Shown here piece by piece: positions 1 to 64,000 of a stretch of 64,000 nucleotides of DNA (position 1 is its first letter; each line of letters begins with the position of its first letter). This DNA is from Haloterrigena alkaliphila (lineage in GTDB: Archaea > Halobacteriota > Halobacteria > Halobacteriales > Natrialbaceae): positions 868,001 through 932,000 of the forward strand of contig NZ_CP071462.1 of NCBI RefSeq assembly GCF_017352155.2. Direction: 5' to 3'. The notes under the pieces were generated by a model. The model ran no database searches. It was not told where the DNA came from and saw only the letters and a program-made list of their open reading frames with translations. The position numbers were made by a program, and so were the translations under genes.

Positions 1-359
1 GAATGACTCACGAGGAGCGAGAGGCCTACGCCCGCGAGATCGAAGCACCCGCGGAACTGGTCCACGAGACCGCCGAGATGGGCCGTCTTCCGGTGGTGAA
101 CTTCGCCGCGGGCGGTATCGCCACCCCCGCGGACGCCGCGCTGATGATGCACCACGAGTGCGACGGTATCTTCGTCGGCAGCGGCATCTTCGGCGCCGAG
201 AACCCGCCCGAGATGGCCGAGGCGATCGTCGAGGCGACGAACGACTGGGACGACGCCGAGACGCTCGCGGAGATTTCGAAGAACCTCGGCAAGGGGATGA
301 AAGGCGACGCGAACGCCGATCTGCCCGAGGAGGAGCAACTGCAGGGTCGAGGCGTCTAG
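1..359 (+). CDS. pdxS: Pyridoxal 5'-phosphate synthase subunit PdxS, C-terminal part
   Basis: The C-terminal ~119 residues of the PdxS (SNZ/Pdx1) lyase subunit; the gene starts before the window. With glutaminase PdxT it makes PLP from ribose 5-phosphate, glyceraldehyde 3-phosphate and glutamine ammonia. The sequence shows the phosphate-binding turn [17 protein letters not shown] followed by [10 protein letters not shown], both hallmarks of the TIM-barrel C-terminus, and a typical charged tail ending QGRGV. The family is about 300 residues long, so roughly 60% is missing. pdxT is not visible downstream. The next gene is convergent, across a spacer filled by a long inverted repeat. Confidence 0.95.
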
Positions 360-544
360 CCGAGGAGCGCGGAGTTTCGTTTTCGACTGCGCGACGCCCG
401 GTCGGGACGTCGATCGGACCGCTGGATCCGACTCGGCAGCCGAATGCATCGCGCGTCGTTGTTTCTCTGCTATCTACGGCCGTTTCGGTAGCCCACTGCC
501 ATCGTAACTCGACCACCGTCTCTCAACCGGACCGTTGAACCGGC

Positions 545-849
545 GTGCGGTGGCGCGCGCTGTCGGCCGCCCGAGCGACAGTGAGGTCGGTCGATAACAC
601 CGTGCGAGGGATGAGCGAGTGATTGAAAGGAACGAGCGAATCGGTTGGGGAGGACGTGGAAATCCCCGTTGCCAGCGCAAGTAGTGTACTTGTGCGACAA
701 TCCTCAAAGGCGAGCGTTCTGCTGACACTGGCAACGAGGAGAGCCACGTCCTCCCCAACCGATTCGCTCACTCCGTTCGCTCATCCCTCGCACGGCTTCG
801 AACTGCGCCTCACTTTTCGTTCGACACAGTTCGGCGCGCGCCACCGCAC
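545..849. repeat. Long inverted-repeat element, copy A
   Basis: About 305 bases with nested complementary arms. The 17-mer at 602-618 is the perfect reverse complement of 777-793. The 26-mer at 634-659 is the perfect complement of 744-769. The outer end 545-561 (TGCGGTGGCGCGCGCTG) is mirrored imperfectly at 832-848. The centre (660-743) is unrelated apart from a GTTGCCAG/CTGGCAAC pair. No protein is credible inside it. It fills the convergent spacer between pdxS and the next gene and has relatives at 27.3 and 53.2 kb. The flanks 360-544 and 850-939 hold nothing I can identify. Confidence 0.9.
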
Positions 850-939
850 GAGTGACCGCTCGAAGCGATCCGCCACGTCGCTGTATCGGTCGACGACAGT
901 CAGCTGATCCAGATCTGCAGTCGTCCGATACCAGCGCAG

Positions 940-1266
940 TCACCGAACGAACGGTACGACGACCAGATAGGCGAGGTACGTCAAAAGCGAACCGAGCGCG
1001 AACGAGAGGACGCTCGAGGCCGCGACCCACGCTCCGATCACGACGCCGAGGAGTGCGAGCCCCACACAGAGGCCCTGGACGGCGGGCCGTTCCCAGTAGT
1101 CGCGGACGGTCTCGTACGCTCGAGCGGCCGCGAGTTCGAAGCCGATCGTTCCGAGGCCACCGAGCACGAGGGCCGGCCACCACACCGACGCGTCGACGGC
1201 CACGAACGCGAGTCCGACGGCGACGAGAACGAGTATCGCGAGCGCGGCGTCGGTTCGGGTTCCCAT
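940..1266 (-). CDS. Small hydrophobic membrane protein
   Basis: A 108-residue protein with about four membrane segments: residues ~8-22, ~28-46, ~62-80 and ~84-104. A short charged loop (AYETVRDYWERP) lies between the second and third. There is no recognisable motif and no signal peptide, so it is an integral membrane protein of unknown function. The start is the ATG at 1266. The gene lies downstream of thrB on the same strand, 55 bases after thrB stops, so it may share a transcript. Codon usage and the clean hydrophobic pattern support a real gene. Confidence 0.7.
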   Translation of the reverse strand: MGTRTDAALAILVLVAVGLAFVAVDASVWWPALVLGGLGTIGFELAAARAYETVRDYWERPAVQGLCVGLALLGVVIGAWVAASSVLSFALGSLLTYLAYLVVVPFVR

Positions 1267-1321
1267 CGGTTCGAGTGGTCAGTCTGGCGTCGTTCACCCG
1301 ACTCGAGTCGCGGATCGGCGA

Positions 1322-2203
1322 TCAGTCCCGGTACAGCGTCGCGCCCTCGCCGATGCGGGTCTGGTAGGCGCGACTCTCGATGCCGACGGCGTCGAAGGTG
1401 TCGATCATGGTCGACGCGATCGCGGCCTGATCGCGCCGGTGACAGACCGCGAGGATTCCCGGGCCGGCCCCGCTGACCGTGACGCCGGTCGCCCCCGCCT
1501 CGAGGGCGGCGTCCCGAACCTGCGCGTAGCCGTCGATCAGCGCGGTGCGTTCGGGGGTGACGATGGCGTCTTCCATCCCGCGGCCGACGAGGGCGGGATC
1601 GTCCCGGGTCATCCCGACGGCCAGCGTGGCGGCGTTGCCGACGGTGTCGACGACGTCCTCGAGGGTCGCCGAGTCGGGGACGACCCCGCGCGCGTCGCGC
1701 GTGGAGACGGACATTTCGGGGAGACAGGCGACGACGGGGATCGAGGCGTCGACCTGCGTGACGCCGTCGTCGGTGACGATGGTGAACCCGCCCAGCAGTG
1801 AGGGCGCGACGTTGTCGGCGTGGGCCTCGCCGGAGACGAGCGCCTCGCCCTCGGCGGCGACGGGAACGAGTTCCTCCCGCGAGAGGCCGCGGTCGTAGAG
1901 GGCGTTCAGCGCGACGGCCGCGGCGGCCGCGCTCGCGGCTGAGGAGCCGAGTCCGGACGAGGGCCGCACCCCCTTGTCGATCTTGATGTGGGCCGGCGCG
2001 TCGAGGGCGTCGGCGACCGCCCCGACGGTGTTCTGGTTCGGATCCTCCGGGATGTACTGGCTGCCGGCGCCGATGACGGAAATCCGCGTTTCCGGCGCGC
2101 GCTCGACCCGGACCACGTCGGCGGGCGTCCCGAGAGCGACGCCGAAGACGTCGAAGCCACTCCCGAGGTTCGCACTCGTCGCGGGTGCCCGCACGGTGAG
2201 CAT
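1322..2203 (-). CDS. thrB: Homoserine kinase ThrB
   Basis: Homoserine kinase of the GHMP family (293 residues), which phosphorylates homoserine to O-phosphohomoserine in threonine synthesis. The start is chosen at 2203 because the family begins MLTVRAPATSANLGSGFDVF, as here. The ATP-binding GHMP loop PSSGLGSSAASAAAAAV lies at residues ~85-101, and the C-terminal GHMP motif VSGAGPGILA near residue 232. The reading frame stays open well upstream of 2203, but that extension lacks homology. The gene is divergent from the FAD oxidoreductase at 2340 with 136 bases between them. No other threonine gene is nearby. Confidence 0.95.
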   Translation of the reverse strand: MLTVRAPATSANLGSGFDVFGVALGTPADVVRVERAPETRISVIGAGSQYIPEDPNQNTVGAVADALDAPAHIKIDKGVRPSSGLGSSAASAAAAAVALNALYDRGLSREELVPVAAEGEALVSGEAHADNVAPSLLGGFTIVTDDGVTQVDASIPVVACLPEMSVSTRDARGVVPDSATLEDVVDTVGNAATLAVGMTRDDPALVGRGMEDAIVTPERTALIDGYAQVRDAALEAGATGVTVSGAGPGILAVCHRRDQAAIASTMIDTFDAVGIESRAYQTRIGEGATLYRD

Positions 2204-2339
2204 GCGGATGCCTTCCGAGACTGCAGCAAAAAAGGTAGCGGACCGCGACGGGGCGCGGACGCGGGTCGCGAGTCCCCCGTCGACGACTCCGGACCCGGCC
2301 GACCGCAACTGCAAAGAGTCGCTGCCCCCGTCCACCGAT

Positions 2340-3737
2340 ATGATCGGCGTCGTCGGCGGAACCGCGGCGGGACTCGCGGCCGCCTACGGACTCACAGAGC
2401 GCGGCCACGACGTCCGCGTCTTCGAACCGAGCGACCGACTCGGCGGTATCGCCGCGACGACTGCGGCCGACGGCACCGGCGGCGACCCCCTCGAGCGCGT
2501 TCCCGTCTCGTTCGTCCGGCCGCGAGACGAGGCAGCGATCGACCTGCTCGCCGACCTCGGCTTGGCGGATCGCCTCGAGTGGCGGCCGACCCGGACGGCC
2601 ATGTACGTCGACGGCACCGTCCACCCCGTCGACGCCCCCTGGGAGTTCCTGGCCTATCCGCCCCTCTCGCTATCGGACACGGCGCGTCTCGCGACGCTCC
2701 AGAGCGGGATCGACCGCCGCGGCTTCACCCGACGACGGCCGCGATTCGACGCGTACGACCCCGCGGCGTACGCGGACGTCCCCGCCGAGGCGTTCGTCCG
2801 CGAGCACGCGGGCGACGCCGTCTACGAGCGATTTTACGGCCCGCTGCTCGCGGCCCGGTTCGGCGACCGCGCGTCGACGGTGAGCGCGGCGTGGGTGCTC
2901 GAGCACTGTCGCGGCGAGCGCGAGCGAACTCGGTTCGGCCGGGAGTACCGCGGTCAGTTCGCGGACAGTTCGGCCGTCCTCGTCGACGCGCTGGCCGACG
3001 CCATCGGCCGCGAGCGAATCGTGACGAACGCGCGCGTCACGGCGCTCGAGGGCGCGACCGGAGACCGAGATGCGACCGCCGGTGACGGGAGCGACCGACT
3101 CGAGTCGCTCACGGTCGAACGCGACGGCGTGCGCGAGACATACCCCGTCGACGCAGTCGTGCTGGCGAGCGCGACCGACCGCCACCCGGGGCTGACCCGC
3201 TTCGAACCGCCGGTTCCGGTGCGGACGCGCACCTGCGTTCGCGTCTCGACGACCGCCGAGACGCCGCTGACCGACGCCTATCGGGTTACGATGGTCGACG
3301 ACGCCCCGTTCGGCGAACTCGTCACGCCGACGGTGCTCGGCTCGTCCGAGCGAGATGACGGCCACCGATACTGCCTGCTCGACGGCGGGGCGGCCGCCGA
3401 CCGCTCGAGCGCAACGGTCGAACGGCGCTGGCTCGAGGCGCTGGCGACTCGCTTTGCTCGGTTCGATCGCAACGACCTCGCCGGCATCGAGACGACGCGA
3501 ATCCGCCAGCCCGTCCCCGAACGCGGGACCGCGGTGGGCGTCACGACTCCCGTCGCGGCTTCCACTGGCGGCCGCACGACGGTCCTCGCCGACGGCGTCT
3601 ACGGCGCCGGACCCGCGTGCCAGCGCCAGTTCCCCGAACGGAGCGTCGGCGCCGCGCTCGAGACCGGGCTGACCTGCGGGATGCGGGTCGCCGACGAGCT
3701 GAGCGGTGTCTCGAAACGGCAGTCGGCCAGTCACTGA
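2340..3737 (+). CDS. FAD-dependent amine-oxidase-type oxidoreductase (protoporphyrinogen oxidase-like)
   Basis: A 465-residue flavoprotein. It opens at residue 1 with a Rossmann dinucleotide loop (MIGVVGGTAAGLAAAYGL) followed by VFEPSDRLGGIA, the usual FAD-binding start of HemY/UDP-galactopyranose mutase/amine oxidase enzymes. Near the C-terminus VLADGVYGAGP fits the second FAD contact. The start at 2340 places the dinucleotide loop at the very N-terminus; the open frame upstream overlaps thrB on the other strand and shows no homology. The family oxidises amines or porphyrinogens, or rearranges sugars; I cannot fix the substrate. It is divergent from thrB. Confidence 0.85.
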   Translation: MIGVVGGTAAGLAAAYGLTERGHDVRVFEPSDRLGGIAATTAADGTGGDPLERVPVSFVRPRDEAAIDLLADLGLADRLEWRPTRTAMYVDGTVHPVDAPWEFLAYPPLSLSDTARLATLQSGIDRRGFTRRRPRFDAYDPAAYADVPAEAFVREHAGDAVYERFYGPLLAARFGDRASTVSAAWVLEHCRGERERTRFGREYRGQFADSSAVLVDALADAIGRERIVTNARVTALEGATGDRDATAGDGSDRLESLTVERDGVRETYPVDAVVLASATDRHPGLTRFEPPVPVRTRTCVRVSTTAETPLTDAYRVTMVDDAPFGELVTPTVLGSSERDDGHRYCLLDGGAAADRSSATVERRWLEALATRFARFDRNDLAGIETTRIRQPVPERGTAVGVTTPVAASTGGRTTVLADGVYGAGPACQRQFPERSVGAALETGLTCGMRVADELSGVSKRQSASH

Positions 3738-3739
3738 TC

Positions 3740-3760
3740 AAAACCGCGAGAAAAACAGCG
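3740..3760 (-). terminator. T-rich terminator after the transducer gene
   Basis: Read on the minus strand, two T tracts (TTTTT at 3755-3751 and TTTT at 3743-3740) lie 65-80 bases after the stop codon of the transducer gene. Archaeal termination commonly uses such U-tracts without a strong hairpin. The site also overlaps the end of the convergent FAD oxidoreductase transcript. Confidence 0.5.
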
Positions 3761-3821
3761 TGTGGCGGCTATCGTCGCCGCCTCCCGGAGCGGCAATCCG
3801 CGTCGATTCGCGAGCGACCCG

Positions 3822-6800
3822 TTACTCGTCCGTATTCCCGAACGTGAACACGTCGTCGTTGTCGGCGTCGTCGTCAGAGTCGTCGGCGTCCTCGTCGGCG
3901 TCAGCCTCAGTGGCCTGATCGGCCGCCGGGGCGTTCATGTCATCACTCTGGTCGCCGTTCCGGATCGACTCGTCGTTGTCAACCGGCTCGAGCGGCTCCG
4001 CGCCGTCGTCGACGAGCGGATCGGTCGCGTCGTCCTCGAGGGAGTCGTCCGACTCCTGACCGCTCGCCTCGTCGGCCTGCCCGTCCGCTGGTTCGGCAGC
4101 CACGGGCTCCGAGTCGGCGGCGCTCTCGTCCTCGATGCCGAGGATCTCGTCGGCGCCGAGTTCGGTGCTTTCGGGCGCGTCGCCGTCGTCGGTCGACGGC
4201 TCGGACTCAGCGTCAGGCGCGGGCGCAGGTTCGGCGTCGGGTGCCGCAGCGGGTTCGGCGTCCGGCGCAGGCGCAGGCTCTGCCTCCGTCGCAGGGACAG
4301 CCTCTGTCTCCGGCGCGGGCGCGGGCTCCGCGTCAGTGACGGCGGCCTCGGACTCGAGGTCGTCGTCGACCGGTTCGGTCGCGAACGTCTCGGCTGCGTC
4401 GGCTTCCGGTCCGGTCTCGCTCGATCGCTCCGGTTCGTCGTCCGTCGGTTCGACCGCCTCCGTCCGATCGGTCTCGAGGGTGATGCCACCCTCCGATTGG
4501 CCGTCGTCCGCGCCCGGTTCGTCCGCGAGGTCGAACTCCGGTGCGGCCGGCGCCGCGTCGGGCCCGTCATCGTCGTCGTCTCCGTTGTCGAGTTCCGAGC
4601 GGTCGACGTCGGTGTCGAACCGGTCGAGCGCCTCGGAGAGTTCGGCGGCCTGCCCGGAGAGGTCCGAGGCGGACTGGGTCACTTCGGTCAGGGCCGTGGT
4701 CTGCTCCTCGGCGGCGGCGGCGACGTTCTGGGCCTCGGCGGTCGTCTCCTCGGAGATCGTCGCGGCGTCGTCGACCATCGCGACGACTTCCTGCGTCGAG
4801 GCGGCCTGTTCTTCGGTCGCGGCGGAGATCTCCTGGACGCCCACGTTGGTCTCCTGGGCGAGTTCGGCGATCTCCTCGAGCGCTTCGACGGCCTCGGCGA
4901 CCTGCTCGCCGGCGTCCTCGATCTGGGAACTGGTCCCCTCGACCTCGTCGGCGGACTGCTCGGTGCGTTCGCGGATCGCCTCGAGTCGGTCCTCGGCCTC
5001 GTCGGCCGCCTCGGCGACGTCCTCGGAGAGGGCCTTGACCTCCTTCGCGACGACGGAGAACCCTTCGTCGTCCTTGCCGCCCGCGGAGCGGGAGGCTTCG
5101 ATGTTGGCGTTCAGCGCCAGCATGTTGGTCTGGCGAGCGATCTCGGAGATCGTGTTGATCAGTTCGTCGATCTGCTGGACCTCCTCCTCGAGGCGGCGGA
5201 TCTCGCTGACGGCGTCCTCCGCTTCGGTCTCGATCTGGTCCATGGCGGCGATCGCCTCCTGGGCGGCCTCCTGTCCGTCTCGGCCGGTGTCGACCGTCCG
5301 TTCGGCGATGTCCGCGACCTCGTTCGAGGAGGCGGCGATCTCCTCGGTGGTCGTCGAGAGCCCGCTCATCTCCTGGTTGACCGACTGCAGCGACTGGTTC
5401 TGGTTCTCCGCGCCGTCGGAAATCTCCTGAATCGACTCGGTGACCTGCTGAGAGGCGGAGCGGACCTCCTCGCTGGAGGCGGTCACCTGCTCGGAGGCGG
5501 TCGCGACGTCGGTCGCGAACCGATTGAGTTCGGAGACCGTCTGCTCGATCTCCTCGAGCATGAGGTTGAACTCCTCGGCGATCTCCCGCATCGCCTCGTT
5601 GTCGCCGTCGGCGTCCATCCGGGCGGTCAGGTCGCCGTCGGCGGCCGCCTCCATCACGTCGCTGTACTCGTCGGCCTTCTCCTCGAGGTGGCCGTTGATC
5701 TCCGCGATGCGTTCGCGTTCGCGTTCGGCCTCCTCGCGGGCGGCTTCGGCCTCCTCGATCTGTTCGCGCAGGGCGACGCGCATCGAGTCGAAGCCGGCGT
5801 AGAGCCGACCGATGTTGTCGACGCGCTTGGTCTCGAGGTCGACGTCGAGATCACCCTGTTCCATCTTGCTGGCCTTGTCGGTGAGGCGATCGATCGAGAC
5901 GGCCGTGTTCCGACCGAGCGCGGCGCCGATCATCCCGATCATGAGCACGCCGGCGATCGTCGCGATCCAGCCCCAGTTGTTGACGGTGTTGACGAACCCG
6001 TACGCCTGACTCTCCGGTTCGTGGGTCACGACGACCCAGTCGGTTCCGAAGACGCGAGCGGAACTGACGACGTAGTTCTCGTCGGTGAACTGGTAGGCGT
6101 CGGTTCCGAAGTTCAGTGCGGAGCCGGCGACCTGGTGGGTGCCGGCACCCTCGGTGCGGGCCGACTGGACGATGTCGTTCAGTTCGTCACCCTCCTGGGC
6201 GTACGAGAGTCCCAGCGTCTCGTGGCCCTCGCCGTAGCCGACGTTGTCGAGCAACACGTCGTTCTCGCCGTCGAGGATCATCGTCGTGGTTCCGTCGCTG
6301 TTGTCCAGCCGATTCGCGTAGGCCTCGAGTTCGGCGGTGTAGACGATCGCCCTGTCGTCCTCGCCGGGGACGGACAGCACGTAGGTAATGACGGCGACCT
6401 GTTCGTCACCCAGCTCGCGGTCGACCGTGTACGGGTCCGAAACCCACGGGACGCCGTCGATCGCGTGGGCCTGCTCGTAGGCCTCGGCGTCGACGCCCTC
6501 GATCACGTCGGTCGACGGCGGTTCGGTGGTGTCGTAGTCCGTGCTCGCGAGCACCGTTCCGTTCTCGGTGTCGACGTAACTGATCCCGTGTACGTCGGCG
6601 TCGAGGTGTTCCTCCCAGTCGAGGAATCGGCTCTCGATCTGCTCCCGATCGCCGTTCTCGACGACGTCGGACCAGGCGATCACCCCGATCGTATGCTCGT
6701 TTTGCTCGTTCCACATCTGCAGGTTCTGCGCTTCCTGACCGGCGATCGACGTGTGATCCGTCTGAACACGGTCTTCGACCTGATCAGTTATGGCTCCGGT

Positions 6801-6914
6801 TGCGACGAAGCCGACCAATCCCACACCCAGACCGAGTATCAACAATACGATCCCGAACTTGACCGCGTATCTGCGGCGAATAGCTGATGGCACCAATCGT
6901 CGAAGAGCGTCCAT
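3822..6914 (-). CDS. Membrane-bound methyl-accepting chemotaxis transducer with long acidic C-terminal tail
   Basis: A 1030-residue Htr-type transducer. TM1 lies at ~18-41, an extracellular Cache-like sensor domain at ~42-310, TM2 at ~313-334 and a HAMP domain at ~335-388. A second HAMP-like stretch follows at ~410-460 and the coiled-coil signalling domain at ~465-770. The conserved hairpin tip reads EIARQTNMLALNANIEASRS near residue 590 and is the CheA/CheW contact. The final ~255 residues (775-1030) are a disordered Asp/Glu/Ala/Pro tail with APAPDAEP-like repeats, ending FTFGNTDE. Such a long tail is unusual for this family. The gene is divergent from three solute-binding lipoproteins, so its ligand may come from a binding protein, though the sensor domain could also bind ligand itself. 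Confidence 0.93.
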   Translation of the reverse strand: MDALRRLVPSAIRRRYAVKFGIVLLILGLGVGLVGFVATGAITDQVEDRVQTDHTSIAGQEAQNLQMWNEQNEHTIGVIAWSDVVENGDREQIESRFLDWEEHLDADVHGISYVDTENGTVLASTDYDTTEPPSTDVIEGVDAEAYEQAHAIDGVPWVSDPYTVDRELGDEQVAVITYVLSVPGEDDRAIVYTAELEAYANRLDNSDGTTTMILDGENDVLLDNVGYGEGHETLGLSYAQEGDELNDIVQSARTEGAGTHQVAGSALNFGTDAYQFTDENYVVSSARVFGTDWVVVTHEPESQAYGFVNTVNNWGWIATIAGVLMIGMIGAALGRNTAVSIDRLTDKASKMEQGDLDVDLETKRVDNIGRLYAGFDSMRVALREQIEEAEAAREEAERERERIAEINGHLEEKADEYSDVMEAAADGDLTARMDADGDNEAMREIAEEFNLMLEEIEQTVSELNRFATDVATASEQVTASSEEVRSASQQVTESIQEISDGAENQNQSLQSVNQEMSGLSTTTEEIAASSNEVADIAERTVDTGRDGQEAAQEAIAAMDQIETEAEDAVSEIRRLEEEVQQIDELINTISEIARQTNMLALNANIEASRSAGGKDDEGFSVVAKEVKALSEDVAEAADEAEDRLEAIRERTEQSADEVEGTSSQIEDAGEQVAEAVEALEEIAELAQETNVGVQEISAATEEQAASTQEVVAMVDDAATISEETTAEAQNVAAAAEEQTTALTEVTQSASDLSGQAAELSEALDRFDTDVDRSELDNGDDDDDGPDAAPAAPEFDLADEPGADDGQSEGGITLETDRTEAVEPTDDEPERSSETGPEADAAETFATEPVDDDLESEAAVTDAEPAPAPETEAVPATEAEPAPAPDAEPAAAPDAEPAPAPDAESEPSTDDGDAPESTELGADEILGIEDESAADSEPVAAEPADGQADEASGQESDDSLEDDATDPLVDDGAEPLEPVDNDESIRNGDQSDDMNAPAADQATEADADEDADDSDDDADNDDVFTFGNTDE

Positions 6915-6940
6915 AGATATACTGCCGGTCTAACTGTCCA

Positions 6941-6950
6941 CACATAAATG
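6941..6950 (-). promoter_or_regulatory. TATA-like box of the transducer gene
   Basis: The minus strand reads CATTTATGTG, about 28-36 bases before the ATG at 6914. That is the expected distance for a haloarchaeal TATA box giving a leaderless or near-leaderless transcript. Confidence 0.5.
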
Positions 6951-7351
6951 ATGATCCACTATTATCGGAGCTGATAATCAGATTTCGTCTACAGTCGTTC
7001 TAGTAATCATCAAAACATACAAATATATAACAGCTCACATAATCCATAATCTATATCTCTGGATTATAGTTGGAAGCCTGATATTTATGTAAAAACGAGT
7101 GGGAAGCTAGTTTTGAATAGAGATAAATTACTGATAGATGGTGTAATCTAATATTTGCCAGAGACTGACTCGAACCGGTAGCGCCGGCAGGCGGTTGCCA
7201 CTGCCCCGCGATTCGAGACGCTCACCGGGGGCCGAACATGTCCGAAATTCTGTCTTGACAAACGGTACCATATATCCCTCAAAATGGCATATTTGTCCCC
7301 CTCTGGCCGATAATTACAACTGGATTCGACTGAACCTCGCGCCATCCACAA

Positions 7352-7361
7352 ACGTTAAACA
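7352..7361 (+). promoter_or_regulatory. TATA-like box of binding-protein gene 1
   Basis: ACGTTAAACA lies 24-33 bases upstream of the ATG at 7385, fitting a leaderless haloarchaeal promoter. Confidence 0.5.
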
Positions 7362-7384
7362 ATACTGGTTCCACGACTGTTCCG

Positions 7385-8704
7385 ATGACTAACACTCCAT
7401 CGTCGCTGGACGATTCGGTTTCGTCCGGCAGTTCTCACCGCGGGTTGAACCGACGGCGACTCCTCGGATCGACCGCCAGCGGTATCGCCGGCGTCTCGCT
7501 CGCTGGCTGTCTCGGTACCTTCGATTCGATCGGCGGCACCAGTGCTGCCCAAGAGACGATCACGATCGGGCTACTGGCGCCCAAGCCGAAGAGCAACTAC
7601 ATCGGGCGGTCGATGCAGCGATCCGCCGAGTTGGCGGTCGAGAAACTCAACGATGACGGCGGGATCGACGGGACGACGGTCGAACTCGTGACCGGCGACA
7701 CGCACGAGAGCCCGCTCGAGGCCCGACGCGAGTATCAGCGACTCATCCTCGAGGAAGGGGCCGACGTGACGGTCGGCGTCTTCAACAGTTCGGCCCTCGA
7801 GAACATCATGGAGGAGATGGCCGAACAGCAGACGGTCCACATCACCACGGGAGCGGCGACGACGGCGGCCAGCGAGGCCGTCAGGGACGATTACGAACGA
7901 TACAAGTACCACTTCCGTGCCGGCCCGACCAACAACCACCACCTCGGACTCGCACAGATCGATTTCCTCGGCGACGTGGGGAGCCAGATCGGCTGGGAGT
8001 CGGTCGCCGTGCTGGTCGAGGACTATCCCTGGGCGGACCAGCCCTGGAAGGTCTATCAGGACCGACTCGACGAGACGGGCCTCGACATCGTGATGGACGA
8101 GCGATACGCGCCGTCGACCAACGACTTCTCGGACCTCTACGGCGAAATCGCCCGGGAAGGCGCCGACGCAGCCATTTTCGGGACCGCTCACACGGGCACC
8201 ACCCCGATGTTCCAGTGGGCGAAGGGCCAGCTGCCGTTCGCGTTCGGCGGGATCCACCTCCCGATGCAGCTCCCCTCGTACTTCCGACAAACTGGCGGCG
8301 CCTGCCAGTACGGCTTCGGACTGACCAGCGCGACCGCACAGTCCGAGTTCGACGGGACCGGAGCGTTCGTCGAGGACTACCAGCGCACCTACGATTCGCG
8401 GCCCGTCTACACGGGGTATCACACCTACGACGCGGTCCACGCCTTCGCCCGCGCCGTCGAGGACGCGGGAACGACCGACAGCGAGGAACTGGTTCCGGTC
8501 CTCGAGGGCATCTCGCATCCGGGAACGTCCGGAACGATCGAATTCTACGGCGCCGACGCCGACTACCCCCACGACCTCAAGTACGTCGAGGACGAGACGC
8601 TCTGCTTCCAGTGGCACGGGGGGAACGACGGAAACGGGACCCAGGAAATCATCTGGCCCGAGAAACACAAGACGGCCGACTACGAACCGCCGAGTTGGCT
8701 CTAG
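7385..8704 (+). CDS. LIV-type solute-binding lipoprotein, paralog 1
   Basis: A 439-residue type-I periplasmic-binding protein (branched-chain amino acid/amide/urea-type ligand fold, Peripla_BP_6). The N-terminus has a Tat motif (NRRRLLGSTASG, residues ~22-33) and a lipobox LAGC near residue 43, so it should be exported folded and lipid-anchored. The mature part begins TITIGLLAPKPKSNYIG and includes GADVTVGVFNS and FAFGGIHLPMQLPSYF. It is the first of three tandem paralogs. No permease or ATPase gene follows, and a chemotaxis transducer lies immediately upstream on the opposite strand. The ligand is unknown. It may serve a distant ABC importer, the transducer, or both. Confidence 0.9.
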   Translation: MTNTPSSLDDSVSSGSSHRGLNRRRLLGSTASGIAGVSLAGCLGTFDSIGGTSAAQETITIGLLAPKPKSNYIGRSMQRSAELAVEKLNDDGGIDGTTVELVTGDTHESPLEARREYQRLILEEGADVTVGVFNSSALENIMEEMAEQQTVHITTGAATTAASEAVRDDYERYKYHFRAGPTNNHHLGLAQIDFLGDVGSQIGWESVAVLVEDYPWADQPWKVYQDRLDETGLDIVMDERYAPSTNDFSDLYGEIAREGADAAIFGTAHTGTTPMFQWAKGQLPFAFGGIHLPMQLPSYFRQTGGACQYGFGLTSATAQSEFDGTGAFVEDYQRTYDSRPVYTGYHTYDAVHAFARAVEDAGTTDSEELVPVLEGISHPGTSGTIEFYGADADYPHDLKYVEDETLCFQWHGGNDGNGTQEIIWPEKHKTADYEPPSWL

Positions 8705-8941
8705 CCGGGCGACCGCGATCCGATCGTCTCGATTCCTGATTGTCACCGCTCCGTTTCGCTCTCCTCGGTTCCGGACAACCACGTCTCTCCGTTCGTCTCG
8801 ACGACCTCGACCGCTCGAGTTCCTCGGCGCCCACGGGACTTCCGGTTGGTGCTCGTTTTCTCTAGGTACAAATCGTCTCGAGCAGTGTCACGGCCCCACA
8901 AACAAGTCGTGCTGGCGTGAATCATGGTATCTCCCCACAAG

Positions 8942-8952
8942 TATTAATACAT
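8942..8952 (+). promoter_or_regulatory. TATA-like box of binding-protein gene 2
   Basis: TATTAATACAT is 24-34 bases upstream of the ATG at 8976, giving this paralog its own leaderless promoter. The rest of the 271-base spacer 8705-8975 shows no gene. Confidence 0.55.
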
Positions 8953-8975
8953 ATAGGAATAGATGTGAGTCAAGT

Positions 8976-10313
8976 ATGCTTAAAAGTGAGCGTCGCGGTG
9001 GACGGACGGACGGAACGTCCGGTACCGACGCGGGTCCGGGTCGGATCGATCGGCGAACGGTACTCAAAACGGCGGCCGGTAGCGGCGCCACCGTCTCGCT
9101 CGCTGGCTGTCTCGGTACCTACGAGACGATCGTCGGCAGCAGCACGGAAGCGGAACCGATCACGGTCGGGATGTTAGCGCCGAACCCGAAGAGCAACGTT
9201 ATCGGCCAGTCGATGGCGCAGTCCGCCCAACTCGCCGTGGACGAACTCAACGAGAACGGCGGTATCGACGGTCAGGAGGTCGAACTGGTCGTCGGAAACA
9301 CGAAGAGCAGTCCGCTCGAGGGGCGTCGAGCGTACCAGCGACTCATCCTCGAGCACGGCGCCGACGTGACGGTCGGCGTCTTCGACAGTCCGACGCTCGT
9401 GAACCTCATGGACGAGATCGCGGAACAGCAGACGCTCCACCTCACTGCCGGGGCCGCGTCCCGGTTCGCGAGTCAAAAGGTCAACGAGGAGTACGACCGG
9501 TACAAGTACCACTTCCGCGTCGGACCGACGAACGACGCCGACCTCGGTCGCGCCCAGATCAACTTCATGAACGTGTACGCGACCGAGATCGGCTGGAACT
9601 CGATCGCCGTGCTGGCCGAGGACTACCCGTGGGCCGACAAACCGTGGGAGATCTATCAGAACCACCTACCGGACACGCCCGTCGACGTGGTGTACGAGAA
9701 CCGGTATCCGCCGTCGACGAAGGATTTCACGGAGATCTACACGCAGGCCGCGCGGGCCGGCGCCGACGCGGCGTTCATCTCGACCGCTCACACCGGCAAC
9801 GAGGCGCTCGCCTACTGGAAACGCGGCCAGTTCCCGTTCGCGTTCGGGGGCATCCACGTTCCGATGCAAGTCCCGTCGTACTACGAACAGAGCGGCGGGC
9901 TGAGTCGGTACGCCGTCGGCTTCTCGGTGGCCACTGAGCAGAGCGAGATCACCGACAAGACGCAGGGTTTCGTCCAGAACTACGCGGAGACGTTCGGCAC
10001 GTATCCCCAGGATATGGGATACTACACGTACGACGCGATCTACCTGTTCGCCGAGACCGTGGAATCGACCGGAACGCTCGATACGGACGAACTGATCCCG
10101 TCTCTGGAAGACGTCTCCTACACCGGTGTCAGCGGCACCACCGATTTCTACGACCCCGATCACGTTCACGCCCACGATCGGTTCTGGGACGAAGACGATC
10201 CGACCGGGATTTACTTCCAGTGGCAGGAGAACGACGACGGCGAGGGCGTTCGGGAAGTCATCTGGCCCGACGAACACAAGACGAGCGACTACGTCCGGCC
10301 GCCGTGGATATAG
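8976..10313 (+). CDS. LIV-type solute-binding lipoprotein, paralog 2
   Basis: A 445-residue paralog of the preceding protein with the same architecture: Tat motif DRRTVLKTAAGSG (~26-38), lipobox LAGC (~46-49), then ITVGMLAPNPKSNVIG and the ligand-binding lobes. Shared landmarks are GADVTVGVF, EDYPWADKPW, FAFGGIHVPMQVPSYY and the end IWPDEHKTSDY. The first export-signal codons contain a 22-base stretch identical to paralog 1 (CTCGCTGGCTGTCTCGGTAC plus CT), and a 47-base stretch just after is identical to paralog 3. The gene has its own promoter, so the three can be regulated separately. Ligand unknown. Confidence 0.9.
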   Translation: MLKSERRGGRTDGTSGTDAGPGRIDRRTVLKTAAGSGATVSLAGCLGTYETIVGSSTEAEPITVGMLAPNPKSNVIGQSMAQSAQLAVDELNENGGIDGQEVELVVGNTKSSPLEGRRAYQRLILEHGADVTVGVFDSPTLVNLMDEIAEQQTLHLTAGAASRFASQKVNEEYDRYKYHFRVGPTNDADLGRAQINFMNVYATEIGWNSIAVLAEDYPWADKPWEIYQNHLPDTPVDVVYENRYPPSTKDFTEIYTQAARAGADAAFISTAHTGNEALAYWKRGQFPFAFGGIHVPMQVPSYYEQSGGLSRYAVGFSVATEQSEITDKTQGFVQNYAETFGTYPQDMGYYTYDAIYLFAETVESTGTLDTDELIPSLEDVSYTGVSGTTDFYDPDHVHAHDRFWDEDDPTGIYFQWQENDDGEGVREVIWPDEHKTSDYVRPPWI

Positions 10314-10395
10314 GTCGCGTCGTCTCAGCAGCCGCTGCGTCCCTCGCGTCGAGGATATCGACTCCGTTCCTCCCGTTCCCGATCACGTATACTCT

Positions 10396-10408
10396 GCAAT
10401 TAATATCC
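10396..10408 (+). promoter_or_regulatory. TATA-like box of binding-protein gene 3
   Basis: An AT-rich stretch with TTAATAT lies about 38-50 bases upstream of the ATG at 10446. An ATG at 10423 closes after eight codons, so 10446 is the real start and a short leader of about 15-20 bases is predicted. Confidence 0.4.
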
Positions 10409-10445
10409 ACAATTCTTAAGAGATGGTGAACGAAACGACTGCGAG

Positions 10446-11804
10446 ATGACTGGGACTACGGGCAACGGTGACACGGTACGGAGTACGGGCGACCGCGAGA
10501 CTCGAGTGACCGACCGGCGACGATTCCTCGCGGCGACGACCGGCGTCGCCGGGACCGCTTCGCTCGCCGGGTGTCTCGATTCCTACGAGACGATCGTCGG
10601 CAGCAGCACGGAAGCGGAACCGATCACGATCGGGGCGCTGGCACCCGATCCGGACAGCGACTTCATCGGGCGATCGATGGTGCGCGGGGCGCAGGTCGCC
10701 GTCGACGAACTCAACGAAAACGGGGGCATTCTCGATCGCGAGGTCGAACTCGTGACCGGCGACACGAACGGGAGTCCGCTCGAGGCCCGTCGCCAGTACC
10801 AGCGGCTCGTCCTCGAGGAGGGGGCCGACGTGACGGTCGGCGTCTTCGCCAGCGAGGCGCTGATGAACGTCATGGACGACATCGCCGAGCAGGAGACGAT
10901 TCACCTCACGTCCGGCGCGGCGACGACGGCGGCGAGCCGGCTGGTCAAGGAGCAGTACGAGGACTATAAGTACCACTTCCGGGTGGGACCGAACAACGAC
11001 CGCGACCTCGGTCGGATGCAGGTCGACTTCGTGGACGACATGGCCGACGAGATGAGGTGGGAGTCCGTCGCCGTCCTCGCGGAGGACTACGAGTGGACCA
11101 CGGGACCGTGGGAGGTGTACCAGGAGCGGCTCGCGGATACGGGCGTCGAGATCGCGATGGAACGGCGATACCCACCGTCGACGGGCGACTTCTCGGAGAT
11201 CTACAGCGAGGTCGCGGAGGCGGAGGCGGACGTCGCCTTCATCACGACGGCTCACACCGGGACCGCCGCGCTGTTGGACTGGTCGTATCCGAATCGTCCA
11301 GAACGGCCGCCGCAGCCGCAACCGTTCGCGTTCGGCGGCATTCACGTCCCGATGCAACTCCCGTCGTACTACGAAATGGTCGGCGGTGCCTGCCGCTTCG
11401 GCGTGGGCCAGAGCAGCGCGACGGCACAGAGCACGCGGACCGAGAAGACGCAGCCGTTCGTTCAGGCGTATCAGGAGACCTACAACGGTGCCAAGCCCGT
11501 CTACACGGGCTACCACACGTACGACGGAGTCGCCCTGTTCGCCCACGCCGTCGAAGAGACCGGAACCCTCGACGCCGACGAACTCGTTTCGACCATCGAA
11601 GACGCCTCGTTTACTGGCAGTACCGGGACGGTCGAGTTCTACGATCGGAGCCACGAGTTCCCGCACGATCTCAAGTACAATCCCGACGATCCCGACGCCA
11701 TCTACTTCCAGTGGCAGGAAAACGAGGACGGCGACGGGGTTCAGGAGATCATCTGGCCCGAGTCGCAGGCGACGTCGGAGTACGTCTCACCGACTTGGCT
11801 CTGA
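10446..11804 (+). CDS. LIV-type solute-binding lipoprotein, paralog 3
   Basis: A 452-residue third tandem paralog. It has Tat motif DRRRFLAATTGVAG (~24-37), lipobox LAGC near residue 42, mature start ITIGALAPDPDSDFIG and the shared FAFGGIHVPMQLPSYY. It differs from the other two by a short proline-rich insertion (SYPNRPERPPQPQPF, ~280-294) just before the FAFGGIH block, at the position that lines the inter-lobe cleft in this fold, so it may bind a different ligand. The T4 tract at 11842-11845 may end transcription. The next gene is convergent. Confidence 0.9.
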   Translation: MTGTTGNGDTVRSTGDRETRVTDRRRFLAATTGVAGTASLAGCLDSYETIVGSSTEAEPITIGALAPDPDSDFIGRSMVRGAQVAVDELNENGGILDREVELVTGDTNGSPLEARRQYQRLVLEEGADVTVGVFASEALMNVMDDIAEQETIHLTSGAATTAASRLVKEQYEDYKYHFRVGPNNDRDLGRMQVDFVDDMADEMRWESVAVLAEDYEWTTGPWEVYQERLADTGVEIAMERRYPPSTGDFSEIYSEVAEAEADVAFITTAHTGTAALLDWSYPNRPERPPQPQPFAFGGIHVPMQLPSYYEMVGGACRFGVGQSSATAQSTRTEKTQPFVQAYQETYNGAKPVYTGYHTYDGVALFAHAVEETGTLDADELVSTIEDASFTGSTGTVEFYDRSHEFPHDLKYNPDDPDAIYFQWQENEDGDGVQEIIWPESQATSEYVSPTWL

Positions 11805-11864
11805 GACGGCCGCCCGCGCCGTCACCGGCCGCCCCGACTCGTTTTCCCCGCCGCCGGTGCGAGG

Positions 11865-13136
11865 TCAATCGTTCGCTTCGGTCTCGAGAGCCTCCTCCGT
11901 CCCCACGAACCGACCGCTCTCGACCAGCAGTGCGCCCGCGAACAGTCCGCCGCCGACCGCGAATCCGGCGATCACCGCGAAAAACGCCGTCAGGGAGAGC
12001 TCGCCGAGGACGAAGCCGCCGATAGCGATGCTCGCCGACCCGAAGCCGAACTCCCCGAGGTAGGTGTAGCCGTAGGAGAGGCCGCGACTGTCCGCGGGCG
12101 TGTAGACCGCGACCGCGTTCTGGTAGAACGGCTGGATCGCGAAGAGGAAGAAGCCGAACGCGCCACAGAGGCCCGCGATGGCCGCCAGCCCCATCCCGGT
12201 GACGGGAACGAAGGCGACGGCCAGCACCGCGAGCACGGCGAAGATGCCGACCAGTCCCCGTGCGGGAGCGATTCGCTCCGTCAGTTTCCCGCCGACGTAC
12301 TGGCCGCCCATCCCGACGACCAGCAGGCCGACGTAGATGTAGTCGGACGGTTGAATCCCCTCGAGTCCCGCGGGGACGGCCAGTCCGGCCATCGCCTCGA
12401 GGCCGTGGAGGATCTCGGGGAGGTAGGTGAGCATCCCGCGGTAGTACAGTCCCTCGAAGACGACGATGACGAAGACGATCGCGAAGGCGCTGGCGAACAG
12501 CGCCCGCGAGTTCGCGAGGAGGGTCGACGCCGACAGCGCCTCGTCGGGGCCGGCGTCGACGTCGTCCGCGACGGCCGCGGTGGGATCGAACGACGCGCCG
12601 AGCCCGTACAGCGCCGCGAGGATGCCGGGAACGGCCAGCAGCGCGGCGACGAGGTGCCAGTCGAGACCGATCAGCAACGTCGCGGCGACGAACGGCCCGA
12701 GCGCGATGCCGGCGTTGCCGGCGATCCCGTGCCAGGCGAAGACCGTCCCGCGCTCCTCGACGCCGGTGCTGATCAGTGCGAGGCCGGCGGGGTGGTACAC
12801 GCTGGCGGCGACCCCCCACAGCACGAGGCCGACGGCGATAGCGTAGATCGAATTCGCGAGTGAGAGCACGAGGAAGGCCGCGCTCATGCCGGCCAGACAC
12901 AGGAGGATGAGCCGCTTCGTGCCGTAGCGGTCGGCGAGGATCCCGCCCGGGAGCGCGCCGATCCCGAAGGGGGCGTAGCCCAGCGCGACGACGAGGCCGA
13001 AGACGGCCACCGAGACGTCGAACTCGGCGAGCCAGACCACCAGAAAGATCGGGATCGACGTCTCGAACCAGTGGACGAGCGCGTGACCGGCCATCGCGAA
13101 CGCGGCGATCGAGCGGTCGTTGCTGTTCAGTGCCAT
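11865..13136 (-). CDS. Major facilitator superfamily transporter
   Basis: A 423-residue protein with the 12-helix pattern of an MFS transporter. The signature loop between helices 2 and 3 is present as GALPGGILADRYGTKRLI (residues ~53-70), and a long loop between helices 6 and 7 carries the acidic stretch DDVDAGPDEAL. The ATG at 13136 gives MALNSNDRSIAAFAMAGHALVHW, a normal N-terminus; an upstream start 13 codons earlier adds an unlikely charged leader. The substrate cannot be told. It is convergent with binding-protein paralog 3, and no operon partner is visible. Confidence 0.88.
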   Translation of the reverse strand: MALNSNDRSIAAFAMAGHALVHWFETSIPIFLVVWLAEFDVSVAVFGLVVALGYAPFGIGALPGGILADRYGTKRLILLCLAGMSAAFLVLSLANSIYAIAVGLVLWGVAASVYHPAGLALISTGVEERGTVFAWHGIAGNAGIALGPFVAATLLIGLDWHLVAALLAVPGILAALYGLGASFDPTAAVADDVDAGPDEALSASTLLANSRALFASAFAIVFVIVVFEGLYYRGMLTYLPEILHGLEAMAGLAVPAGLEGIQPSDYIYVGLLVVGMGGQYVGGKLTERIAPARGLVGIFAVLAVLAVAFVPVTGMGLAAIAGLCGAFGFFLFAIQPFYQNAVAVYTPADSRGLSYGYTYLGEFGFGSASIAIGGFVLGELSLTAFFAVIAGFAVGGGLFAGALLVESGRFVGTEEALETEAND

Positions 13137-13355
13137 TCGATCGGGTCGGTGTTCGAATCTGGATGGGCTGCACACTTAGCGGCTTGGAATGCGGTGCGCC
13201 GTGTGCGACCGCTCGAGGTCCCGTGGGCTACGGTCAGTGTTCCAGTAACCGACGGACAAGGTGCGACCGGTCCGTTTGTATGCGTATCGAACGAACCGCC
13301 AGTGTACTCTTCGTCCCCAGTTCTTTTAGTAGCGGTACCGTAGATTGCCCCAGAG

Positions 13356-13586
13356 ATGGGGACTTTTGAACTTGAGTTGCCCGATGGTATGGAGGAAGAT
13401 ATCGAAGCGTATCTCGATGAGTCCAGTCAGTATACGAGCAAGAGCGAATTGGTCCGTGATGCAGTACGGCATCATCTTCAGTCCGAACACCCAGTAGCTT
13501 ACTCTGGGAGTATACACATCAACCAGCAGCAAATAGATCGCGTTGACGCTGACACTCTCGAAGACGTGAAATCAGAACAAGAATAG
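13356..13586 (+). CDS. Ribbon-helix-helix (CopG-type) DNA-binding protein
   Basis: A 76-residue small regulator. Residues ~3-10 (TFELELPD) form the DNA-contacting beta strand, followed by two helices (MEEDIEAYLDES, then SKSELVRDAVRHHLQSE), which is the RHH fold of CopG/NikR/antitoxin proteins. The C-terminal ~25 residues are acidic and probably disordered. GC content here is visibly lower than in neighbouring core genes. It precedes two unknown membrane-protein genes. It could be a stand-alone repressor or control the island; no toxin is recognisable downstream. Confidence 0.8.
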   Translation: MGTFELELPDGMEEDIEAYLDESSQYTSKSELVRDAVRHHLQSEHPVAYSGSIHINQQQIDRVDADTLEDVKSEQE

Positions 13587-13705
13587 GAATAATCAATGTG
13601 AGCCATCAACACCGATGGTTGACTCCCAGTAATCAATCTGTCTGACCTGTTACGACTGGGCTCGTTGCGCATGATAGCAAGACTTCTTACAAGGTGTAGA
13701 TAGCA

Positions 13706-14749
13706 GTGGCTACGGTGGGAGACTCAGCGCCAGACGAGAGACTGTATGAGCGGATCGACAGTCGGTATGAGAGTCTCCGTCTCAAATTCTTGCTCAACCT
13801 GAACCGCTATGTGCTGACCGCTGGTTTGGCGCTCGGGTTGTTCAGCGCTCTCATCGGGATGAGTACCCTTGGCGAACTGTCATTGCGCGAAATGATGGGT
13901 TCCACCGGATTGGTCCGACCGACCTTTCAGACGATGCTACTCTCAATCACGACCTCGGTAACGCTCGTCGTCACGATCGGTCAACTGGTCCTTTCGCAGG
14001 AACTCGGTCCGCTTGGCGATCAGCGCGAACGGATGGATGGCGAACTATCGTTCCGCGAAGCCGTTGAGGAGTTTCTCGACACAGCCAGTCCCCCAGAGCC
14101 GAACGCATTCTTACGTATACTCATCAAGTTGAGCAGCGACAAGGCGGAGCGGCTCGGCGATGTGGTTGCGAGCAGCGACGATGAACTTCAAGAGGATGTG
14201 AAGCAGTTCAGTGAGAATCTGGTGGCAAACGCGGAGCTCGTGAACGAGCAGTTACGCGATGTACAGTTCGGGAGCTTCGCCATCATGCAAGCATCACTGG
14301 ATTACAACTATTCGTGGCATATGTACGAACTCCGTCGAATCCGGAAGGAACACGCAGACACCCTCACTGATGAGCAACGGAAGGCGATCGACGAATTGCA
14401 TGCGGTACTTCGGCTCTTCGCTCCCCTTCGTGAGCATATCAAGTCGCTGTACTTCGAAGCGGACCTCGTAAACCTCTCGAGGCAGATCCTCGTTATCGGA
14501 CTCCCCGCGCTGGCTATCGCGGCTGGAATGGGATTCTTCGCCGATCCCGGGATGTTTCCTGGAACGACGCTCGGGATCGACAACGTAACATGGGTCGTGA
14601 GTGGCGCGTTCACGATCACGGCACTGCCGCTGTTGCTGCTCGCCGCCTACATCTTTCGGCTCACGACGCTCGCTAAGCGAACGCTCTCGATCGGACCATC
14701 CATTCTCCGCCCATCGGAAAACGCTGGAGAAACTGAATGGAAGGAGTGA
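13706..14749 (+). CDS. Membrane protein of unknown function, island gene 1
   Basis: A 347-residue protein starting with GTG at 13706 (the predicted product begins MATVGDSAPDERLYERIDSR). Membrane segments lie at residues ~35-55, ~75-97, ~254-274 and ~286-310. Between the second pair and the first is a ~150-residue charged, mostly helical domain (~100-250) that should lie on one side of the membrane, followed by a short cytoplasmic tail. I do not recognise the family and see no enzymatic motif. Base composition is less GC-rich than the flanking core genes, consistent with acquisition by transfer. It lies 119 bases after the RHH gene. Confidence 0.75.
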   Translation: MATVGDSAPDERLYERIDSRYESLRLKFLLNLNRYVLTAGLALGLFSALIGMSTLGELSLREMMGSTGLVRPTFQTMLLSITTSVTLVVTIGQLVLSQELGPLGDQRERMDGELSFREAVEEFLDTASPPEPNAFLRILIKLSSDKAERLGDVVASSDDELQEDVKQFSENLVANAELVNEQLRDVQFGSFAIMQASLDYNYSWHMYELRRIRKEHADTLTDEQRKAIDELHAVLRLFAPLREHIKSLYFEADLVNLSRQILVIGLPALAIAAGMGFFADPGMFPGTTLGIDNVTWVVSGAFTITALPLLLLAAYIFRLTTLAKRTLSIGPSILRPSENAGETEWKE

Positions 14750-14916
14750 CCCCTGGAAGCCGAGCACCTGTTTGTCAGCTATTCTGGTGACCTCCTTCAT
14801 TCTCCATAGTGGGTTTGCTGGTCTCGTAAATCGGAGCCAGCGGACACCCATATGATCTTCCGAATGTGTTCTATTGTACGGAATATCCTTTTCAGGCGTA
14901 TTCCCATAGACAGGAT

Positions 14917-15309
14917 ATGGCCGAATCAAACCCAGAACAGCACCAATCTGGTCGCCACCGAACCGTCGTTGGTGGACTTACGCTACTGGTCGTTCTTTTG
15001 TTCGTTGGTCTCAGTGTGTACCGCGGACTGACGGCAGAGTCAGTCACAGATACCACCTCCTTACAAAACTTCACTATCGGATTCGTTTTCCTCGGAGGAG
15101 TCATACTCTATTTTACGCGATATTGGAGTTCCATATTGTATCTCATCGCTGCTCTCATTGTCGGGACACTTACCGTCTTCTGGGGGTTGAGAAGGCCAGT
15201 CACTGCGTCACTTGAAGTCAGTCGGCTCGTTCTCGGGACAGCACTAGCTCTTCTCTGTCTCTATTTGTTCTCTCTATCACAAGCCCGTCACGAACGAGAA
15301 CCAGATTGA
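14917..15309 (+). CDS. Four-helix membrane protein of unknown function, island gene 2
   Basis: A 130-residue protein with a short polar N-terminus (AESNPEQHQSGRHR) and four predicted membrane segments: ~17-36, ~48-64, ~70-90 and ~98-118. The tail is charged (QARHEREPD). The ATG at 14917 is preferred to an in-frame upstream ATG at 14866 because the hydrophobic pattern starts just after it and the upstream part looks random. I recognise no family. Composition is lower in GC than the core genes. The following open frame overlaps its stop. Confidence 0.6.
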   Translation: MAESNPEQHQSGRHRTVVGGLTLLVVLLFVGLSVYRGLTAESVTDTTSLQNFTIGFVFLGGVILYFTRYWSSILYLIAALIVGTLTVFWGLRRPVTASLEVSRLVLGTALALLCLYLFSLSQARHEREPD

Positions 15310-15452
15310 GCAAGGCGACTAACTACAATTCGATACAGGGAACACAGCTTCACTCAAGAGGTCAAGGTCATAACCGCGTCACTCTACAAGTGCTCTCCGC
15401 TGTAATCCAGAACCTAGACGAACGTTTTCCACGGCATTGTAGACGTGTGACC

Positions 15453-15692
15453 GTGCGACTTGTGGAGATCCTTATCCCGAAACAAAAACGTGAAACTGTC
15501 GAAGAGACGCTCCAGGATGAAGGTCTCGACTTCACCCTCGTCGAGGAAAAGAGTCGTGAGGAACCTTCGGTTGTCATCACATTTCCGTTGCCAGCGCCAG
15601 CTGTCGAATCCGCCCTCGACGATCTCCTCACTCCTCGTGCCGAGCCCGGTGACGCTACTGGCGAACGACCGCTTCTCGGGTCGAGTTCATGA
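15453..15692 (+). pseudogene. Truncated N-terminal fragment of a DUF389/TIGR00341-type membrane protein
   Basis: From the GTG at 15453 the frame encodes VRLVEILIPKQKRETVEETL, then residues such as DFTLVEEKSREEPSVVITFP and LPAPAVESALDDLL. This is the conserved N-terminal sensory-like domain that begins DUF389 (TIGR00341) membrane proteins in haloarchaea. Homology ends near 15645 and the frame stops at 15692 without the expected multi-helix membrane domain, which normally adds 300 or more residues. I read this as a decayed or recombination-truncated gene at the island edge. No continuation is seen in other frames before 15851. Confidence 0.7.
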
Positions 15693-15851
15693 AGGAGGGC
15701 TGGCAGACCGCGGTCTTCCTGATCGAAGTTTTTGCGCCGAGTGGTTCGCCGTGGCGAACCCGAGGCGGAAAAAGTTCGTTCTCTGTACCGAGCGAGTCGA
15801 CGAGGAGACCGCAACGGCACGAACCGCGTTCGACGCTCCCGGATGACGGGC

Positions 15852-17099
15852 TCAGTACAGGAACTCCCGCTCGAGGTCCGCCGGGAGGATCACCTCGAGG
15901 TCGCCCCGGGATTCGTACTCGTGGATCGTTTCGACCATCGTCTCGAAGGCCGCGAGGTCGTCGCCCTCGAGTCGGTGGAAGAAGATCGACGTGATCCCGC
16001 GCAACTCGACGGTTCGCTCGAGCGCCGTGCGGACGCGGTCGGCGTCGGGGTCGCCGATGCGGGGTGCCAGTTGCGTGTTCGCGACGTGGCCGTGAGCAGG
16101 TAGGCCGCCGGCGAAGCCGATGGCGTGGTACTCGTCGACGAGTTCGATCGTCGTCGCGTCGAACCGGCCGAACGGGTAGGCGAAGTACTGGGCGCCGTCC
16201 TCGAAGCCCCGGTCCTCGAGCCACGCCTTGCTGTCGCGGATCTCGGCCTCCTGTTCGGCCCGGGAGAGGTCGGGCAGGCGCGGGTGGGTCTCGGTGTGGT
16301 TCGCGACGCACCAGCCGGCGTCGCGGAGTTCGCGGAGGTGGTCGGTGGTGAGCCGCGTGTCGCCGCCGACCTCGCCGCCGTCGACGTAGTCGGAGTTGAC
16401 GAACGTCACCGCGGGGTAGCCGTACTCCTCGAGGATGGGCAGCGCCTCGGTGTAGTCGGTGACGTGGCAGTCGTCGAACTGGATCATCACCCGTCCCGTC
16501 TCCGGCATGGGAGCGAAGTGGAGGTCGTCGAACCAGACGGTCCGGGACTCCCCGTCGGGCGTCCAGACCTGCAGTCGGACCTCGCGGACGCGCGTCGCGT
16601 CGAATCCCGAATCCACCGCGTCGACGCCGAAGTCGTACCGCATCAGGGGCAGGTTCCCGCTGACCGCGTGGCGGTGGGTGATCCGGTTACCGTCGTCGTC
16701 GATCAGATGCAGCCACGGGACGACCATCTCGTTCGTCGCCGCCGCGATTCCGGGCGAGACGGCGGAGAGATCGCGCGGTTCGGGGAACGTCTTCGCGAGC
16801 GTGGCGGTCTGGTTCGCCTCGGGCACCTCGATCCGACCGCTCTGCGAACCGACGACGGAGCGGTTCGGATCCGCCGTGAGACGCCCGCCGGTGACCGTCC
16901 ACCGCTCGAGGGCTTCGAAGTCGTCCGCCGTGCCGGCAGCGCCGGGGTACTCCGTCCCGTCCGGCCGGTCGTTCGAGGGCCCGTCGCTCGGTGACTCCGG
17001 ATCGTCCCCGTTTCTTGGTTTCGAGTCCCTCGAGCCGGTACAGCCGGCCAGCGAGAGCGATGCGGCCGTCGCTGTGACGAGGTACGTTCGCCTGTTCAC
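15852..17099 (-). CDS. Lipoprotein polysaccharide deacetylase-family protein
   Basis: A 415-residue secreted protein. The N-terminus MNRRTYLVTATAASLSLAGC carries a short Tat-like RR and a lipobox. An acidic linker (~22-60) follows, then a beta-sandwich-like region (~60-195), then a NodB-type domain (~200-400). Catalytic landmarks are MIQFDDCHV (the metal/catalytic Asp pair) and NHTETHPRL (the two metal-binding His), with YFAYPFGRFD as the third motif. It should act outside the cell on N-acetylated sugars of surface glycans, though some archaeal members have unknown substrates. No glycosyltransferase genes are adjacent. Confidence 0.88.
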   Translation of the reverse strand: MNRRTYLVTATAASLSLAGCTGSRDSKPRNGDDPESPSDGPSNDRPDGTEYPGAAGTADDFEALERWTVTGGRLTADPNRSVVGSQSGRIEVPEANQTATLAKTFPEPRDLSAVSPGIAAATNEMVVPWLHLIDDDGNRITHRHAVSGNLPLMRYDFGVDAVDSGFDATRVREVRLQVWTPDGESRTVWFDDLHFAPMPETGRVMIQFDDCHVTDYTEALPILEEYGYPAVTFVNSDYVDGGEVGGDTRLTTDHLRELRDAGWCVANHTETHPRLPDLSRAEQEAEIRDSKAWLEDRGFEDGAQYFAYPFGRFDATTIELVDEYHAIGFAGGLPAHGHVANTQLAPRIGDPDADRVRTALERTVELRGITSIFFHRLEGDDLAAFETMVETIHEYESRGDLEVILPADLEREFLY

Positions 17100-17238
17100 G
17101 GAAGTGAACAGTTCAATAGAAATTATTGTTACTCGCTCGTTACCGATTCGATTGGGAGAACGATCCGAGCGAGACGGATCGGGAAACGCGGAACGGGGAC
17201 CGAAGGCGGTCCATACCGCGGCGCCGCGGCCTCGTCGG

Positions 17239-17826
17239 TCAGTTCTCGCGGTCGTCGATTCCGACCGCCTCGGACACGTCGGCGTCTTCTGGCTCGGCCT
17301 GCCCGCCCACGACGAGGTCGCCGTCCTCGGTCTCGACGTAGACGTCGTCCGCGAACCCGCCCTCGGCGTGGGGGTGGTCGGGGTTCTCGAGTCGCTCGGG
17401 CGTCGACGGCGCCTCGGGCATCCCGTCCGGCGGGGCGAACTGACCGAGCGGCTCGTCGATCGTAACGTCCCACCGCTCGAAGAAGTCGCCGTAGCGGTCG
17501 TAGTGGGACTCGAGTTCGTCCTCGGGGAACTCCATCATCTCGGTCCAACCGTGGTTGTAGAAGTCGAAGTTGGCCTGCACGTGGGTGATCTCGCGGGCCT
17601 CGGCCTCGGAGTACCCCTCCTGGAGCGCCCGCAGGTAGGTGTCGACGGTCGCGTCGAAGAGGGCGTCGAGGTGGTCCTCGCGGTCGTCGGCGTGGTCCGG
17701 ATCCGCTTTCCCCACGAAGACCTTCGTGTGCATCCGAACGAGCCCGGATTTGGCGACCGAGCGGATGCCCGGCGTCTCGAGGGCCTTTCGGGAGGCGAAG
17801 TGCCGCGCGTTCTGGCGGAGTTTCAT
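17239..17826 (-). CDS. Conserved haloarchaeal protein (probably DUF6149)
   Basis: A 195-residue soluble protein starting MKLRQNARHFASRKALETPG, a start I associate with the haloarchaeal DUF6149 family (from memory). The middle is rich in His, Tyr, Asp and Glu (THVQANFDFYNHGWTEMMEF), which could bind metal, though this is speculation. The last ~50 residues are acidic and proline-rich and look disordered. There is no membrane segment. Function unknown. It is a monocistronic unit upstream of the deacetylase on the same strand. Confidence 0.75.
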   Translation of the reverse strand: MKLRQNARHFASRKALETPGIRSVAKSGLVRMHTKVFVGKADPDHADDREDHLDALFDATVDTYLRALQEGYSEAEAREITHVQANFDFYNHGWTEMMEFPEDELESHYDRYGDFFERWDVTIDEPLGQFAPPDGMPEAPSTPERLENPDHPHAEGGFADDVYVETEDGDLVVGGQAEPEDADVSEAVGIDDREN

Positions 17827-17999
17827 GCTGTCGGCTAGGGAACGCTGACTGAAGAACAGTTCGGACGCGGGTGACCCAACCGCCCGACGAAACCGCTGTC
17901 TGCTCGCCGTCGTCGGATCGTCGGAGCTAACAGCAATCCTTGCAATCTCGAGTCGTGGAACGGAAATACCCCGATCGAGCTACCGATATTTCTTCTCGA

Positions 18000-18022
18000 C
18001 AACGATTTCTGTACAATCGTTG
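18000..18022. promoter_or_regulatory. Inverted repeat upstream of the FAD oxidoreductase gene
   Basis: CAACGATT (18000-18007) and AATCGTTG (18015-18022) form a perfect 8-base inverted repeat with a 7-base spacer, 74 bases before the ATG at 18096. Size and position suit a dimeric regulator binding upstream of the promoter. Confidence 0.4.
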
Positions 18023-18063
18023 CGAGGGGAGAGTCGGCGGAGCAAAATAGACGAGATAGCAAC

Positions 18064-18073
18064 CCACTTTAAC
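18064..18073 (+). promoter_or_regulatory. TATA-like box of the FAD oxidoreductase gene
   Basis: CCACTTTAAC lies 23-32 bases before the ATG at 18096, consistent with a leaderless transcript. Confidence 0.5.
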
Positions 18074-18095
18074 CCGCATTACGAACGTTCGGGAT

Positions 18096-19340
18096 ATGAC
18101 CCACTACGTGATCATCGGTGACGGCATCTCCGGCAGTTCGGCTGCCGAGACGCTCCGGGAGGAAGATCCGGAGGCGACAATTACCGTCATCACCGATGAG
18201 GGGGAGCCACTGTACAACCGGATTCTCATCAAGGAACACGCGAAAGGAAAGCTCCCCGAAGCCCCGATCTCGATTCACGACGAGGACTGGTACGAGGAAC
18301 GCGACATCGATCTCTCGCTGAACACGCACGTCACGAGCGTCGACACCGACGCGCGGGTCATCTACACCCACGATAGCGGGGACATCGAGTACGACAAGCT
18401 GCTGGTCGCGACCGGCGGGACGCCGACCCAGCTGCCGGTCGAAAACAGTGACGCCGACGGCATCCACCACTTCTGGACGTTCCAGGACGCCCGCGGGATC
18501 CGCGAGCACGCGGAGCGAGCCGACCGTGGGGTCATCGTCGGCGCCGGACTGCTCGGCATCGACTTCGCGGCCGTCTGTGGCGCACAGGGCATCGACGCCG
18601 ACTACCTGATGCGGGGCGACCGCTGGTGGCGCTACGCGCTGTCGGCCGACGGCGCCGAGATCATGCACGAGGGAATGCGAAGCGTCGGCGTCGATCCCGT
18701 CTTCGACAGCGGCGTCGACCACTTCGAGGTCGACGACGACGGCCACGTCGTCGCCGCCGTCGATCCCAACGGCGACCGCTACGACTGCGACTTCGCCGGC
18801 GTCGCCATCGGCCTGACGTTCAACACCGAGTTCCTCCGCGGGGCCGGCCTCGAGCGGGACAACGGCATCGTCGTCGACGAGTACATGCAGACCAACGTCG
18901 ACGACGTCTACGCGGCCGGCGACCTCACGCGCTTCTACGACGTCCTGTTAGACGACCAGGCCCAGAACGGCTCGTGGGGGTCGGCCAAGGAACAGGGTCG
19001 GGTCGCCGCGGTCAACATGGCCGCAGACGCCGAGGAAGAGGAGTTCCAGTGGGTCTCCTCGTACTCGATTACGCACTTCGACTTCCCGTTCCTCTCCTTC
19101 GGCCACCCGACGCTGGGCGACGAACACGCCGAGCGCAAGTACAGCGACACCGAGTGGCGCCGCATCGCCTTCAAGGACGGCAGGATCGTCGGCGGCGTCC
19201 TCATCGGCGATCTCTCGCCCCAGAGCAAGTTCAAACAGCTGATGCGCGAACAGCGCGTCGTCTCCGATCAGGCCGAGGTTCTCCTCGAGAAGCGGGTCGA
19301 TCTGGACGACCTCGCACCGACGCAGGAGCAGTCTCAGTAA
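18096..19340 (+). CDS. NAD(P)/FAD-dependent pyridine nucleotide-disulfide-type oxidoreductase
   Basis: A 414-residue flavoprotein of the NADH oxidase/nitrite reductase/rubredoxin reductase-like group. The FAD loop is YVIIGDGISGSSAAETL (residues 4-20), the NAD(P) loop GVIVGAGLLGIDFAAV near residue 148, and the second FAD contact VDDVYAAGDLTRF near residue 268. There is no redox-active CxxxxC motif, so it is not a disulfide reductase. It probably passes electrons between NAD(P)H and a small redox partner; the partner is unknown. The C-terminal ~100 residues are the family's interface domain. It is monocistronic. Confidence 0.9.
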   Translation: MTHYVIIGDGISGSSAAETLREEDPEATITVITDEGEPLYNRILIKEHAKGKLPEAPISIHDEDWYEERDIDLSLNTHVTSVDTDARVIYTHDSGDIEYDKLLVATGGTPTQLPVENSDADGIHHFWTFQDARGIREHAERADRGVIVGAGLLGIDFAAVCGAQGIDADYLMRGDRWWRYALSADGAEIMHEGMRSVGVDPVFDSGVDHFEVDDDGHVVAAVDPNGDRYDCDFAGVAIGLTFNTEFLRGAGLERDNGIVVDEYMQTNVDDVYAAGDLTRFYDVLLDDQAQNGSWGSAKEQGRVAAVNMAADAEEEEFQWVSSYSITHFDFPFLSFGHPTLGDEHAERKYSDTEWRRIAFKDGRIVGGVLIGDLSPQSKFKQLMREQRVVSDQAEVLLEKRVDLDDLAPTQEQSQ

Positions 19341-19752
19341 GTCGGCGTCGCCCGTCGAACGACGTGGCGCCACGGCGAATCCCGTGGCTCGGCGACGTTC
19401 GTTCCGTTTTCGTGGTGGGTTCCGTTCGGATATCGTCGACTCGAGTAGTCACCGTTCGGACCGTCACCGACACGAGTCCCCTTCGTCCGGCAGTCGAGCG
19501 GTACTTCGAGCGGTAACCGGACCGGCGATCGATCGGTCCGCTCGCGGTTTTCGGTTTCTCCGCTCGGCGACCGATCCCCAGCCGACCGGTCGTCCATCGC
19601 TCTCTCCCGTCGCCCGTGAGCGTTCGGAGCGTCTCCCGACCACGGCGAGTTCGCCGCGCTCCGTCCGGCTGACGGCGATCGCGGACGTTCGCGGCTCCCG
19701 CGAGGTGGGACGTATCGAAGCCGTTTTCCCGGGTGCGCGCCTTCCGTCTCGT
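19341..19752. other. Gene-free spacer
   Basis: These 412 bases between two plus-strand genes hold no convincing reading frame, tRNA or repeat. The open frame that runs through it into the next gene has an arginine-rich, low-quality translation typical of non-coding high-GC DNA. The only structure noticed is a weak GGACCG/CGGTCC pair near 19527. Confidence 0.5.
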
Positions 19753-20163
19753 ATGAACGGCGGCAGCGACATGACCCTCGCGTTCGAACTCGAGGCGCTG
19801 AAAGAACTCGCCTCGCCCGAGAGCGTCTTCGAGGACGCCAGAGGCTGGACCGAGTACATCGGCGTGGTCTCGGAGAAACCCACCTACGTCGTGACGAACT
19901 TCACGCGGAAGAACCGCATCCGGCAGGACTTCTTCTCCGGCCCGCGCGGCAAGGAAGAGAGCCTCATCGGCGTCAAAGACCAGTTCGACACCGATCGGTA
20001 CGTCTTCGTCGGCTCGACCGACGAGGACGAAGAACTGGCCGAGTCGGTCGACTGGGAGTTCCTCCACGTCGAGGACGCCGCGGAGGCCGCCGACTGGATC
20101 ATCGCGTCGGAGACGGAGACCGAGGACGACGACGCCGAACCGGTCCGCGACGACTGGCCCTGA
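19753..20163 (+). CDS. Conserved haloarchaeal protein (probably DUF7124)
   Basis: A 136-residue soluble acidic protein. It begins MNGGSDMTLAFELEALKELA; the start at 19753 is preferred because the upstream translation is arginine-rich and not protein-like. The order of short strands and helices (YIGVVSEKPTYVVTNFTRKN, DRYVFVGSTDEDEELAE, VEDAAEAADWII) suggests a small alpha/beta fold. I associate it with DUF7124 from memory. Function unknown. The end is a disordered acidic tail (TETEDDDAEPVRDDWP). Confidence 0.8.
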   Translation: MNGGSDMTLAFELEALKELASPESVFEDARGWTEYIGVVSEKPTYVVTNFTRKNRIRQDFFSGPRGKEESLIGVKDQFDTDRYVFVGSTDEDEELAESVDWEFLHVEDAAEAADWIIASETETEDDDAEPVRDDWP

Positions 20164-20292
20164 TCGACACGCGATCAGTTCCCGACCTGACCGGCCGCCG
20201 TCGATAGCCGATCCCAACCGGTCGACCGACGACGAGCGGTGGTCTCTCTCGAGTCGTCGCCCTTTTGGCTCGTCCCCTACTACGTTCTTCCA

Positions 20293-20829
20293 ATGGCAGA
20301 ACCCCGCGTCCCGGGATCCGGCGGCGACCGGCCCCTCGAGCTGTCCTGTGGCACCGCCCTCGATCCCCACGACGTCGACCTGGGGATGCGCGAGTACGCC
20401 TGTTCCTGCGGGGAGACCCACGCCGTCGTCACCGACGCCCACCCGCCGTCGCGGTTCTTTCCGGAGTCGCTCGTCGCCGTCCTCCGGGAGACGATCGAGC
20501 CCGCCGACGAGTTCGAGGAGTTCGGCACGCCCCACCTGCTGGGCGTCGTCATGGAGGAGTTCCCCGAGAAGGTCCACACCTACGACGGCAGCGACGACGG
20601 GAGCGTCGGCTACGCGATGGTGTGGGTGACCGACTTCGACGCCCGACGGCTCCACGAGATCGTCGTGGAACTCGTCGTCGAACTCATGGAACACGCCGTC
20701 AGTCACGCCGAGGACGACACCGCGGTCTCCGAGTTCGAATCCCAGATGCTCGAGTTCGACGTCGAGGAGTTCGTCGACCAGTACCGCCGCCAGCGCGAGT
20801 TCGAGAGCGAGCACGACCGCGCGCTGTGA
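20293..20829 (+). CDS. Conserved haloarchaeal protein (probably DUF5815)
   Basis: A 178-residue soluble protein with a likely metal site: CGTALDPHDV, then YACSCGETHAVV (residues ~19-43), a Cys/His cluster typical of a small zinc ribbon. The remaining residues are acidic and helical, with HEIVVELVVELMEHAVSHAE near residue 118. The ATG at 20293 matches the family start (MAEPRVPGSG). I associate it with DUF5815. Function unknown. It lies 129 bases after the preceding conserved gene and may share its transcript. Confidence 0.8.
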   Translation: MAEPRVPGSGGDRPLELSCGTALDPHDVDLGMREYACSCGETHAVVTDAHPPSRFFPESLVAVLRETIEPADEFEEFGTPHLLGVVMEEFPEKVHTYDGSDDGSVGYAMVWVTDFDARRLHEIVVELVVELMEHAVSHAEDDTAVSEFESQMLEFDVEEFVDQYRRQREFESEHDRAL

Positions 20830-20875
20830 GAGCGGTGTCGGCCTCGCGGTACCGGTTTTCCGCAGCCGACCGTCG

Positions 20876-21352
20876 TCACCGGCAGGTCTCGACGCCGCGG
20901 AACTCGAATCGCGCGCCGCCGTCCTCGCCTTCCGTGACGGTCACGGACCAGCCGTGGGCGTCGGCGATCCTGGTCGCCAGGACCGGATACCGGCTGGGTC
21001 CGTCGCCCTGCTGGACGTAGTCCGTCACGCCGGCCGAGATCGCCCTGCTGGCGAGTTCCTCGGACCCCGCCGCCGGAAACAGGAGAAACGGCAGCGTCTC
21101 GTCCCGCTCGCGGACCGCCCGCAGGAACGACAGTGCGTCCATCCCCGACAGGTCACACTCCGAGACGATACAGTCGACCGGCGTCGTCTCGAGGCGCTCG
21201 AGCCCCGCACGCGCGCTCGTCACCGCGGTCGTCTCGAACCGCCGGTCTTCGCGCTCGAGGGCGTCGCCGGCGGTCGATTCGGCGGCGACGTACAGAACGT
21301 GGATGCGTTCCGCGCGGGCGCCTTCGCGTGCGGACTCGCCCGTGGATTCCAT
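20876..21352 (-). CDS. Response-regulator receiver protein with a histidine-kinase-like tail
   Basis: A 158-residue protein. Residues ~15-125 are a receiver domain: the phosphoacceptor Asp sits in VDCIVSECDLSGMDALSFLR, and the switch region includes LPFLLFPAAGSEE and TDYVQQGDG. The last ~28 residues (ADAHGWSVTVTEGEDGGARF and on) match the end of HATPase_c domains in haloarchaeal histidine kinases, not a receiver. This suggests an internally deleted hybrid kinase: receiver joined directly to the final ATPase strands. It is 104 bases downstream of a full hybrid kinase on the same strand and may be its partner. Confidence 0.8.
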   Translation of the reverse strand: MESTGESAREGARAERIHVLYVAAESTAGDALEREDRRFETTAVTSARAGLERLETTPVDCIVSECDLSGMDALSFLRAVRERDETLPFLLFPAAGSEELASRAISAGVTDYVQQGDGPSRYPVLATRIADAHGWSVTVTEGEDGGARFEFRGVETCR

Positions 21353-21456
21353 GCGCCCCCCTCTTTCGAGTACGGAGATATAGGTTGGGGCCGGGTTCGA
21401 CGACTGTCACTGGCTGGACGACGACTGGCCCCTACTGGATCGACCGCCGCTCGAAC

Positions 21457-23622
21457 TCACTCGAGACGGGACCGCGAGTCCCCGACGGCAACGGCCAACC
21501 GGAGGCCGCCCGCCTCGCTCTCCGCGACCTCGATCCTCCAGCCGTGGGCCTCGACGACTTCGGCGACGATCGCCAGCCCGAAGCCGGTGCCGTCGGTCGC
21601 CGTACTGTACCCCCACTCGAGGACGTGCTCGCGCTCGTCGGGCGCGATTCCGGGGCCGTCGTCGTCGATCGCGAACCCCTCGGGCGTCGGTTCGACCGTT
21701 ACCGTCGCGTCCGCGCCGGCGTGCTCGTCGGCGTTCCGGAAGGCGTTCTCGAAGAGCACGCGCAGGCGGGCGTCGTCGCCGTCGACCGTCGGCAATGAGT
21801 CGTCCCAGCGCACGTCGAGGGCCGGATCGACCATGCGGTGGGCGCACTCGGCGACCTCCGCGAGGTCGACCGGTTCCGTTTCGGTCAGTTGCTGCCCGCT
21901 CCGGGCGAGCGTGAGCACGTTCTCGACGAGTTCGTCCATCCGCTCGAGCACCCAGTCGATCTCCTCGAGGTGGTCGTCCACATCCGCGTAGTCGTCCGCG
22001 TCCGCGTCCGGGTGGTCGTCCGCGTTTGCGTGGCCATCGGCGTCCGCGTCGCCGTCGAGCAGTTCCGCGAGGGCCTCGAGGTGCCCCATCGCGAGCGTGA
22101 GCGGATTCCGGAGGTCGTGGGAGACCGTGCTGGCGAACGCCTCGAGGCGCTCGTTCTGGCGCTCGAATTCGCGGCTGCGGTCGGCGAGTTCCCGCTCGCG
22201 CTCGGCCCGGTCGAGCGCGGCTTCGGCGTTGGCCGCGAGGATCCGGGCCAGCGTCAGCGCCGACGGGTCGAAGGCGTTGGGCTCGAGCGAACTAACGATG
22301 AGGATGCCGTGGTCGCCCAGCGGGATGTGCGCCTCGCTCCGGACGGCCGTTTCGGGGTTGCGGACGTTCGGCGCCCGCCGAACGTCGCCGTGAACGATCG
22401 CCTCGCCGGCCTCGAAGGCGTCCCAGACGATGCCGCCATCTGGCTCGATGAAGCCCACGTCGCCGAACAGTTCGGCGGCGCGGTCGCTCATCGCGGCGGC
22501 GACGAGTCCGCCGCCGTCCTCCTCAGCCGTCGCCGACGGGTCGTCGGCGTCCGCCGATCCGTTCGGTTCGTCTCCAGACGCAGCCCCGTCAGTTTCATCT
22601 TCGGGAGCCGGTCCGTCCGTCCCGCCGCCGCTCGAGGCGTCGGCCGCCGATCGCACCACGACGTCCGATTCGTAGAGGTAGACGGAGTTGAGCCGGAGAT
22701 CGAGCGCGTCGCAGGCGATTTCGGAGACGGTGCGGGCGATCTCCTCGGCCTCCGTGGCGGCCATCAGCCGCCGGGTCCCGTCGTGGAGCCGTCGGAACCG
22801 GCGTTCGCGCTCCGCCCGGGCCGAAATATCGCGTATCGCCCCGACGCTGCCCGTGATCCTTCCGTCGGCGTCGGTCAGCGACGCGACGTTGACCTCGGCG
22901 TCGCAGCGCTCGCCGTCGGCGAGTTCGACCGTGATCTCGACGGTTCCCCACGCTCGATCGTCGCTCGAGTGGATCTCCTCGAGCGTCTCCTGTACCCGTC
23001 TGGCGTCGTCGACGGAGAGAAACTCGGTGACGTGCGTGCCCAGAAGCGCCTCGCGGGGCTCGTCGAGGGCTTCGGCCATCGCCTCGTTCGCCATCTCGAT
23101 GGTACCGTCCGCGTCGACGACGTACATCGAGTCGCCGACCGTCTCGACGAGCGTCCGATACCGCTCGAGGTCGCGATCGCGGGATCGGTGACGGCCATCG
23201 CTGGCGTCGTCGCCCCCGCTCACGGTCCGCAACTGCGCTCGCAGGCGGTCGACCGAATCGTCACCTCCCTTCGGCGCGTACCCCGAGAAGCCGGCGGCGA
23301 TCGCGTCGCTCGCGAGCGCCTCGTCGCCGTCGGCGGTGTAGAGCACGACGGGGACGGTCTCGCGGCCGTCGGCCCGGAGGGAGTCGTACAGCGCGACCGC
23401 GTCCGTCTCGCCGAGCCGATACTCGGTCACGACGCAGGCGTACTCGCTCGACTCGGCGGCGAGCGCGTCCCGGAGGTCGGCCGCGCTCGCCGCCCCCTCG
23501 ACCGTCGCGGCGTCGCCCCCCGACTCGAGTGCGCGGACGATCCGGCGTCGATCCGCTGTGTCCGGATCGACGTACAGGATGGACCGCGGGAGGGGCGAAC
23601 TAGAACGTCCGTCGTCGACCAT
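21457..23622 (-). CDS. Hybrid sensor histidine kinase (REC-PAS-GAF-HisKA-HATPase)
   Basis: A 721-residue cytosolic kinase. Domains in order: receiver (~12-125), PAS (~150-272), GAF-like (~280-465, interrupted by an acidic low-complexity insert around ~335-372), HisKA with H-box STVSHDLRNPLTLAMGH (~490-560) and HATPase_c with N-box NAFRNADEHAG, G1 DDGPGIAP and G2 TGFGLAIV (~600-715). A second low-complexity insert of repeated Asp-Ala/His (DGDADADGHANADDH) splits the dimerisation helices. The start at 23622 gives MVDDGRSSS followed at once by the receiver. There are no membrane segments, so signals are probably internal. The phosphorylation target is not identified. Confidence 0.92.
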   Translation of the reverse strand: MVDDGRSSSPLPRSILYVDPDTADRRRIVRALESGGDAATVEGAASAADLRDALAAESSEYACVVTEYRLGETDAVALYDSLRADGRETVPVVLYTADGDEALASDAIAAGFSGYAPKGGDDSVDRLRAQLRTVSGGDDASDGRHRSRDRDLERYRTLVETVGDSMYVVDADGTIEMANEAMAEALDEPREALLGTHVTEFLSVDDARRVQETLEEIHSSDDRAWGTVEITVELADGERCDAEVNVASLTDADGRITGSVGAIRDISARAERERRFRRLHDGTRRLMAATEAEEIARTVSEIACDALDLRLNSVYLYESDVVVRSAADASSGGGTDGPAPEDETDGAASGDEPNGSADADDPSATAEEDGGGLVAAAMSDRAAELFGDVGFIEPDGGIVWDAFEAGEAIVHGDVRRAPNVRNPETAVRSEAHIPLGDHGILIVSSLEPNAFDPSALTLARILAANAEAALDRAERERELADRSREFERQNERLEAFASTVSHDLRNPLTLAMGHLEALAELLDGDADADGHANADDHPDADADDYADVDDHLEEIDWVLERMDELVENVLTLARSGQQLTETEPVDLAEVAECAHRMVDPALDVRWDDSLPTVDGDDARLRVLFENAFRNADEHAGADATVTVEPTPEGFAIDDDGPGIAPDEREHVLEWGYSTATDGTGFGLAIVAEVVEAHGWRIEVAESEAGGLRLAVAVGDSRSRLE

Positions 23623-23882
23623 CGCGTTGCTTTCGAGGAGGAAGTGATCAGCAATAAGACGTTCGGCCGGGAACGGGGTTCGATCGCCCCTCGAGTCGAC
23701 GGTACGGGGACCGGCAGACGGTAAGAAACGGCCTGTCTGGGTTCCCGACGCCGGCACGGACGCCGGTACCGGGGAATCCGACGGTCGAACGGCGACGAAT
23801 TCGAATTTCGAAAAGCCGTTTCGAGATTCGTACTGTATCGTGGGGCTTATTACGATGTGCGAACTTCGAACGAACAAGTAAC

Positions 23883-27107
<3,225 letters not shown>

Positions 27108-27150
27108 CGAACTGATTCAGGTTCGGTCCGACTCGAGTCGATTCGAAGAC

Positions 27151-27163
27151 GTTCGGTTTTTCC
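27151..27163 (+). terminator. T-rich terminator after carB
   Basis: A T5 run at 27157-27161 within GTTCGGTTTTTCC lies about 50 bases after the carB stop, in a convergent spacer that also holds a long repeat element. Confidence 0.45.
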
Positions 27164-27279
27164 GTCTTGTTGGTGATCCATCGGGTCAACCTTAGTATCG
27201 ATTTGGAGGACCGAAGTAGTCCGCGAGCCAGTCGCTAGCTGTGTGAATGTACCGGTGGTCTCGAGGAGAACGACGACTG

Positions 27280-27549
27280 GCAGCAAGTTCTACTACCGTG
27301 GCAACGAGGAATTCCACTCCCTCCCCAGCCGATTCGCTCGTTCGCGTTGTCTGCTCACGGGCGCGGTGCGCCCGTTCGCATGGTTCGCGGGACCTTCGGT
27401 CCCGCGCCACTCACTCGCTCATCCCTCGCACGGCTTCGAGCCGTGGTTCGCTGTGCTCATGGGTCGCTTCGCTCCCCATTCGCTTTCCGAGGCGCTCACT
27501 CCGTTCGCACCTCGCTTTCGCTCACCACGGCACAGCGCGCGCCACCGCA
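27280..27549. repeat. Palindromic element, copy B (rearranged, with three tandem hairpins)
   Basis: This element shares the core 17-mer TCGCTCATCCCTCGCAC (27415-27431), the 20-mer at 27320-27339 (CCTCCCCAGCCGATTCGCTC) and the outer end CAGCGCGCGCCACCGCA (27533-27549) with the other two copies. The left complementary arm is absent. Instead it holds three consecutive perfect hairpins: stems 27357-27364/27368-27375, 27386-27394/27398-27406 and 27429-27435/27439-27445, with 3-base loops. It sits between convergent genes. No protein is supported between 27108 and 27593. Confidence 0.85.
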
Positions 27550-27593
27550 GTCGGATGGTCGAGAAAAGTGCTATGGGGATCGGTGGAGCGATT

Positions 27594-28250
27594 TTAGCGC
27601 CCGAACCGAACGTCCACCGTCGTCCCGTCGGTCTCCGACTCCTCGACGCGCACCGTGGGGAGGACCGCCCTCAGTCGCGTCGGCACGAGACTGCTGACGG
27701 CCGACCCGATAGCCGCAAGTCGCTTCCGACACAGCGCGTAGACGCCGGCGAACGCGACGAGCGCGAGCAGTGCGCGGTCGGCGGCCGGCGCGGTCAGCCC
27801 GGAATCGATCGCGACTACCGCGAACGCCAGACAGACGAGGAAGTCCTCCGGCGCGCCCGAGTACCGGACGTACCGGCGCGGGCGGTGCCAGCGCCCGAGG
27901 ACGTGGTTGTAGACGCCGTTTTCGGTCACGGGGTTCCACGGTTCGCGCTCGGCGCTGCCGCCGAGGACGTCCGAGACCGAGTGGAGCGCCGCGGCCCCGA
28001 CGGCGACGGTGAGGACGAACACCGCGGGCGACCCCGTCACGACGACGAGACTCGAGAGCGCGAGCGCCGCGACCGAGAGCCAGACCGGAAAGTGCAGCGT
28101 CTTTCGGTGGCTCGCCACCAGATCGGCGTCGGGTGCGAGGCCACCGAGAAATGCGGCCGCTAGCAGTACCGGCCCGGCAGACTCGCCGAGGGCCGGCAGG
28201 AGGAGGACGGCAGCGGCGAGCGCCATGAACCCGTGCGTGAGCGCCATCAT
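27594..28250 (-). CDS. Membrane-bound metal-dependent hydrolase family protein (YdjM/DUF457-like)
   Basis: A 218-residue membrane protein starting at MMALTHGFMALAAAVLLL. The family's metal-ligand pattern is visible: His near the N-terminus (LTHG), then GGLAPDADLVASHRKTLHFP (~38-57) and a later LHSVSDVLGG (~90). There are about five membrane helices. Relatives are called LexA-binding, inner-membrane-bound putative hydrolases, but no reaction is established. The start was chosen at the ATG pair 28250/28247; the upstream frame is charged and does not look like protein. A TATA-like TTTATCAACA lies upstream on the minus strand. Confidence 0.85.
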   Translation of the reverse strand: MMALTHGFMALAAAVLLLPALGESAGPVLLAAAFLGGLAPDADLVASHRKTLHFPVWLSVAALALSSLVVVTGSPAVFVLTVAVGAAALHSVSDVLGGSAEREPWNPVTENGVYNHVLGRWHRPRRYVRYSGAPEDFLVCLAFAVVAIDSGLTAPAADRALLALVAFAGVYALCRKRLAAIGSAVSSLVPTRLRAVLPTVRVEESETDGTTVDVRFGR

Positions 28251-28364
28251 AGCGGTACTGTACGGTACGTAGTTCTCACTGTTGATAAAGAAGTGCCTTC
28301 TTTCGCGCACCGGTTCACCTCCGTCCGCTCGAGCAGTGCGGACCAAGGGAACGCGAGAAGGGGC

Positions 28365-29099
28365 TCAGAACGGCGAGAGCGAGGGCGTATTCCGACGGGC
28401 GTTGCCGACGACCTTCGTCAGGTACTGCCAGGTCGGCGTCCGGTGGCCGACGGCCTCGGTGCGACCGGCGCGCATCGCCTCGAGGACCGTCTCGACCGCG
28501 GGCGCGGCGGTCGAAGACGGGACGGCGTCGGCGGGGAGCCGAACGTCGGTGGCAGCGCGGCCGACGTTCGAGGATCGATGGGCGTCGCTGCCGCCGAACC
28601 GCGTGTAGCCGTGGCGCGTCGCGAACCGGGCGGCCTGCCGGTTGCGGACGTTCGTGACCGCGTGGGCGTTGTAGACCTCGACGCCGTCGACGTCCTCGAT
28701 CGCGGCCGCGCGGGCCCCGTGGCGGGAACGCTGGAACGGGTGGGCGACGACCGCGACCCCGCCGGCGTCCCGCACCGCTCGCGCCGTCTCGGCGAGCGGC
28801 CGTCCGGGGTCGGGGGCGGCGTCGACGCCGAGCGCGAGCAGGTGGCCGTCGGCGGTCGAGACCTCGCAGCCCACGACGACGAGGAGGTCGTCGGGCGCCA
28901 GTCGCGCGACCTCGCGGGCGCCGTCGATCGTGTCGTGATCGGTGACGGCGATCCCGTCGAGGCCGGCGCGGCGAGCCGCGTCGACCAGTTCCGCGGGCGT
29001 CGTCGTCCCGTCGAAGGACGCCGCCGTGTGCACGTGGGGATCGATTCGGAGCGTACGCGGTCCCCGATCCACCGCGGCGTATTCGGCCCGACTCGTCAT
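28365..29099 (-). CDS. PHP-domain phosphoesterase
   Basis: A 244-residue PHP (polymerase and histidinol phosphatase) domain protein. Metal ligands are visible in order: DPHVHTAASFDG (~20-31), AVTDHDTIDGA (~51-61), GCEVSTADGHLLALG (~77-91), VVAHPFQRSRHGA (~116-128) and GSDAHRSSNVG (~170-180). This is the trinuclear metal set of YciV/RNase AM-like or nucleoside bisphosphate phosphatases, so it probably hydrolyses phosphoesters in the cytosol; the substrate is uncertain. Its ATG overlaps the stop of the CDP-alcohol phosphatidyltransferase gene by 4 bases (ATGA), so the two are translationally coupled. Confidence 0.9.
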   Translation of the reverse strand: MTSRAEYAAVDRGPRTLRIDPHVHTAASFDGTTTPAELVDAARRAGLDGIAVTDHDTIDGAREVARLAPDDLLVVVGCEVSTADGHLLALGVDAAPDPGRPLAETARAVRDAGGVAVVAHPFQRSRHGARAAAIEDVDGVEVYNAHAVTNVRNRQAARFATRHGYTRFGGSDAHRSSNVGRAATDVRLPADAVPSSTAAPAVETVLEAMRAGRTEAVGHRTPTWQYLTKVVGNARRNTPSLSPF

Positions 29100-29794
29100 A
29101 GGTACCCGAACTCGAGGCCGAGCGCCAGTCCGACGGCCGCGACCGCGGCGAGGCCGGCCAGGACGTGAGTGCTATCGGTCTTGTAGGCCTTGTAGTCCGA
29201 GACCATCAGCGGGCAGGCCGCGGCGACGACGAGGCCGATCAGCCAGCCGTTCCACCAGCCGACGAGCACGGCGACGAAGTAGTTCGCGACGACCAGGAGG
29301 TTCGTGTGGACGACGGTGGTTCCGTGGTAGTAGCTGGCACCGCCGTCGGAGCCGAATCCCTCCTCGTTGTGGCGGACCAGTCGCAGGCCGCCGAAGGCGA
29401 GGACGAGAAAGCCGACGACGAGGCTGGCGAGCACGTGCGGTGCGAGGACGAAGTGATAGAGGAGGGCCGCCGGCACCAGATAGGCGAAGATGTCGATGAA
29501 CGAGTCGACCTGCCGGCCGAACGGCGACGACGTGCCCGTGCGTCGAGCGTACCAGCCGTCGGCCTTGTCCAGCAGGAAGGCGCCGAACATCGCCAGCAGC
29601 GCCCAGTTCGGCTCGCCGCGGACGAACAGCAGGGCGCTCGCCCACCCGACGAACAGCGCGCCGAGACTGATGTAGTCGGCGCCCGTCAACTGTTCGAGCA
29701 CGTTCGTTCGCTCCGTCGTCGCCCCGACCCGTCGATCGGCGAGATCCAGCCGGTCCCTGACGCCCCGTATCGCCTCTCGCAGTTCGTTAGTCAT
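29096..29794 (-). CDS. CDP-alcohol phosphatidyltransferase family protein
   Basis: A 232-residue integral membrane enzyme of the class that joins a CDP-activated lipid to an alcohol to make polar head groups. The diagnostic motif DxxDGxxARx8GxxxDxxxD reads from DKADGWYARRTGT through FGRQVDSFID (residues ~76-102). The first ~35 residues are a soluble charged helix, followed by about six membrane segments. In archaea the lipid substrate is CDP-archaeol; the alcohol (inositol phosphate, glycerol phosphate or serine) cannot be read from the sequence. It is the first gene of a two-gene operon with the PHP protein. Confidence 0.9.
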   Translation of the reverse strand: MTNELREAIRGVRDRLDLADRRVGATTERTNVLEQLTGADYISLGALFVGWASALLFVRGEPNWALLAMFGAFLLDKADGWYARRTGTSSPFGRQVDSFIDIFAYLVPAALLYHFVLAPHVLASLVVGFLVLAFGGLRLVRHNEEGFGSDGGASYYHGTTVVHTNLLVVANYFVAVLVGWWNGWLIGLVVAAACPLMVSDYKAYKTDSTHVLAGLAAVAAVGLALGLEFGYL

Positions 29795-29806
29795 TCACTC
29801 GAGTGA
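29795..29806. promoter_or_regulatory. 12-base palindrome directly before a start codon
   Basis: TCACTCGAGTGA is a perfect palindrome abutting the ATG at 29794 of the phosphatidyltransferase gene. It lies in the short leader predicted from a TTTATT box about 35 bases upstream and could act as an operator or hairpin over the start. The rest of the 163-base spacer shows only a GAACTA/TAGTTC pair near 29841-29858. Confidence 0.35.
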
Positions 29807-29957
29807 TGCCACGACGTCGACCGGAATAAAGCTGCTCCGAGAACTATTTACTTAGTTCGGATCTATATAGATGCTGTCGGCTACGTTCCGCTCTCGAGGG
29901 ATCGGTGATCCGCTGGCGATCGATTTTCCGAGACGAGGGCGGGCCGTCGTCCCCCGG

Positions 29958-30539
29958 TCAGGCCGGTCGAACCGACCGGTGGGTGAACGGCCCGATCCTG
30001 ACGTAGCGCCGACGGCGACGCGGTTCGAAGCCGCGGCGCTCGAACAGGGCCCGGGAGGGGCTGTTGTCGAGCGCGACCAGCGCGGTGGCGCGCTCGGCGC
30101 CGCGTTCGCTGGCCATCCGGCAGGCCGCCTCGACCATCGCCGTCGCGATGCCGCGGTTCCGGTGGTCCGGCGCGACGAAGACGCGCCGGATGTACGCCCC
30201 CTCGAACGCCAGCGTCCGCTCGAGCGGGTGAATCTCGTGGGTCGGGTCGATCGAGCAAAACAGGTATCCGCGGGGTCGCCCGTCCTCGAGCGCGGCGACG
30301 ACCAGTTCGCCGGGCGCGAGTTCGTCGACGGGCGCGTCCAGCGGCGCCACCCGCGAGGGATCGCAGCTCTCGACTGCGTACTCGGTCGCTCCGCCGTCGA
30401 CGGACGTGTGCTCTTCCGTCGCGTCCTCGAGCGCGGCGACGTACTCGATCATCACCGTCGCGGTGAGTCCGACCCGTGCGAGGGCGTCGTAGACGGCGCG
30501 ACCGTACCGGTTTCGCGTCAGTCCCCACAGCGGTGGCAT
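29958..30539 (-). CDS. GNAT family N-acetyltransferase
   Basis: A 193-residue acetyl-CoA-dependent acyltransferase. The acetyl-CoA pyrophosphate loop is RRVFVAPDHRNRGIATAMVE (~117-136), with the preceding GYLFCSIDPTHEIHP strand and the C-terminal ALVALDNSPSRALFERRGFE (~150-169) typical of GNAT folds. An N-terminal ~60-residue region (MPPLWGLTRNRYGRAVYDAL) is an extension beyond the minimal domain. The acceptor (protein, amino sugar or small molecule) is unknown. It stands between the phosphatidyltransferase and ABC permease genes with clear gaps. Confidence 0.88.
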   Translation of the reverse strand: MPPLWGLTRNRYGRAVYDALARVGLTATVMIEYVAALEDATEEHTSVDGGATEYAVESCDPSRVAPLDAPVDELAPGELVVAALEDGRPRGYLFCSIDPTHEIHPLERTLAFEGAYIRRVFVAPDHRNRGIATAMVEAACRMASERGAERATALVALDNSPSRALFERRGFEPRRRRRYVRIGPFTHRSVRPA

Positions 30540-30629
30540 CGGGAGTGGATTTCTCGGCGGTCGGGATAAGGTATCGGGTCGACGACAGCAGCGCGGCGTG
30601 ACCGCAGGGTTCGGAGCGGTTCCTCCGGG

Positions 30630-32306
30630 CTACTCGAGCGTGTACCAGTCGAAGCGCTCGACCGCGTAGAGGTACGAGACGACCGGTGCGAGCAGGCCGC
30701 CAATGAGGACCGCCCACGCGGTGAGCGTGATCCCGCGGGCGGAGACCGACACCGTCGGCGTGGGCGCCCAGGTCGAGACCGCCTCGAGCGTGCCGGCGAT
30801 CAGTTCGGGCGAGTCGACGTAGAGCACGAGCGCGGCGACCGCCGGGAGCATGATCGCGAGCGAGTAGATGATGAAGGCAGTTTTGCTCGGCATCACCGCC
30901 TCGCGGTTGTTCGTGACCTTGACGCTGCCGAAGCGGGGGACGACGGTTCCGATCCCCGACGCGAGCGCCGGGGTCACGACGGCACCGACGGTGGTGGCCG
31001 CGACCAGCGCGGCCGTCCGCTCGAACGAGAGCGGACTGACGACCCCGAGGGCCAGCGAGACGAGGAAAGCGATTGGCGCGGCGACGAGCGCCCCGGCGAC
31101 CACCAGCCCCGTGATCGCTTGCCGACCGGAGATGGTCGAGGTCATCACGGCCGGCAGTCCCCGGCCGAGATCGCCCAGCGGGTTGAGCGTGAACAGGGCG
31201 CCGGCGGCCCAGACGACGTACAGCGAGAGGATGACCGCCACGTGGGTGGGGACCGTCCCGGTCTGGACGATCTCCTGGATGAACGCGATCATCCCGAACA
31301 GCGGATAGGCGGCGTAGGCCAACCGGATCGGTGCTCGCTTGGTCCGGCGAATCGCCGTGACCGTCACCGATCGAATCGGTCGTGGAAGGCCCCGTGAGAG
31401 GACCCCATCGAGATCGAATCGACTCGACGCGGTCTCGTCCCCGCTCTCCGTCGATTCCTCGCTGTCCTCGAAGCGGGCGGGATCGGCGAACCAGTGTCGT
31501 CCCGCGGCGACGACGGCGAGACCGAACGCGGCCGTGCTGAGGACCGCCGTCCCGGCGACCGTGCCGGCGATCGCGAGACTCGAGGCGGGGACGTTCGGGA
31601 CGCCGGCCAGCAGGATGTGGCCGGGCCAGCCCAGCGGGCTGTCCTGCAGGGCCGTGAACAGCCGCGAGACGACGAGATCGAAGCCGCCCGTGATGATCGC
31701 ACCGAAGTAGAGCACCCAGAAGCCGACGAACACGAGCACCCGATAGCGGGCGATCGGTTCGTAGACGGTGACCAGATGTTTGATACAGATCCCGATCAGG
31801 AACCCGATCGGAACGGCCGTCACGAGCAACAGGCAGACCAGCAGCGGGGCGAGGAGGGCAGGGAGGATCGTCCCTGCACCGTAGGCGAACGCGCCCCCGA
31901 GCAGTATCGCACCCGGGACGAACCAGACCGCGAACATGAGGATCTCGGCGCCGATGAGGCCGACCGTGACGTTCCGGAGCGACGTCGACGTGAGCAGGAA
32001 CGCCGGCTTATCCGGATCGGCAGCCGTCGTAAACGCCCGAATGGCCGTCAGGAAGACCAGAAAGATCCAGCCGACCGCGATGCCTCCCGAGACGAGATCC
32101 GTCGCCAGCGAGGCGTCCGCCGCGGAGATCCCCTCGGCGAACCGTTCGCCGAGTTCGGGAAGCAGATAGCCGGCGGCGGCCGAGACGATGCCGATCAGGA
32201 ACAGCGCGAGCAGCGCCATCGTGACCAGCTTCGTCCGGTCGTTCGAGACCGCTCGAGTCGTCCGCCGGAACTCCGTTCGAGCGACGAGAAGCGACGTCCG
32301 GACCAT
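30630..32306 (-). CDS. ABC-2 type transporter permease
   Basis: A 558-residue membrane protein with about twelve hydrophobic segments and a central cytosolic charged loop (PARFEDSEESTESGDETASS, ~270-290). Overall layout and the divergent neighbour encoding an ABC ATPase suggest an ABC-2/Nat-type exporter permease. The N-terminus (VRTSLLVARTEFRRTTRAVS) resembles the amphipathic start of such permeases. The substrate is unknown. It and the ATPase are transcribed away from each other across a 259-base spacer, which is unusual for a permease/ATPase pair and may allow separate control. Confidence 0.85.
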   Translation of the reverse strand: MVRTSLLVARTEFRRTTRAVSNDRTKLVTMALLALFLIGIVSAAAGYLLPELGERFAEGISAADASLATDLVSGGIAVGWIFLVFLTAIRAFTTAADPDKPAFLLTSTSLRNVTVGLIGAEILMFAVWFVPGAILLGGAFAYGAGTILPALLAPLLVCLLLVTAVPIGFLIGICIKHLVTVYEPIARYRVLVFVGFWVLYFGAIITGGFDLVVSRLFTALQDSPLGWPGHILLAGVPNVPASSLAIAGTVAGTAVLSTAAFGLAVVAAGRHWFADPARFEDSEESTESGDETASSRFDLDGVLSRGLPRPIRSVTVTAIRRTKRAPIRLAYAAYPLFGMIAFIQEIVQTGTVPTHVAVILSLYVVWAAGALFTLNPLGDLGRGLPAVMTSTISGRQAITGLVVAGALVAAPIAFLVSLALGVVSPLSFERTAALVAATTVGAVVTPALASGIGTVVPRFGSVKVTNNREAVMPSKTAFIIYSLAIMLPAVAALVLYVDSPELIAGTLEAVSTWAPTPTVSVSARGITLTAWAVLIGGLLAPVVSYLYAVERFDWYTLE

Positions 32307-32536
32307 CAGCGATCACCTCCGACTCGCGACCGAGGTGGCGTGTCAGGGACCATGGTCGGGAGCGCGTCGTGCATCCGGAAAATAATTTGGATTTTGTCAT
32401 GCTACGGGTCCGGTCGAGCGGACCGGATTCCCGCGACGCTCGCAGCCCGACGGCGACCGCGACGCTCGAACCTCTGGCGACGCTTGCGACCTGGAGGGAC
32501 CCGACGGTGGGCCGTAGTCGCGAGAAATGACATACC

Positions 32537-32546
32537 TTTAATTATA
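32537..32546 (+). promoter_or_regulatory. TATA box of the ABC ATPase gene
   Basis: TTTAATTATA lies 20-29 bases upstream of the ATG at 32566, a strong match to a haloarchaeal leaderless promoter in an otherwise GC-rich region. Confidence 0.6.
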
Positions 32547-32565
32547 TTCGGGCGAAGGAAATCGT

Positions 32566-33354
32566 ATGAGCCCTGCCGACGCCCCCGCCATCGAGACCGA
32601 CGGGCTGACGAAACGCTACGGCGAGACGACCGCCGTCTCGGACCTGACGATGACCGTCGACCGCGGGACCGTCTACGGCTTTCTGGGACCCAACGGCGCG
32701 GGGAAGACGACGACGATGCGGATGCTGACGACGCTGGTGCGACCGACCGCGGGCACGGCACGGGTCGTCGGTAATCCGATCACGGACCGCGAGTCCGTCA
32801 CGCCCCACATCGGCTACCTCCCGGAGGAGCCGCCGATCTACGACGAACTCACCGGCCGCGAACAGCTCGAGTACGCCGCCGGCCTGCGCGATCTGCCGGA
32901 GGCGGAGTCGTCCGAGCGGATCGAATCGATGCTCGAGCGGTTCGACCTGCTCGAGGACGCCGACCGCCGCATCGAGGGCTACTCGAAGGGGATGCGCCAG
33001 AAGGTCGGCGTCATCCAGGCCGTGTTGCACGAACCCGCCGTGGCCTTCCTCGACGAACCGACGAGCGGACTCGATCCCCGCGCCGCCCGGACGATGCGGG
33101 ACACGATCGCCGACCTCGCGGATCAGCGGATGACCATCTTCCTCTCGACGCACATCCTCCCCGTCGTCGACGAACTGGCCGACGAAATCGGGGTCCTCCA
33201 CGACGGCGAACTGGTCGCGCAGGGCGACCCCGAGACGCTGAAATCGCGCGCCGAGACCGGCGAGGCTCGCAGTCTGGAGGACGCGTTCCTCGAGATCACC
33301 CAGGAGACCCCCGAGCAGCCGTCAGAACCGTCGGCCGGGGCGCCGGCGGAGTGA
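32566..33354 (+). CDS. ABC transporter ATP-binding protein
   Basis: A 262-residue ATPase subunit. Walker A is GPNGAGKTTT (~43-52), the Q-loop region IGYLPEEPPIYDELTG (~82-97), the signature YSKGMRQKVGV (~141-151), Walker B AVAFLDEPTSGLDP (~160-173) and the H-switch STHILPVVDELAD (~196-208). The order and the short C-terminal extension fit ABC-2 exporter ATPases (CcmA/DrrA-like). The last ~25 residues are disordered, and the DNA around the stop carries a small direct duplication. The likely partner is the divergent permease next door. Confidence 0.93.
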   Translation: MSPADAPAIETDGLTKRYGETTAVSDLTMTVDRGTVYGFLGPNGAGKTTTMRMLTTLVRPTAGTARVVGNPITDRESVTPHIGYLPEEPPIYDELTGREQLEYAAGLRDLPEAESSERIESMLERFDLLEDADRRIEGYSKGMRQKVGVIQAVLHEPAVAFLDEPTSGLDPRAARTMRDTIADLADQRMTIFLSTHILPVVDELADEIGVLHDGELVAQGDPETLKSRAETGEARSLEDAFLEITQETPEQPSEPSAGAPAE

Positions 33355-33396
33355 CGCCAGCCGTCGGAACCGTCGGCCGAGTGACGCCGGCAGTCT

Positions 33397-33771
33397 TCAA
33401 GCCGGATCGAAGACCCCGCGTCGAAGCCCCTCTCGAACGGGGTCGTGTTCGGCGTCGGTCGGCGGCGGACTCGTGACGAGCAACGCCTCGAGTCGCTCGT
33501 CGGCTGCGGCCCGCACGCCGCGGTCGACGTCGGCCGGAACCGCGATCACGTCCCCGGGTTCGACCGCGTGCTCGGCGTCGCCCTCGCGGACGAGTCCCCG
33601 CCCGGACCGGACGTGAATCGCGACGTCGCTGCCCGGGGCGTGAACCGGAATGAACTGCCCCGGCTCGAAGTAGCCGAGCACGACCTTCTGTCGGTCGCTC
33701 TCGAAGACGGTTCGTGCGGTGAATCGATCGTCGTCGTACGTTCGTTCGGCGTCGAAATCGGTGGCTGGCAT
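33397..33771 (-). CDS. Cupin-domain protein
   Basis: A 124-residue single cupin barrel. The first cupin motif region is YFEPGQFIPVHAPGSDVAIH (~34-53) and the second HAVEPGDVIAVPADVDRGV (~68-86). Some canonical His ligands are present (H44, H52, H68) but the spacing is loose, so metal binding is uncertain. A strong ribosome-binding site (GGAGG, spacing about 7) precedes the ATG, which is unusual here because most neighbours look leaderless. A 20-base palindrome sits 15 bases before the start, so expression is probably repressor-controlled. Confidence 0.85.
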   Translation of the reverse strand: MPATDFDAERTYDDDRFTARTVFESDRQKVVLGYFEPGQFIPVHAPGSDVAIHVRSGRGLVREGDAEHAVEPGDVIAVPADVDRGVRAAADERLEALLVTSPPPTDAEHDPVREGLRRGVFDPA

Positions 33772-33785
33772 CGTTTTTCCTCCTC

Positions 33786-33805
33786 GGTTTAGGTGGACCT
33801 AAACC
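33786..33805. promoter_or_regulatory. 20-base palindromic operator upstream of the cupin gene
   Basis: GGTTTAGGT and ACCTAAACC flank a 2-base centre (GG) to form a perfect 9+9 inverted repeat. It lies 15 bases upstream of the cupin ATG at 33771, beside its Shine-Dalgarno sequence. The TTAGGT..ACCTAA half-sites recall those of DtxR-family metal repressors; this is a resemblance only. Confidence 0.55.
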
Positions 33806-33929
33806 CGTGGTAGATGGATACGCGTCTCCACGGATCGGTGTTCCCCCGAACGTGTTCCCTGCGCCGGACTCGAGGGGGCCGGGGACTCGAGTCCGACATT
33901 CCTAAGCGCGCGGACTCTGTGGTTCGGGT

Positions 33930-36503
33930 ATGGAGTATCACGAGGCGGCGGACTTTTTATTCGATCTGCGGCGGTTCCGTCCGAAACCCGGGACGGAATC
34001 GACGGCGCGGCTGCTGGCCCACCTCGGCGACCCCCACGAGACGGTCGATTTCGTCCAGATCGCCGGCTCCAACGGAAAGGGGAGCACGGCGCGGATGGTC
34101 GAACGCAGCCTCCGAGAGGCCGGCCTCTCCGTCGGCCTCTACACCTCGCCGCACCTCGAGGACCTCCGCGAACGGGTCCGCGTCGACGGGCGCAAGATCC
34201 CCCGCTCTGCGGTCTGTGCGTACGTCGAGGCCGCTCGCGACTACGTCACCGACCGCGCCGCCGACGGCGAGTCGCCCACCTTCTTCGAGACGATGACCGC
34301 GATGGCCCTCTGGCAGTTCGGCCGCGAGGACGTCGACGTGGCCGTCCTCGAGGTCGGCATCGGCGGCAAGTACGACGCCACGAGCGTCGTCGATCCGGTC
34401 GCGAGCGCGGTGACCAGCGTCACGCTCGAGCACACGGGCATCCTGGGCGATACCGAGGAAGAGATCGCCCGCGACAAGGCTCACGTCGCCCCGGCCGACG
34501 CGCCGCTGGTGACCGGCGTCACGGGCGGCGCCCTCGAGGCGGTCCGCGACGTCGCCGGCGACGTGGTGACGGTCGGCGTCTCGGACGCGGACGGGAGCGA
34601 GGACGGGAACGCCGAGCCGGACGTCCGGGTCACCTACGGCGGCCGCGCCAACCACACCGAGGCCGCCGTCACCGTCGAATCCGACGACTGGCGCCTCGAG
34701 ACCCGGATCCCGCTGCCGGGCGCCCACCAGGCCGAGAACGCGGGGATCGCGGCCGTGCTGGCCCGGCAGGTCGCCGACATCTCGGACGAAGACCTGGCTC
34801 GCGGACTGCGAAACGCCCACTGGCCGGGCCGGTTCGAAGTGATCGAGACCGATCCGCTGGTGATTCTGGACGGCGCGCACAACCCCGGCGCCTGCGAACC
34901 GCTCGCGGCGACGCTCGCGACCTACGACTACGACCGCCTCTCGCTGGTCTTCGGCGCGATGCACGACAAGGACCACCGCGAGATGGCCGCGGCGCTGCCG
35001 ACGCCCGACTCCGTATTCGCGAGCGAACCGTCGCTCGACCGCGCCGAGGATCGGGACGTGCTCGCGGCGGTCTTCCGGGACGCCGGGGTCGACGACGTGC
35101 GGACGACCCCGACCGTTCGGGGGGGCCTCGAGACCGCGCTGGCCGACGCCGACGCGGACGACTGCGTGCTCGTCACCGGATCGCTGTTCGCGGTCGCGGA
35201 GGCCCGCTCGCGCTGGACGAGCGCCGGCGTGCCCAAACGGATTCGGGACCGCGAGGACGCCCGCGACGCGCTCGCGAAGGCGGACGTTCCGGACGCGGAC
35301 GGCTCCCGCCTGCAGGACGACGCCGTCCACCGCGTGGTCAAACGCTCGATGGGCGCCCGGCAGGCGACGGCGGTCAAACAGGAACTGCTGCGCCTCGGCG
35401 GCGAGTGCGCCCTCTCGGGGCGCCAGCGCGAGGAGGAGCGCGTCGACGCCGTGCTGATGGGGACCCGATCGCAGTTCGAGCGCCTCCTCGAGACGCTCGA
35501 GTCGGGGGCCGACGACCGGTCGGCCGACACGGCGGCCCTCGCGGCGGACCTCCGGGAGACGCTCGGATTCGACCCGGAAGACGCGAGCGCGGCGTCGAAC
35601 GCGGATACGGTCGTGGCCGCTGACGCGGACGCGAGCACGGCGAGTTCGGCCAGTACAGTGGATTCGAGCGACGCGAGTTCGCGCTACCCGTGGCACGACC
35701 GCACCGCGGTGATGGGCATCCTCAACGTCACGCCCGACAGCTTCCACGACGGCGGCGAGTACGCCGGCCTCGAGGACGCCGCGGCCCGCGCCGAAGCCAT
35801 GATCGAGGCGGGCGTCGACGTGATCGACGTCGGCGGCGAGTCGACCCGGCCCGGCGCCGATCCCGTCCCCACCGAGGAGGAGATCGACCGCGTCGTCCCC
35901 GTCGTCGAGCGGATCGCCGGTCTCGACGCGCTGGTCTCGATCGATACCCGGAAAGCCGCCGTCGCCGAGGCCGCCCTCGAGGCCGGCGCCGATATTATCA
36001 ACGACGTCTCGGGGCTCGAGGACCCCGAGATGCGGTTCGTCGTCGCCGACCACGACGCGGCGCTGGTCGTGATGCACAGCATCGACGCGCCGGTCGTGCC
36101 GGGCCGGGACGTCGAGTACGATGACGTCGTCGAGGACGTCATCGACCAGCTCTCCGAGCGGGTTCTGCTCGCCGAAAAGGCCGGAGTCGACCGCGAGGAC
36201 ATCGTCGTCGACCCCGGGATCGGCTTCGGCAAGTCCGCCCGCGAGGCCTTCGAGATGCTCGGCCGGACCGACGAGTTCCACGCGCTGGGCTGTCCGGTCC
36301 TGATCGGCCACTCCCACAAGTCGATGTTCGCCCACGTCGACCGCGAGGCCGGCGAGCGCGGGGCGGCGACCGTCGCGGCGAGTGCGATCGCGGCCGACCG
36401 CGGCGCCGACGTCGTCCGGATTCACGACGTTCCCGAGAACGTCGCCGCGGTCCGGACGGCCCTGGCGGCGCGGGATCCGGAGCGGTTCGACTGGCGGCCC
36501 TGA
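33930..36503 (+). CDS. folCP: Bifunctional dihydrofolate synthase / dihydropteroate synthase (FolC-FolP fusion)
   Basis: An 857-residue fusion in folate synthesis. Residues ~1-425 are FolC (Mur-ligase-like): P-loop IAGSNGKGSTARM (~45-57), TSPHLEDLRERVRVDG (~71-86) and ILDGAHNPGACE (~311-322); it adds glutamate to dihydropteroate. Residues ~590-857 are FolP (TIM barrel): GILNVTPDSFHDGG (~594-607), DVIDVGGESTRPGADP (~630-645) and VLIGHSHKSMF; it joins pterin pyrophosphate to p-aminobenzoate. Between them is a ~160-residue region including VVKRSMGARQATAVKQELLR whose function I do not know. Such FolC-FolP fusions are established in haloarchaea. Confidence 0.95.
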   Translation: MEYHEAADFLFDLRRFRPKPGTESTARLLAHLGDPHETVDFVQIAGSNGKGSTARMVERSLREAGLSVGLYTSPHLEDLRERVRVDGRKIPRSAVCAYVEAARDYVTDRAADGESPTFFETMTAMALWQFGREDVDVAVLEVGIGGKYDATSVVDPVASAVTSVTLEHTGILGDTEEEIARDKAHVAPADAPLVTGVTGGALEAVRDVAGDVVTVGVSDADGSEDGNAEPDVRVTYGGRANHTEAAVTVESDDWRLETRIPLPGAHQAENAGIAAVLARQVADISDEDLARGLRNAHWPGRFEVIETDPLVILDGAHNPGACEPLAATLATYDYDRLSLVFGAMHDKDHREMAAALPTPDSVFASEPSLDRAEDRDVLAAVFRDAGVDDVRTTPTVRGGLETALADADADDCVLVTGSLFAVAEARSRWTSAGVPKRIRDREDARDALAKADVPDADGSRLQDDAVHRVVKRSMGARQATAVKQELLRLGGECALSGRQREEERVDAVLMGTRSQFERLLETLESGADDRSADTAALAADLRETLGFDPEDASAASNADTVVAADADASTASSASTVDSSDASSRYPWHDRTAVMGILNVTPDSFHDGGEYAGLEDAAARAEAMIEAGVDVIDVGGESTRPGADPVPTEEEIDRVVPVVERIAGLDALVSIDTRKAAVAEAALEAGADIINDVSGLEDPEMRFVVADHDAALVVMHSIDAPVVPGRDVEYDDVVEDVIDQLSERVLLAEKAGVDREDIVVDPGIGFGKSAREAFEMLGRTDEFHALGCPVLIGHSHKSMFAHVDREAGERGAATVAASAIAADRGADVVRIHDVPENVAAVRTALAARDPERFDWRP

Positions 36504-36647
36504 TCGCGGTGATCGATCGGCGTTCGGTCGGCTCACGGCGGCGACCGACCGTCGTCCCGCCGACAGTCAGTTTCAGTTGCCGGTCCAAGGTTCAACCGTC
36601 CGGAGCGAGTACTGCCATCGAGCGCAGCGAGCGCGGAGGATCATCCA

Positions 36648-37409
36648 ATGTCTGAGGAACCCGATCACGATCTGGCGACGGAACTCCCGACGGACGCGGT
36701 GGAGAAACTCGACGAATACGACGCGAAAGAGCCGGTGGAGGCGGTCACGTCGGCCGTCGGCGGCGACAGGAAGACCGTGCTGGCGCTGCTCGGCGGCGGC
36801 GTGTTGCTCCTGTCGGCGCTCAAATCGCTCCGGAAGGGACGGTTGCGCGGCGTTCTGAAGGCTGGCGCCGCGGCCGGCCTGCTCCGCTACGGGCTCCGGA
36901 ACCGCGGCTCGAGCGAGCCCGAGACGTTCGAGCCGACGTTTGACGAGATCGAGGGCGGAAGCGACGAGAAGGACGTCTCCGATGCGGCCCACGCGGCGGC
37001 CGATCGCCCCGACTCCGGGCAGGAATCCCAGATCGACGCCGAGGGCGACGTCCACGAGTCGGCACAGCTCGGCGACGAGGGCGAGACGGGCTCGCGCGTC
37101 GAGTTCACCGACGACACGGATATGGAAGAGACGCGAACGAAACCGGATTCCGTCGGCGACGAAGAGGATCCCCGCCGGGACACGGACGAAGACGGCGACG
37201 AGCCGGTCGAGGTCGACGTCTCCGATACGGCCATGGCCGAGGAGACCAGCGAGGCGACGGGCCCCGATCCGGAACAGGCCCAGCCCGCCCAGACCGACGC
37301 GATCGAACCCGAGGAGACCCCCGACGCGGACGCCTCGGACATGAAAGTCGAACCGGGCGAGGAGGCCGACAGCACCGACGAAGACGAGTCCGAGGACGAG
37401 GAGGAGTAA
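36648..37409 (+). CDS. Membrane-anchored protein with long acidic tail
   Basis: A 253-residue haloarchaeal protein of unknown function. Residues ~1-40 are polar, followed by one hydrophobic segment (TVLALLGGGVLLLSALKS, ~44-61), a basic patch (LRKGRLRGVLKAG), a short second hydrophobic stretch (~70-82) and then ~165 residues of highly acidic, probably disordered sequence rich in Asp, Glu and Thr. The layout suggests a membrane anchor with a cytosolic or external polyacidic tail. A GGAGG-like ribosome-binding site (GGAGGATCATCCA) precedes the ATG. A T-run at 37439-37443 ends the unit. Confidence 0.75.
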   Translation: MSEEPDHDLATELPTDAVEKLDEYDAKEPVEAVTSAVGGDRKTVLALLGGGVLLLSALKSLRKGRLRGVLKAGAAAGLLRYGLRNRGSSEPETFEPTFDEIEGGSDEKDVSDAAHAAADRPDSGQESQIDAEGDVHESAQLGDEGETGSRVEFTDDTDMEETRTKPDSVGDEEDPRRDTDEDGDEPVEVDVSDTAMAEETSEATGPDPEQAQPAQTDAIEPEETPDADASDMKVEPGEEADSTDEDESEDEEE

Positions 37410-37425
37410 CGTCGAGTCGCGCGAG

Positions 37426-37443
37426 ACGTCGATCCGTCTTTTT
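37426..37443 (+). terminator. T-rich terminator
   Basis: T5 at 37439-37443 follows a short GACGTCGATCCGTC stretch about 30 bases after the stop codon of the acidic membrane protein gene. Confidence 0.45.
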
Positions 37444-37491
37444 CCGGTAGCGTACCCTCCTCGAACGTGGTCGAGCGCGCTTACGGTTCGA

Positions 37492-37752
37492 CTACGAGCG
37501 GCGGCGCTCCCGGGCGCCCTCCTCACGGGCCGCCTCCCGAGCCGACTGCCAGCCGAAGAGAATGGATGCGGGAAGGGCGATCGCGACGACCGCGAGCAGG
37601 AGGCCGGCGATCGCCGTCCAGCGAGGAATGTGGCCCACGTCGAGCGATGGGGCGGTGACGGTCTCGAGGACGACGACCGCCGCGGCCCCGATCGCGACGA
37701 GCGTGAACAGGAGGACGGCGAGCTCGATGAGTCGGGTCCCGGAATCGGCCAT
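37492..37752 (-). CDS. Small two-helix membrane protein
   Basis: An 86-residue protein, start at 37752 (MADSGTRLIELAVLL). Two membrane helices lie at ~8-30 and ~43-66, with the intervening loop TVTAPSLDVGHIPRW. The C-terminus is strongly charged (SAREAAREEGARERRRS) and presumably cytosolic. The upstream open frame starting 127 codons earlier is not protein-like. No family recognised. It is convergent with the acidic membrane protein and divergent from the aldo/keto reductase. Confidence 0.7.
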   Translation of the reverse strand: MADSGTRLIELAVLLFTLVAIGAAAVVVLETVTAPSLDVGHIPRWTAIAGLLLAVVAIALPASILFGWQSAREAAREEGARERRRS

Positions 37753-37786
37753 ACCCGCGCTTGTCAGTACGCGGGCATAACGGTTC

Positions 37787-37831
37787 GGATCAGGTGCGTC
37801 CGAATCGGGTGCGTCCGGATCGGGTGCGTCG
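37787..37831. repeat. Three tandem 15-base repeats
   Basis: Units at 37787-37801, 37802-37816 and 37817-37831 read GGATCAGGTGCGTCC, GAATCGGGTGCGTCC and GGATCGGGTGCGTCG. They lie in the divergent spacer between the two-helix membrane protein and the aldo/keto reductase, about 125 bases before the latter's start. Confidence 0.8.
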
Positions 37832-37956
37832 GCGGGTCCGGTAGCGATCCCGCGTCGATGGAATCGGTCTCGAGCGACGACGACTCCCCATCGATTTCGG
37901 GATCCGAAATGCGGCATTCCCCACACGATAAGTTCCCTCGATCCGAACGCGTGCAC

Positions 37957-39063
37957 ATGCACTACCGGGAACTCGGCGACTCCGGCGTCGAGGTCAGCGA
38001 AGTCGGGTTCGGCGCGTGGGTCGTCGGTACCGACTGGTGGGGCGACCGCTCCGAGGACGACGCTCTCGAAATGGTCCGCTACGCCGTCGAGCAGGGGATC
38101 ACCTACTTCGACACCGGCGACGTCTACGGCCACGGCCGCAGCGAGGAGTTACTGGGGCGGGCCCTCTCGGGGGTCCGAGACGAGGTGATCATCGCCACCA
38201 AAGTCGGCTACGACTTCTACGATAACCCGCAGGCCGGCCACGGCGAACTGCCCAAGAAGATAGACCCGGACTACCTGCGCGAGGCCGTCGAGAAGAGCCT
38301 CGAGCGCCTCGGCGTCGACCACGTCGACGTCCTCCAGTTACACAACGCCGACGTCAACGAGATGACCCCTGACGTGCTCGAACTCCTCGACGAACTCGAG
38401 GAGGAGGGCGTGATCGACGCGACCGGCCTCGCGCTGGGCCCCTCGATCGGTTGGCTCGCGGAGGGTGACATGGCCATCGAGGAAGAGTTCGATTCCGTCC
38501 AACTGGTGTGGAACCTGCTCGAGCAGGAGGTCGGTACCCACTTCCTCGAGACGATCGATCGGACCGGCTCGTCGACGAGCCTGATCCCCCGCGTGCCTCA
38601 CTCCTCGGGGATTCTCAACGAACAGGTGACGCCCGAGACCGAACTCGGCGAGGGCGACCACCGCGGCTTCCGCCCCGACGAGTGGTACGAGACCGGCTGG
38701 GAGAAACTCGAGAAACTTCGATTTCTCGAGCGCGCGGAGCGTGACTCCGCGGACGGCTCGATCGGGCAGAGCCCGCGAGAGCGGGAGGGAGAACGAACGA
38801 TGGGGCAGGCCTCGATCGCGTGGCTGCTCTCGCACGATCCCGTCGCGACCGTGACGCCGACGTTTCGGACGAAAGGCGACATCGACGAGTGGGCCGCCGC
38901 CAGCGACGTGCCGAAGCTCACCGACGAGGAGCTGGCCCGCGTCGCGGACCTCTACGCGAACGACTTCGACATCGACCGCGACGACGGGATGGACTCCCTG
39001 CGCTCGTCGGTCGACGGCGCCGACATCGAGTCCGCTGGCCTGGACGAGCTCGCGGCCGACTGA
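37957..39063 (+). CDS. Aldo/keto reductase
   Basis: A 368-residue NADPH-dependent oxidoreductase with a TIM-barrel AKR fold. Catalytic residues are visible: Asp and Tyr in TYFDTGDVYGHGRSEELLG (~50-68), Lys in VIIATKVGYDFYDN (~79-92) and His in DVLQLHNADVN (~123-133). The cofactor region near WLLSHDPVATVTPTFRTKGD (~287-306) is conserved. The acidic C-terminal tail is disordered. The ATG at 37957 begins at the family start MHYRELGDSGVEVSEVGFG; a GTG two codons upstream is an alternative. The carbonyl substrate is unknown. Confidence 0.92.
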   Translation: MHYRELGDSGVEVSEVGFGAWVVGTDWWGDRSEDDALEMVRYAVEQGITYFDTGDVYGHGRSEELLGRALSGVRDEVIIATKVGYDFYDNPQAGHGELPKKIDPDYLREAVEKSLERLGVDHVDVLQLHNADVNEMTPDVLELLDELEEEGVIDATGLALGPSIGWLAEGDMAIEEEFDSVQLVWNLLEQEVGTHFLETIDRTGSSTSLIPRVPHSSGILNEQVTPETELGEGDHRGFRPDEWYETGWEKLEKLRFLERAERDSADGSIGQSPREREGERTMGQASIAWLLSHDPVATVTPTFRTKGDIDEWAAASDVPKLTDEELARVADLYANDFDIDRDDGMDSLRSSVDGADIESAGLDELAAD

Positions 39064-39121
39064 GGCGGGCACAGCGATTTCGGCCACCGGACGGCGGCCG
39101 GGCGCTGATCCGGGAGTCAGC

Positions 39122-39394
39122 CTACTCCTCGCGTTCCGACCGCGAGAACCGAAACTCGAACTCGAGTTGCCCGTCCGTTTTCACGTTCACGCCGCCGAGG
39201 CGGTCCGAGAGCTGTTCTCGAGCCTGCGAACTGGGTTCGACGGTGACCGAGACGCTGTCGCTGTTCGCGTTGTACGTCACGTTACCAACCGTGACGTCGA
39301 ACTCGAAACACTTCGGGACTTCCTCGCGCAGGTGCGCCCGAACGTCCTCGACGTCCGCCCGAACGTCGGCCATTTCGTCGTTCAAAGTCGACAT
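39122..39394 (-). CDS. Conserved haloarchaeal protein
   Basis: A 90-residue soluble acidic protein. The first ~30 residues (STLNDEMADVRADVEDVRAH) look like an amphipathic coiled-coil helix; the rest alternates short beta strands (CFEFDVTVGNVTYNANSDSV, then LEFEFRFSR). There is no signal peptide or metal motif. Function not recognised. It is convergent with the aldo/keto reductase, leaving a 58-base gap, and divergent from nothing obvious; its own promoter would lie in 39395-39450. Confidence 0.65.
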   Translation of the reverse strand: MSTLNDEMADVRADVEDVRAHLREEVPKCFEFDVTVGNVTYNANSDSVSVTVEPSSQAREQLSDRLGGVNVKTDGQLEFEFRFSRSEREE

Positions 39395-39513
39395 CGACGG
39401 GAGTAGTTCGTGGGGAACGTTAACGATTCACCTTGAATGTTCGACGGTCTCCCCTCGAGCGCGACGACGGACCACGGCGCCGAGTCCGCGACGAGAGCGA
39501 GGGCCGTCTCGAG

Positions 39514-40284
39514 TCACCCGAACTGCCTGCCCAGCCACGCGTCCCACGTCACCGTTCCGACGGTCCGATCGGGACAGCAGGCCGCCCCGGAGCGGAATCC
39601 GGCGGCGACCGATCCCGGCAGCGGGAGGCGGACGATCGGTCGGCGCAGTCCTCGCGCGTCGCGATACGCCTCGGCGAGTTCGCGGACAGTCAGCACTTCG
39701 GGCCCGCCGACTTCGGGGACGCGGCCGGCCGCCTCCGTCGTCGCGCGCTCGACGATCGCGTCCGCGGCCTCGCCGACGTCGATCGGCTGGAGTCGAATCT
39801 CGGTCGGTAGGGGCCAGATCGGCACTCGAGCGACGGTCCCGAGCAGGTCGGCGACGAACGAGTGAAACTGGGTCGCGCGAACGATCGTCGAGGGGACCGG
39901 ACTCGCGTCGACGGCCCGCTCGGCCGCCAGTTTGTGCTCGTAGTAGGAGAGGGGAATCTCGTCGACGCCGACGATCGAGACGTAGACGAAATTCGAGACG
40001 CCGGCCTCGGCGGCCGCCTCGAGCAGTCGTTCGGTGCCCCGGACGTCGACGGCCTCGGTGTCGCCCTGCGGCGCCGTAGCCGCGTGGACGACCGCGTCGA
40101 CGTCCTCGAGGGCCTCGTCGATGCCGGTGCCGTCGACCAGATCCAGCGCGACCCACTCCGCGTCGTCGTCGGTCGCGGCCGGCGGCGAGCGACTCGCCGC
40201 GCGAACCGCGTGGCCCCCGCTCAGGAGCCGTGGCCGCACCGCCCGCCCGAGCGTGCCGGTCGCACCCGTTACCAGTGTTCGCAT
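39514..40284 (-). CDS. NAD(P)H-binding atypical SDR (NmrA-like)
   Basis: A 256-residue protein with an atypical SDR fold. The dinucleotide loop is LVTGATGTLGRAV at the N-terminus (~4-16), with DLVDGTGIDEALEDVDAVVHA (split here as DLVDGTGIDEAL then EDVDAVVHA) and VYVSIVGVDEIPLSYYEHKL (~100-119); the last part holds Tyr and Lys in YYEHK, compatible with catalysis. Relatives include NmrA regulators and NDUFA9-like proteins, so it may be a redox sensor or a reductase; the substrate is unknown. The C-terminal helix ends WDAWLGRQFG. The gene stands alone. Confidence 0.88.
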   Translation of the reverse strand: MRTLVTGATGTLGRAVRPRLLSGGHAVRAASRSPPAATDDDAEWVALDLVDGTGIDEALEDVDAVVHAATAPQGDTEAVDVRGTERLLEAAAEAGVSNFVYVSIVGVDEIPLSYYEHKLAAERAVDASPVPSTIVRATQFHSFVADLLGTVARVPIWPLPTEIRLQPIDVGEAADAIVERATTEAAGRVPEVGGPEVLTVRELAEAYRDARGLRRPIVRLPLPGSVAAGFRSGAACCPDRTVGTVTWDAWLGRQFG

Positions 40285-40508
40285 ACCTCACTGTTGGCTC
40301 CGACGGATTGAATCAGTATCGGTGACATGTCTGCGAGGTGCCGTCGGCGATCGAACGGTGTCGTTCCGCTTCGACAGCCCCCGACTGGCCCCGCCTCGAG
40401 TACGGTCCGTTGTGCGGTTGCTGATCGGACGGTATATATCTCCCTCTATATCCGGGTAAATGCCATATCCCGGACTCGGACGTACTACTGTCAGGAGGAA
40501 CACGGCTC

Positions 40509-40679
40509 ATGACTACATACGAGTTTACCTGTCCGGACTGTCGACGAGCGATTCCGGTGACCGATCCGATGCGCGAGGCGACGATGGCGAACGGCTGTCC
40601 GGTCTGTGGCCGATCGGTCTCCGCCGACCACTTCGCGGGCGACAGCGTCGGTGGGCGTCGACGATCGCTCGAGTTATAG
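40509..40679 (+). CDS. Small zinc-ribbon protein
   Basis: A 56-residue protein: MTTYEFTCPDCRRAIPVTDP, then MREATMANGCPVCGRSVSAD and a basic tail (GGRRRSLEL). Two CxxC knuckles (CPDC and CPVC) about 20 residues apart make a treble-clef-like zinc ribbon. A TATATAT box near 40431-40437 and a strong AGGAGG at 40494-40499 precede it, supporting translation. Haloarchaea carry many such one-domain zinc proteins; function unknown. A decayed transporter gene follows 55 bases later. Confidence 0.75.
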   Translation: MTTYEFTCPDCRRAIPVTDPMREATMANGCPVCGRSVSADHFAGDSVGGRRRSLEL

Positions 40680-40734
40680 TACCGTGCGTGCTCGCAGTCG
40701 GGGGATCTCCGGTCGATGGCCGTCACGGACCTGA

Positions 40735-40956
40735 CGGCACGAACGGACACGGGCCTGCGCGTTCGAAGTCGGCCTACGGAACTGTGGCCTCGCGGTGGCG
40801 CTGGCCGCGGCCCACTTCGGCGCCGGCACCGCGCTGATCCCGGCGCTGTTCAGCGTCTGGCACAACGTCTCCGGACCGGCGCTCGCGACGCTGTTTACCC
40901 ACCTCGACGGCGACCGACCGGTCGAGGACGAAGAACCAGCAATCGTTTCGGACTAG
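40735..40956 (+). pseudogene. C-terminal remnant of a BASS-family (bile acid:sodium symporter type) transporter
   Basis: In one frame, after a stop at 40732, the DNA reads RTRACAFEVGLRNCGLAVAL, then AAAHFGAGTALIPALFSVWH and NVSGPALATLF, ending with an acidic tail and TAG at 40954-40956. The FEVGxRNCGLAVALA and ALFSVWHNxxGPALA blocks are the hallmark last helices of BASS transporters. Only ~73 of the usual ~300 residues remain and there is no start codon or upstream membrane domain. A 6-base hairpin with a 3-base loop at 40994-41008 lies just after it and may be its old terminator. Confidence 0.7.
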
Positions 40957-41078
40957 CTACCACATCTCCTCGCTTGTCTACTGAGAACCCGATACACACT
41001 TCGTGTGTGCAATTATTCTCGTTCGCGTCTAACATCTCAGGTGGTACATTTTTGTGCGAGGAGGTGGTTTGTCGTTTC

Positions 41079-41537
41079 ATGACCGACGTCACGTACGTTC
41101 GAAAAGCCTGCGCCTACATCACTCGAGGGACCGGCGAACTGCTGGTCTTCGAGGGGCCGGGCCACGACGGATTGCAGATTCCGAAGGGGACCCTCGAACC
41201 CGGTGAGTCCCCGCGAGAGGCGCTCCACAGAGAGGTCCGAGAGGAGAGCGGTTTAGCGACGCTGAGCGCGACGAATCACCTGACGACGGACGTCTGGACG
41301 CGCCGCGAGTCGCCGCCGAAGCGCTACGTCCGGCACTTCTTCCACGCGCGGGTCCACGAACTGCGCGACCGGTGGACCCACACCGTCACCGACGGCGGCG
41401 GGGAACACGGCGCCGAGTTCGACTTCCGCTGGGTCCAGCCGCCGACGAACAGCGAGTTCGCCCTCGACCTGGACGACTACGTCCACCTGCTGCCGAACGT
41501 TGCCGCGCCCGGCAACGCCGCGAGCGCCTCGGACTGA
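41079..41537 (+). CDS. Nudix hydrolase
   Basis: A 152-residue Nudix-fold hydrolase. The Nudix box GTLEPGESPREALHREVREESG (given in two parts, GTLEPGESPREAL and HREVREESG, residues ~39-60) contains the metal-binding REVREESG. The family hydrolyses nucleoside diphosphates linked to X, and this one may sanitise nucleotides or act on Ap4A or a similar compound; the specificity loop is not diagnostic. A strong GAGGAGGTGG ribosome-binding site lies ~12 bases before the ATG at 41079. It is convergent with the FAU-1 gene. Confidence 0.88.
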   Translation: MTDVTYVRKACAYITRGTGELLVFEGPGHDGLQIPKGTLEPGESPREALHREVREESGLATLSATNHLTTDVWTRRESPPKRYVRHFFHARVHELRDRWTHTVTDGGGEHGAEFDFRWVQPPTNSEFALDLDDYVHLLPNVAAPGNAASASD

Positions 41538-41559
41538 GCGTCGCCCGCGCCGTCTCCAT

Positions 41560-42999
41560 CTACTTCGATAGCGCCCGTTCGACGGCCGCGGCGACGCTCG
41601 TCGCCTTCTCGGCCAGTTCTTCGGAGACGTGGCCGGCGTCGACCGCGGCCTCGAGTTCCTCGCGATCGACGATCTCGACCGTTCCGTCGACTCGAATCAC
41701 GTCCACGTAGAGGTCGACGTACCGCGCCGCGCCGGGGAACAGTTCGACGGGGGTACAGACGTTGACGTACGTCCCCTTGGCCGTCCCGTTCTCGTCCCGG
41801 TAGGTTGTCGGATACCACCAGCGACCCTCGCGGAACTTCGTGACGGCGACGTCGCCGTCCTCCTTGGGAACGTCCAGCGCGTCGTAGCTGCCGCCCCCGC
41901 GCATCGAGCGCTCGAGGGTGATCGTTCCGTCGGCCCCCCAGTCGGTCACCTCACCGCGACCGAGCGAGATGAGGCGGCCGTCGGGCTTGCCGTGGCCGAT
42001 CTCGATGCGGTCGCCCCTCGTCGGGCCGAACTGGCGGGTGACGGCGGTGAACGGGAAGTCGACGTCGGTTCCGTCGCCGTCCGTCCCACTCGGCGACTCG
42101 CAGACCGCTTCCGCGAAGTCCACCGCCGCGCTCGCGGCCCGGTCGGCGGCCTTCGTCCGGTGGTGGCCCGCCATCGTCGGCGCCACGGCCCGCCGCTGCT
42201 CGTCCAGCGCGAAGCGCGACTCGCGGCCGAACCAGAACCACGCCGTCGACCGCGGCGCGGCGAGTTTCCGCGGTTCGCCCGGATCCTCGGGTACGTCCTC
42301 GAGCGCGGCCTCGAGCGATCGCACGCGTTCGACCCCGCGTTCGAGCGCGGCGCTCATCGCCTCGAGGTCGGCGTCGGCGGCCGCGTGCTGCCAGCGAACG
42401 CCCCAGCCGTCGGGGACGTCGACCGACAGCAGGTCGGTCATGCCGACGAGTTCGTCGGCCGCCTCGCCCCGCAGCGCCGCCGACACGCCCGTTCGGTCCC
42501 GCGAGAGCGTGCAGAGTCCGCCCTGAACCTCGAGCGTGGGCGCGACCCGCGGTCGGTCGTCGTCCCACGGCGGCGCGGGATCGGTCACCTGCACCCGGTA
42601 CCGGTTCCCCTCGTCGACGTAGCCGTCGACGTCGTCGTAGGGCAGGTAGCCCCGGCGGCCGTCCCCGAGGTCGACCACCGCACCGCCACCGCCGCCGGCC
42701 TCGAGCACCTCGCAGTCGAAGACCGCGCCGCGGGGGGCGCCGGCGTCCCAGCGGAAGGTATCGATCGCGAGGGACTCGAGTTCGCCCGCGACGGCGTCGA
42801 CCGCCTCGGGGTCGCCGGAGAGTCCCACGCCCTGCCGGTCGCGGGTCGTCTCGATCGAGACGTCGGCCGGCGCGGTCTCGAAGGCCTCGTCGAATCGCTC
42901 CCGGATGGGGTCGGAGGCCTGGACGATCTCGTGGCCCCGGTCGCCGAGCAGTCGGGTGATCGCGGTCGTGTAGATGCCGCGGACGCGCGCCGTCGTCAT
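41560..42999 (-). CDS. FAU-1-type ribonuclease (RNase E/G-like, DUF402 domain)
   Basis: A 479-residue homolog of archaeal FAU-1, an RNase E/G-related protein reported to bind AU-rich RNA and act in 5S rRNA processing. Residues ~5-85 are the N-terminal domain, followed by an S1-like region (~90-160: GAVFDCEVLEAGGGGGAVVD), a long middle with VTRQFGPTRGDRIEIGHG (~325-342), and a C-terminal DUF402 domain (~345-470, WWYPTTYRDENGTAKGTYVN). The start at 42999 is uncertain because 21-base repeats upstream each carry a ribosome-binding site and an ATG; an in-frame ATG seven codons upstream (43020) would add TDGGST. Confidence 0.88.
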   Translation of the reverse strand: MTTARVRGIYTTAITRLLGDRGHEIVQASDPIRERFDEAFETAPADVSIETTRDRQGVGLSGDPEAVDAVAGELESLAIDTFRWDAGAPRGAVFDCEVLEAGGGGGAVVDLGDGRRGYLPYDDVDGYVDEGNRYRVQVTDPAPPWDDDRPRVAPTLEVQGGLCTLSRDRTGVSAALRGEAADELVGMTDLLSVDVPDGWGVRWQHAAADADLEAMSAALERGVERVRSLEAALEDVPEDPGEPRKLAAPRSTAWFWFGRESRFALDEQRRAVAPTMAGHHRTKAADRAASAAVDFAEAVCESPSGTDGDGTDVDFPFTAVTRQFGPTRGDRIEIGHGKPDGRLISLGRGEVTDWGADGTITLERSMRGGGSYDALDVPKEDGDVAVTKFREGRWWYPTTYRDENGTAKGTYVNVCTPVELFPGAARYVDLYVDVIRVDGTVEIVDREELEAAVDAGHVSEELAEKATSVAAAVERALSK

Positions 43000-43074
43000 C
43001 GTCGATCCTCCATCCGTCATCGTCGATCTTCCATTGTCATTGCCGCCCCCTCCACTCGTCGTCGACCCTCCATC
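42994..43074. repeat. 21-base tandem repeats duplicating start signals of the FAU-1 gene
   Basis: Units at 42994-43014 and 43015-43035 match at 19 of 21 positions; a third at 43054-43074 is more diverged. On the coding (minus) strand each unit reads GATGGAGGATCGACGATGACG or a variant, that is, a GGAGG-like ribosome-binding site seven bases before an ATG. The unit length of 21 bases keeps the frame. Confidence 0.7.
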
Positions 43075-43090
43075 TTCGGACGCACGCGAA

Positions 43091-43468
43091 TCACCGCAGC
43101 GTCTCTCGGTCGGGCGCGAACCGCACGCGGTCGTGGATCGTCGGCCCGAGCGTCAGTTCGATGGACTCATCCGGTAATACGCGGCCGTCCTCGACGGAGA
43201 CGCCCCACGTGTCGAACCGGAGCCAACCGCGCATCTCGTCGGCGTGGGTCGTCAGGTCGAGGTAGTCGACCGCGTGTTCGGGATACTCCGACGAGGAGTG
43301 GGCCATATCCATGTCCGAATAAACGGTGTCGTGGTCCTCGAAAAACGCCTCGAGCGCCGCGGCGTCGGCGTCGACGGCCTCGACGACGGCTTCCGAGGCC
43401 GCCCGGAGGTCGTCGGTCGAGAGCCCGACGTCGCGAAGCGCCTGCTGCGTTCGCTGATCGAAGTGCAT
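43091..43468 (-). CDS. Conserved haloarchaeal protein (probably DUF7532)
   Basis: A 125-residue soluble acidic protein starting MHFDQRTQQALRDVGLSTDD. The first half is helical (ALRDVGLSTDDLRAASEAVV, ALEAFFEDHDTVYSDMDMAH) and the second half is beta-rich (LRFDTWGVSVEDGRVLPDES, TLGPTIHDRVRF). I associate it with DUF7532 from memory. There are no cysteines and no membrane segment. Function unknown. It is upstream of the FAU-1 gene on the same strand with 91 bases between, so they may be co-transcribed. Confidence 0.75.
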   Translation of the reverse strand: MHFDQRTQQALRDVGLSTDDLRAASEAVVEAVDADAAALEAFFEDHDTVYSDMDMAHSSSEYPEHAVDYLDLTTHADEMRGWLRFDTWGVSVEDGRVLPDESIELTLGPTIHDRVRFAPDRETLR

Positions 43469-43586
43469 GAGCGACGGTTCGCGGGCGAGGCCTTTGTGGA
43501 TTCCGAGTCCGGACCGCGGTGGCGTCGCTCCGGGATGCGAAGCGGTCGCGAGCAAACACCGCGCTCGAGCCGGTCGATGCTCGACG

Positions 43587-43739
43587 TCAGTCGTCGGCGG
43601 TGAGACCGTCGTCGGCCTCCGCTGCGGTCGTCGCCGCGTCGCCGTCCGCCGTGCTCGCTGTCGCCTCCGTCGCGTCGTCGTTCGATTCGTCCGATGCTGG
43701 CGGTGCCGTGTAGAGGATCCCGCGACTGCCACTGTACAT
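43587..43739 (-). CDS. Small acidic haloarchaeal protein
   Basis: A 50-residue protein: MYSGSRGILYTAPPASDESN followed by an Ala/Thr/Asp-rich acidic tail (DDATEATASTADGDAATTAA). A TATA-like TACTTATGCG lies ~25 bases before the ATG at 43739 on the minus strand, supporting a leaderless gene. The protein has no recognisable domain and should be disordered. It is divergent from the PrsW-like gene. Because its composition is low-complexity, coding is less certain than for its neighbours. Confidence 0.5.
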   Translation of the reverse strand: MYSGSRGILYTAPPASDESNDDATEATASTADGDAATTAAEADDGLTADD

Positions 43740-43860
43740 GATTGTCGGTTCTGGTCGCCGAATACGCATAAGTACGGTCCTTATACAGATCTTGAAGGTC
43801 AATATCATACTAGGACGTGCGCGCCGAACGCTTACCGGACCGGCCGTCGTACTGGCGTCC

Positions 43861-44874
43861 ATGTCGCGAAAGCGCGACCCGGTCGAAGCGGCCAGCGACG
43901 AGTCGACCGATCTCTACGACGTCTCGACGTGGGAACCCCGGTCGCGCCTCGATCGGGTCTCGAACTCGGTATACAACGTGATCCGGTACGGACTGCAGGG
44001 AATCGTGCTCCTCGTCGCGGTCGCGATTACGATCGCACTGCTGGTCCAGCCGGCGGTGCTCGTCCTCGAGGAAGGCTCGGTCGCGGTCGCCGTCTTCTTC
44101 GGCCTCTCGGTCGTTCCGGCGGCGTTGCTCGCGGCGCTCATCTGGTACTCGGACGTCACGACGCAGGAACCGCTCGGATTGCTCGTCGCGACGTTCGTTC
44201 TGGCCATTCTATTCGCGACGTTCGCGGCCGTCGTGAACTCGCTGGTCGGGCCGAGCATCCGGGCGGTTCCGGTCGTCGGATCGATCCTCTTTTTCTACCT
44301 GATCGTCGGACCCGTCGAGGAGGGCGTGAAACTGCTCGCGGTTCGCTTCTTCGCCTACCGGAGCGACGCGTTCGACGCCGTCATCGACGGCGCGGTCTAC
44401 GGCGCCGTGGCTGGACTCGGGTTCGCCGCGATCGAGAACACCATCTACATCGGGTCGACGATCGCGCAGGCCGACGTCGGCACGCTCACGGCTGCGACCG
44501 GCATCACGACCGTTCGCGCGCTCGTCGGTCCCGGCCACGTCATCTACTCCGCGATCGCGGGCTACTACCTCGGTCTCGCGAAGTTCAACCCCGGCCGCGG
44601 CGGCCCGATCGTCGTGAAGGGGCTGTTGATCGCCGCGTTCATCCACGGGACGTACAACGTCACCGTCGGAATCGTTCCCTCCGTCGTGACTGAACTCACC
44701 CCCATCCCCTTCGGGGCGGCGTTCATCGGCTACGTGGTTCTGTTCGACGCCGTGATCTTCGCCTTCCTCTACCGCAAGATCGCCCGCTACCGGCGGGTCT
44801 ACCGCGCCGTCAGGGACGACACCGGTTCGGATCCCCGATCGGAACTGACCGAGTTCGACCCGCCACAGCGCTGA
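43861..44874 (+). CDS. PrsW-family intramembrane metalloprotease-like protein
   Basis: A 337-residue membrane protein with about eight hydrophobic helices. Residues characteristic of PrsW glutamic/metallo proteases are all present: EEGVK in VGPVEEGVKLLAVRFF (~151-166), EN in FAAIENTIYIGS (~191-202), H in LVGPGHVIYSAIAGYY (~225-240) and H in AAFIHGTYNVTVG (~260-272). The family cleaves membrane proteins within the bilayer, for example anti-sigma factors in bacteria; the archaeal substrate is unknown. The N-terminal ~40 residues are charged and cytosolic. The start at 43861 is the first plausible ATG. Confidence 0.92.
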   Translation: MSRKRDPVEAASDESTDLYDVSTWEPRSRLDRVSNSVYNVIRYGLQGIVLLVAVAITIALLVQPAVLVLEEGSVAVAVFFGLSVVPAALLAALIWYSDVTTQEPLGLLVATFVLAILFATFAAVVNSLVGPSIRAVPVVGSILFFYLIVGPVEEGVKLLAVRFFAYRSDAFDAVIDGAVYGAVAGLGFAAIENTIYIGSTIAQADVGTLTAATGITTVRALVGPGHVIYSAIAGYYLGLAKFNPGRGGPIVVKGLLIAAFIHGTYNVTVGIVPSVVTELTPIPFGAAFIGYVVLFDAVIFAFLYRKIARYRRVYRAVRDDTGSDPRSELTEFDPPQR

Positions 44875-44957
44875 CGGCCGCCCGAGACGGCCGAGCGCCG
44901 CTCGGCCCCGCTGGTGCAGGCACCACTGGCTTTGGGCACAGTCTCGGCAGTCCCCCT

Positions 44958-47126
44958 ATGAGTGCGACGTTTACGGACGACGACCTCGAGAAGCGAGTCG
45001 AGAACGCCAACGGCGAGGTGATCGGGACGGTCAGATCGATCGAGGACGACACCGCCCGCGTCGAGCCCCGCGCCGGCGTCGTGGACTCGATCAGGGCCGC
45101 CCTCGGCTGGAGAGAGGCCCACGACGACACCGTCGCAGTCCACGAGAACACCGTCGACGAGATCTCGAGCGACGTGATCCGGCTCCGAACCGAGTCCGTC
45201 GACGACCCCGCCGGCGTGCCGACGGAGACCGGGGTCACGACCACCAACGCCGCGGAGCGAAACCCCGAAACCGACGTCGACGAGTGGGACTCGAGCGGGA
45301 GTGTCGACGCGATGGACGACGCGACCGCGCGGAACGAGGCCGAGCGAGACGCGGGAACCGACGAACTCGAGGAATCCGACGCGGAGGCCGAAGTAGAGAC
45401 GAGTACACGTATCGCGGAACCGGACGAGACAGCGGACTCGAGCGCCGACGAACCGACGGAAACGAGTCTCGACGTGGAGACGGGTCCCGACGAGCCGATG
45501 GACGCACCCGACGAGGATCAGGCGGTCGACGAACCGGTCGAAACGCGCGCGTCCGACGGATCGGACGAACCCCACGCGCCGGACGAGCTGAACGACGTTC
45601 ACCGGCCCGACGCGCCGAGCGAACCCGGTCTCGAGCACACGACGGCGGTGATCGACGAGGCCGAGGAACCCGACGCATCGGACATCGAGGAGGCCGAGGA
45701 ACCCGACGCATCGGACATCGAGGAGGCCGAGGAACCCGACACCGCTGACGAGGCGGACAGTGCGTCCGCCCCCGATCTCGAGGACGAAACGCAGGCGTCC
45801 CCCGACGCGATGAGCGGAGACCGATCGACGGAGTCGGCCGAAGCGATGGATCGGGCCGGCGTCGCCGACGCGCCGATCGACGAAGCGGAGCCCGACGGGC
45901 CGGACACCGGCGCCGGCATCGGACCGACCGCGGAGACGGACCACGACGAATCGGCCGAGAGCGAATCGGCCGAAAGCGAGTCAGACGGGGGGACGACCGC
46001 GGGATCGACGTCGATCGAGGGAACCGACATCACCGAGGAACTGGATACGAGCCTCGATCTCGAGTCGGCCGCGGAGTCCACCGAATCCGACGACGCCGTC
46101 ACAGACGAGGCGACCGAGTCGGAGGATATCGCCGACGAGGTCGACACCGGCGTCGACCTCGAGTCGGCAGCGACGGACGACGACGACGAAACCAGTGACC
46201 GGCGCGAAACCGACGACGCGGATCTCGCGGACGAACTGGACACCGGCGTCGACCTCGAGTCGGTCACGGACGCGGAGACGGATTCGAGAACGGACGCTCG
46301 CCCGGAGACCGAACTGGATCCGGACGTCGAGACCCGCTCGGGTCCCGAGACCGATCCGCGACCGGAGACGACCCTCGAGACCGCGGACGACGAGTCGACG
46401 ACTGCGGAAGGGAGTCAGTCGGGCAGCGAGGTGGTTCCGGGCGTCGATATCGAGTCGGCCGTCGAACCGGATTCGGAACCCGATCCGGAGATCGACCCCG
46501 ATACGATCGCCGGGTCGGAGGCGGAGCCCGAATCGACGGATGACGGGGTCGCTCGCGAGCGACTCGAGGGTGAGGCGGACGCGGCGACGGCCGACACCGA
46601 GACCGATGCGGCCACGGTCGACAGCGAGGACGCGGATCGAACCGGCGGCGAGCGCTCGAGTTCGCCGCTCGGGGTCGCGTTCGCCACCCAGCGGGCCGCG
46701 ATGACGAGCGGTCAGGAACTGCTCAAGCAGGGGCTGACCGTCCAGCAACGGACCGCCCGCACTGCCGTCGAGGCCCCGCTGGTCGCCCAGCGGCAGGGCG
46801 TGGAGCTCGCGCAGTCGGCCACCCGGAGCTACTTCGACGCGCTCGCGGCGCTGACGGGGACGTCGAACGCCGACGCCGATTCGAGCGGCGAGATCCCCCA
46901 GTCGCCCGACGAACTGCTCGCGAAGCTCGAGGACGCCGCGGAACTGGCCGACGACGAGTTCGACCGGCAGGTCTCGGAGCACCTCGAGCGCCTTCGCGCG
47001 ATGCGCGCTCGGCTCGACGCGGACGACGAGGGCGAGGAGATGGCCGCGGCGATGCTCGAGCGACAGGTCGCGCTGCTCGAGGCGTGCCAGCAGCGACTGG
47101 GTGACTTCGGCGAAGCCGACGAGTGA
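44958..47126 (+). CDS. Modular acidic protein: PRC-barrel-like N-terminus, repeat-rich linker, helical C-terminus
   Basis: A 722-residue protein of unknown function. Residues ~1-80 (ATFTDDDLEKRVENANGEVI, then GTVRSIEDDTARVEP) resemble a PRC-barrel-type domain. Residues ~85-565 are an extremely acidic low-complexity linker with two repeat types: EEAEEPDASDI-like units (three tandem copies near 235-260) and a short motif TGVDLESA that recurs four times with variation (TSLDLESA, TGVDLESA, TGVDLESV, PGVDIESA). Residues ~570-722 form an Ala/Gln-rich helical domain (QQRTARTAVEAPLVAQRQGV, then ATRSYFDALAALTG) that looks phasin-like. Likely a scaffold; function inferred only. Confidence 0.8.
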   Translation: MSATFTDDDLEKRVENANGEVIGTVRSIEDDTARVEPRAGVVDSIRAALGWREAHDDTVAVHENTVDEISSDVIRLRTESVDDPAGVPTETGVTTTNAAERNPETDVDEWDSSGSVDAMDDATARNEAERDAGTDELEESDAEAEVETSTRIAEPDETADSSADEPTETSLDVETGPDEPMDAPDEDQAVDEPVETRASDGSDEPHAPDELNDVHRPDAPSEPGLEHTTAVIDEAEEPDASDIEEAEEPDASDIEEAEEPDTADEADSASAPDLEDETQASPDAMSGDRSTESAEAMDRAGVADAPIDEAEPDGPDTGAGIGPTAETDHDESAESESAESESDGGTTAGSTSIEGTDITEELDTSLDLESAAESTESDDAVTDEATESEDIADEVDTGVDLESAATDDDDETSDRRETDDADLADELDTGVDLESVTDAETDSRTDARPETELDPDVETRSGPETDPRPETTLETADDESTTAEGSQSGSEVVPGVDIESAVEPDSEPDPEIDPDTIAGSEAEPESTDDGVARERLEGEADAATADTETDAATVDSEDADRTGGERSSSPLGVAFATQRAAMTSGQELLKQGLTVQQRTARTAVEAPLVAQRQGVELAQSATRSYFDALAALTGTSNADADSSGEIPQSPDELLAKLEDAAELADDEFDRQVSEHLERLRAMRARLDADDEGEEMAAAMLERQVALLEACQQRLGDFGEADE

Positions 47127-47127
47127 G

Positions 47128-47733
47128 CTACGCGAAGCGCTCCTCGAGCAGCCGTTCGACGTACTTCGCGAGGACGTCGACCTCGAGGTGGACGGGATCG
47201 CCGGGTTCCTTCTCGGAGAGGGTCGTCAGTTCGTAGGTCGCAGGGATGATCGCGACGGTGACCCGGCCTTTTGTTTTCTGGAGGTCGGCCACGGTGAGGC
47301 TGATCCCGTCGAGCGTGATCGACCCCTTCTCGACGACGTAGCGGCCGTATCCTTCGGGGAGTTCGAACTCGAAGAACCAGTCCTCGTCGACGGCTTCGAT
47401 AGTCGAGACCGTCGCGACCGCGTCGACGTGTCCCTGCACGACGTGGCCGTCGAACCGGCCCTCGGCCGGCATCGCCCGCTCGAGGTTGACCGCGTCGCCC
47501 TCGGCGAGGTCTCCCAGGTAGGTCCGCTCGACCGTCTCGGTCGCGAGGAAGACCTCGAACCACGCGCCCGACTCGAAGCGTTCGACGGTGAGGCAGACGC
47601 CGCTGACGCTGATGCTCTGCCCGTGCTCGAGTCCCGTCGCGACCTCGTCGGCCCCGATGCGCAGACGGAGGCCGTCGTCGGTCCGCTCGCGGGCGACGAT
47701 CTCGCCGGTCTCCTCGACGATTCCGGTGAACAT
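47128..47733 (-). CDS. ribE: Riboflavin synthase, bacterial-type alpha subunit
   Basis: A 201-residue riboflavin synthase that dismutates 6,7-dimethyl-8-ribityllumazine to riboflavin. It has the two homologous barrels of the bacterial enzyme: the first opens MFTGIVEETGEIVA, the second has GHVVQGHVDAVATV (~94-107). Substrate-site blocks ISVSGVCLTVERFES (~41-55) and ITLDGISLTVADL (~138-150) are paired. Most archaea use an unrelated riboflavin synthase, so this bacterial-type enzyme is a haloarchaeal acquisition. It is convergent with the preceding gene, with one base between stop codons. Confidence 0.95.
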   Translation of the reverse strand: MFTGIVEETGEIVARERTDDGLRLRIGADEVATGLEHGQSISVSGVCLTVERFESGAWFEVFLATETVERTYLGDLAEGDAVNLERAMPAEGRFDGHVVQGHVDAVATVSTIEAVDEDWFFEFELPEGYGRYVVEKGSITLDGISLTVADLQKTKGRVTVAIIPATYELTTLSEKEPGDPVHLEVDVLAKYVERLLEERFA

Positions 47734-47868
47734 ACTCGGAGGTACCAGTCGACGGATAAAGACGTTCCGGATCAGGAATGCGTTCCAGATACGTTACGGA
47801 TGTCGGTGCCGAGTCGCGCGGCCGCGGAGTCGTCGTCCTTTTGCCGGGACCGCGCGTAGCCGCGAGCG

Positions 47869-48159
47869 ATGAACAGCATCATCGACACGATCACGCTCGC
47901 GGGGACGCTCGTGCTGGCGATCCCCGCCGCGCTCGCCGGACTCGAGTTCCTGCTCGTTCGGGGCGAGACGACGACCGGTGCGCTCCTCCTGTTTCTCGCG
48001 GTCGCGCTCGTCCTCGTCCAGCACCGGTTGACGACCCCGTCGGATATTCCGGGAATCGTCGCCAAACGGGTCGTCGGCACGGTCACGACCGAATCGGACG
48101 CCGAAGCGGACGAGGACCGCGACGTCGTGGACGTGCCCAGCGAGGACGACCGGTCGTAG
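47869..48159 (+). CDS. Small membrane protein (probably DUF7533)
   Basis: A 96-residue protein with two membrane helices (~8-28 and ~37-52), followed by a short amphipathic region (HRLTTPSDIPGIVAKRVVGT) and a disordered acidic end (DAEADEDRDVVDVPSEDDRS). I associate the N-terminus MNSIIDTITLAGTLVLAIP with the haloarchaeal DUF7533 family from memory. There is no catalytic motif. It is divergent from ribE and may be co-transcribed with the next tiny gene 62 bases downstream. Function unknown. Confidence 0.75.
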   Translation: MNSIIDTITLAGTLVLAIPAALAGLEFLLVRGETTTGALLLFLAVALVLVQHRLTTPSDIPGIVAKRVVGTVTTESDAEADEDRDVVDVPSEDDRS

Positions 48160-48221
48160 CGCCGACGCCACCACTTACGGTGCTAGACGAAAGCGATACT
48201 CGAGTAACAGGTTCGATACCG

Positions 48222-48362
48222 ATGCCCGACCTCGTCCTCGCGATCCTCGAACTCGGTGGTTTCGCGGTCGAAACCGTCCTGAGCGGCTACGAGCGGCTGA
48301 GGGGTTCGGACGACGACGCGGAAGAGCGCTCTTCCGACGACGTATCCGACGGCGGTCCCTGA
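48222..48362 (+). CDS. Small hypothetical protein
   Basis: A 46-residue open frame: MPDLVLAILELGGFAVETVL then SGYERLRGSDDDAEERSSDD and a short end. The first half could be a single amphipathic or membrane helix and the second an acidic tail, a pattern common in tiny haloarchaeal proteins. The start codon follows an AACAGG stretch and has no clear ribosome-binding site. Support is only the amino-acid pattern and position, so confidence is modest. Confidence 0.45.
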   Translation: MPDLVLAILELGGFAVETVLSGYERLRGSDDDAEERSSDDVSDGGP

Positions 48363-48410
48363 CCCCCTCTCCACCGTCTCGTTCGACGACGATTTCTGAG
48401 ACGTCCCTCG

Positions 48411-49622
48411 TCACTCCTCGAGCAGCGCCGTCGGATCCAGCGACTGCGAGGGCGCCGGGAGGTACGCCGCGCGCTCGCCGGCCTCGCCTTTCGCGAGCAG
48501 GTCGGCGATCCGGAGCCACTGCCCCTCGTCGACGCGGACCGCCGCCTCGAGTCGGACCACGTGATCGGGTTCGACGTCCTCGCCGCCCGCGAGCGGGCGT
48601 TCCCGGGACTCGAGGCCGACGCCCGAGACCCGCGTCTCGACCGCGCCGTCCTCGCCGAACGCCCTGATCTCCGCCTCGAGGTCGGCCTCGACGCTCGTGA
48701 CGGACTCGGCGCCGGCGGTCAGCATCGCCGCCGCGGAGCGAAACGCCTGCGTCACGGCGACGTGCGCCCGGCGTTCCTTGCCGCCGTCGCTGTCGACGAC
48801 GAGCGTGCGGACGAGGCCGCCGTGGTAGCCCGCGGGGCCGCGAGGGGCCGTCTCGAGGACGATCGGTTCGCCGGGTGCCAGCGGCTGGTCTTCGGTGGTG
48901 CCACCGGTGCTAGTGCCGTCGCCGGCGCTGGCTCCGTCGAGGCTCGAGGGCACGTGTCCCGAATCCGGGTTGACGACGGTGTTCCCCGCCGGAAACGCGC
49001 CCGCCTCGACGATGGCCGCGTCGACGGCCGTCCGGAGGCGCGTCGGCGTCACCGCCTCGCCGTCGGCCACGAGTCGCCCGTCGGCGATCGTCGCGTCCGC
49101 GAGCAGCGCGGCCGCTCGGCGGATACCGACGCCCGCGGCGGCCTGCGCCGCGGCGATCCGCTCGCGCTCGTCGGCCGTCTTCGTCGCTCGAGCGCGCTCG
49201 AGGACGGCCGTCGACGCGAGGTCGAAGCCGGCGCGCTCGAGGTAGAGCGCGGCGTCGTGGGGGATCGCCGCCGGCGTCAGAATCGTTCTCGGCTCCGCGT
49301 CGGGTTCGGTCTCGCCCCGGTTGGCCAATCGGTCGGCGAGCGTCTCGGCGGGGTGGCTCACCGTTCCGTCCGTCGTCTCGGTGAGCCACTCGTCGCCGTC
49401 GAACGCGACCGCGACGACGTCCCGATCCTCGCCGGGTCTCAGGCGTCGCTCGAGGATCGACTGACAGTACCGAACCCCCGGATCGCGAGCGGTGCCCACG
49501 TGGACGAACGCCGCGACGTCGCGGTCCGCGAGCGCCCCGGCGACGACGGACTCGAGGTGCGGGCCGACGCTCTCGAGGCCGGTGTCGGCGCCGGTTCCGG
49601 CGCTCGAATCGGCGTCGCTCAC
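48411..49622 (-). CDS. M24 (Xaa-Pro aminopeptidase-like) family protein, active site degenerate
   Basis: A 403-residue protein with the creatinase/aminopeptidase P layout: N-terminal domain (~1-155) with VHVGTARDPGVRYCQSILER, then an M24 pita-bread domain (~160-390). The metal-ligand block appears as PIVLETAPRGPAGYHGGLVR where active enzymes have Asp at two positions (DxG...GYxxDxTRT); here they read E/T and G. Catalysis is therefore doubtful. It starts with GTG at 49622, sharing GTGA with the stop of the upstream helicase gene, so the two are translationally coupled. Possibly a binding or scaffolding protein. Confidence 0.8.
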   Translation of the reverse strand: MSDADSSAGTGADTGLESVGPHLESVVAGALADRDVAAFVHVGTARDPGVRYCQSILERRLRPGEDRDVVAVAFDGDEWLTETTDGTVSHPAETLADRLANRGETEPDAEPRTILTPAAIPHDAALYLERAGFDLASTAVLERARATKTADERERIAAAQAAAGVGIRRAAALLADATIADGRLVADGEAVTPTRLRTAVDAAIVEAGAFPAGNTVVNPDSGHVPSSLDGASAGDGTSTGGTTEDQPLAPGEPIVLETAPRGPAGYHGGLVRTLVVDSDGGKERRAHVAVTQAFRSAAAMLTAGAESVTSVEADLEAEIRAFGEDGAVETRVSGVGLESRERPLAGGEDVEPDHVVRLEAAVRVDEGQWLRIADLLAKGEAGERAAYLPAPSQSLDPTALLEE

Positions 49623-51493
49623 GGCGCTTCGGCTTCGACCTCGTCGCCGTCCGCGTCGGCGTCTTCGGGCAGCTGGGCCTGCTCGACCAGTTCCTCCAGC
49701 GGCGTGTCGGTCAGCCGGTTGTTGAGCAGGACGTCGATCGGCAGCGTCGGCGCGCCGTCGACGAGGTTCTCGAGCAGGACGAGCCGTTCGCGGGCCCGGG
49801 ACATGCCGACGTAGAAGACGCGGCGCTCGTTGTCGGTCAGGACGGGGACCGGCGAGGTGGTCTTTGTAAACTCCTCGCAGCCCGGGATGTCGGTGGGGTC
49901 GTCGACGGTCGCGACCATCTGCTCGACGACCTTCTCGGTGAGGTCGGTGCCGACGATGACGTGGTCGGCCTCGCGACCCTTCGCGGAGTGGATCGTACCG
50001 ACGCGGACGCGGTCGGTCGCCATCCCCTGGTACTCGCCGATCGCGAAGTACGACTTGACGCTCTTCTTCTGGAAGTTCGTGACCTTCCGGAGCATGTCCG
50101 AGGCGGAGCCGGGGCCGGGCATGAACGGGACGTGATCCTGGACGACTTCCGCGGGGATCATCAGCTGCTCGAGGTCGTCGATGCCGGCGTCCTCCTGGCG
50201 CTCGTCGATCTCGTCGAAGAGTTCGTCGCGCTCGTTGGTGCCGAACGCGGATTCCTGCAGCATGTCGGCGAGTCGCCGGGCCTGCAGGCCGGTGACGTCC
50301 TCGCCCGCGTCGATCGCCTCGATGGCGCGGACGTACTGCGTGAGGCGGTCGGTCCACATCCGCTGGTCGGTCAGCGAGGTGAAGGGGACGCCCTCGGTGA
50401 TGAACTCGTCGATGAACTGGAACATCTGGTAGCGCGCCCGGAACAGCACCATGATGGTGCCGTCGCCCTCGACGAGCGTCCGCCGAACGTTCCGGACGAC
50501 GTCGAGCATCGAGGCGTTCGCGCGGGCCTCGACGGCGCCGCCTTCTTTGCGCGGCTTGAGGTCCTTGTCCTGGCGCGTCTCGATGTGGCGGATCTCCCTG
50601 TTGACCGCGTTGAGGACGTTCGAGGGGAGCCGGTAGGAGTTCGGCAGAATGACGTCCTCGTCGACCTCCTCGTCGAGCAGGAGCGCGGGATCGGCGCCCT
50701 GCCAGGAGTAGACGACCTGGTCGTCGTCGCCGGCGATCAGCACCTGCTCCATGTGGGGTTTCCACTCCTCGTAGACGTCGTACTGCAGCGTCGTGATGTC
50801 CTGGAACTCGTCGATCACCAGGTAGTCGACGCTGGGCAGCAGCGAACGCTGTCTGACGCGCTCGAGCATGTCCGCGAAGCCGATCTTCCCCGACTCGCCC
50901 TTGTAGGTGCGCCAGCCGCGAATCGCCTCGGGGACGTCGATCCGGTCGTCGTCGCTGGGCCAGGTCGGCGTGTACTTGTTACCCTCCTGGGCGTTCGGAT
51001 CGATTTCCGGCGGCAGTCGCACTTCCTCTTCGTTCCACTGGAAGGGGACGTCGTACCAGTCAGTGACGTCGCGCCGGGTCCGCTGGAGCCACTGGCTGGT
51101 GGCGATGATCTTGTTCCCGATAGTCGTCGACCGGGCGGTACGGCGGCCCGCGCCGGAGTACTCGTCCTCGAACTCGAGGCCGTACTCCTCGCAGAACTCC
51201 TCCTTGTCGGACTCGCCGATGACGTCGCTTCGCGAGAGGTCGAGCAGTTCGTAGGCCTTCGCGTGCATCGTACAGACGTTGCCCTGCAGTGCACGCGGGC
51301 TCTCGTCGAGTCGCTCGGCCAGCCGTTCGCGAACCTCCTGTGCAGCCGCTCGCGTGTACGAGACGACGAGGATATCCCGGAAGGTCACGCCGTCCTCCTC
51401 GAGGATCTCTTCGACGTGGTCGAGCAGGGCGGTCGTCTTCCCGCTGCCCGGACCACCGAACAACCGGGTCACCTTCGTCTCCGTAGTAGCCAT
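49619..51493 (-). CDS. UvrD/Rep-type superfamily 1 DNA helicase
   Basis: A 624-residue SF1A helicase, a 3'-5' motor for DNA repair or replication-fork processing. Motif I is FGGPGSGKTTAL (~12-23), Ia VVSYTRAAAQEV (~43-54), II VIDEFQDITTLQ (~229-240), III AGDDDQVVYSWQGADP (~260-275), IV SYRLPSNVL, V TIHSAKGREADHVIV (~487-501) and VI VFYVGMSRARERLVL (~550-564). The last ~25 residues are an acidic tail. A TATA-like TTATGGGTA lies ~25 bases upstream of the ATG at 51493. It overlaps the M24 gene by 4 bases, an odd pairing of unknown meaning. Confidence 0.93.
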   Translation of the reverse strand: MATTETKVTRLFGGPGSGKTTALLDHVEEILEEDGVTFRDILVVSYTRAAAQEVRERLAERLDESPRALQGNVCTMHAKAYELLDLSRSDVIGESDKEEFCEEYGLEFEDEYSGAGRRTARSTTIGNKIIATSQWLQRTRRDVTDWYDVPFQWNEEEVRLPPEIDPNAQEGNKYTPTWPSDDDRIDVPEAIRGWRTYKGESGKIGFADMLERVRQRSLLPSVDYLVIDEFQDITTLQYDVYEEWKPHMEQVLIAGDDDQVVYSWQGADPALLLDEEVDEDVILPNSYRLPSNVLNAVNREIRHIETRQDKDLKPRKEGGAVEARANASMLDVVRNVRRTLVEGDGTIMVLFRARYQMFQFIDEFITEGVPFTSLTDQRMWTDRLTQYVRAIEAIDAGEDVTGLQARRLADMLQESAFGTNERDELFDEIDERQEDAGIDDLEQLMIPAEVVQDHVPFMPGPGSASDMLRKVTNFQKKSVKSYFAIGEYQGMATDRVRVGTIHSAKGREADHVIVGTDLTEKVVEQMVATVDDPTDIPGCEEFTKTTSPVPVLTDNERRVFYVGMSRARERLVLLENLVDGAPTLPIDVLLNNRLTDTPLEELVEQAQLPEDADADGDEVEAEAP

Positions 51494-51598
51494 TGTAGCA
51501 GTTCAGGGTCGCAATACCCATAAGTGACGTGGGTTTTCGTCGACAGAAACCGCCACGTATTTGCCGAACGGTGTCGATATCGGCCGATAGCCGATCGA

Positions 51599-51757
51599 TC
51601 AGGGATTTCGCGGGGAGCGGGCGGTTCGAACGTCGGCACCGTCGCGGATCTTGTCCTGACAGTCGGGACAGACCCGGGGGTCGTCTACGTCGCGGGGGGT
51701 GAATACGCGTGCGTACGCATCCGTGACGAACGCGCCGCAGTTCTGGCATTCCGGCAT
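51599..51757 (-). CDS. Small zinc-ribbon protein (probably DUF7563)
   Basis: A 52-residue protein: MPECQNCGAFVTDAYARVFT, then PRDVDDPRVCPDCQDKIRDG and a basic end. Two CxxC knuckles (CQNC and CPDC) about 25 residues apart form a zinc ribbon. The start at 51757 begins exactly at the conserved MPECQNCGA I associate with DUF7563. Such one-domain zinc proteins are common in haloarchaea, and some are needed for motility or stress, but this one's role is unknown. Monocistronic. Confidence 0.8.
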   Translation of the reverse strand: MPECQNCGAFVTDAYARVFTPRDVDDPRVCPDCQDKIRDGADVRTARSPRNP

Positions 51758-51934
51758 AGTGCTTCTCAACGAATGGTAGGATAACGATACACTATAATTG
51801 TGTCGCATAACTGCGGTTGAAATTACCGCTATCCGAGGAACTCGGCGTCGTCGTCTCGGCCGACCGCGACCGTAGACTGACGCGGCGGCTCCGTCAGTGG
51901 CTCCGACTCGAAAAACGAGCGTCGACGCGGCGGC

Positions 51935-52120
51935 TCAGGCCGCCGGTTCCCACCCACACACGGTACAGGTCGTGGCGGACGTGTCGTGGAGGCCGCCACA
52001 CTCGGGGCACTGCTTCTTGTTGTACTCCTGCTCCCACCCGACTCGTTCTACCGTGTGACCGCGGTCCGTGAGGAATTGGTCGATGACGTCGTCACCGGCG
52101 TCACTGGGTGAGGTTGCCAT
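51935..52120 (-). CDS. HVO_0416-type small zinc-finger protein
   Basis: A 61-residue protein. The N-terminal half is acidic and helical (ATSPSDAGDDVIDQFLTDRG), the C-terminal half a zinc ribbon with KKQCPECGGLHDTSATTCTV and CGW, giving two CxxC pairs (CPEC, CTVC). The order matches the haloarchaeal HVO_0416 zinc-finger family. A TATA-like TTTAATACT lies about 27 bases before the ATG at 52120. Function unknown. It is divergent from ubaA with 207 bases between the start codons. Confidence 0.8.
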   Translation of the reverse strand: MATSPSDAGDDVIDQFLTDRGHTVERVGWEQEYNKKQCPECGGLHDTSATTCTVCGWEPAA

Positions 52121-52327
52121 GGGCGTGTCAATGCCTCCCACAGTATTAAACAATTGGGTTGACCCCGACATCTGCCTCAACGACGGAACGGATTCGCCGA
52201 AGGAACTACGTACGTTCGATTCGTCGCCGAAAACGGTTCGATCGGCAGTGTCGCTCGGTCGATCGCGGTGGCGGCTCCGCCCGCATCGACCCGCGGACTT
52301 TTCTCGGTCTCCGCCCAACTATCGCGC

Positions 52328-53170
52328 ATGAGCGATCTCCGCCTCGACGCGACCCAACTCGATCGCTACTCGAGACACGTGATCATGGACGAGATCGGTC
52401 CCGAGGGCCAGCAGCGGCTGCTCGAGGCCAGCGTCCTCGTCGTCGGCGCCGGCGGGTTGGGCTCGCCGGCGATCCAGTACCTCGCGGCCGCGGGCGTCGG
52501 ACGGCTGGGAATCGTCGACGACGACGTCGTCGAGCGCTCGAACCTGCAGCGCCAGATCGTCCACGGCGACGGCGACGTGGGCCGCCCGAAAGTCGAGAGC
52601 GCCGCCGACTACGTCGCGGCGCTGAACCCCGACATCGACGTCGACACCCACGAGACCCGCATCACGTCCGCGAACGTCGGCGACCTCGTCGACGAGTACG
52701 ACGTCGTCCTCGACGCCAGCGACAACTTCGGGACCCGGTACCTGCTCAACGACCACTGCGTGCTCACCGGCACGCCGCTGTCCCACGGCGCGATCTACCG
52801 CTTCGAGGGGCAGATCACGACGTTCACGAACGAGCGCAGAGATGAAACGGACGAATCACCGCCCTGCTACCGCTGTATCTTCCCCGAAGCGCCCGAACCC
52901 GGCACCGTCCCCGACTGCGCGACGACCGGCGTCCTCGGCGTCCTCCCGGGCACCGTCGGCTGCATTCAGGCCACAGAGGTCGTCAAGTACATCTTAAGAA
53001 AAGGCGAGTTGCTCGAGGGGCGCCTGCTCATGTACGACGCGATGGACATGACCTTCGAGGAGGTCCCGGTGCGGTCGAACCCGTCCTGTCCAGTCTGTGG
53101 CGACCAGCCCGAAATCGAGTCCGTCGAGGACGTCAGTTACGAGGGTAGCTGCGAGATCTCGGCGGATTAG
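52328..53170 (+). CDS. ubaA: SAMP-activating E1-like enzyme UbaA
   Basis: A 280-residue E1/MoeB/ThiF-type adenylyltransferase. In haloarchaea UbaA adenylates the C-terminus of ubiquitin-like SAMP proteins for protein conjugation, tRNA thiolation and molybdopterin synthesis. The nucleotide loop is VLVVGAGGLGSPAIQYLAAA (~36-55), followed by DDVVERSNLQRQIVHG (~64-79). The catalytic Cys lies in VPDCATTGVLG (~188-198). Two zinc-binding CxxC pairs are visible: CYRC (~173) and CPVC (~254). The ATG at 52328 starts just before the family core. A long palindromic repeat follows the gene. Confidence 0.95.
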   Translation: MSDLRLDATQLDRYSRHVIMDEIGPEGQQRLLEASVLVVGAGGLGSPAIQYLAAAGVGRLGIVDDDVVERSNLQRQIVHGDGDVGRPKVESAADYVAALNPDIDVDTHETRITSANVGDLVDEYDVVLDASDNFGTRYLLNDHCVLTGTPLSHGAIYRFEGQITTFTNERRDETDESPPCYRCIFPEAPEPGTVPDCATTGVLGVLPGTVGCIQATEVVKYILRKGELLEGRLLMYDAMDMTFEEVPVRSNPSCPVCGDQPEIESVEDVSYEGSCEISAD

Positions 53171-53229
53171 CCGGTAGACTCCGCCAATACGGACGTGCTC
53201 TGTCCTCATTTCGATCCGAAACGCACCGC

Positions 53230-53555
53230 TGCGGTGGCGCGCGCTGGGCCGCGGCGAGCGAAAGCGAGGCGTGGCTCAAATACGTGCGAGGGATGAGCGA
53301 ACGAACAGAGTGAGTGAGCGAATCGGCTGGGGAGGGTGTGGCAATTCCCTGCCGCCACGGTAGTAGAAGCTGTTTTCTAGAGTAACTCGAATAGGACTGA
53401 ATGCGAAGAGAAGTGTCCTGCCTATCGTGGCAACTGTGATTTCCACGTCCTCCCCAGCCGATTCGCTCACTCGCTGCGCTCGCTCGCTCATCCCTCGCAC
53501 ACATTCGTGACGGGGTTCGCTATCCGCTCACCCCGTCACAGCGCACGCCACCGTA
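53230..53555. repeat. Long inverted-repeat element, copy C
   Basis: About 326 bases built like copy A. The 17-mer at 53284-53300 is the perfect complement of 53484-53500, and the 24-mer at 53312-53335 of 53449-53472. The left end TGCGGTGGCGCGCGCTG (53230-53246) is identical to that of copy A, and the right end is the near-complement near 53539-53555. The interior differs from copy A but contains the reverse complement of a TTCTACTACCGTGGC stretch found in copy B. It fills the convergent spacer between ubaA and the SDR gene; no coding sequence is supported in 53171-53612. Confidence 0.9.
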
Positions 53556-53612
53556 CCGGTGGTCCACCGCTCGAAGCGCGTTCGGTGACGGGCTGCGCCG
53601 ACTCGAATCGCC

Positions 53613-54398
53613 CTAACTCCGCAACAGCCCGCCGTCGATCGGTACCGAGACGCCGTTGACGAAACTGGCGCGGGGACTCGAGAGCATCGCCACGACGTCA
53701 CCCAGTTCTCGAGGCTCGCCGATGCGCCCCATCGGAATCTCGTCGGCGAGTTCCGTCAGCCCGTCCTCGTAGTCCTCGTAGATACCGCGCTCGACGTTCG
53801 CTTCGACAAGCTCCTCGATCCGGCTCGTCTCGATCGTTCCCGGCAGGACCGCGTTGGCCCGGATTTCGGGGGCGAACTCCCGCGAGACGGTCTTCACGAG
53901 GCCGATTACGCCCCGGCGCACCGAGTTCGACAGCAGGAGGCCGTCGGCCACCTCGCGGACCGTCCGGGACGTGATGCAGGTGATCGTCCCGTACTCGGAC
54001 TCGAGGAGGTGCTCGTGGGCGTTCTCGATCGTCCAGACGACGCTCATCACGAGGAGGTCGTAGGCCTGGTACCAGTCCTGTTCGTCGGTCTCGAGGAAGG
54101 TGGTACTCGGCGGTCCCCCGGCGGAGGTGACGAGGTGGTCCAGCCCGCCGAACGCGTCGACCGTCTCGCTCACGAGGTGGGAGACCGCGTCGGGGTCCGT
54201 GATGTCGGTCTGCGTGGCCCGGACTTCCCCGTCGCCGACGTCGGCGAGTTCCTCGCGGGCGGACTCGAGCCGTTTTTCGTCGCGGCCACAGAGCATCACG
54301 TTCGCGCCTTCCGCGGCGAGCGCTTCGGCGCTCGCGAAGCCGAGGCCGCTCGAGGAAGCCGTCACCAGTGCGCTGTTGCCGTCGAGTTCGAGATCCAT
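53613..54398 (-). CDS. SDR-family oxidoreductase lacking the canonical Tyr-Lys pair
   Basis: A 261-residue classical-type SDR. The cofactor loop is ALVTASSSGLGFASAEAL (~9-26), the NxxG region is replaced by LVTSAGGPPSTTF, and the C-terminal VNGVSVPIDGGLLRS is typical. Where active SDRs have YxxxK, this protein reads LLLSNSVRRGVIGLVKT, with Ser and Arg in place of Tyr and Lys. A divergent SDR subgroup with this pattern exists, so it may use other residues or bind cofactor without reducing. The ATG at 54398 is chosen over a GTG four codons upstream. Confidence 0.88.
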   Translation of the reverse strand: MDLELDGNSALVTASSSGLGFASAEALAAEGANVMLCGRDEKRLESAREELADVGDGEVRATQTDITDPDAVSHLVSETVDAFGGLDHLVTSAGGPPSTTFLETDEQDWYQAYDLLVMSVVWTIENAHEHLLESEYGTITCITSRTVREVADGLLLSNSVRRGVIGLVKTVSREFAPEIRANAVLPGTIETSRIEELVEANVERGIYEDYEDGLTELADEIPMGRIGEPRELGDVVAMLSSPRASFVNGVSVPIDGGLLRS

Positions 54399-54496
54399 GC
54401 GCGTTGCCACGGCGACGAGCTACAAAGAATCGGGGCCAGAGGCAAGGGACTCGAGAATCGGTTTGCGGTGCGGAATCGGCCTGGACCGAAATCCAA

Positions 54497-55978
54497 TCAG
54501 TCCGCGCCCAACCGCTCGAAGTAGATCGCTCGGCGCTCGTCGGCCGCCGGCGTCGTGACCAGCGAGACGGCGACCGTGACGACGAGGCTGAGTCCCATCC
54601 CGACGATGCCGGCCGTCCACCCGGCGTAGCTGCCGGGGACGAACGGGAGGAAGAGACTCGAGAGGTAGAACGCCTGACTGACGGCGATGCCGGCCGTGAT
54701 CCCGGTTCGCGTCGTCCGGCGCCAGTAGAGGGCGACGATGACCGGCAGGGCGATCTGGGCGAACCCGCCGAAGGCCGCTTCACCGATGTCGAACAGCGGC
54801 GCGGGGGTGAGCAGACTGGCGACGAAGGCGGCCGACGCGAAGACGACGACGCCGGTGCGGGCCAGGAAGTCCTCGCGGCGCTCCGAGATCGATCGGTCGA
54901 CGAACGGCCGGTAGAGGTCTCGCGTGAAGTACGACGACCCCGAGAGCAGCATCGAGTCCGAGGAGGACATCATCGCGGCCATCGCGCCGGCGATGACCAG
55001 CGCGGCGAACCAGACGGGCGTGTACTCGGCGAGTACCGTCGGCAGAACGTTCTCGCCGTCGGCGAGGGCCACGTCGACGCCGAGGCCGGCGGCCCACGCG
55101 CCGAGCATGAACGAGGGGACGAACAGCAGGACGCAGAGGATCGGCCACAGCGCGAACGACCGCTTGAGAACCCTCTTCGAGCCGGCGGCGAAGAAGCGCT
55201 GGTTGACCTGCGGGAACATCGCGACGCCGAAGCCGATCGTGATCGCCGTCGAGAGCATCCACTGGGGCGTGTAGTAGTCGCTGCCCAGCGAGAGGAAGTC
55301 GGCGGTCTCCGGATTCGAGGCGATCGCCTCGGTCGCCGCGCCGGGGCCGCCGACCGCCGCGAGCACCCACAGCAGTGCGACCCAGGTGGTCACGAGCATG
55401 AACGCGCCCTGCAGGGTGTCGGTCCAGGCGATGCCCCGCATCCCGGCGACGACGACGTAGAGGATCATGAACGCGGTGATCAGCCCCGCGCCGGCGGCGT
55501 AGGGGACGGCGCCGTCGGTCAGCGACTGCAGCGCCCTGCCGGCCCCGACCTGCTGGAGCATGACGTACGGAAAGAGCCAGAGCAGGCTGACGCCGGCGAC
55601 GAGTCCGCGGAGCCGCCTCGAGGCGAACCGGTCGCCCAGCATCTCCCCGAGCGTGACGTAGCCGTACTGCTGGCCGAGCAGCCACTGCTTGTAGCCGATG
55701 ACGTACCAGAGAACGGCGAAGATGATTCCGTCCATCAGCCCCATGACGAGCACCCACTCGGGGCCCTCCGCGTAGGCGACGTTCGGCCCCGCGAAGAAGG
55801 TGAAGGCCGACAGCAGCGTCGCGAAAGTCGTGAACAGCAACACCACCGTCCCGAGCGTCCGACTCGCCAGGTAGAAGTCCTCGGCCGTCCGGTCGGTCAG
55901 CCGGTAGGCGACCAGTCCGACCGCCAGCGCCACCAGCAGGTAGCCGACGATGATTCCCACCTGCAGGGCGACGCTCAC
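54497..55978 (-). CDS. Sodium:solute symporter (SSS family)
   Basis: A 493-residue membrane protein with about thirteen helices, layout of SSS/PanF-like Na+ symporters. Landmarks are YLASRTLGTVVLLFTTFATL (~37-56), FTFFAGPNVAYAEGPEW (~59-75), the GFGVAMFPQVNQRFFAAGS signature (~248-266) and SSSDSMLLSGSSYFTRDL (~348-365) with the sodium-binding Ser pair. The substrate is unknown; relatives carry pantothenate, proline or monocarboxylates. It starts with GTG at 55978 and shares GTGA with the stop of the preceding DUF3311-like gene, so the two are coupled as in other SSS/DUF3311 pairs. Confidence 0.92.
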   Translation of the reverse strand: MSVALQVGIIVGYLLVALAVGLVAYRLTDRTAEDFYLASRTLGTVVLLFTTFATLLSAFTFFAGPNVAYAEGPEWVLVMGLMDGIIFAVLWYVIGYKQWLLGQQYGYVTLGEMLGDRFASRRLRGLVAGVSLLWLFPYVMLQQVGAGRALQSLTDGAVPYAAGAGLITAFMILYVVVAGMRGIAWTDTLQGAFMLVTTWVALLWVLAAVGGPGAATEAIASNPETADFLSLGSDYYTPQWMLSTAITIGFGVAMFPQVNQRFFAAGSKRVLKRSFALWPILCVLLFVPSFMLGAWAAGLGVDVALADGENVLPTVLAEYTPVWFAALVIAGAMAAMMSSSDSMLLSGSSYFTRDLYRPFVDRSISERREDFLARTGVVVFASAAFVASLLTPAPLFDIGEAAFGGFAQIALPVIVALYWRRTTRTGITAGIAVSQAFYLSSLFLPFVPGSYAGWTAGIVGMGLSLVVTVAVSLVTTPAADERRAIYFERLGAD

Positions 55979-56262
55979 GGGCGGTCACCCCCCGCCGGCG
56001 ACCGCGTCGATCCGGGTCCCCGCTCGCCGCCGGCGTCGCTCGAGTCGCCGGCGTCGCTTCCCGTTTCGATGCCGAGTCCCCACGCCCGCTGGGCGAACGT
56101 CCAGAAGACGACCGAGGCGAGCCCCATCCAGCCGACGTGCCACCAGAGCCACAGCGGCAGGCCGGCGACGACCGTCGAGTCCCCCCAGAGGAACCACGGG
56201 ATCGCCAGCGCACAGCAGACGACCCCGACCGTGCTCCACCCCGCCAGTTCCAGTCGGCGCAT
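55975..56262 (-). CDS. DUF3311-like small membrane partner of the symporter
   Basis: A 95-residue protein with two membrane helices: ~8-28 and ~35-57, separated by FLWGDSTVVAGLPLWLWWH. The sequence FLWGxxxxxxGLPLWLWW and the pairing with an SSS gene are typical of DUF3311, a short subunit encoded just upstream of many sodium:solute symporters. The C-terminal ~35 residues are disordered (ETGSDAGDSSDAGGERGPGS). The ATG at 56262 is preferred because the upstream open frame has a poor composition. First gene of the operon. Confidence 0.85.
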   Translation of the reverse strand: MRRLELAGWSTVGVVCCALAIPWFLWGDSTVVAGLPLWLWWHVGWMGLASVVFWTFAQRAWGLGIETGSDAGDSSDAGGERGPGSTRSPAGGDRP

Positions 56263-56501
56263 ATCCGGGTGTTCGGCCGGACGTTGGTAATTGTTCCCCT
56301 TCAACCCGGACGATTGAAGAGCTTTCCTCATCGAGAGCGCGACGCGGTCGCTACGGCCGATTCTCGAGCGGGACGCCGTCCGTTCGCAGGCTCAAATCGC
56401 GCTTTCACCGATCGCGGATCGCGCCGTCTCCAGGCTAAAATCGCTCTTTCAGACAGGACAAAACGTATAGGAGTCGCCCCGAGACTATCTATCGAACTGA
56501 C

Positions 56502-57278
56502 ATGGCCCGGCTGTTCCCGTTTCGCTCCGAGCCCGCCGAGAACGAGGGTCAGCCGCGGGTCGTCGGCCTCGAGGGCGAGGACGCCGACGCGGTGTTCGGC
56601 GCGCTCTCGTCGACGACGGCCCGCCGGATCTACGCGCGCCTCGACGAGGAACCCGGCACGCCCAGCGACGTCGCCGAGGCGATCGACTCCTCGATCCAGA
56701 ACGTTCGCTACCACCTCGAGAACTTGGAGGACGCGGGCCTCGTCGAGGTCGTCGACACGTGGTACTCCTCGCGGGGCAACGAGATGAGCGTCTACGCGAC
56801 GACCGACGGGCCGCTGATCGTCACGGGTGACGAGTCGACGGCCAGTCGACTGCGAGAGGCGCTCTCGCGGTTCGTCGGCGGCGTCGTCGTGCTCGCCGCC
56901 GGGAGCTTCGTAGTCCAGTACGCACTCACGCAGTGGGCCCGGTCGGTAACGGGGACCGCGCCTGCAGAGACGACGCCGACGGGCGCCGGCGGGAACGAGG
57001 GCGGCGGGTCGACCGAAAGTACCGACGGCGACGGCGGGAACGGCTTCTCCGCGCAGGAAACCGGAGACGACGGGGCGACCGCCGGAAACGATTCCGTCGA
57101 CGTCGAAACGACGGACGGCGATAGCAACGAGACCGTCGAGAACGCGGCCGACGGCGGCGCCGACGTGGCCGAGGCGATTCTCGACGTCGCACCGCCGGGG
57201 CTGCTCTTCTTCCTCGGCGGCGTGCTCGTCCTGCTGGCCGTGACGGTCTACTGGTACTGGTACCGGCCGTCGTACTGA
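56502..57278 (+). CDS. Membrane-anchored winged-helix DNA-binding protein (ArsR-like)
   Basis: A 258-residue protein. Residues ~28-95 are an ArsR-type winged HTH: ALSSTTARRIYARLDEEPGT, then VAEAIDSSIQNVRYHLENLE and VVDTWYSSRGNEMSVYA for the wing. One membrane segment follows (~124-144), then a ~90-residue disordered acidic stretch and a second C-terminal membrane segment (~226-248, LLFFLGGVLVLLAVTVYWYW). A DNA-binding domain tethered to the membrane at both ends of a long external loop could sense surface conditions. Target genes are unknown; it lies upstream of dnaG. Confidence 0.85.
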   Translation: MARLFPFRSEPAENEGQPRVVGLEGEDADAVFGALSSTTARRIYARLDEEPGTPSDVAEAIDSSIQNVRYHLENLEDAGLVEVVDTWYSSRGNEMSVYATTDGPLIVTGDESTASRLREALSRFVGGVVVLAAGSFVVQYALTQWARSVTGTAPAETTPTGAGGNEGGGSTESTDGDGGNGFSAQETGDDGATAGNDSVDVETTDGDSNETVENAADGGADVAEAILDVAPPGLLFFLGGVLVLLAVTVYWYWYRPSY

Positions 57279-57424
57279 CGGTCGACGTTTCGAGCGGTTC
57301 TGTCGTCGTTCTGACCCGTGGCGTTCTGGTCAGGTCAACAGCTATTTCCCCGTCACGATCCAAAACCTACATAAACCGATCGCGGTTCCGGCTCGCGGGA
57401 TCGCGTCACGAGGCCAGATCTCCC

Positions 57425-58870
57425 ATGGAAGACACGTCGAAATATCTCATCCACGCCGACGTCACGGCTGACGGGGTCGTCGAGCGCAGCGACGTCGTCG
57501 GCGCGATCTTCGGGCAGACCGAAGGACTCCTCGGCGACGAACTCGATCTCCGCGACCTCCGCCAGTCACAGAAGGTCGGACGCATCGACGTCGAAATAGC
57601 CAGCACCGGCGGCCAGTCCCACGGCCACCTCACCATCGCGACCAGCCTCGACAAGGTCGAGACCGCCACGCTCGCCGCCGCCCTCGAGACGATCGACCGG
57701 GTCGGCCCCTGCCGAGCGAACCTCGAGGTGACCGAACTCGAGGACGTCCGCGCGGCCAAGCGCAAGGCGGTCGTCGCCCGCGCGAAGGAACTGCTCCAGA
57801 CGGGGTTCGACGACAGCGTGATGACCTCCGACGAGATCCTCGCGGAGGTGCGCCAGCACGTCCGCGTCGAGGACATCACCGAGTACGAGGGGCTCCCCGC
57901 GGGGCCGCGGGTGACCGATAGCGACGCGATCATCGTCGTCGAGGGCCGGGCCGACGTGCTCACCCTCCTCAAGTACGGCGTCAAGAACGCCATCGCGGTC
58001 GAGGGAACGAACGTCCCCGACGCGGTGGCCGAACTCACCCACCACCGCACCGTCACCGCGTTCCTCGACGGCGACCGGGGCGGCGACCTCATCCTCGAGG
58101 AACTCTCGCAGGTCGGCGACATCGACTACGTCGCGTTCGCGCCGGCGGGCGAGTCCGTGGAGGACCTGGACCACCACCAGCTGTTCACGGCGTTGCGAAA
58201 CAAGGTCCCCTACGACACCGTCTCGGGGATGAACGAACCCCGGGAGGCGGTCGCCGCGACCGACGGCAGTTCGACGCCGGCGCCGGCGCCGACCGAGACG
58301 AAGCCGACGACGGACAGCGACGTCGCCGTCCGGTCCCCCTCCGTCGACGGCCCCGCGGAGTCGCCGCCCGAGACGGCGAGTCCGTCGACGCCGGAGCCCG
58401 ACGCGAGTCGCGCCGGCGACACCGACGCCACCGAGGGGGATGCCGACGCCGTTCCCGGGGGATCGGACGCTGCGGAGACCGATACCGAGCAGCGCTCCGA
58501 GAACGAGGGTGCCGCGGTCGAGGACGACGCCGAATCGACCCCGGCGTCGACCGGCCCCGAGACCGTCTACGGCCACGCGACGGCGGTGATCCGGGAGAAC
58601 ACCGGCCGCATCCGGTTTCTCGACGCCGACGGCGACGTCGTCGGCGAGTCCGACGCGAGCGACGCCTACGACGCCCTCGACTCCCTCGAGGCGGCGCCGA
58701 CGACGGTGATCCTCGACGAGATCCTCGGCCAGCGATTGCTCGATCTGGCGGCCGACCGCGGCGTCGAGCGGATCGTCGCGCGCTCGCTGGGGCAGTTCAC
58801 CAAGCGGCCGACGGCCGTCCGGATTCACGCGGTCGACGACGTGGCCGAGGAGCCCCCGACGACGGAGTGA
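57425..58870 (+). CDS. dnaG: DnaG-type primase / exosome-associated Toprim protein
   Basis: A 481-residue archaeal DnaG. The Toprim domain (~168-250) shows DAIIVVEGRADVLTLLKYG, with the catalytic Glu, and VTAFLDGDRGGDLILEEL with the acidic DGD metal site. The N-terminal ~165 residues (TSKYLIHADVTADGVVERSD) are the archaeal-specific domain linked to exosome binding. A ~100-residue acidic, Pro/Ser/Thr-rich linker (~280-380) separates Toprim from a conserved C-terminal domain (GHATAVIRENTGRIRFLDAD). In archaea this protein primes DNA in vitro but mainly associates with the RNA exosome. The start at 57425 matches the family. Confidence 0.95.
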   Translation: MEDTSKYLIHADVTADGVVERSDVVGAIFGQTEGLLGDELDLRDLRQSQKVGRIDVEIASTGGQSHGHLTIATSLDKVETATLAAALETIDRVGPCRANLEVTELEDVRAAKRKAVVARAKELLQTGFDDSVMTSDEILAEVRQHVRVEDITEYEGLPAGPRVTDSDAIIVVEGRADVLTLLKYGVKNAIAVEGTNVPDAVAELTHHRTVTAFLDGDRGGDLILEELSQVGDIDYVAFAPAGESVEDLDHHQLFTALRNKVPYDTVSGMNEPREAVAATDGSSTPAPAPTETKPTTDSDVAVRSPSVDGPAESPPETASPSTPEPDASRAGDTDATEGDADAVPGGSDAAETDTEQRSENEGAAVEDDAESTPASTGPETVYGHATAVIRENTGRIRFLDADGDVVGESDASDAYDALDSLEAAPTTVILDEILGQRLLDLAADRGVERIVARSLGQFTKRPTAVRIHAVDDVAEEPPTTE

Positions 58871-58910
58871 CGGCAGTCGATCGGGCCGTCCGACCGTTCA
58901 GGATGACACG

Positions 58911-58954
58911 TATATTTTAGTACACGTTCGGCGTATCCTCTCGGACGAACGCCG
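58911..58954 (+). promoter_or_regulatory. Promoter and possible autoregulatory operator of the HxlR gene
   Basis: TATATTTTAG (58911-58920) is a TATA-like box 36-45 bases before the ATG at 58956. Between box and start lies an inverted repeat CGGCGT/ACGCCG (58929-58934 and 58949-58954), overlapping GTTCG/CGAAC. This suits an operator where the HxlR protein could repress itself. Confidence 0.4.
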
Positions 58955-58955
58955 T

Positions 58956-59321
58956 ATGAGTCAATCTACGCCGGAGGAGTGCGTCGCGTCGTGGTGTGCC
59001 GACGACGACTGGTGTGCGGTCACGTGTACGGCCCACCTGATCGGTAAGAAGTGGCATCCGGTCATCGTCCACCGACTGCTCGAGCGCGGACCGCTCGGAT
59101 TCAACGCGCTCAAGGACGATATCGATGCGGTCTCCAGTACGGTGCTCTCCGACAGCCTCGAGGACTTAGAGGAGACGGGACTCGTCGACCGCGAGATCGT
59201 CAGCGAGAAACCGTTTCGGGTGGCGTACTCGCTGACGGAACGGGGCGAGTCGCTCGAGTCGGTGATCGACGCGATGGACGCCTGGGGGGCCGACTACCTC
59301 GAGGAGTCGTCGGGGTGTTGA
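58956..59321 (+). CDS. Cys-rich HxlR-family transcriptional regulator
   Basis: A 121-residue winged-HTH regulator of the HxlR/MarR-like type. The DNA-binding core is present: KKWHPVIVHRLLERGPLGFN (~31-50), ALKDDIDAVSSTVLSDSLED (~51-70) and FRVAYSLTERGESL. The N-terminus carries four Cys within about 16 residues (CVASWCADDDWCAVTC, ~9-24), and a further Cys ends the protein. HxlR regulators commonly sense aldehydes, quinones or redox state through a Cys in this region; four suggests metal or thiol sensing. A TATA-like region and inverted repeat lie upstream. The next gene encodes a Cys-rich membrane protein. Confidence 0.88.
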   Translation: MSQSTPEECVASWCADDDWCAVTCTAHLIGKKWHPVIVHRLLERGPLGFNALKDDIDAVSSTVLSDSLEDLEETGLVDREIVSEKPFRVAYSLTERGESLESVIDAMDAWGADYLEESSGC

Positions 59322-59455
59322 GGCTCCACGATCCGATCCGTCACGACCGCGTTCCGCTCGTACGCGCCTCGGGACGGGGTCAGGTTCAGCTAACCGGGTT
59401 GGGCGGACCCTACCGAAGAACTAAGTCGTTTCTGGCGAAGTGATTTGCCACGGAA

Positions 59456-59689
59456 ATGTCAGCGAAAACGCTAGAGTTGATCGGCGTCCCCCGGCTGGGA
59501 AAGTTCGTCGCAGCCGTTATCGTCGGACTCGGTATCGGCACGCTCGTCGCCCCGGAACCCGTAACGGTTCCCACCGTCGGCGCCGTTCCCGGACTGCTGG
59601 CCGGAAGCGCCGCGATCGCCGTCGGGACCGGACTGTATCTGTGGATCAAGCGGACGACCGCTGGCTGTGGCTGCGGTGGTGGCTGTTGA
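59456..59689 (+). CDS. Small membrane protein with C-terminal CGCGGGC motif
   Basis: A 77-residue protein with two membrane helices (~15-33 and ~44-64) and a short cytosolic or external tail ending AGCGCGGGC. Three Cys in seven residues at the end make a compact potential metal or persulfide site. It follows the Cys-rich HxlR regulator by 134 bases on the same strand, so it may be its target and act in thiol or metal handling. I do not recognise the family and no enzymatic motif is present. The start follows a GGAAATG context. Confidence 0.75.
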   Translation: MSAKTLELIGVPRLGKFVAAVIVGLGIGTLVAPEPVTVPTVGAVPGLLAGSAAIAVGTGLYLWIKRTTAGCGCGGGC

Positions 59690-59789
59690 GCCGCAGGTCG
59701 CCGCCCAGCGTAACGCGTCGGTTCGCTCACTCCCGCCGAATGGGACCCGGACGAGTAATTGATATGCGACCAGTGCCCAGCGGACGATA

Positions 59790-59987
59790 ATGTCACCGCC
59801 ACCGGAGGCCGCGCTCGCCCTGCTGGGCGTCCAGCTACTCCTCATGTTCTGGGCGACGGCGTCTGCCGGACGCGCGCAGGCGCGAGCCGACGACACACTG
59901 GATCCCGTCGTCCCGGACGAACGCATCGACGCGCTCGAGGAATCGACCGACGACGCCGGCGGCTCGTTCGCCCCGGCGGACGACTGA
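59790..59987 (+). CDS. Small single-helix membrane protein
   Basis: A 65-residue protein: one N-terminal membrane helix (PEAALALLGVQLLLMFWATA, ~5-24), then a polar acidic tail (DDTLDPVVPDERIDALEEST). No motif is recognised. A TTGATATG stretch about 30 bases before the ATG may be the TATA box. A T5 run at 60022-60026 could end the transcript. It is convergent with the DUF92 gene. The protein-like hydrophobic/acidic pattern supports it, but no homology is known to me. Confidence 0.6.
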   Translation: MSPPPEAALALLGVQLLLMFWATASAGRAQARADDTLDPVVPDERIDALEESTDDAGGSFAPADD

Positions 59988-60029
59988 CGGCCGACCGCGA
60001 CGCTCTCCGTCCCGACGCCGGTTTTTCGA

Positions 60030-61373
60030 TCATCCGAGCACGGCGAACGACAGCACCAGCAGCGCGCAGACCAGCGCGCCCGAAAGCGTCGCGAGGAAGT
60101 TCACGCCCTGATTTCCCAGGACTCGCCCCTCGAGCGTCGCGCCCAGCAGGCTGTCGACGGTCATGCCGACGACCCCGGCGGCGACGATGATCGCCGCGCC
60201 GACGGTCGTAACCGCCGAGAAGAGGGCGTAGGAGATCCCCGCGACGACGACGGCGCCGGCGACGCCGGCCACCTCGCCCTGCCAGGTGACCCCGCCGTCG
60301 GTGCCGGGTTCGACCGGTTCCAGGGTGGTGATCAGCCGGGGCCGATCGAAGACGCTGCCGATCTCGCTCGAGAGGGTGTCGCTCATCGCCGTGGCGACGG
60401 AGCCGGCGAAGGCGAACAGGAACAGACTCGAGTCAGGGACGCCGGGCAGCAGGGTTTCCGAACTCGCCGCGTAGCCCAGCACGGCGACGATGGCGACGGC
60501 GGCGTTGCCCAGCACGTTCCCGCTGCCGCGGGCGCCGTTGTTGTCCTCGGCGACGCCCAGTTCGGCCTTCCGTTCGTATCGGAACTTCGAGGAAAGGCCC
60601 CCGAGGGCGAAAAAGGAGATGAGGACGACGAACCACCCGTAGCCGCCGAGAACGATGGTCAACAGCCCCAGCAGGATCCCGGTGAGCATCCCCGCGATCG
60701 AGGCCGTCTCGAGCGCGTAGGAGGCGTAGCCGAGGCCGATCGTGATCGCGAGGGCGGCGGCGATCTCGGGGCCGGCGAGGGTGGGCTCGAGTTCCGCGAG
60801 CAGCCAGCACAGCAGGCCGACCGAGAGCATGACGACGGGATCGTCGTGGGAGAACAGGACGTCCCGAAGCAAGGCGGCGAGCAGGGCGCCGCTCGCACCG
60901 AGAAAGACCATCCGGGGGAGGGCGGTGGCCGCCGACTCGAGGACGCCGCTGTCGGTGAGCCAGTGGGTGCCGACCTGTCCGGTGACGGCGGCGACGGCGG
61001 CGACGGCACAGAAGGCGGCCGCGAGGACGACGTCGCGGTCGGTCCACCGGCGGGCGAACTGCTCGGCGAGATTGCCGTAGCCGACCAGGAGGACGGTGCC
61101 GACGAAGACCGCGAGCGACATCGACGTCGCGATCGCGATCAGTCCGAGGGCGACGGCGGCGAGAGCGAGCGCGACGAGTCCGTAGAGGCGGCCAGCCTCG
61201 TAGTCGCTGGGGTAGGCCAGGAGTTCGAATATCGGCCCGTCGGTCACGGCCATCGCGCCGAGAACGACGACGGCACCGATCGCGGCCCCGACCCAGGGGC
61301 CGCCGAGGGGAACGACGAGAGCGAGCGTCGAGAGGAGCGCAAACACGCCTGCTCGCCGAACGGGTGCTGTCAC
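60030..61373 (-). CDS. DUF92-family membrane protein (VTE6-like CTP-dependent prenol phosphate kinase candidate)
   Basis: A 447-residue membrane protein starting with GTG at 61373. The N-terminal half (~1-215) holds about seven helices; the C-terminal half is a DUF92 domain: GGLSSKFRYERKAELGVAED (~254-273), GARGSGNVLGNAAVAI (~276-291), SVATAMSDTLSSEIGSVFDR (~324-343) and GTDGGVTWQGEVAGVAGA (~358-375). DUF92 proteins such as plant VTE6 phosphorylate prenyl monophosphates, so a role in polyprenyl or phytol recycling is likely. Its location near two cis-prenyltransferase homologs supports a role in prenol-lipid metabolism. Confidence 0.88.
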   Translation of the reverse strand: MTAPVRRAGVFALLSTLALVVPLGGPWVGAAIGAVVVLGAMAVTDGPIFELLAYPSDYEAGRLYGLVALALAAVALGLIAIATSMSLAVFVGTVLLVGYGNLAEQFARRWTDRDVVLAAAFCAVAAVAAVTGQVGTHWLTDSGVLESAATALPRMVFLGASGALLAALLRDVLFSHDDPVVMLSVGLLCWLLAELEPTLAGPEIAAALAITIGLGYASYALETASIAGMLTGILLGLLTIVLGGYGWFVVLISFFALGGLSSKFRYERKAELGVAEDNNGARGSGNVLGNAAVAIVAVLGYAASSETLLPGVPDSSLFLFAFAGSVATAMSDTLSSEIGSVFDRPRLITTLEPVEPGTDGGVTWQGEVAGVAGAVVVAGISYALFSAVTTVGAAIIVAAGVVGMTVDSLLGATLEGRVLGNQGVNFLATLSGALVCALLVLSFAVLG

Positions 61374-61589
61374 GATATCGAATCCTTTCTGTGGCGTTCA
61401 CTTGAAGGTTCGTGAACCACGCTGCGGCCGTTCTCACCCCCTCAACGGTGCCGTTGGCCGCCGTCAATTCCCATCAGGCGGCTGTCGATTCGGGTCGTCG
61501 CCGGGGGGCTCCGCGCGATCCATCGGTGACGGGGCCGCTGACAGGGAAAAGCCGAAACCCGTATCCCATCGGACCGGAAATCTCCTCGC

Positions 61590-62195
61590 GTGGGCCTCTA
61601 CGAACGGTATCTCGCCCTGCGGATTCGCCGACACGACGGCGACCTTCCCGATCACGTCGCGCTCGTGATTACCGAGCGCGACCTCCTCGAGCGGGGCGCA
61701 TACGAGACGCTGACGGACTTCTTCGCGTGGGCGTTCGAGTACGCGACGCGGGTGACCGTCTACGTGAGCGTCCTCGATGGCGCCGCAGTCCCCGCTCTGC
61801 GGCGGGAACTCGAGACGATCGACGCGCCCCGCGAGGTCGCCGTCCGCGGTCCGGACGACCGGACGCAGGCGGACGCGCCGATCCGCATCGGGATCGGTCT
61901 CGGTGGCAAACACGAGTTCACCAGCGCCGTGCGGACGCTCGCCGAACGCGTCGAGGCGGGCGAACTCGATCCCGAAGCGATCGACGACGAGCGGGTCGAG
62001 GAGCACCTGGTCTTCCCCTCGGAACCCGACCTCGTGATCAAGACCGGCGCCGAACGGCTCTCGGATTTCATGATCTGGCAGTCGGTCTACTCCGAACTCT
62101 ACTTCACCGACGTCAACTGGCGGGACTTCCGCAAGCGGGACTTCCTCCGGGCGGTCCGGGAGTACTGCAACCGGTCGCGTCGATACGGTCGTTAA
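61590..62195 (+). CDS. Degenerate cis-prenyltransferase (UppS-like) lacking the catalytic Asp motif
   Basis: A 201-residue protein with a GTG start. Its C-terminal half matches UppS: DLVIKTGAERLSDFMIWQSV, then YSELYFTDVNWRDFRKRDFL, corresponding to the RxxGExRxSNFLxWQ...ELYFTD block of cis-prenyltransferases. The N-terminal catalytic motif (MDGNRRWA in active enzymes) is absent: the aligned strand reads HVALVITERDLLERGAYETL. Length is ~50 residues below the family norm. An active UppS gene lies 500 bases away. By analogy with NgBR/Nus1 and other heteromeric cis-prenyltransferases, it may be a non-catalytic partner subunit. Confidence 0.8.
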   Translation: MGLYERYLALRIRRHDGDLPDHVALVITERDLLERGAYETLTDFFAWAFEYATRVTVYVSVLDGAAVPALRRELETIDAPREVAVRGPDDRTQADAPIRIGIGLGGKHEFTSAVRTLAERVEAGELDPEAIDDERVEEHLVFPSEPDLVIKTGAERLSDFMIWQSVYSELYFTDVNWRDFRKRDFLRAVREYCNRSRRYGR

Positions 62196-62578
62196 CGACC
62201 CGACTCGAGTACTCCGATCGACTCGGGCGACGCGGTGCCGGCCCGTCGCTCGCCGAGCGGGTCCTCGAGTCCGACGATCGGCCCGGAGAGCCGGAGGGTG
62301 TCGAACCGCAGTTCGTACCGGAGGACGCCGTAGTCCTCGAGTTTCGGGAGCGTCGCGTGAACGAGGGAGACGCTGATCTCCGACCGGGTTCGCTCGGCGT
62401 CGACCGCGGCGACGGCCGCCGCCAACTCCTCGAGCGGGAGTTCCCGATCGGAGCGCGACAGTGCGTGGATCGCGATTCGCGTACGGACGGTTTCGAGCAG
62501 GGACGCAGCCGTCGGTACGGGGAGGTCCGTCAGGCGGGCGAACCGCTCGACGTCGACGGCGTTATCGAGGGCGGCCAT
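62192..62578 (-). CDS. Winged-helix regulator (DUF7344-like)
   Basis: A 128-residue protein. Residues ~25-95 form a predicted winged helix: TRIAIHALSRSDRELPLEEL, then AAAVAAVDAERTRSEISVSL and VHATLPKLEDYGVLRYE, the layout of haloarchaeal DUF7344 domains (helix, basic turn, recognition helix LVHATLPKLED, wing). The ATG at 62578 is preceded by a CTTTATTTCC TATA box. Its TAA shares the palindrome TTAA with the stop of the convergent degenerate cis-prenyltransferase gene. It may regulate the lipid genes around it; the target is unproven. Confidence 0.8.
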   Translation of the reverse strand: MAALDNAVDVERFARLTDLPVPTAASLLETVRTRIAIHALSRSDRELPLEELAAAVAAVDAERTRSEISVSLVHATLPKLEDYGVLRYELRFDTLRLSGPIVGLEDPLGERRAGTASPESIGVLESGR

Positions 62579-62600
62579 TACGTATTCTTGTATTTGTATT

Positions 62601-62610
62601 GGAAATAAAG
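62601..62610 (-). promoter_or_regulatory. TATA box of the DUF7344-like gene
   Basis: The minus strand reads CTTTATTTCC, 23-32 bases before the ATG at 62578, within a 50-base AT-rich patch. Confidence 0.55.
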
Positions 62611-62696
62611 TATTTATGATCGGTTTACCAGTTGCGCCGGATAGGATCGCCGTCGCTGACGGGGGTGGAGTACCTCGATACGGTGAGGGAACGCGC

Positions 62697-63671
62697 TCAG
62701 TCGGCGGCCCGGCCGCTCGAGTCGATGCCGTCGACCTGCTCGTTCTCGCCGGCCTCGAGTTCCTCCGGATCGGGTCGTTCGGCCGTCGGCAGCGAGTCGC
62801 GGAACCGCTCGACGATCGACTGGGCCTCGGCGAGTTCGGCGTCGCTGATGGCACCGAGCAGGGCCAGCGCGCGTCGAGCGCGGGTCCGCCGCCACGACTC
62901 CGCGCGGTGCTCGTAGGTTCGGATCCCACGCAGGAAGTCCGTCTTCGAGAACTCCGGCCAGTAGGGGGTACAGAAGAAGACGGCGGCTTCGTTCCCGTTG
63001 GCGTGCCACGGCAGGAAGTTCGACGTGCGCTCGTCGCCGCCCGTTCGGATGATCAGGTCGACGTCACGAACGGGTTGTTCGTAAAGTCGGTCCTCGATCG
63101 TCTCGACCTCGATGTCGTCGGGCGAGACCTCGCCCGCTTCGACGTCGGCGGCCACGCCGCGAACCGCCTCGAGCAGCTGCGAGCGACCGCCGTAGGCCAG
63201 CGCGATGTTGAGGACGAACCGGTCGTAGCCGCGCGTACGGCGCTCGGCGTAGTCGACGGCCTCGCGGACCCGCTCGGGGAGTCGGTCGACGTCGCCGATC
63301 GCCCGGATCCGCACCTCGTTGTCGTGGACGCGGTCGGCGTCGGCGAACTCGCGGAGTTTCTCACAGAGGAGGTCGAACAGGGCCTCGTTCTCCTCGTCTG
63401 GTCGGTCGAAGTTCTCGGTGGAGAAGGCGTACAGCGTCAGCTCCTCGACGCCGACGTCCTGACACCACTCGAGGACGCGCTCGGTCGTCTTGGCTCCCGC
63501 GCGGTGGCCCTGTGGGGCGTCGTTGCCCTTGCGCCGGGCGTACCGCCGGTTCCCGTCCTGGATCACCGCGACGTGGGTCGGCGCACCGGAGATCTCTCTC
63601 GAGAGCAACTGCTCGTAGGCCGCGTCGACGCGCTGCCGGAGCCACCGCTTCATCACCCGTCTAGAAGTCAT
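62697..63671 (-). CDS. uppS: Polyprenyl (undecaprenyl-type) diphosphate synthase, catalytic
   Basis: A 324-residue cis-prenyltransferase that elongates farnesyl or geranylgeranyl diphosphate into long-chain dolichol-type polyprenyl diphosphate, used for glycan carriers. Catalytic motif HVAVIQDGNRRYARRKGN (~33-50), then LTLYAFSTENFDRPDEEN (~78-95), LNIALAYGGRSQLLEAV (~152-168) and DLIIRTGGDERTSNFLPWHA (~206-225) are intact. The C-terminal ~60 residues are extra and disordered (SLPTAERPDPEELEAGENEQ). The start at 63671 is the first ATG with a TATA box (AGTATAACAC) 20-29 bases upstream. Part of a locus with DUF92 and a degenerate paralog. Confidence 0.95.
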   Translation of the reverse strand: MTSRRVMKRWLRQRVDAAYEQLLSREISGAPTHVAVIQDGNRRYARRKGNDAPQGHRAGAKTTERVLEWCQDVGVEELTLYAFSTENFDRPDEENEALFDLLCEKLREFADADRVHDNEVRIRAIGDVDRLPERVREAVDYAERRTRGYDRFVLNIALAYGGRSQLLEAVRGVAADVEAGEVSPDDIEVETIEDRLYEQPVRDVDLIIRTGGDERTSNFLPWHANGNEAAVFFCTPYWPEFSKTDFLRGIRTYEHRAESWRRTRARRALALLGAISDAELAEAQSIVERFRDSLPTAERPDPEELEAGENEQVDGIDSSGRAAD

Positions 63672-63690
63672 CGCTCCCTATGTCTCTTGT

Positions 63691-63700
63691 GTGTTATACT
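63691..63700 (-). promoter_or_regulatory. TATA box of uppS
   Basis: The minus strand reads AGTATAACAC 20-29 bases before the ATG at 63671, giving a leaderless transcript. Farther upstream CCACACC/GGTGTGG (63720-63726 and 63740-63746) form a 7-base inverted repeat. Confidence 0.55.
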
Positions 63701-63880
63701 CCACCTGAGAGACTGATCACCACACCTATCCGACGAACGGGTGTGGATTCATTCGCCGACTGGGTGCAGATTCGCCCCACCGGTCCGACAATTGGGGACG
63801 GATCAACCCCCGCCAAATGGCCCGAAATCGCCCTATCGGAACCGTGACGGCTATCAGTCCGGGGACTCTCGCTTCCGACA

Positions 63881-64000
63881 ATGGCAGATTCGCACGCGGT
63901 CGACGAGGACCTCTACCAGCGGACGAAGGCGCTGCTCGAGCCGGGCGAGATCGAACTCAACGGGGCGATCGTCCACACCGACTACGACGGACAAGAGGAC
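63881..64000 (+). CDS. N-terminal part of a conserved haloarchaeal protein
   Basis: The first 40 codons of a gene cut by the window end: MADSHAVDEDLYQRTKALLE, then PGEIELNGAIVHTDYDGQED. The reading is acidic with a helix followed by short strands, typical of a soluble haloarchaeal protein, and the frame is open to the edge. I do not recognise the family from this part. It is divergent from uppS with 209 bases between start codons, in which no other gene is seen. Confidence 0.65.
   Translation, partial: MADSHAVDEDLYQRTKALLEPGEIELNGAIVHTDYDGQED

Follow-up and report, generated by a model that had tools for sequence, protein, structure and literature searches.

What is the function of a haloarchaeal protein that carries a PRC-barrel-like domain at one end, a phasin-like domain at the other, and a long acidic linker with a repeated motif in between? 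Such a protein is encoded in the window, a stretch of 64,000 nucleotides from Haloterrigena alkaliphila, by an open reading frame of 722 aa with an ATG start. A first-pass annotation had read this frame as a modular protein with repeated motifs, and this is borne out: the frame is real, orthologs were found, and MSATFTDDDLEK, with small variations, is the common start of the 12 orthologs collected first. The gene lies outside the polyhydroxyalkanoate (PHA) operon, between genes for a PrsW-family protease and a riboflavin synthase. Its features and neighbors are as follows:

44958..47126, plus strand: whole gene, with predicted PRC-barrel, acidic linker and phasin-like domain, 722 aa
44958..45209, plus strand: PRC-barrel-like N-terminal domain, residues 1-84 (AlphaFold2 model and structural matches)
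45213..46661, plus strand: acidic low-complexity linker, approximately residues 86-568 (composition)
45651..45740, plus strand: 11-aa unit EEAEEPDASDI, 2.7 tandem copies, apparently a local expansion (Tandem Repeats Finder)
46035..46073, plus strand: linker motif copy 1, EELDTSLDLESAA (score-matrix scan)
46134..46172, plus strand: linker motif copy 2, DEVDTGVDLESAA (score-matrix scan)
46230..46268, plus strand: linker motif copy 3, DELDTGVDLESVT (score-matrix scan)
46425..46463, plus strand: linker motif copy 4, SEVVPGVDIESAV (score-matrix scan)
46662..47123, plus strand: phasin-like helical C-terminal domain, residues 569-722 (profile matches to PhaP and PhaP-like proteins; AlphaFold2 helices)
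43738..44874, plus strand: upstream neighbor, PrsW-family protease (Pfam E 3.5e-42)
47128..47733, minus strand: downstream neighbor, riboflavin synthase, lumazine-binding (Pfam E 2.1e-47)

The explanation regarded here as fairly probable is that the protein is an accessory phasin of PHA granules, whose PRC-barrel and linker motifs recruit or tether partners, so that it works like PhaF and PhaM by other means.

The two ends of the protein

Scans of the 722-aa protein with Pfam and NCBIfam return nothing above cut-off, and for the whole protein as well as for the C-terminal domain no Pfam family is matched at E ≤ 1, the bacterial phasin families included. The membrane, which had been considered as a possible location, was dropped, since the highest 19-residue hydropathy value is just 0.5.

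The N-terminal domain (residues 1-84) is 49-75% identical to its aligned relatives. The Pfam PRC family (PF05239) matches weakly in 9 of 13 family members, with a best E of 0.01, which is below the cut-off, and the window member is without a match at E ≤ 1. The AlphaFold2 model, calculated with 11 sequences (mean pLDDT 75), is a small β-barrel with one helix. When this model is compared using Foldseek, PRC-barrels are on top, namely reaction-centre H subunits, PRC1/PRC2 of A. fulgidus, CdpB1/CdpB2, MTH1859, and RimM, with a best E of 1.1e-3. In VIA-align, A. fulgidus PRC1/PRC2 is the best match (Z 8.0, 2.0 Å, 64 residues), and further Z values are 7.9 for RimM, 7.1 for MTH1859, 7.0 for CdpB, and 5.0 for CdvA; taken alone, such values could reflect a common arrangement, yet the matches span several PRC-barrel families. 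The PRC-barrel-like N-terminus of the first-pass annotation is therefore upheld by the model and its structural matches, and the domain is predicted to have the PRC-barrel fold, an assignment that holds at fold level only because of the size of the best Z and Foldseek E values. A sequence search of the PDB with the N-domain profile gave only three weak, unrelated matches.

A single-sequence search of 61 genomes with the C-terminal domain (residues 569-722) gives matches at E ≤ 0.001 in 19 of them, comprising long relatives and shorter PhaP-like proteins; in the own genome, the protein itself is the only match. A profile of 11 ortholog C-domains, from which L040 was missed by the cutting rule and the divergent L072 was deliberately omitted, was run on all open reading frames of the fetched loci and places orthologs and PhaP-like proteins above threshold; some of the latter are identified as such by a PhaP profile. 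Across the whole own genome, the C-domain profile A3 identifies four proteins: the window protein, two paralogs of 281 and 337 aa, which are phasin-like and end in HHH_5, and a small protein at 104.6 kb (E 2.1e-7) that is encoded beside phaE-phaC. This PHA operon occupies about 103-107 kb of contig C1 and is read as MaoC (divergent), AbrB-like, PhaP, PhaE, PhaC, and FabG-like. The small protein is presumably PhaP, a label given from its position. The identities of PhaE and PhaC are supported by Pfam and NCBIfam, PhaE being above the Pfam cut-off (E 5.8e-8) yet under that of NCBIfam. The annotation of Haloferax larsenii has the matching order MaoC, AbrB-type, a small “hypothetical” protein, PhaE, and PhaC. 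A second class III PhaC-like gene of the own genome, with a 399-aa frame, is found at G000:C1:1916225-1917256 (L066). PHA synthase genes are thus present in the host of a protein for which PHA granules had been suggested as a site of action.

Profile-profile comparison of the C-domain with the PhaP-position proteins yields 95.5% (E 1.5e-8), and PhaE was rejected as a relative at only 0.2%. Of the 35 long orthologs, the PhaP profile reaches 8 (E ≤ 3e-4, best 1.1e-10), and it leaves the window protein unmatched at E ≤ 1, so that the tie of the window protein to PhaP runs via its orthologs. On the strength of these profile matches, the phasin-like character first read from the letters of the C-terminus holds, and this end of the protein is judged to be related to the haloarchaeal phasin PhaP. 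Within the domain, the predicted helices comprise residues 2-65, 82-120, and 125-152 (mean pLDDT 72, pTM 0.28); no claim on the fold is made because structural comparison returned generic helices. Neither a sequence search of the PDB nor a search of a plasmid collection with the C-domain found a relative. The best plasmid match to PhaP itself, H1, has no annotated PHA gene in the flanking 4 kb on each side, unlike H4. One PhaP-like gene (L048 5957-6589, minus strand) carries an odd insert, LLYTS...SEMCIRDR, possibly an assembly fault and presumably a translated sequencing-adapter artefact.

Could Ala/Gln/Glu-rich helices resemble each other simply by chance, with the linker as neutral filler? 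The pTM of the C-domain and its generic structural matches are compatible with such a compositional artefact, as is one apparent chance match in the single-sequence searches, a protein of locus L077 (E 2.1e-4) that is taken to be phytoene-synthase-like. This match was rejected as it is missing from the list once a profile is used. Shuffled and reversed decoys are matched by neither the C-domain nor the PhaP profile, and the C-domain profile is specific at the level of the whole genome. Together with the conserved linker motif described below, these results make an artefact hardly credible.

The phasin PhaP of Haloferax mediterranei was reportedly described by Cai and colleagues in 2012. The C-domain is related to the genes in the PhaP position of phaP-phaE-phaC operons, and it is with the proteins of this position rather than with the characterized H. 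mediterranei protein that the comparison was made. PhaP-position proteins consist of about 150-160 aa, contain the phasin part only, and are encoded beside phaE-phaC, whereas the window protein has 722 aa with PRC-barrel and linker and is encoded elsewhere in the genome. The 281-aa and 337-aa paralogs share the phasin-type domain with it; in contrast to the window protein, they possess neither PRC-barrel nor motif linker and terminate in HHH_5.

The linker and its motif array

The linker of about 484 aa consists of 36% D+E, has a net charge of about -154, and is nearly free of Lys; from this composition it is expected to be disordered. By eye, its first half varies among the sequences through short local repeats. 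One of these is the EEAEEPDASDI unit, which Tandem Repeats Finder reports at 45651-45740 as 2.7 copies of 33 bp (11 aa) each, with 98% matches. The tandem units noticed in the first-pass annotation are therefore real, but a conserved role is not borne out, as among the sequences inspected by eye they occur in the window protein alone; they look like a local expansion.

The other repeat proves more lasting. Four D[LI]ES[AV] motifs are confirmed at residues 367, 400, 432, and 497, and comparison with the orthologs extends the motif to approximately DELDxGxD[LIV]ES[AV], with one copy per about 35 residues. Its spacing in orthologs, chosen beforehand as a refutation test, was checked, and both number and spacing are conserved. 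A regular expression, which was worded after the orthologs had been inspected and overlooks the first copy (SLDLESA), counts 3 copies in the window linker compared to a mean of 0.06 in shuffled sequences, with 0 of 500 shuffles reaching 3. Twelve of the first 13 sequences exceed all 500 of their shuffles, the exception being L039 (equalled by 19 of 500). A score matrix built from the four copies of the window alone finds 143 matches in the 34 other long orthologs versus 25.8 in shuffled sequences. In 18 of these 34, the observed count exceeds that of all 100 shuffles; L146, L151, L152, L158, and L159 are equalled by 7 to 50 of 100 shuffles. Almost all copies found by the regular expression (80 of 83) are located in the second half of the linker, and 34 of 48 intervals measure 28-42 residues, whereas copies placed at random in this half would give 14%. 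At the DNA level, the pattern VD[FLIMV]ES[AV] occurs six times in the 4.27-Mb genome, three of them in this gene; two of the other sites, reading VDFES, lie in longer frames that are unrelated, and one in a 121-aa frame. Four other conserved linker words were looked for, and none is as widespread. In L143, near-identical copies alternate with spacings of 32 and 37 residues, suggesting duplication of a two-motif unit. The regular expression finds no copy of the motif in two compact relatives and in a single long ortholog, L158.

The architecture also has naturally occurring variants. In Salinadaptatus halalkaliphilus (L100), a 187-aa version is encoded beside PrsW, in which the PRC-barrel is directly followed by the phasin part without a linker. 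A further short form, G015, is a 389-aa open frame without the motif and has a terminal helix-hairpin-helix by eye. In G110 (L204), the PRC and phasin halves are in separate frames, which is due either to a broken gene or to a sequencing error, and this copy was not counted as intact. As the linker-less 187-aa relative keeps both ends, the core of the protein appears to consist of these ends.

The helix-hairpin-helix is a recurring ending. It is seen by eye in several long orthologs, and in the one ortholog that was scanned (L041, 5583-7751) HHH_5 matches at 1.4e-7. In the own genome, HHH_5 ends PhaC (L065 5709-7361, 2.1e-12) as well as both phasin paralogs (L102 1492-2334, 1.7e-8; L103 1489-2499, 2.3e-9). 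Judged from these domain matches, haloarchaeal PHA proteins share HHH_5 as a C-terminal module, and this common ending of granule proteins merits a study of its own.

These findings bear on the possibility that the protein is a hub on the granule surface, with the phasin tail on the granule, the motifs recruiting PHA enzymes or phasins, and the PRC-barrel serving only for oligomerization, without any positioning of granules. The conserved array with its spacing of about 35 residues fits such a role, as do the acidic stretch and terminal HHH_5 of PhaC and the HHH_5 endings of both phasin paralogs. Compact relatives, however, retain both ends without the motif, which favors the two ends as the core, and a pure hub is considered possible but doubtful.

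Occurrence in PHA-producing and other genomes

The distribution was surveyed in 125 genomes of the Natrialbaceae; families beyond these were sampled only in the searches of 60 relatives. The survey set thus counts 125 genomes. Of these, 105 contain PhaC (TIGR01836) at E ≤ 0.001, and 103 do so above the curated cut-off. Scoring of up to 31 candidates per genome detects the phasin domain in 96 of the 105 PhaC genomes versus 0 of the 20 PhaC-less ones (Fisher 1.4e-16), the zero meaning that all 96 matched genomes have PhaC, with 20 of the 29 match-less genomes listed. This co-occurrence is partly automatic because PhaP adjoins PhaC. The intact PRC-phasin protein is present in at least 37 of the 105 PhaC genomes and in none of the 20 PhaC-less genomes. 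The corresponding Fisher value is 8e-4 for 37, or 4e-4 if the broken G110 copy is counted; all these values treat kindred genomes as independent, and the 20 PhaC-less genomes represent 5 genera.

The count is based on 38 inspected places: besides the window there are 12 loci collected earlier and 25 that were added to them. These comprise 35 long PRC-linker proteins, the compact form G017, and two places without a phasin part, G100 (a 124-aa frame) and L160 (a paralog). The 35 long proteins and the 2 short forms, G017 and G015, make up the at least 37 intact ones among the 125 genomes. Within the long set, L152 matches the C-domain profile weakly (1.2e-3), and L144 is unmatched by the 11-row profile but is matched by the PhaP profile (6.7e-6) and by profile A3. 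For 68 of the 105 PhaC genomes, no PRC-phasin protein was found among the matches listed; it is therefore dispensable. Judged by this distribution, PHA producers carry the gene as an accessory and not as a necessity.

The surroundings of the gene are partly conserved. When 22 loci are reduced to 16 distinct genomes, six loci being duplicate places, PrsW is found upstream in 12 of the 16, that of the linker-less form included, and riboflavin synthase downstream in 7; four have neither flank. PrsW relatives are also encoded in 18 of the 20 PhaC-less genomes. Of 17 stretches examined downstream of them, 14 contain the two flanking genes and neither a PRC nor a phasin part between them, one of these with a gap of 1.4 kb, and 3 do not contain both flanks. 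Among PhaC genomes, 20 were picked and 16 stretches examined, including that of G015, whose copy lies elsewhere; both flanks are present in 13. None of the 33 flanking stretches (17 from PhaC-less and 16 from PhaC genomes) has a PRC or phasin match.

The N-terminal domain is much more widely distributed. It occurs at E ≤ 1e-12 in at least 119 of the 125 genomes, including all 20 without PhaC, and about ten matches (at least 7 to 11) are found per same-genus genome, the window protein included. Four own-genome paralogs that were inspected consist of the N-domain and an acidic tail, with no phasin part. A further observation is a PRC-like paralog at L070 1521-2270 (minus strand), whose acidic tail is full of LIGDD-type repeats. 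This wide family leaves some room for a C-terminus that is a phasin-derived coiled coil no longer binding PHA, in a protein with a general scaffold or stress role like that of other acidic-tailed PRC-barrel proteins. The phasin domain, however, is found in 0 of the 20 PhaC-less genomes, although both flanks are present with nothing of the gene between them in 14 of the 17 stretches, and a role apart from PHA is distinctly unlikely.

Proposed tethering of granules by protein contact

Granules in Pseudomonas putida and Ralstonia eutropha are attached to the nucleoid by PhaF and PhaM, respectively (PMC5658603). Like these proteins, the window protein has a phasin part and a second module able to attach granules to another structure; the second module binds DNA in PhaF and PhaM, whereas it is a PRC-barrel here, and the likeness is one of described architecture. 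As to a DNA-binding module, and going by Pfam domains, the window protein contains none at E ≤ 1 and has almost no Lys in its linker; the one ortholog scanned, L041, has HHH_5.

The divisome of Haloferax volcanii is stabilized by CdpB1 and CdpB2, both of them PRC-barrel proteins (PMC12186497). The window protein shares the PRC-barrel fold with CdpB1/CdpB2 (PDB 8qzo, 8onw), but its N-domain profile gives no match to the A. fulgidus CdpB chains 8qzo and 8onw at E ≤ 5. Two other own-genome proteins match 8qzo (2.2e-18 and 3.7e-13), the matches falling on both halves of this solved A. fulgidus chain of 182 residues; the comparison covered these two of three proteins above the PRC cut-off. That the N-domain is CdpB itself was rejected, since sequence similarity is missing and separate own-genome proteins match CdpB.

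In Haloferax mediterranei, staining has shown granules along with numerous DNA spots (PMC8156647). No literature joining PRC-barrels and polyhydroxyalkanoate was found in a search that is thin on subscription papers, and for PRC-barrels and phasins only an Acinetobacter methylation study on a different subject came up. Given PhaF and PhaM, CdpB1/CdpB2, and the staining of H. mediterranei granules, the presence of a PRC-barrel in a phasin suggests that tethering proceeds through contacts between proteins.

For the accessory phasin favored here, the following course can be envisaged. The PhaP-related C-terminal helices would lie on the granule surface, as expected from their homology, and the long acidic linker would keep the N-terminal PRC-barrel off the granule while presenting a short acidic-hydrophobic motif at regular intervals, so that docking sites recur along its length. 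The PRC-barrel would pair with another PRC-barrel or with another protein partner, and the granule would thereby be anchored on a cellular scaffold or brought into clusters by it. This would resemble the working of PhaF and PhaM, with a protein-docking domain replacing the DNA-binding one. The architecture, the homology, the conserved number and spacing of the motifs, and the confinement to PhaC genomes are observed; granule binding, the existence of a partner, and multivalency of the motifs are inferred from them. The simplest interpretation is that of a protein associated with granules, functional at both ends, whose intervening spacer is optional and bears docking motifs. The motif array, which is conserved in number and spacing within a linker that by eye is much more variable, represents a ready peptide bait (DELDTGVDLESA), and since phasin and docking domain are joined in one protein, tagging and deletion need to address one gene only.

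A more far-reaching version, which must be called unlikely, is that the protein is a tether for granule segregation in Natrialbaceae, in which phasin and motif linker plug granules into a PRC-barrel network such as the CdpB divisome scaffold. Haloarchaea serve in bioplastic production, where the number and size of granules matter, and to our knowledge it has not been worked out how archaea position and share out their storage granules. If the segregation tether were true, granules would follow cell division, and the protein would be part of the first archaeal granule-positioning system that we know of, a non-DNA answer to the problem solved by PhaF and PhaM.
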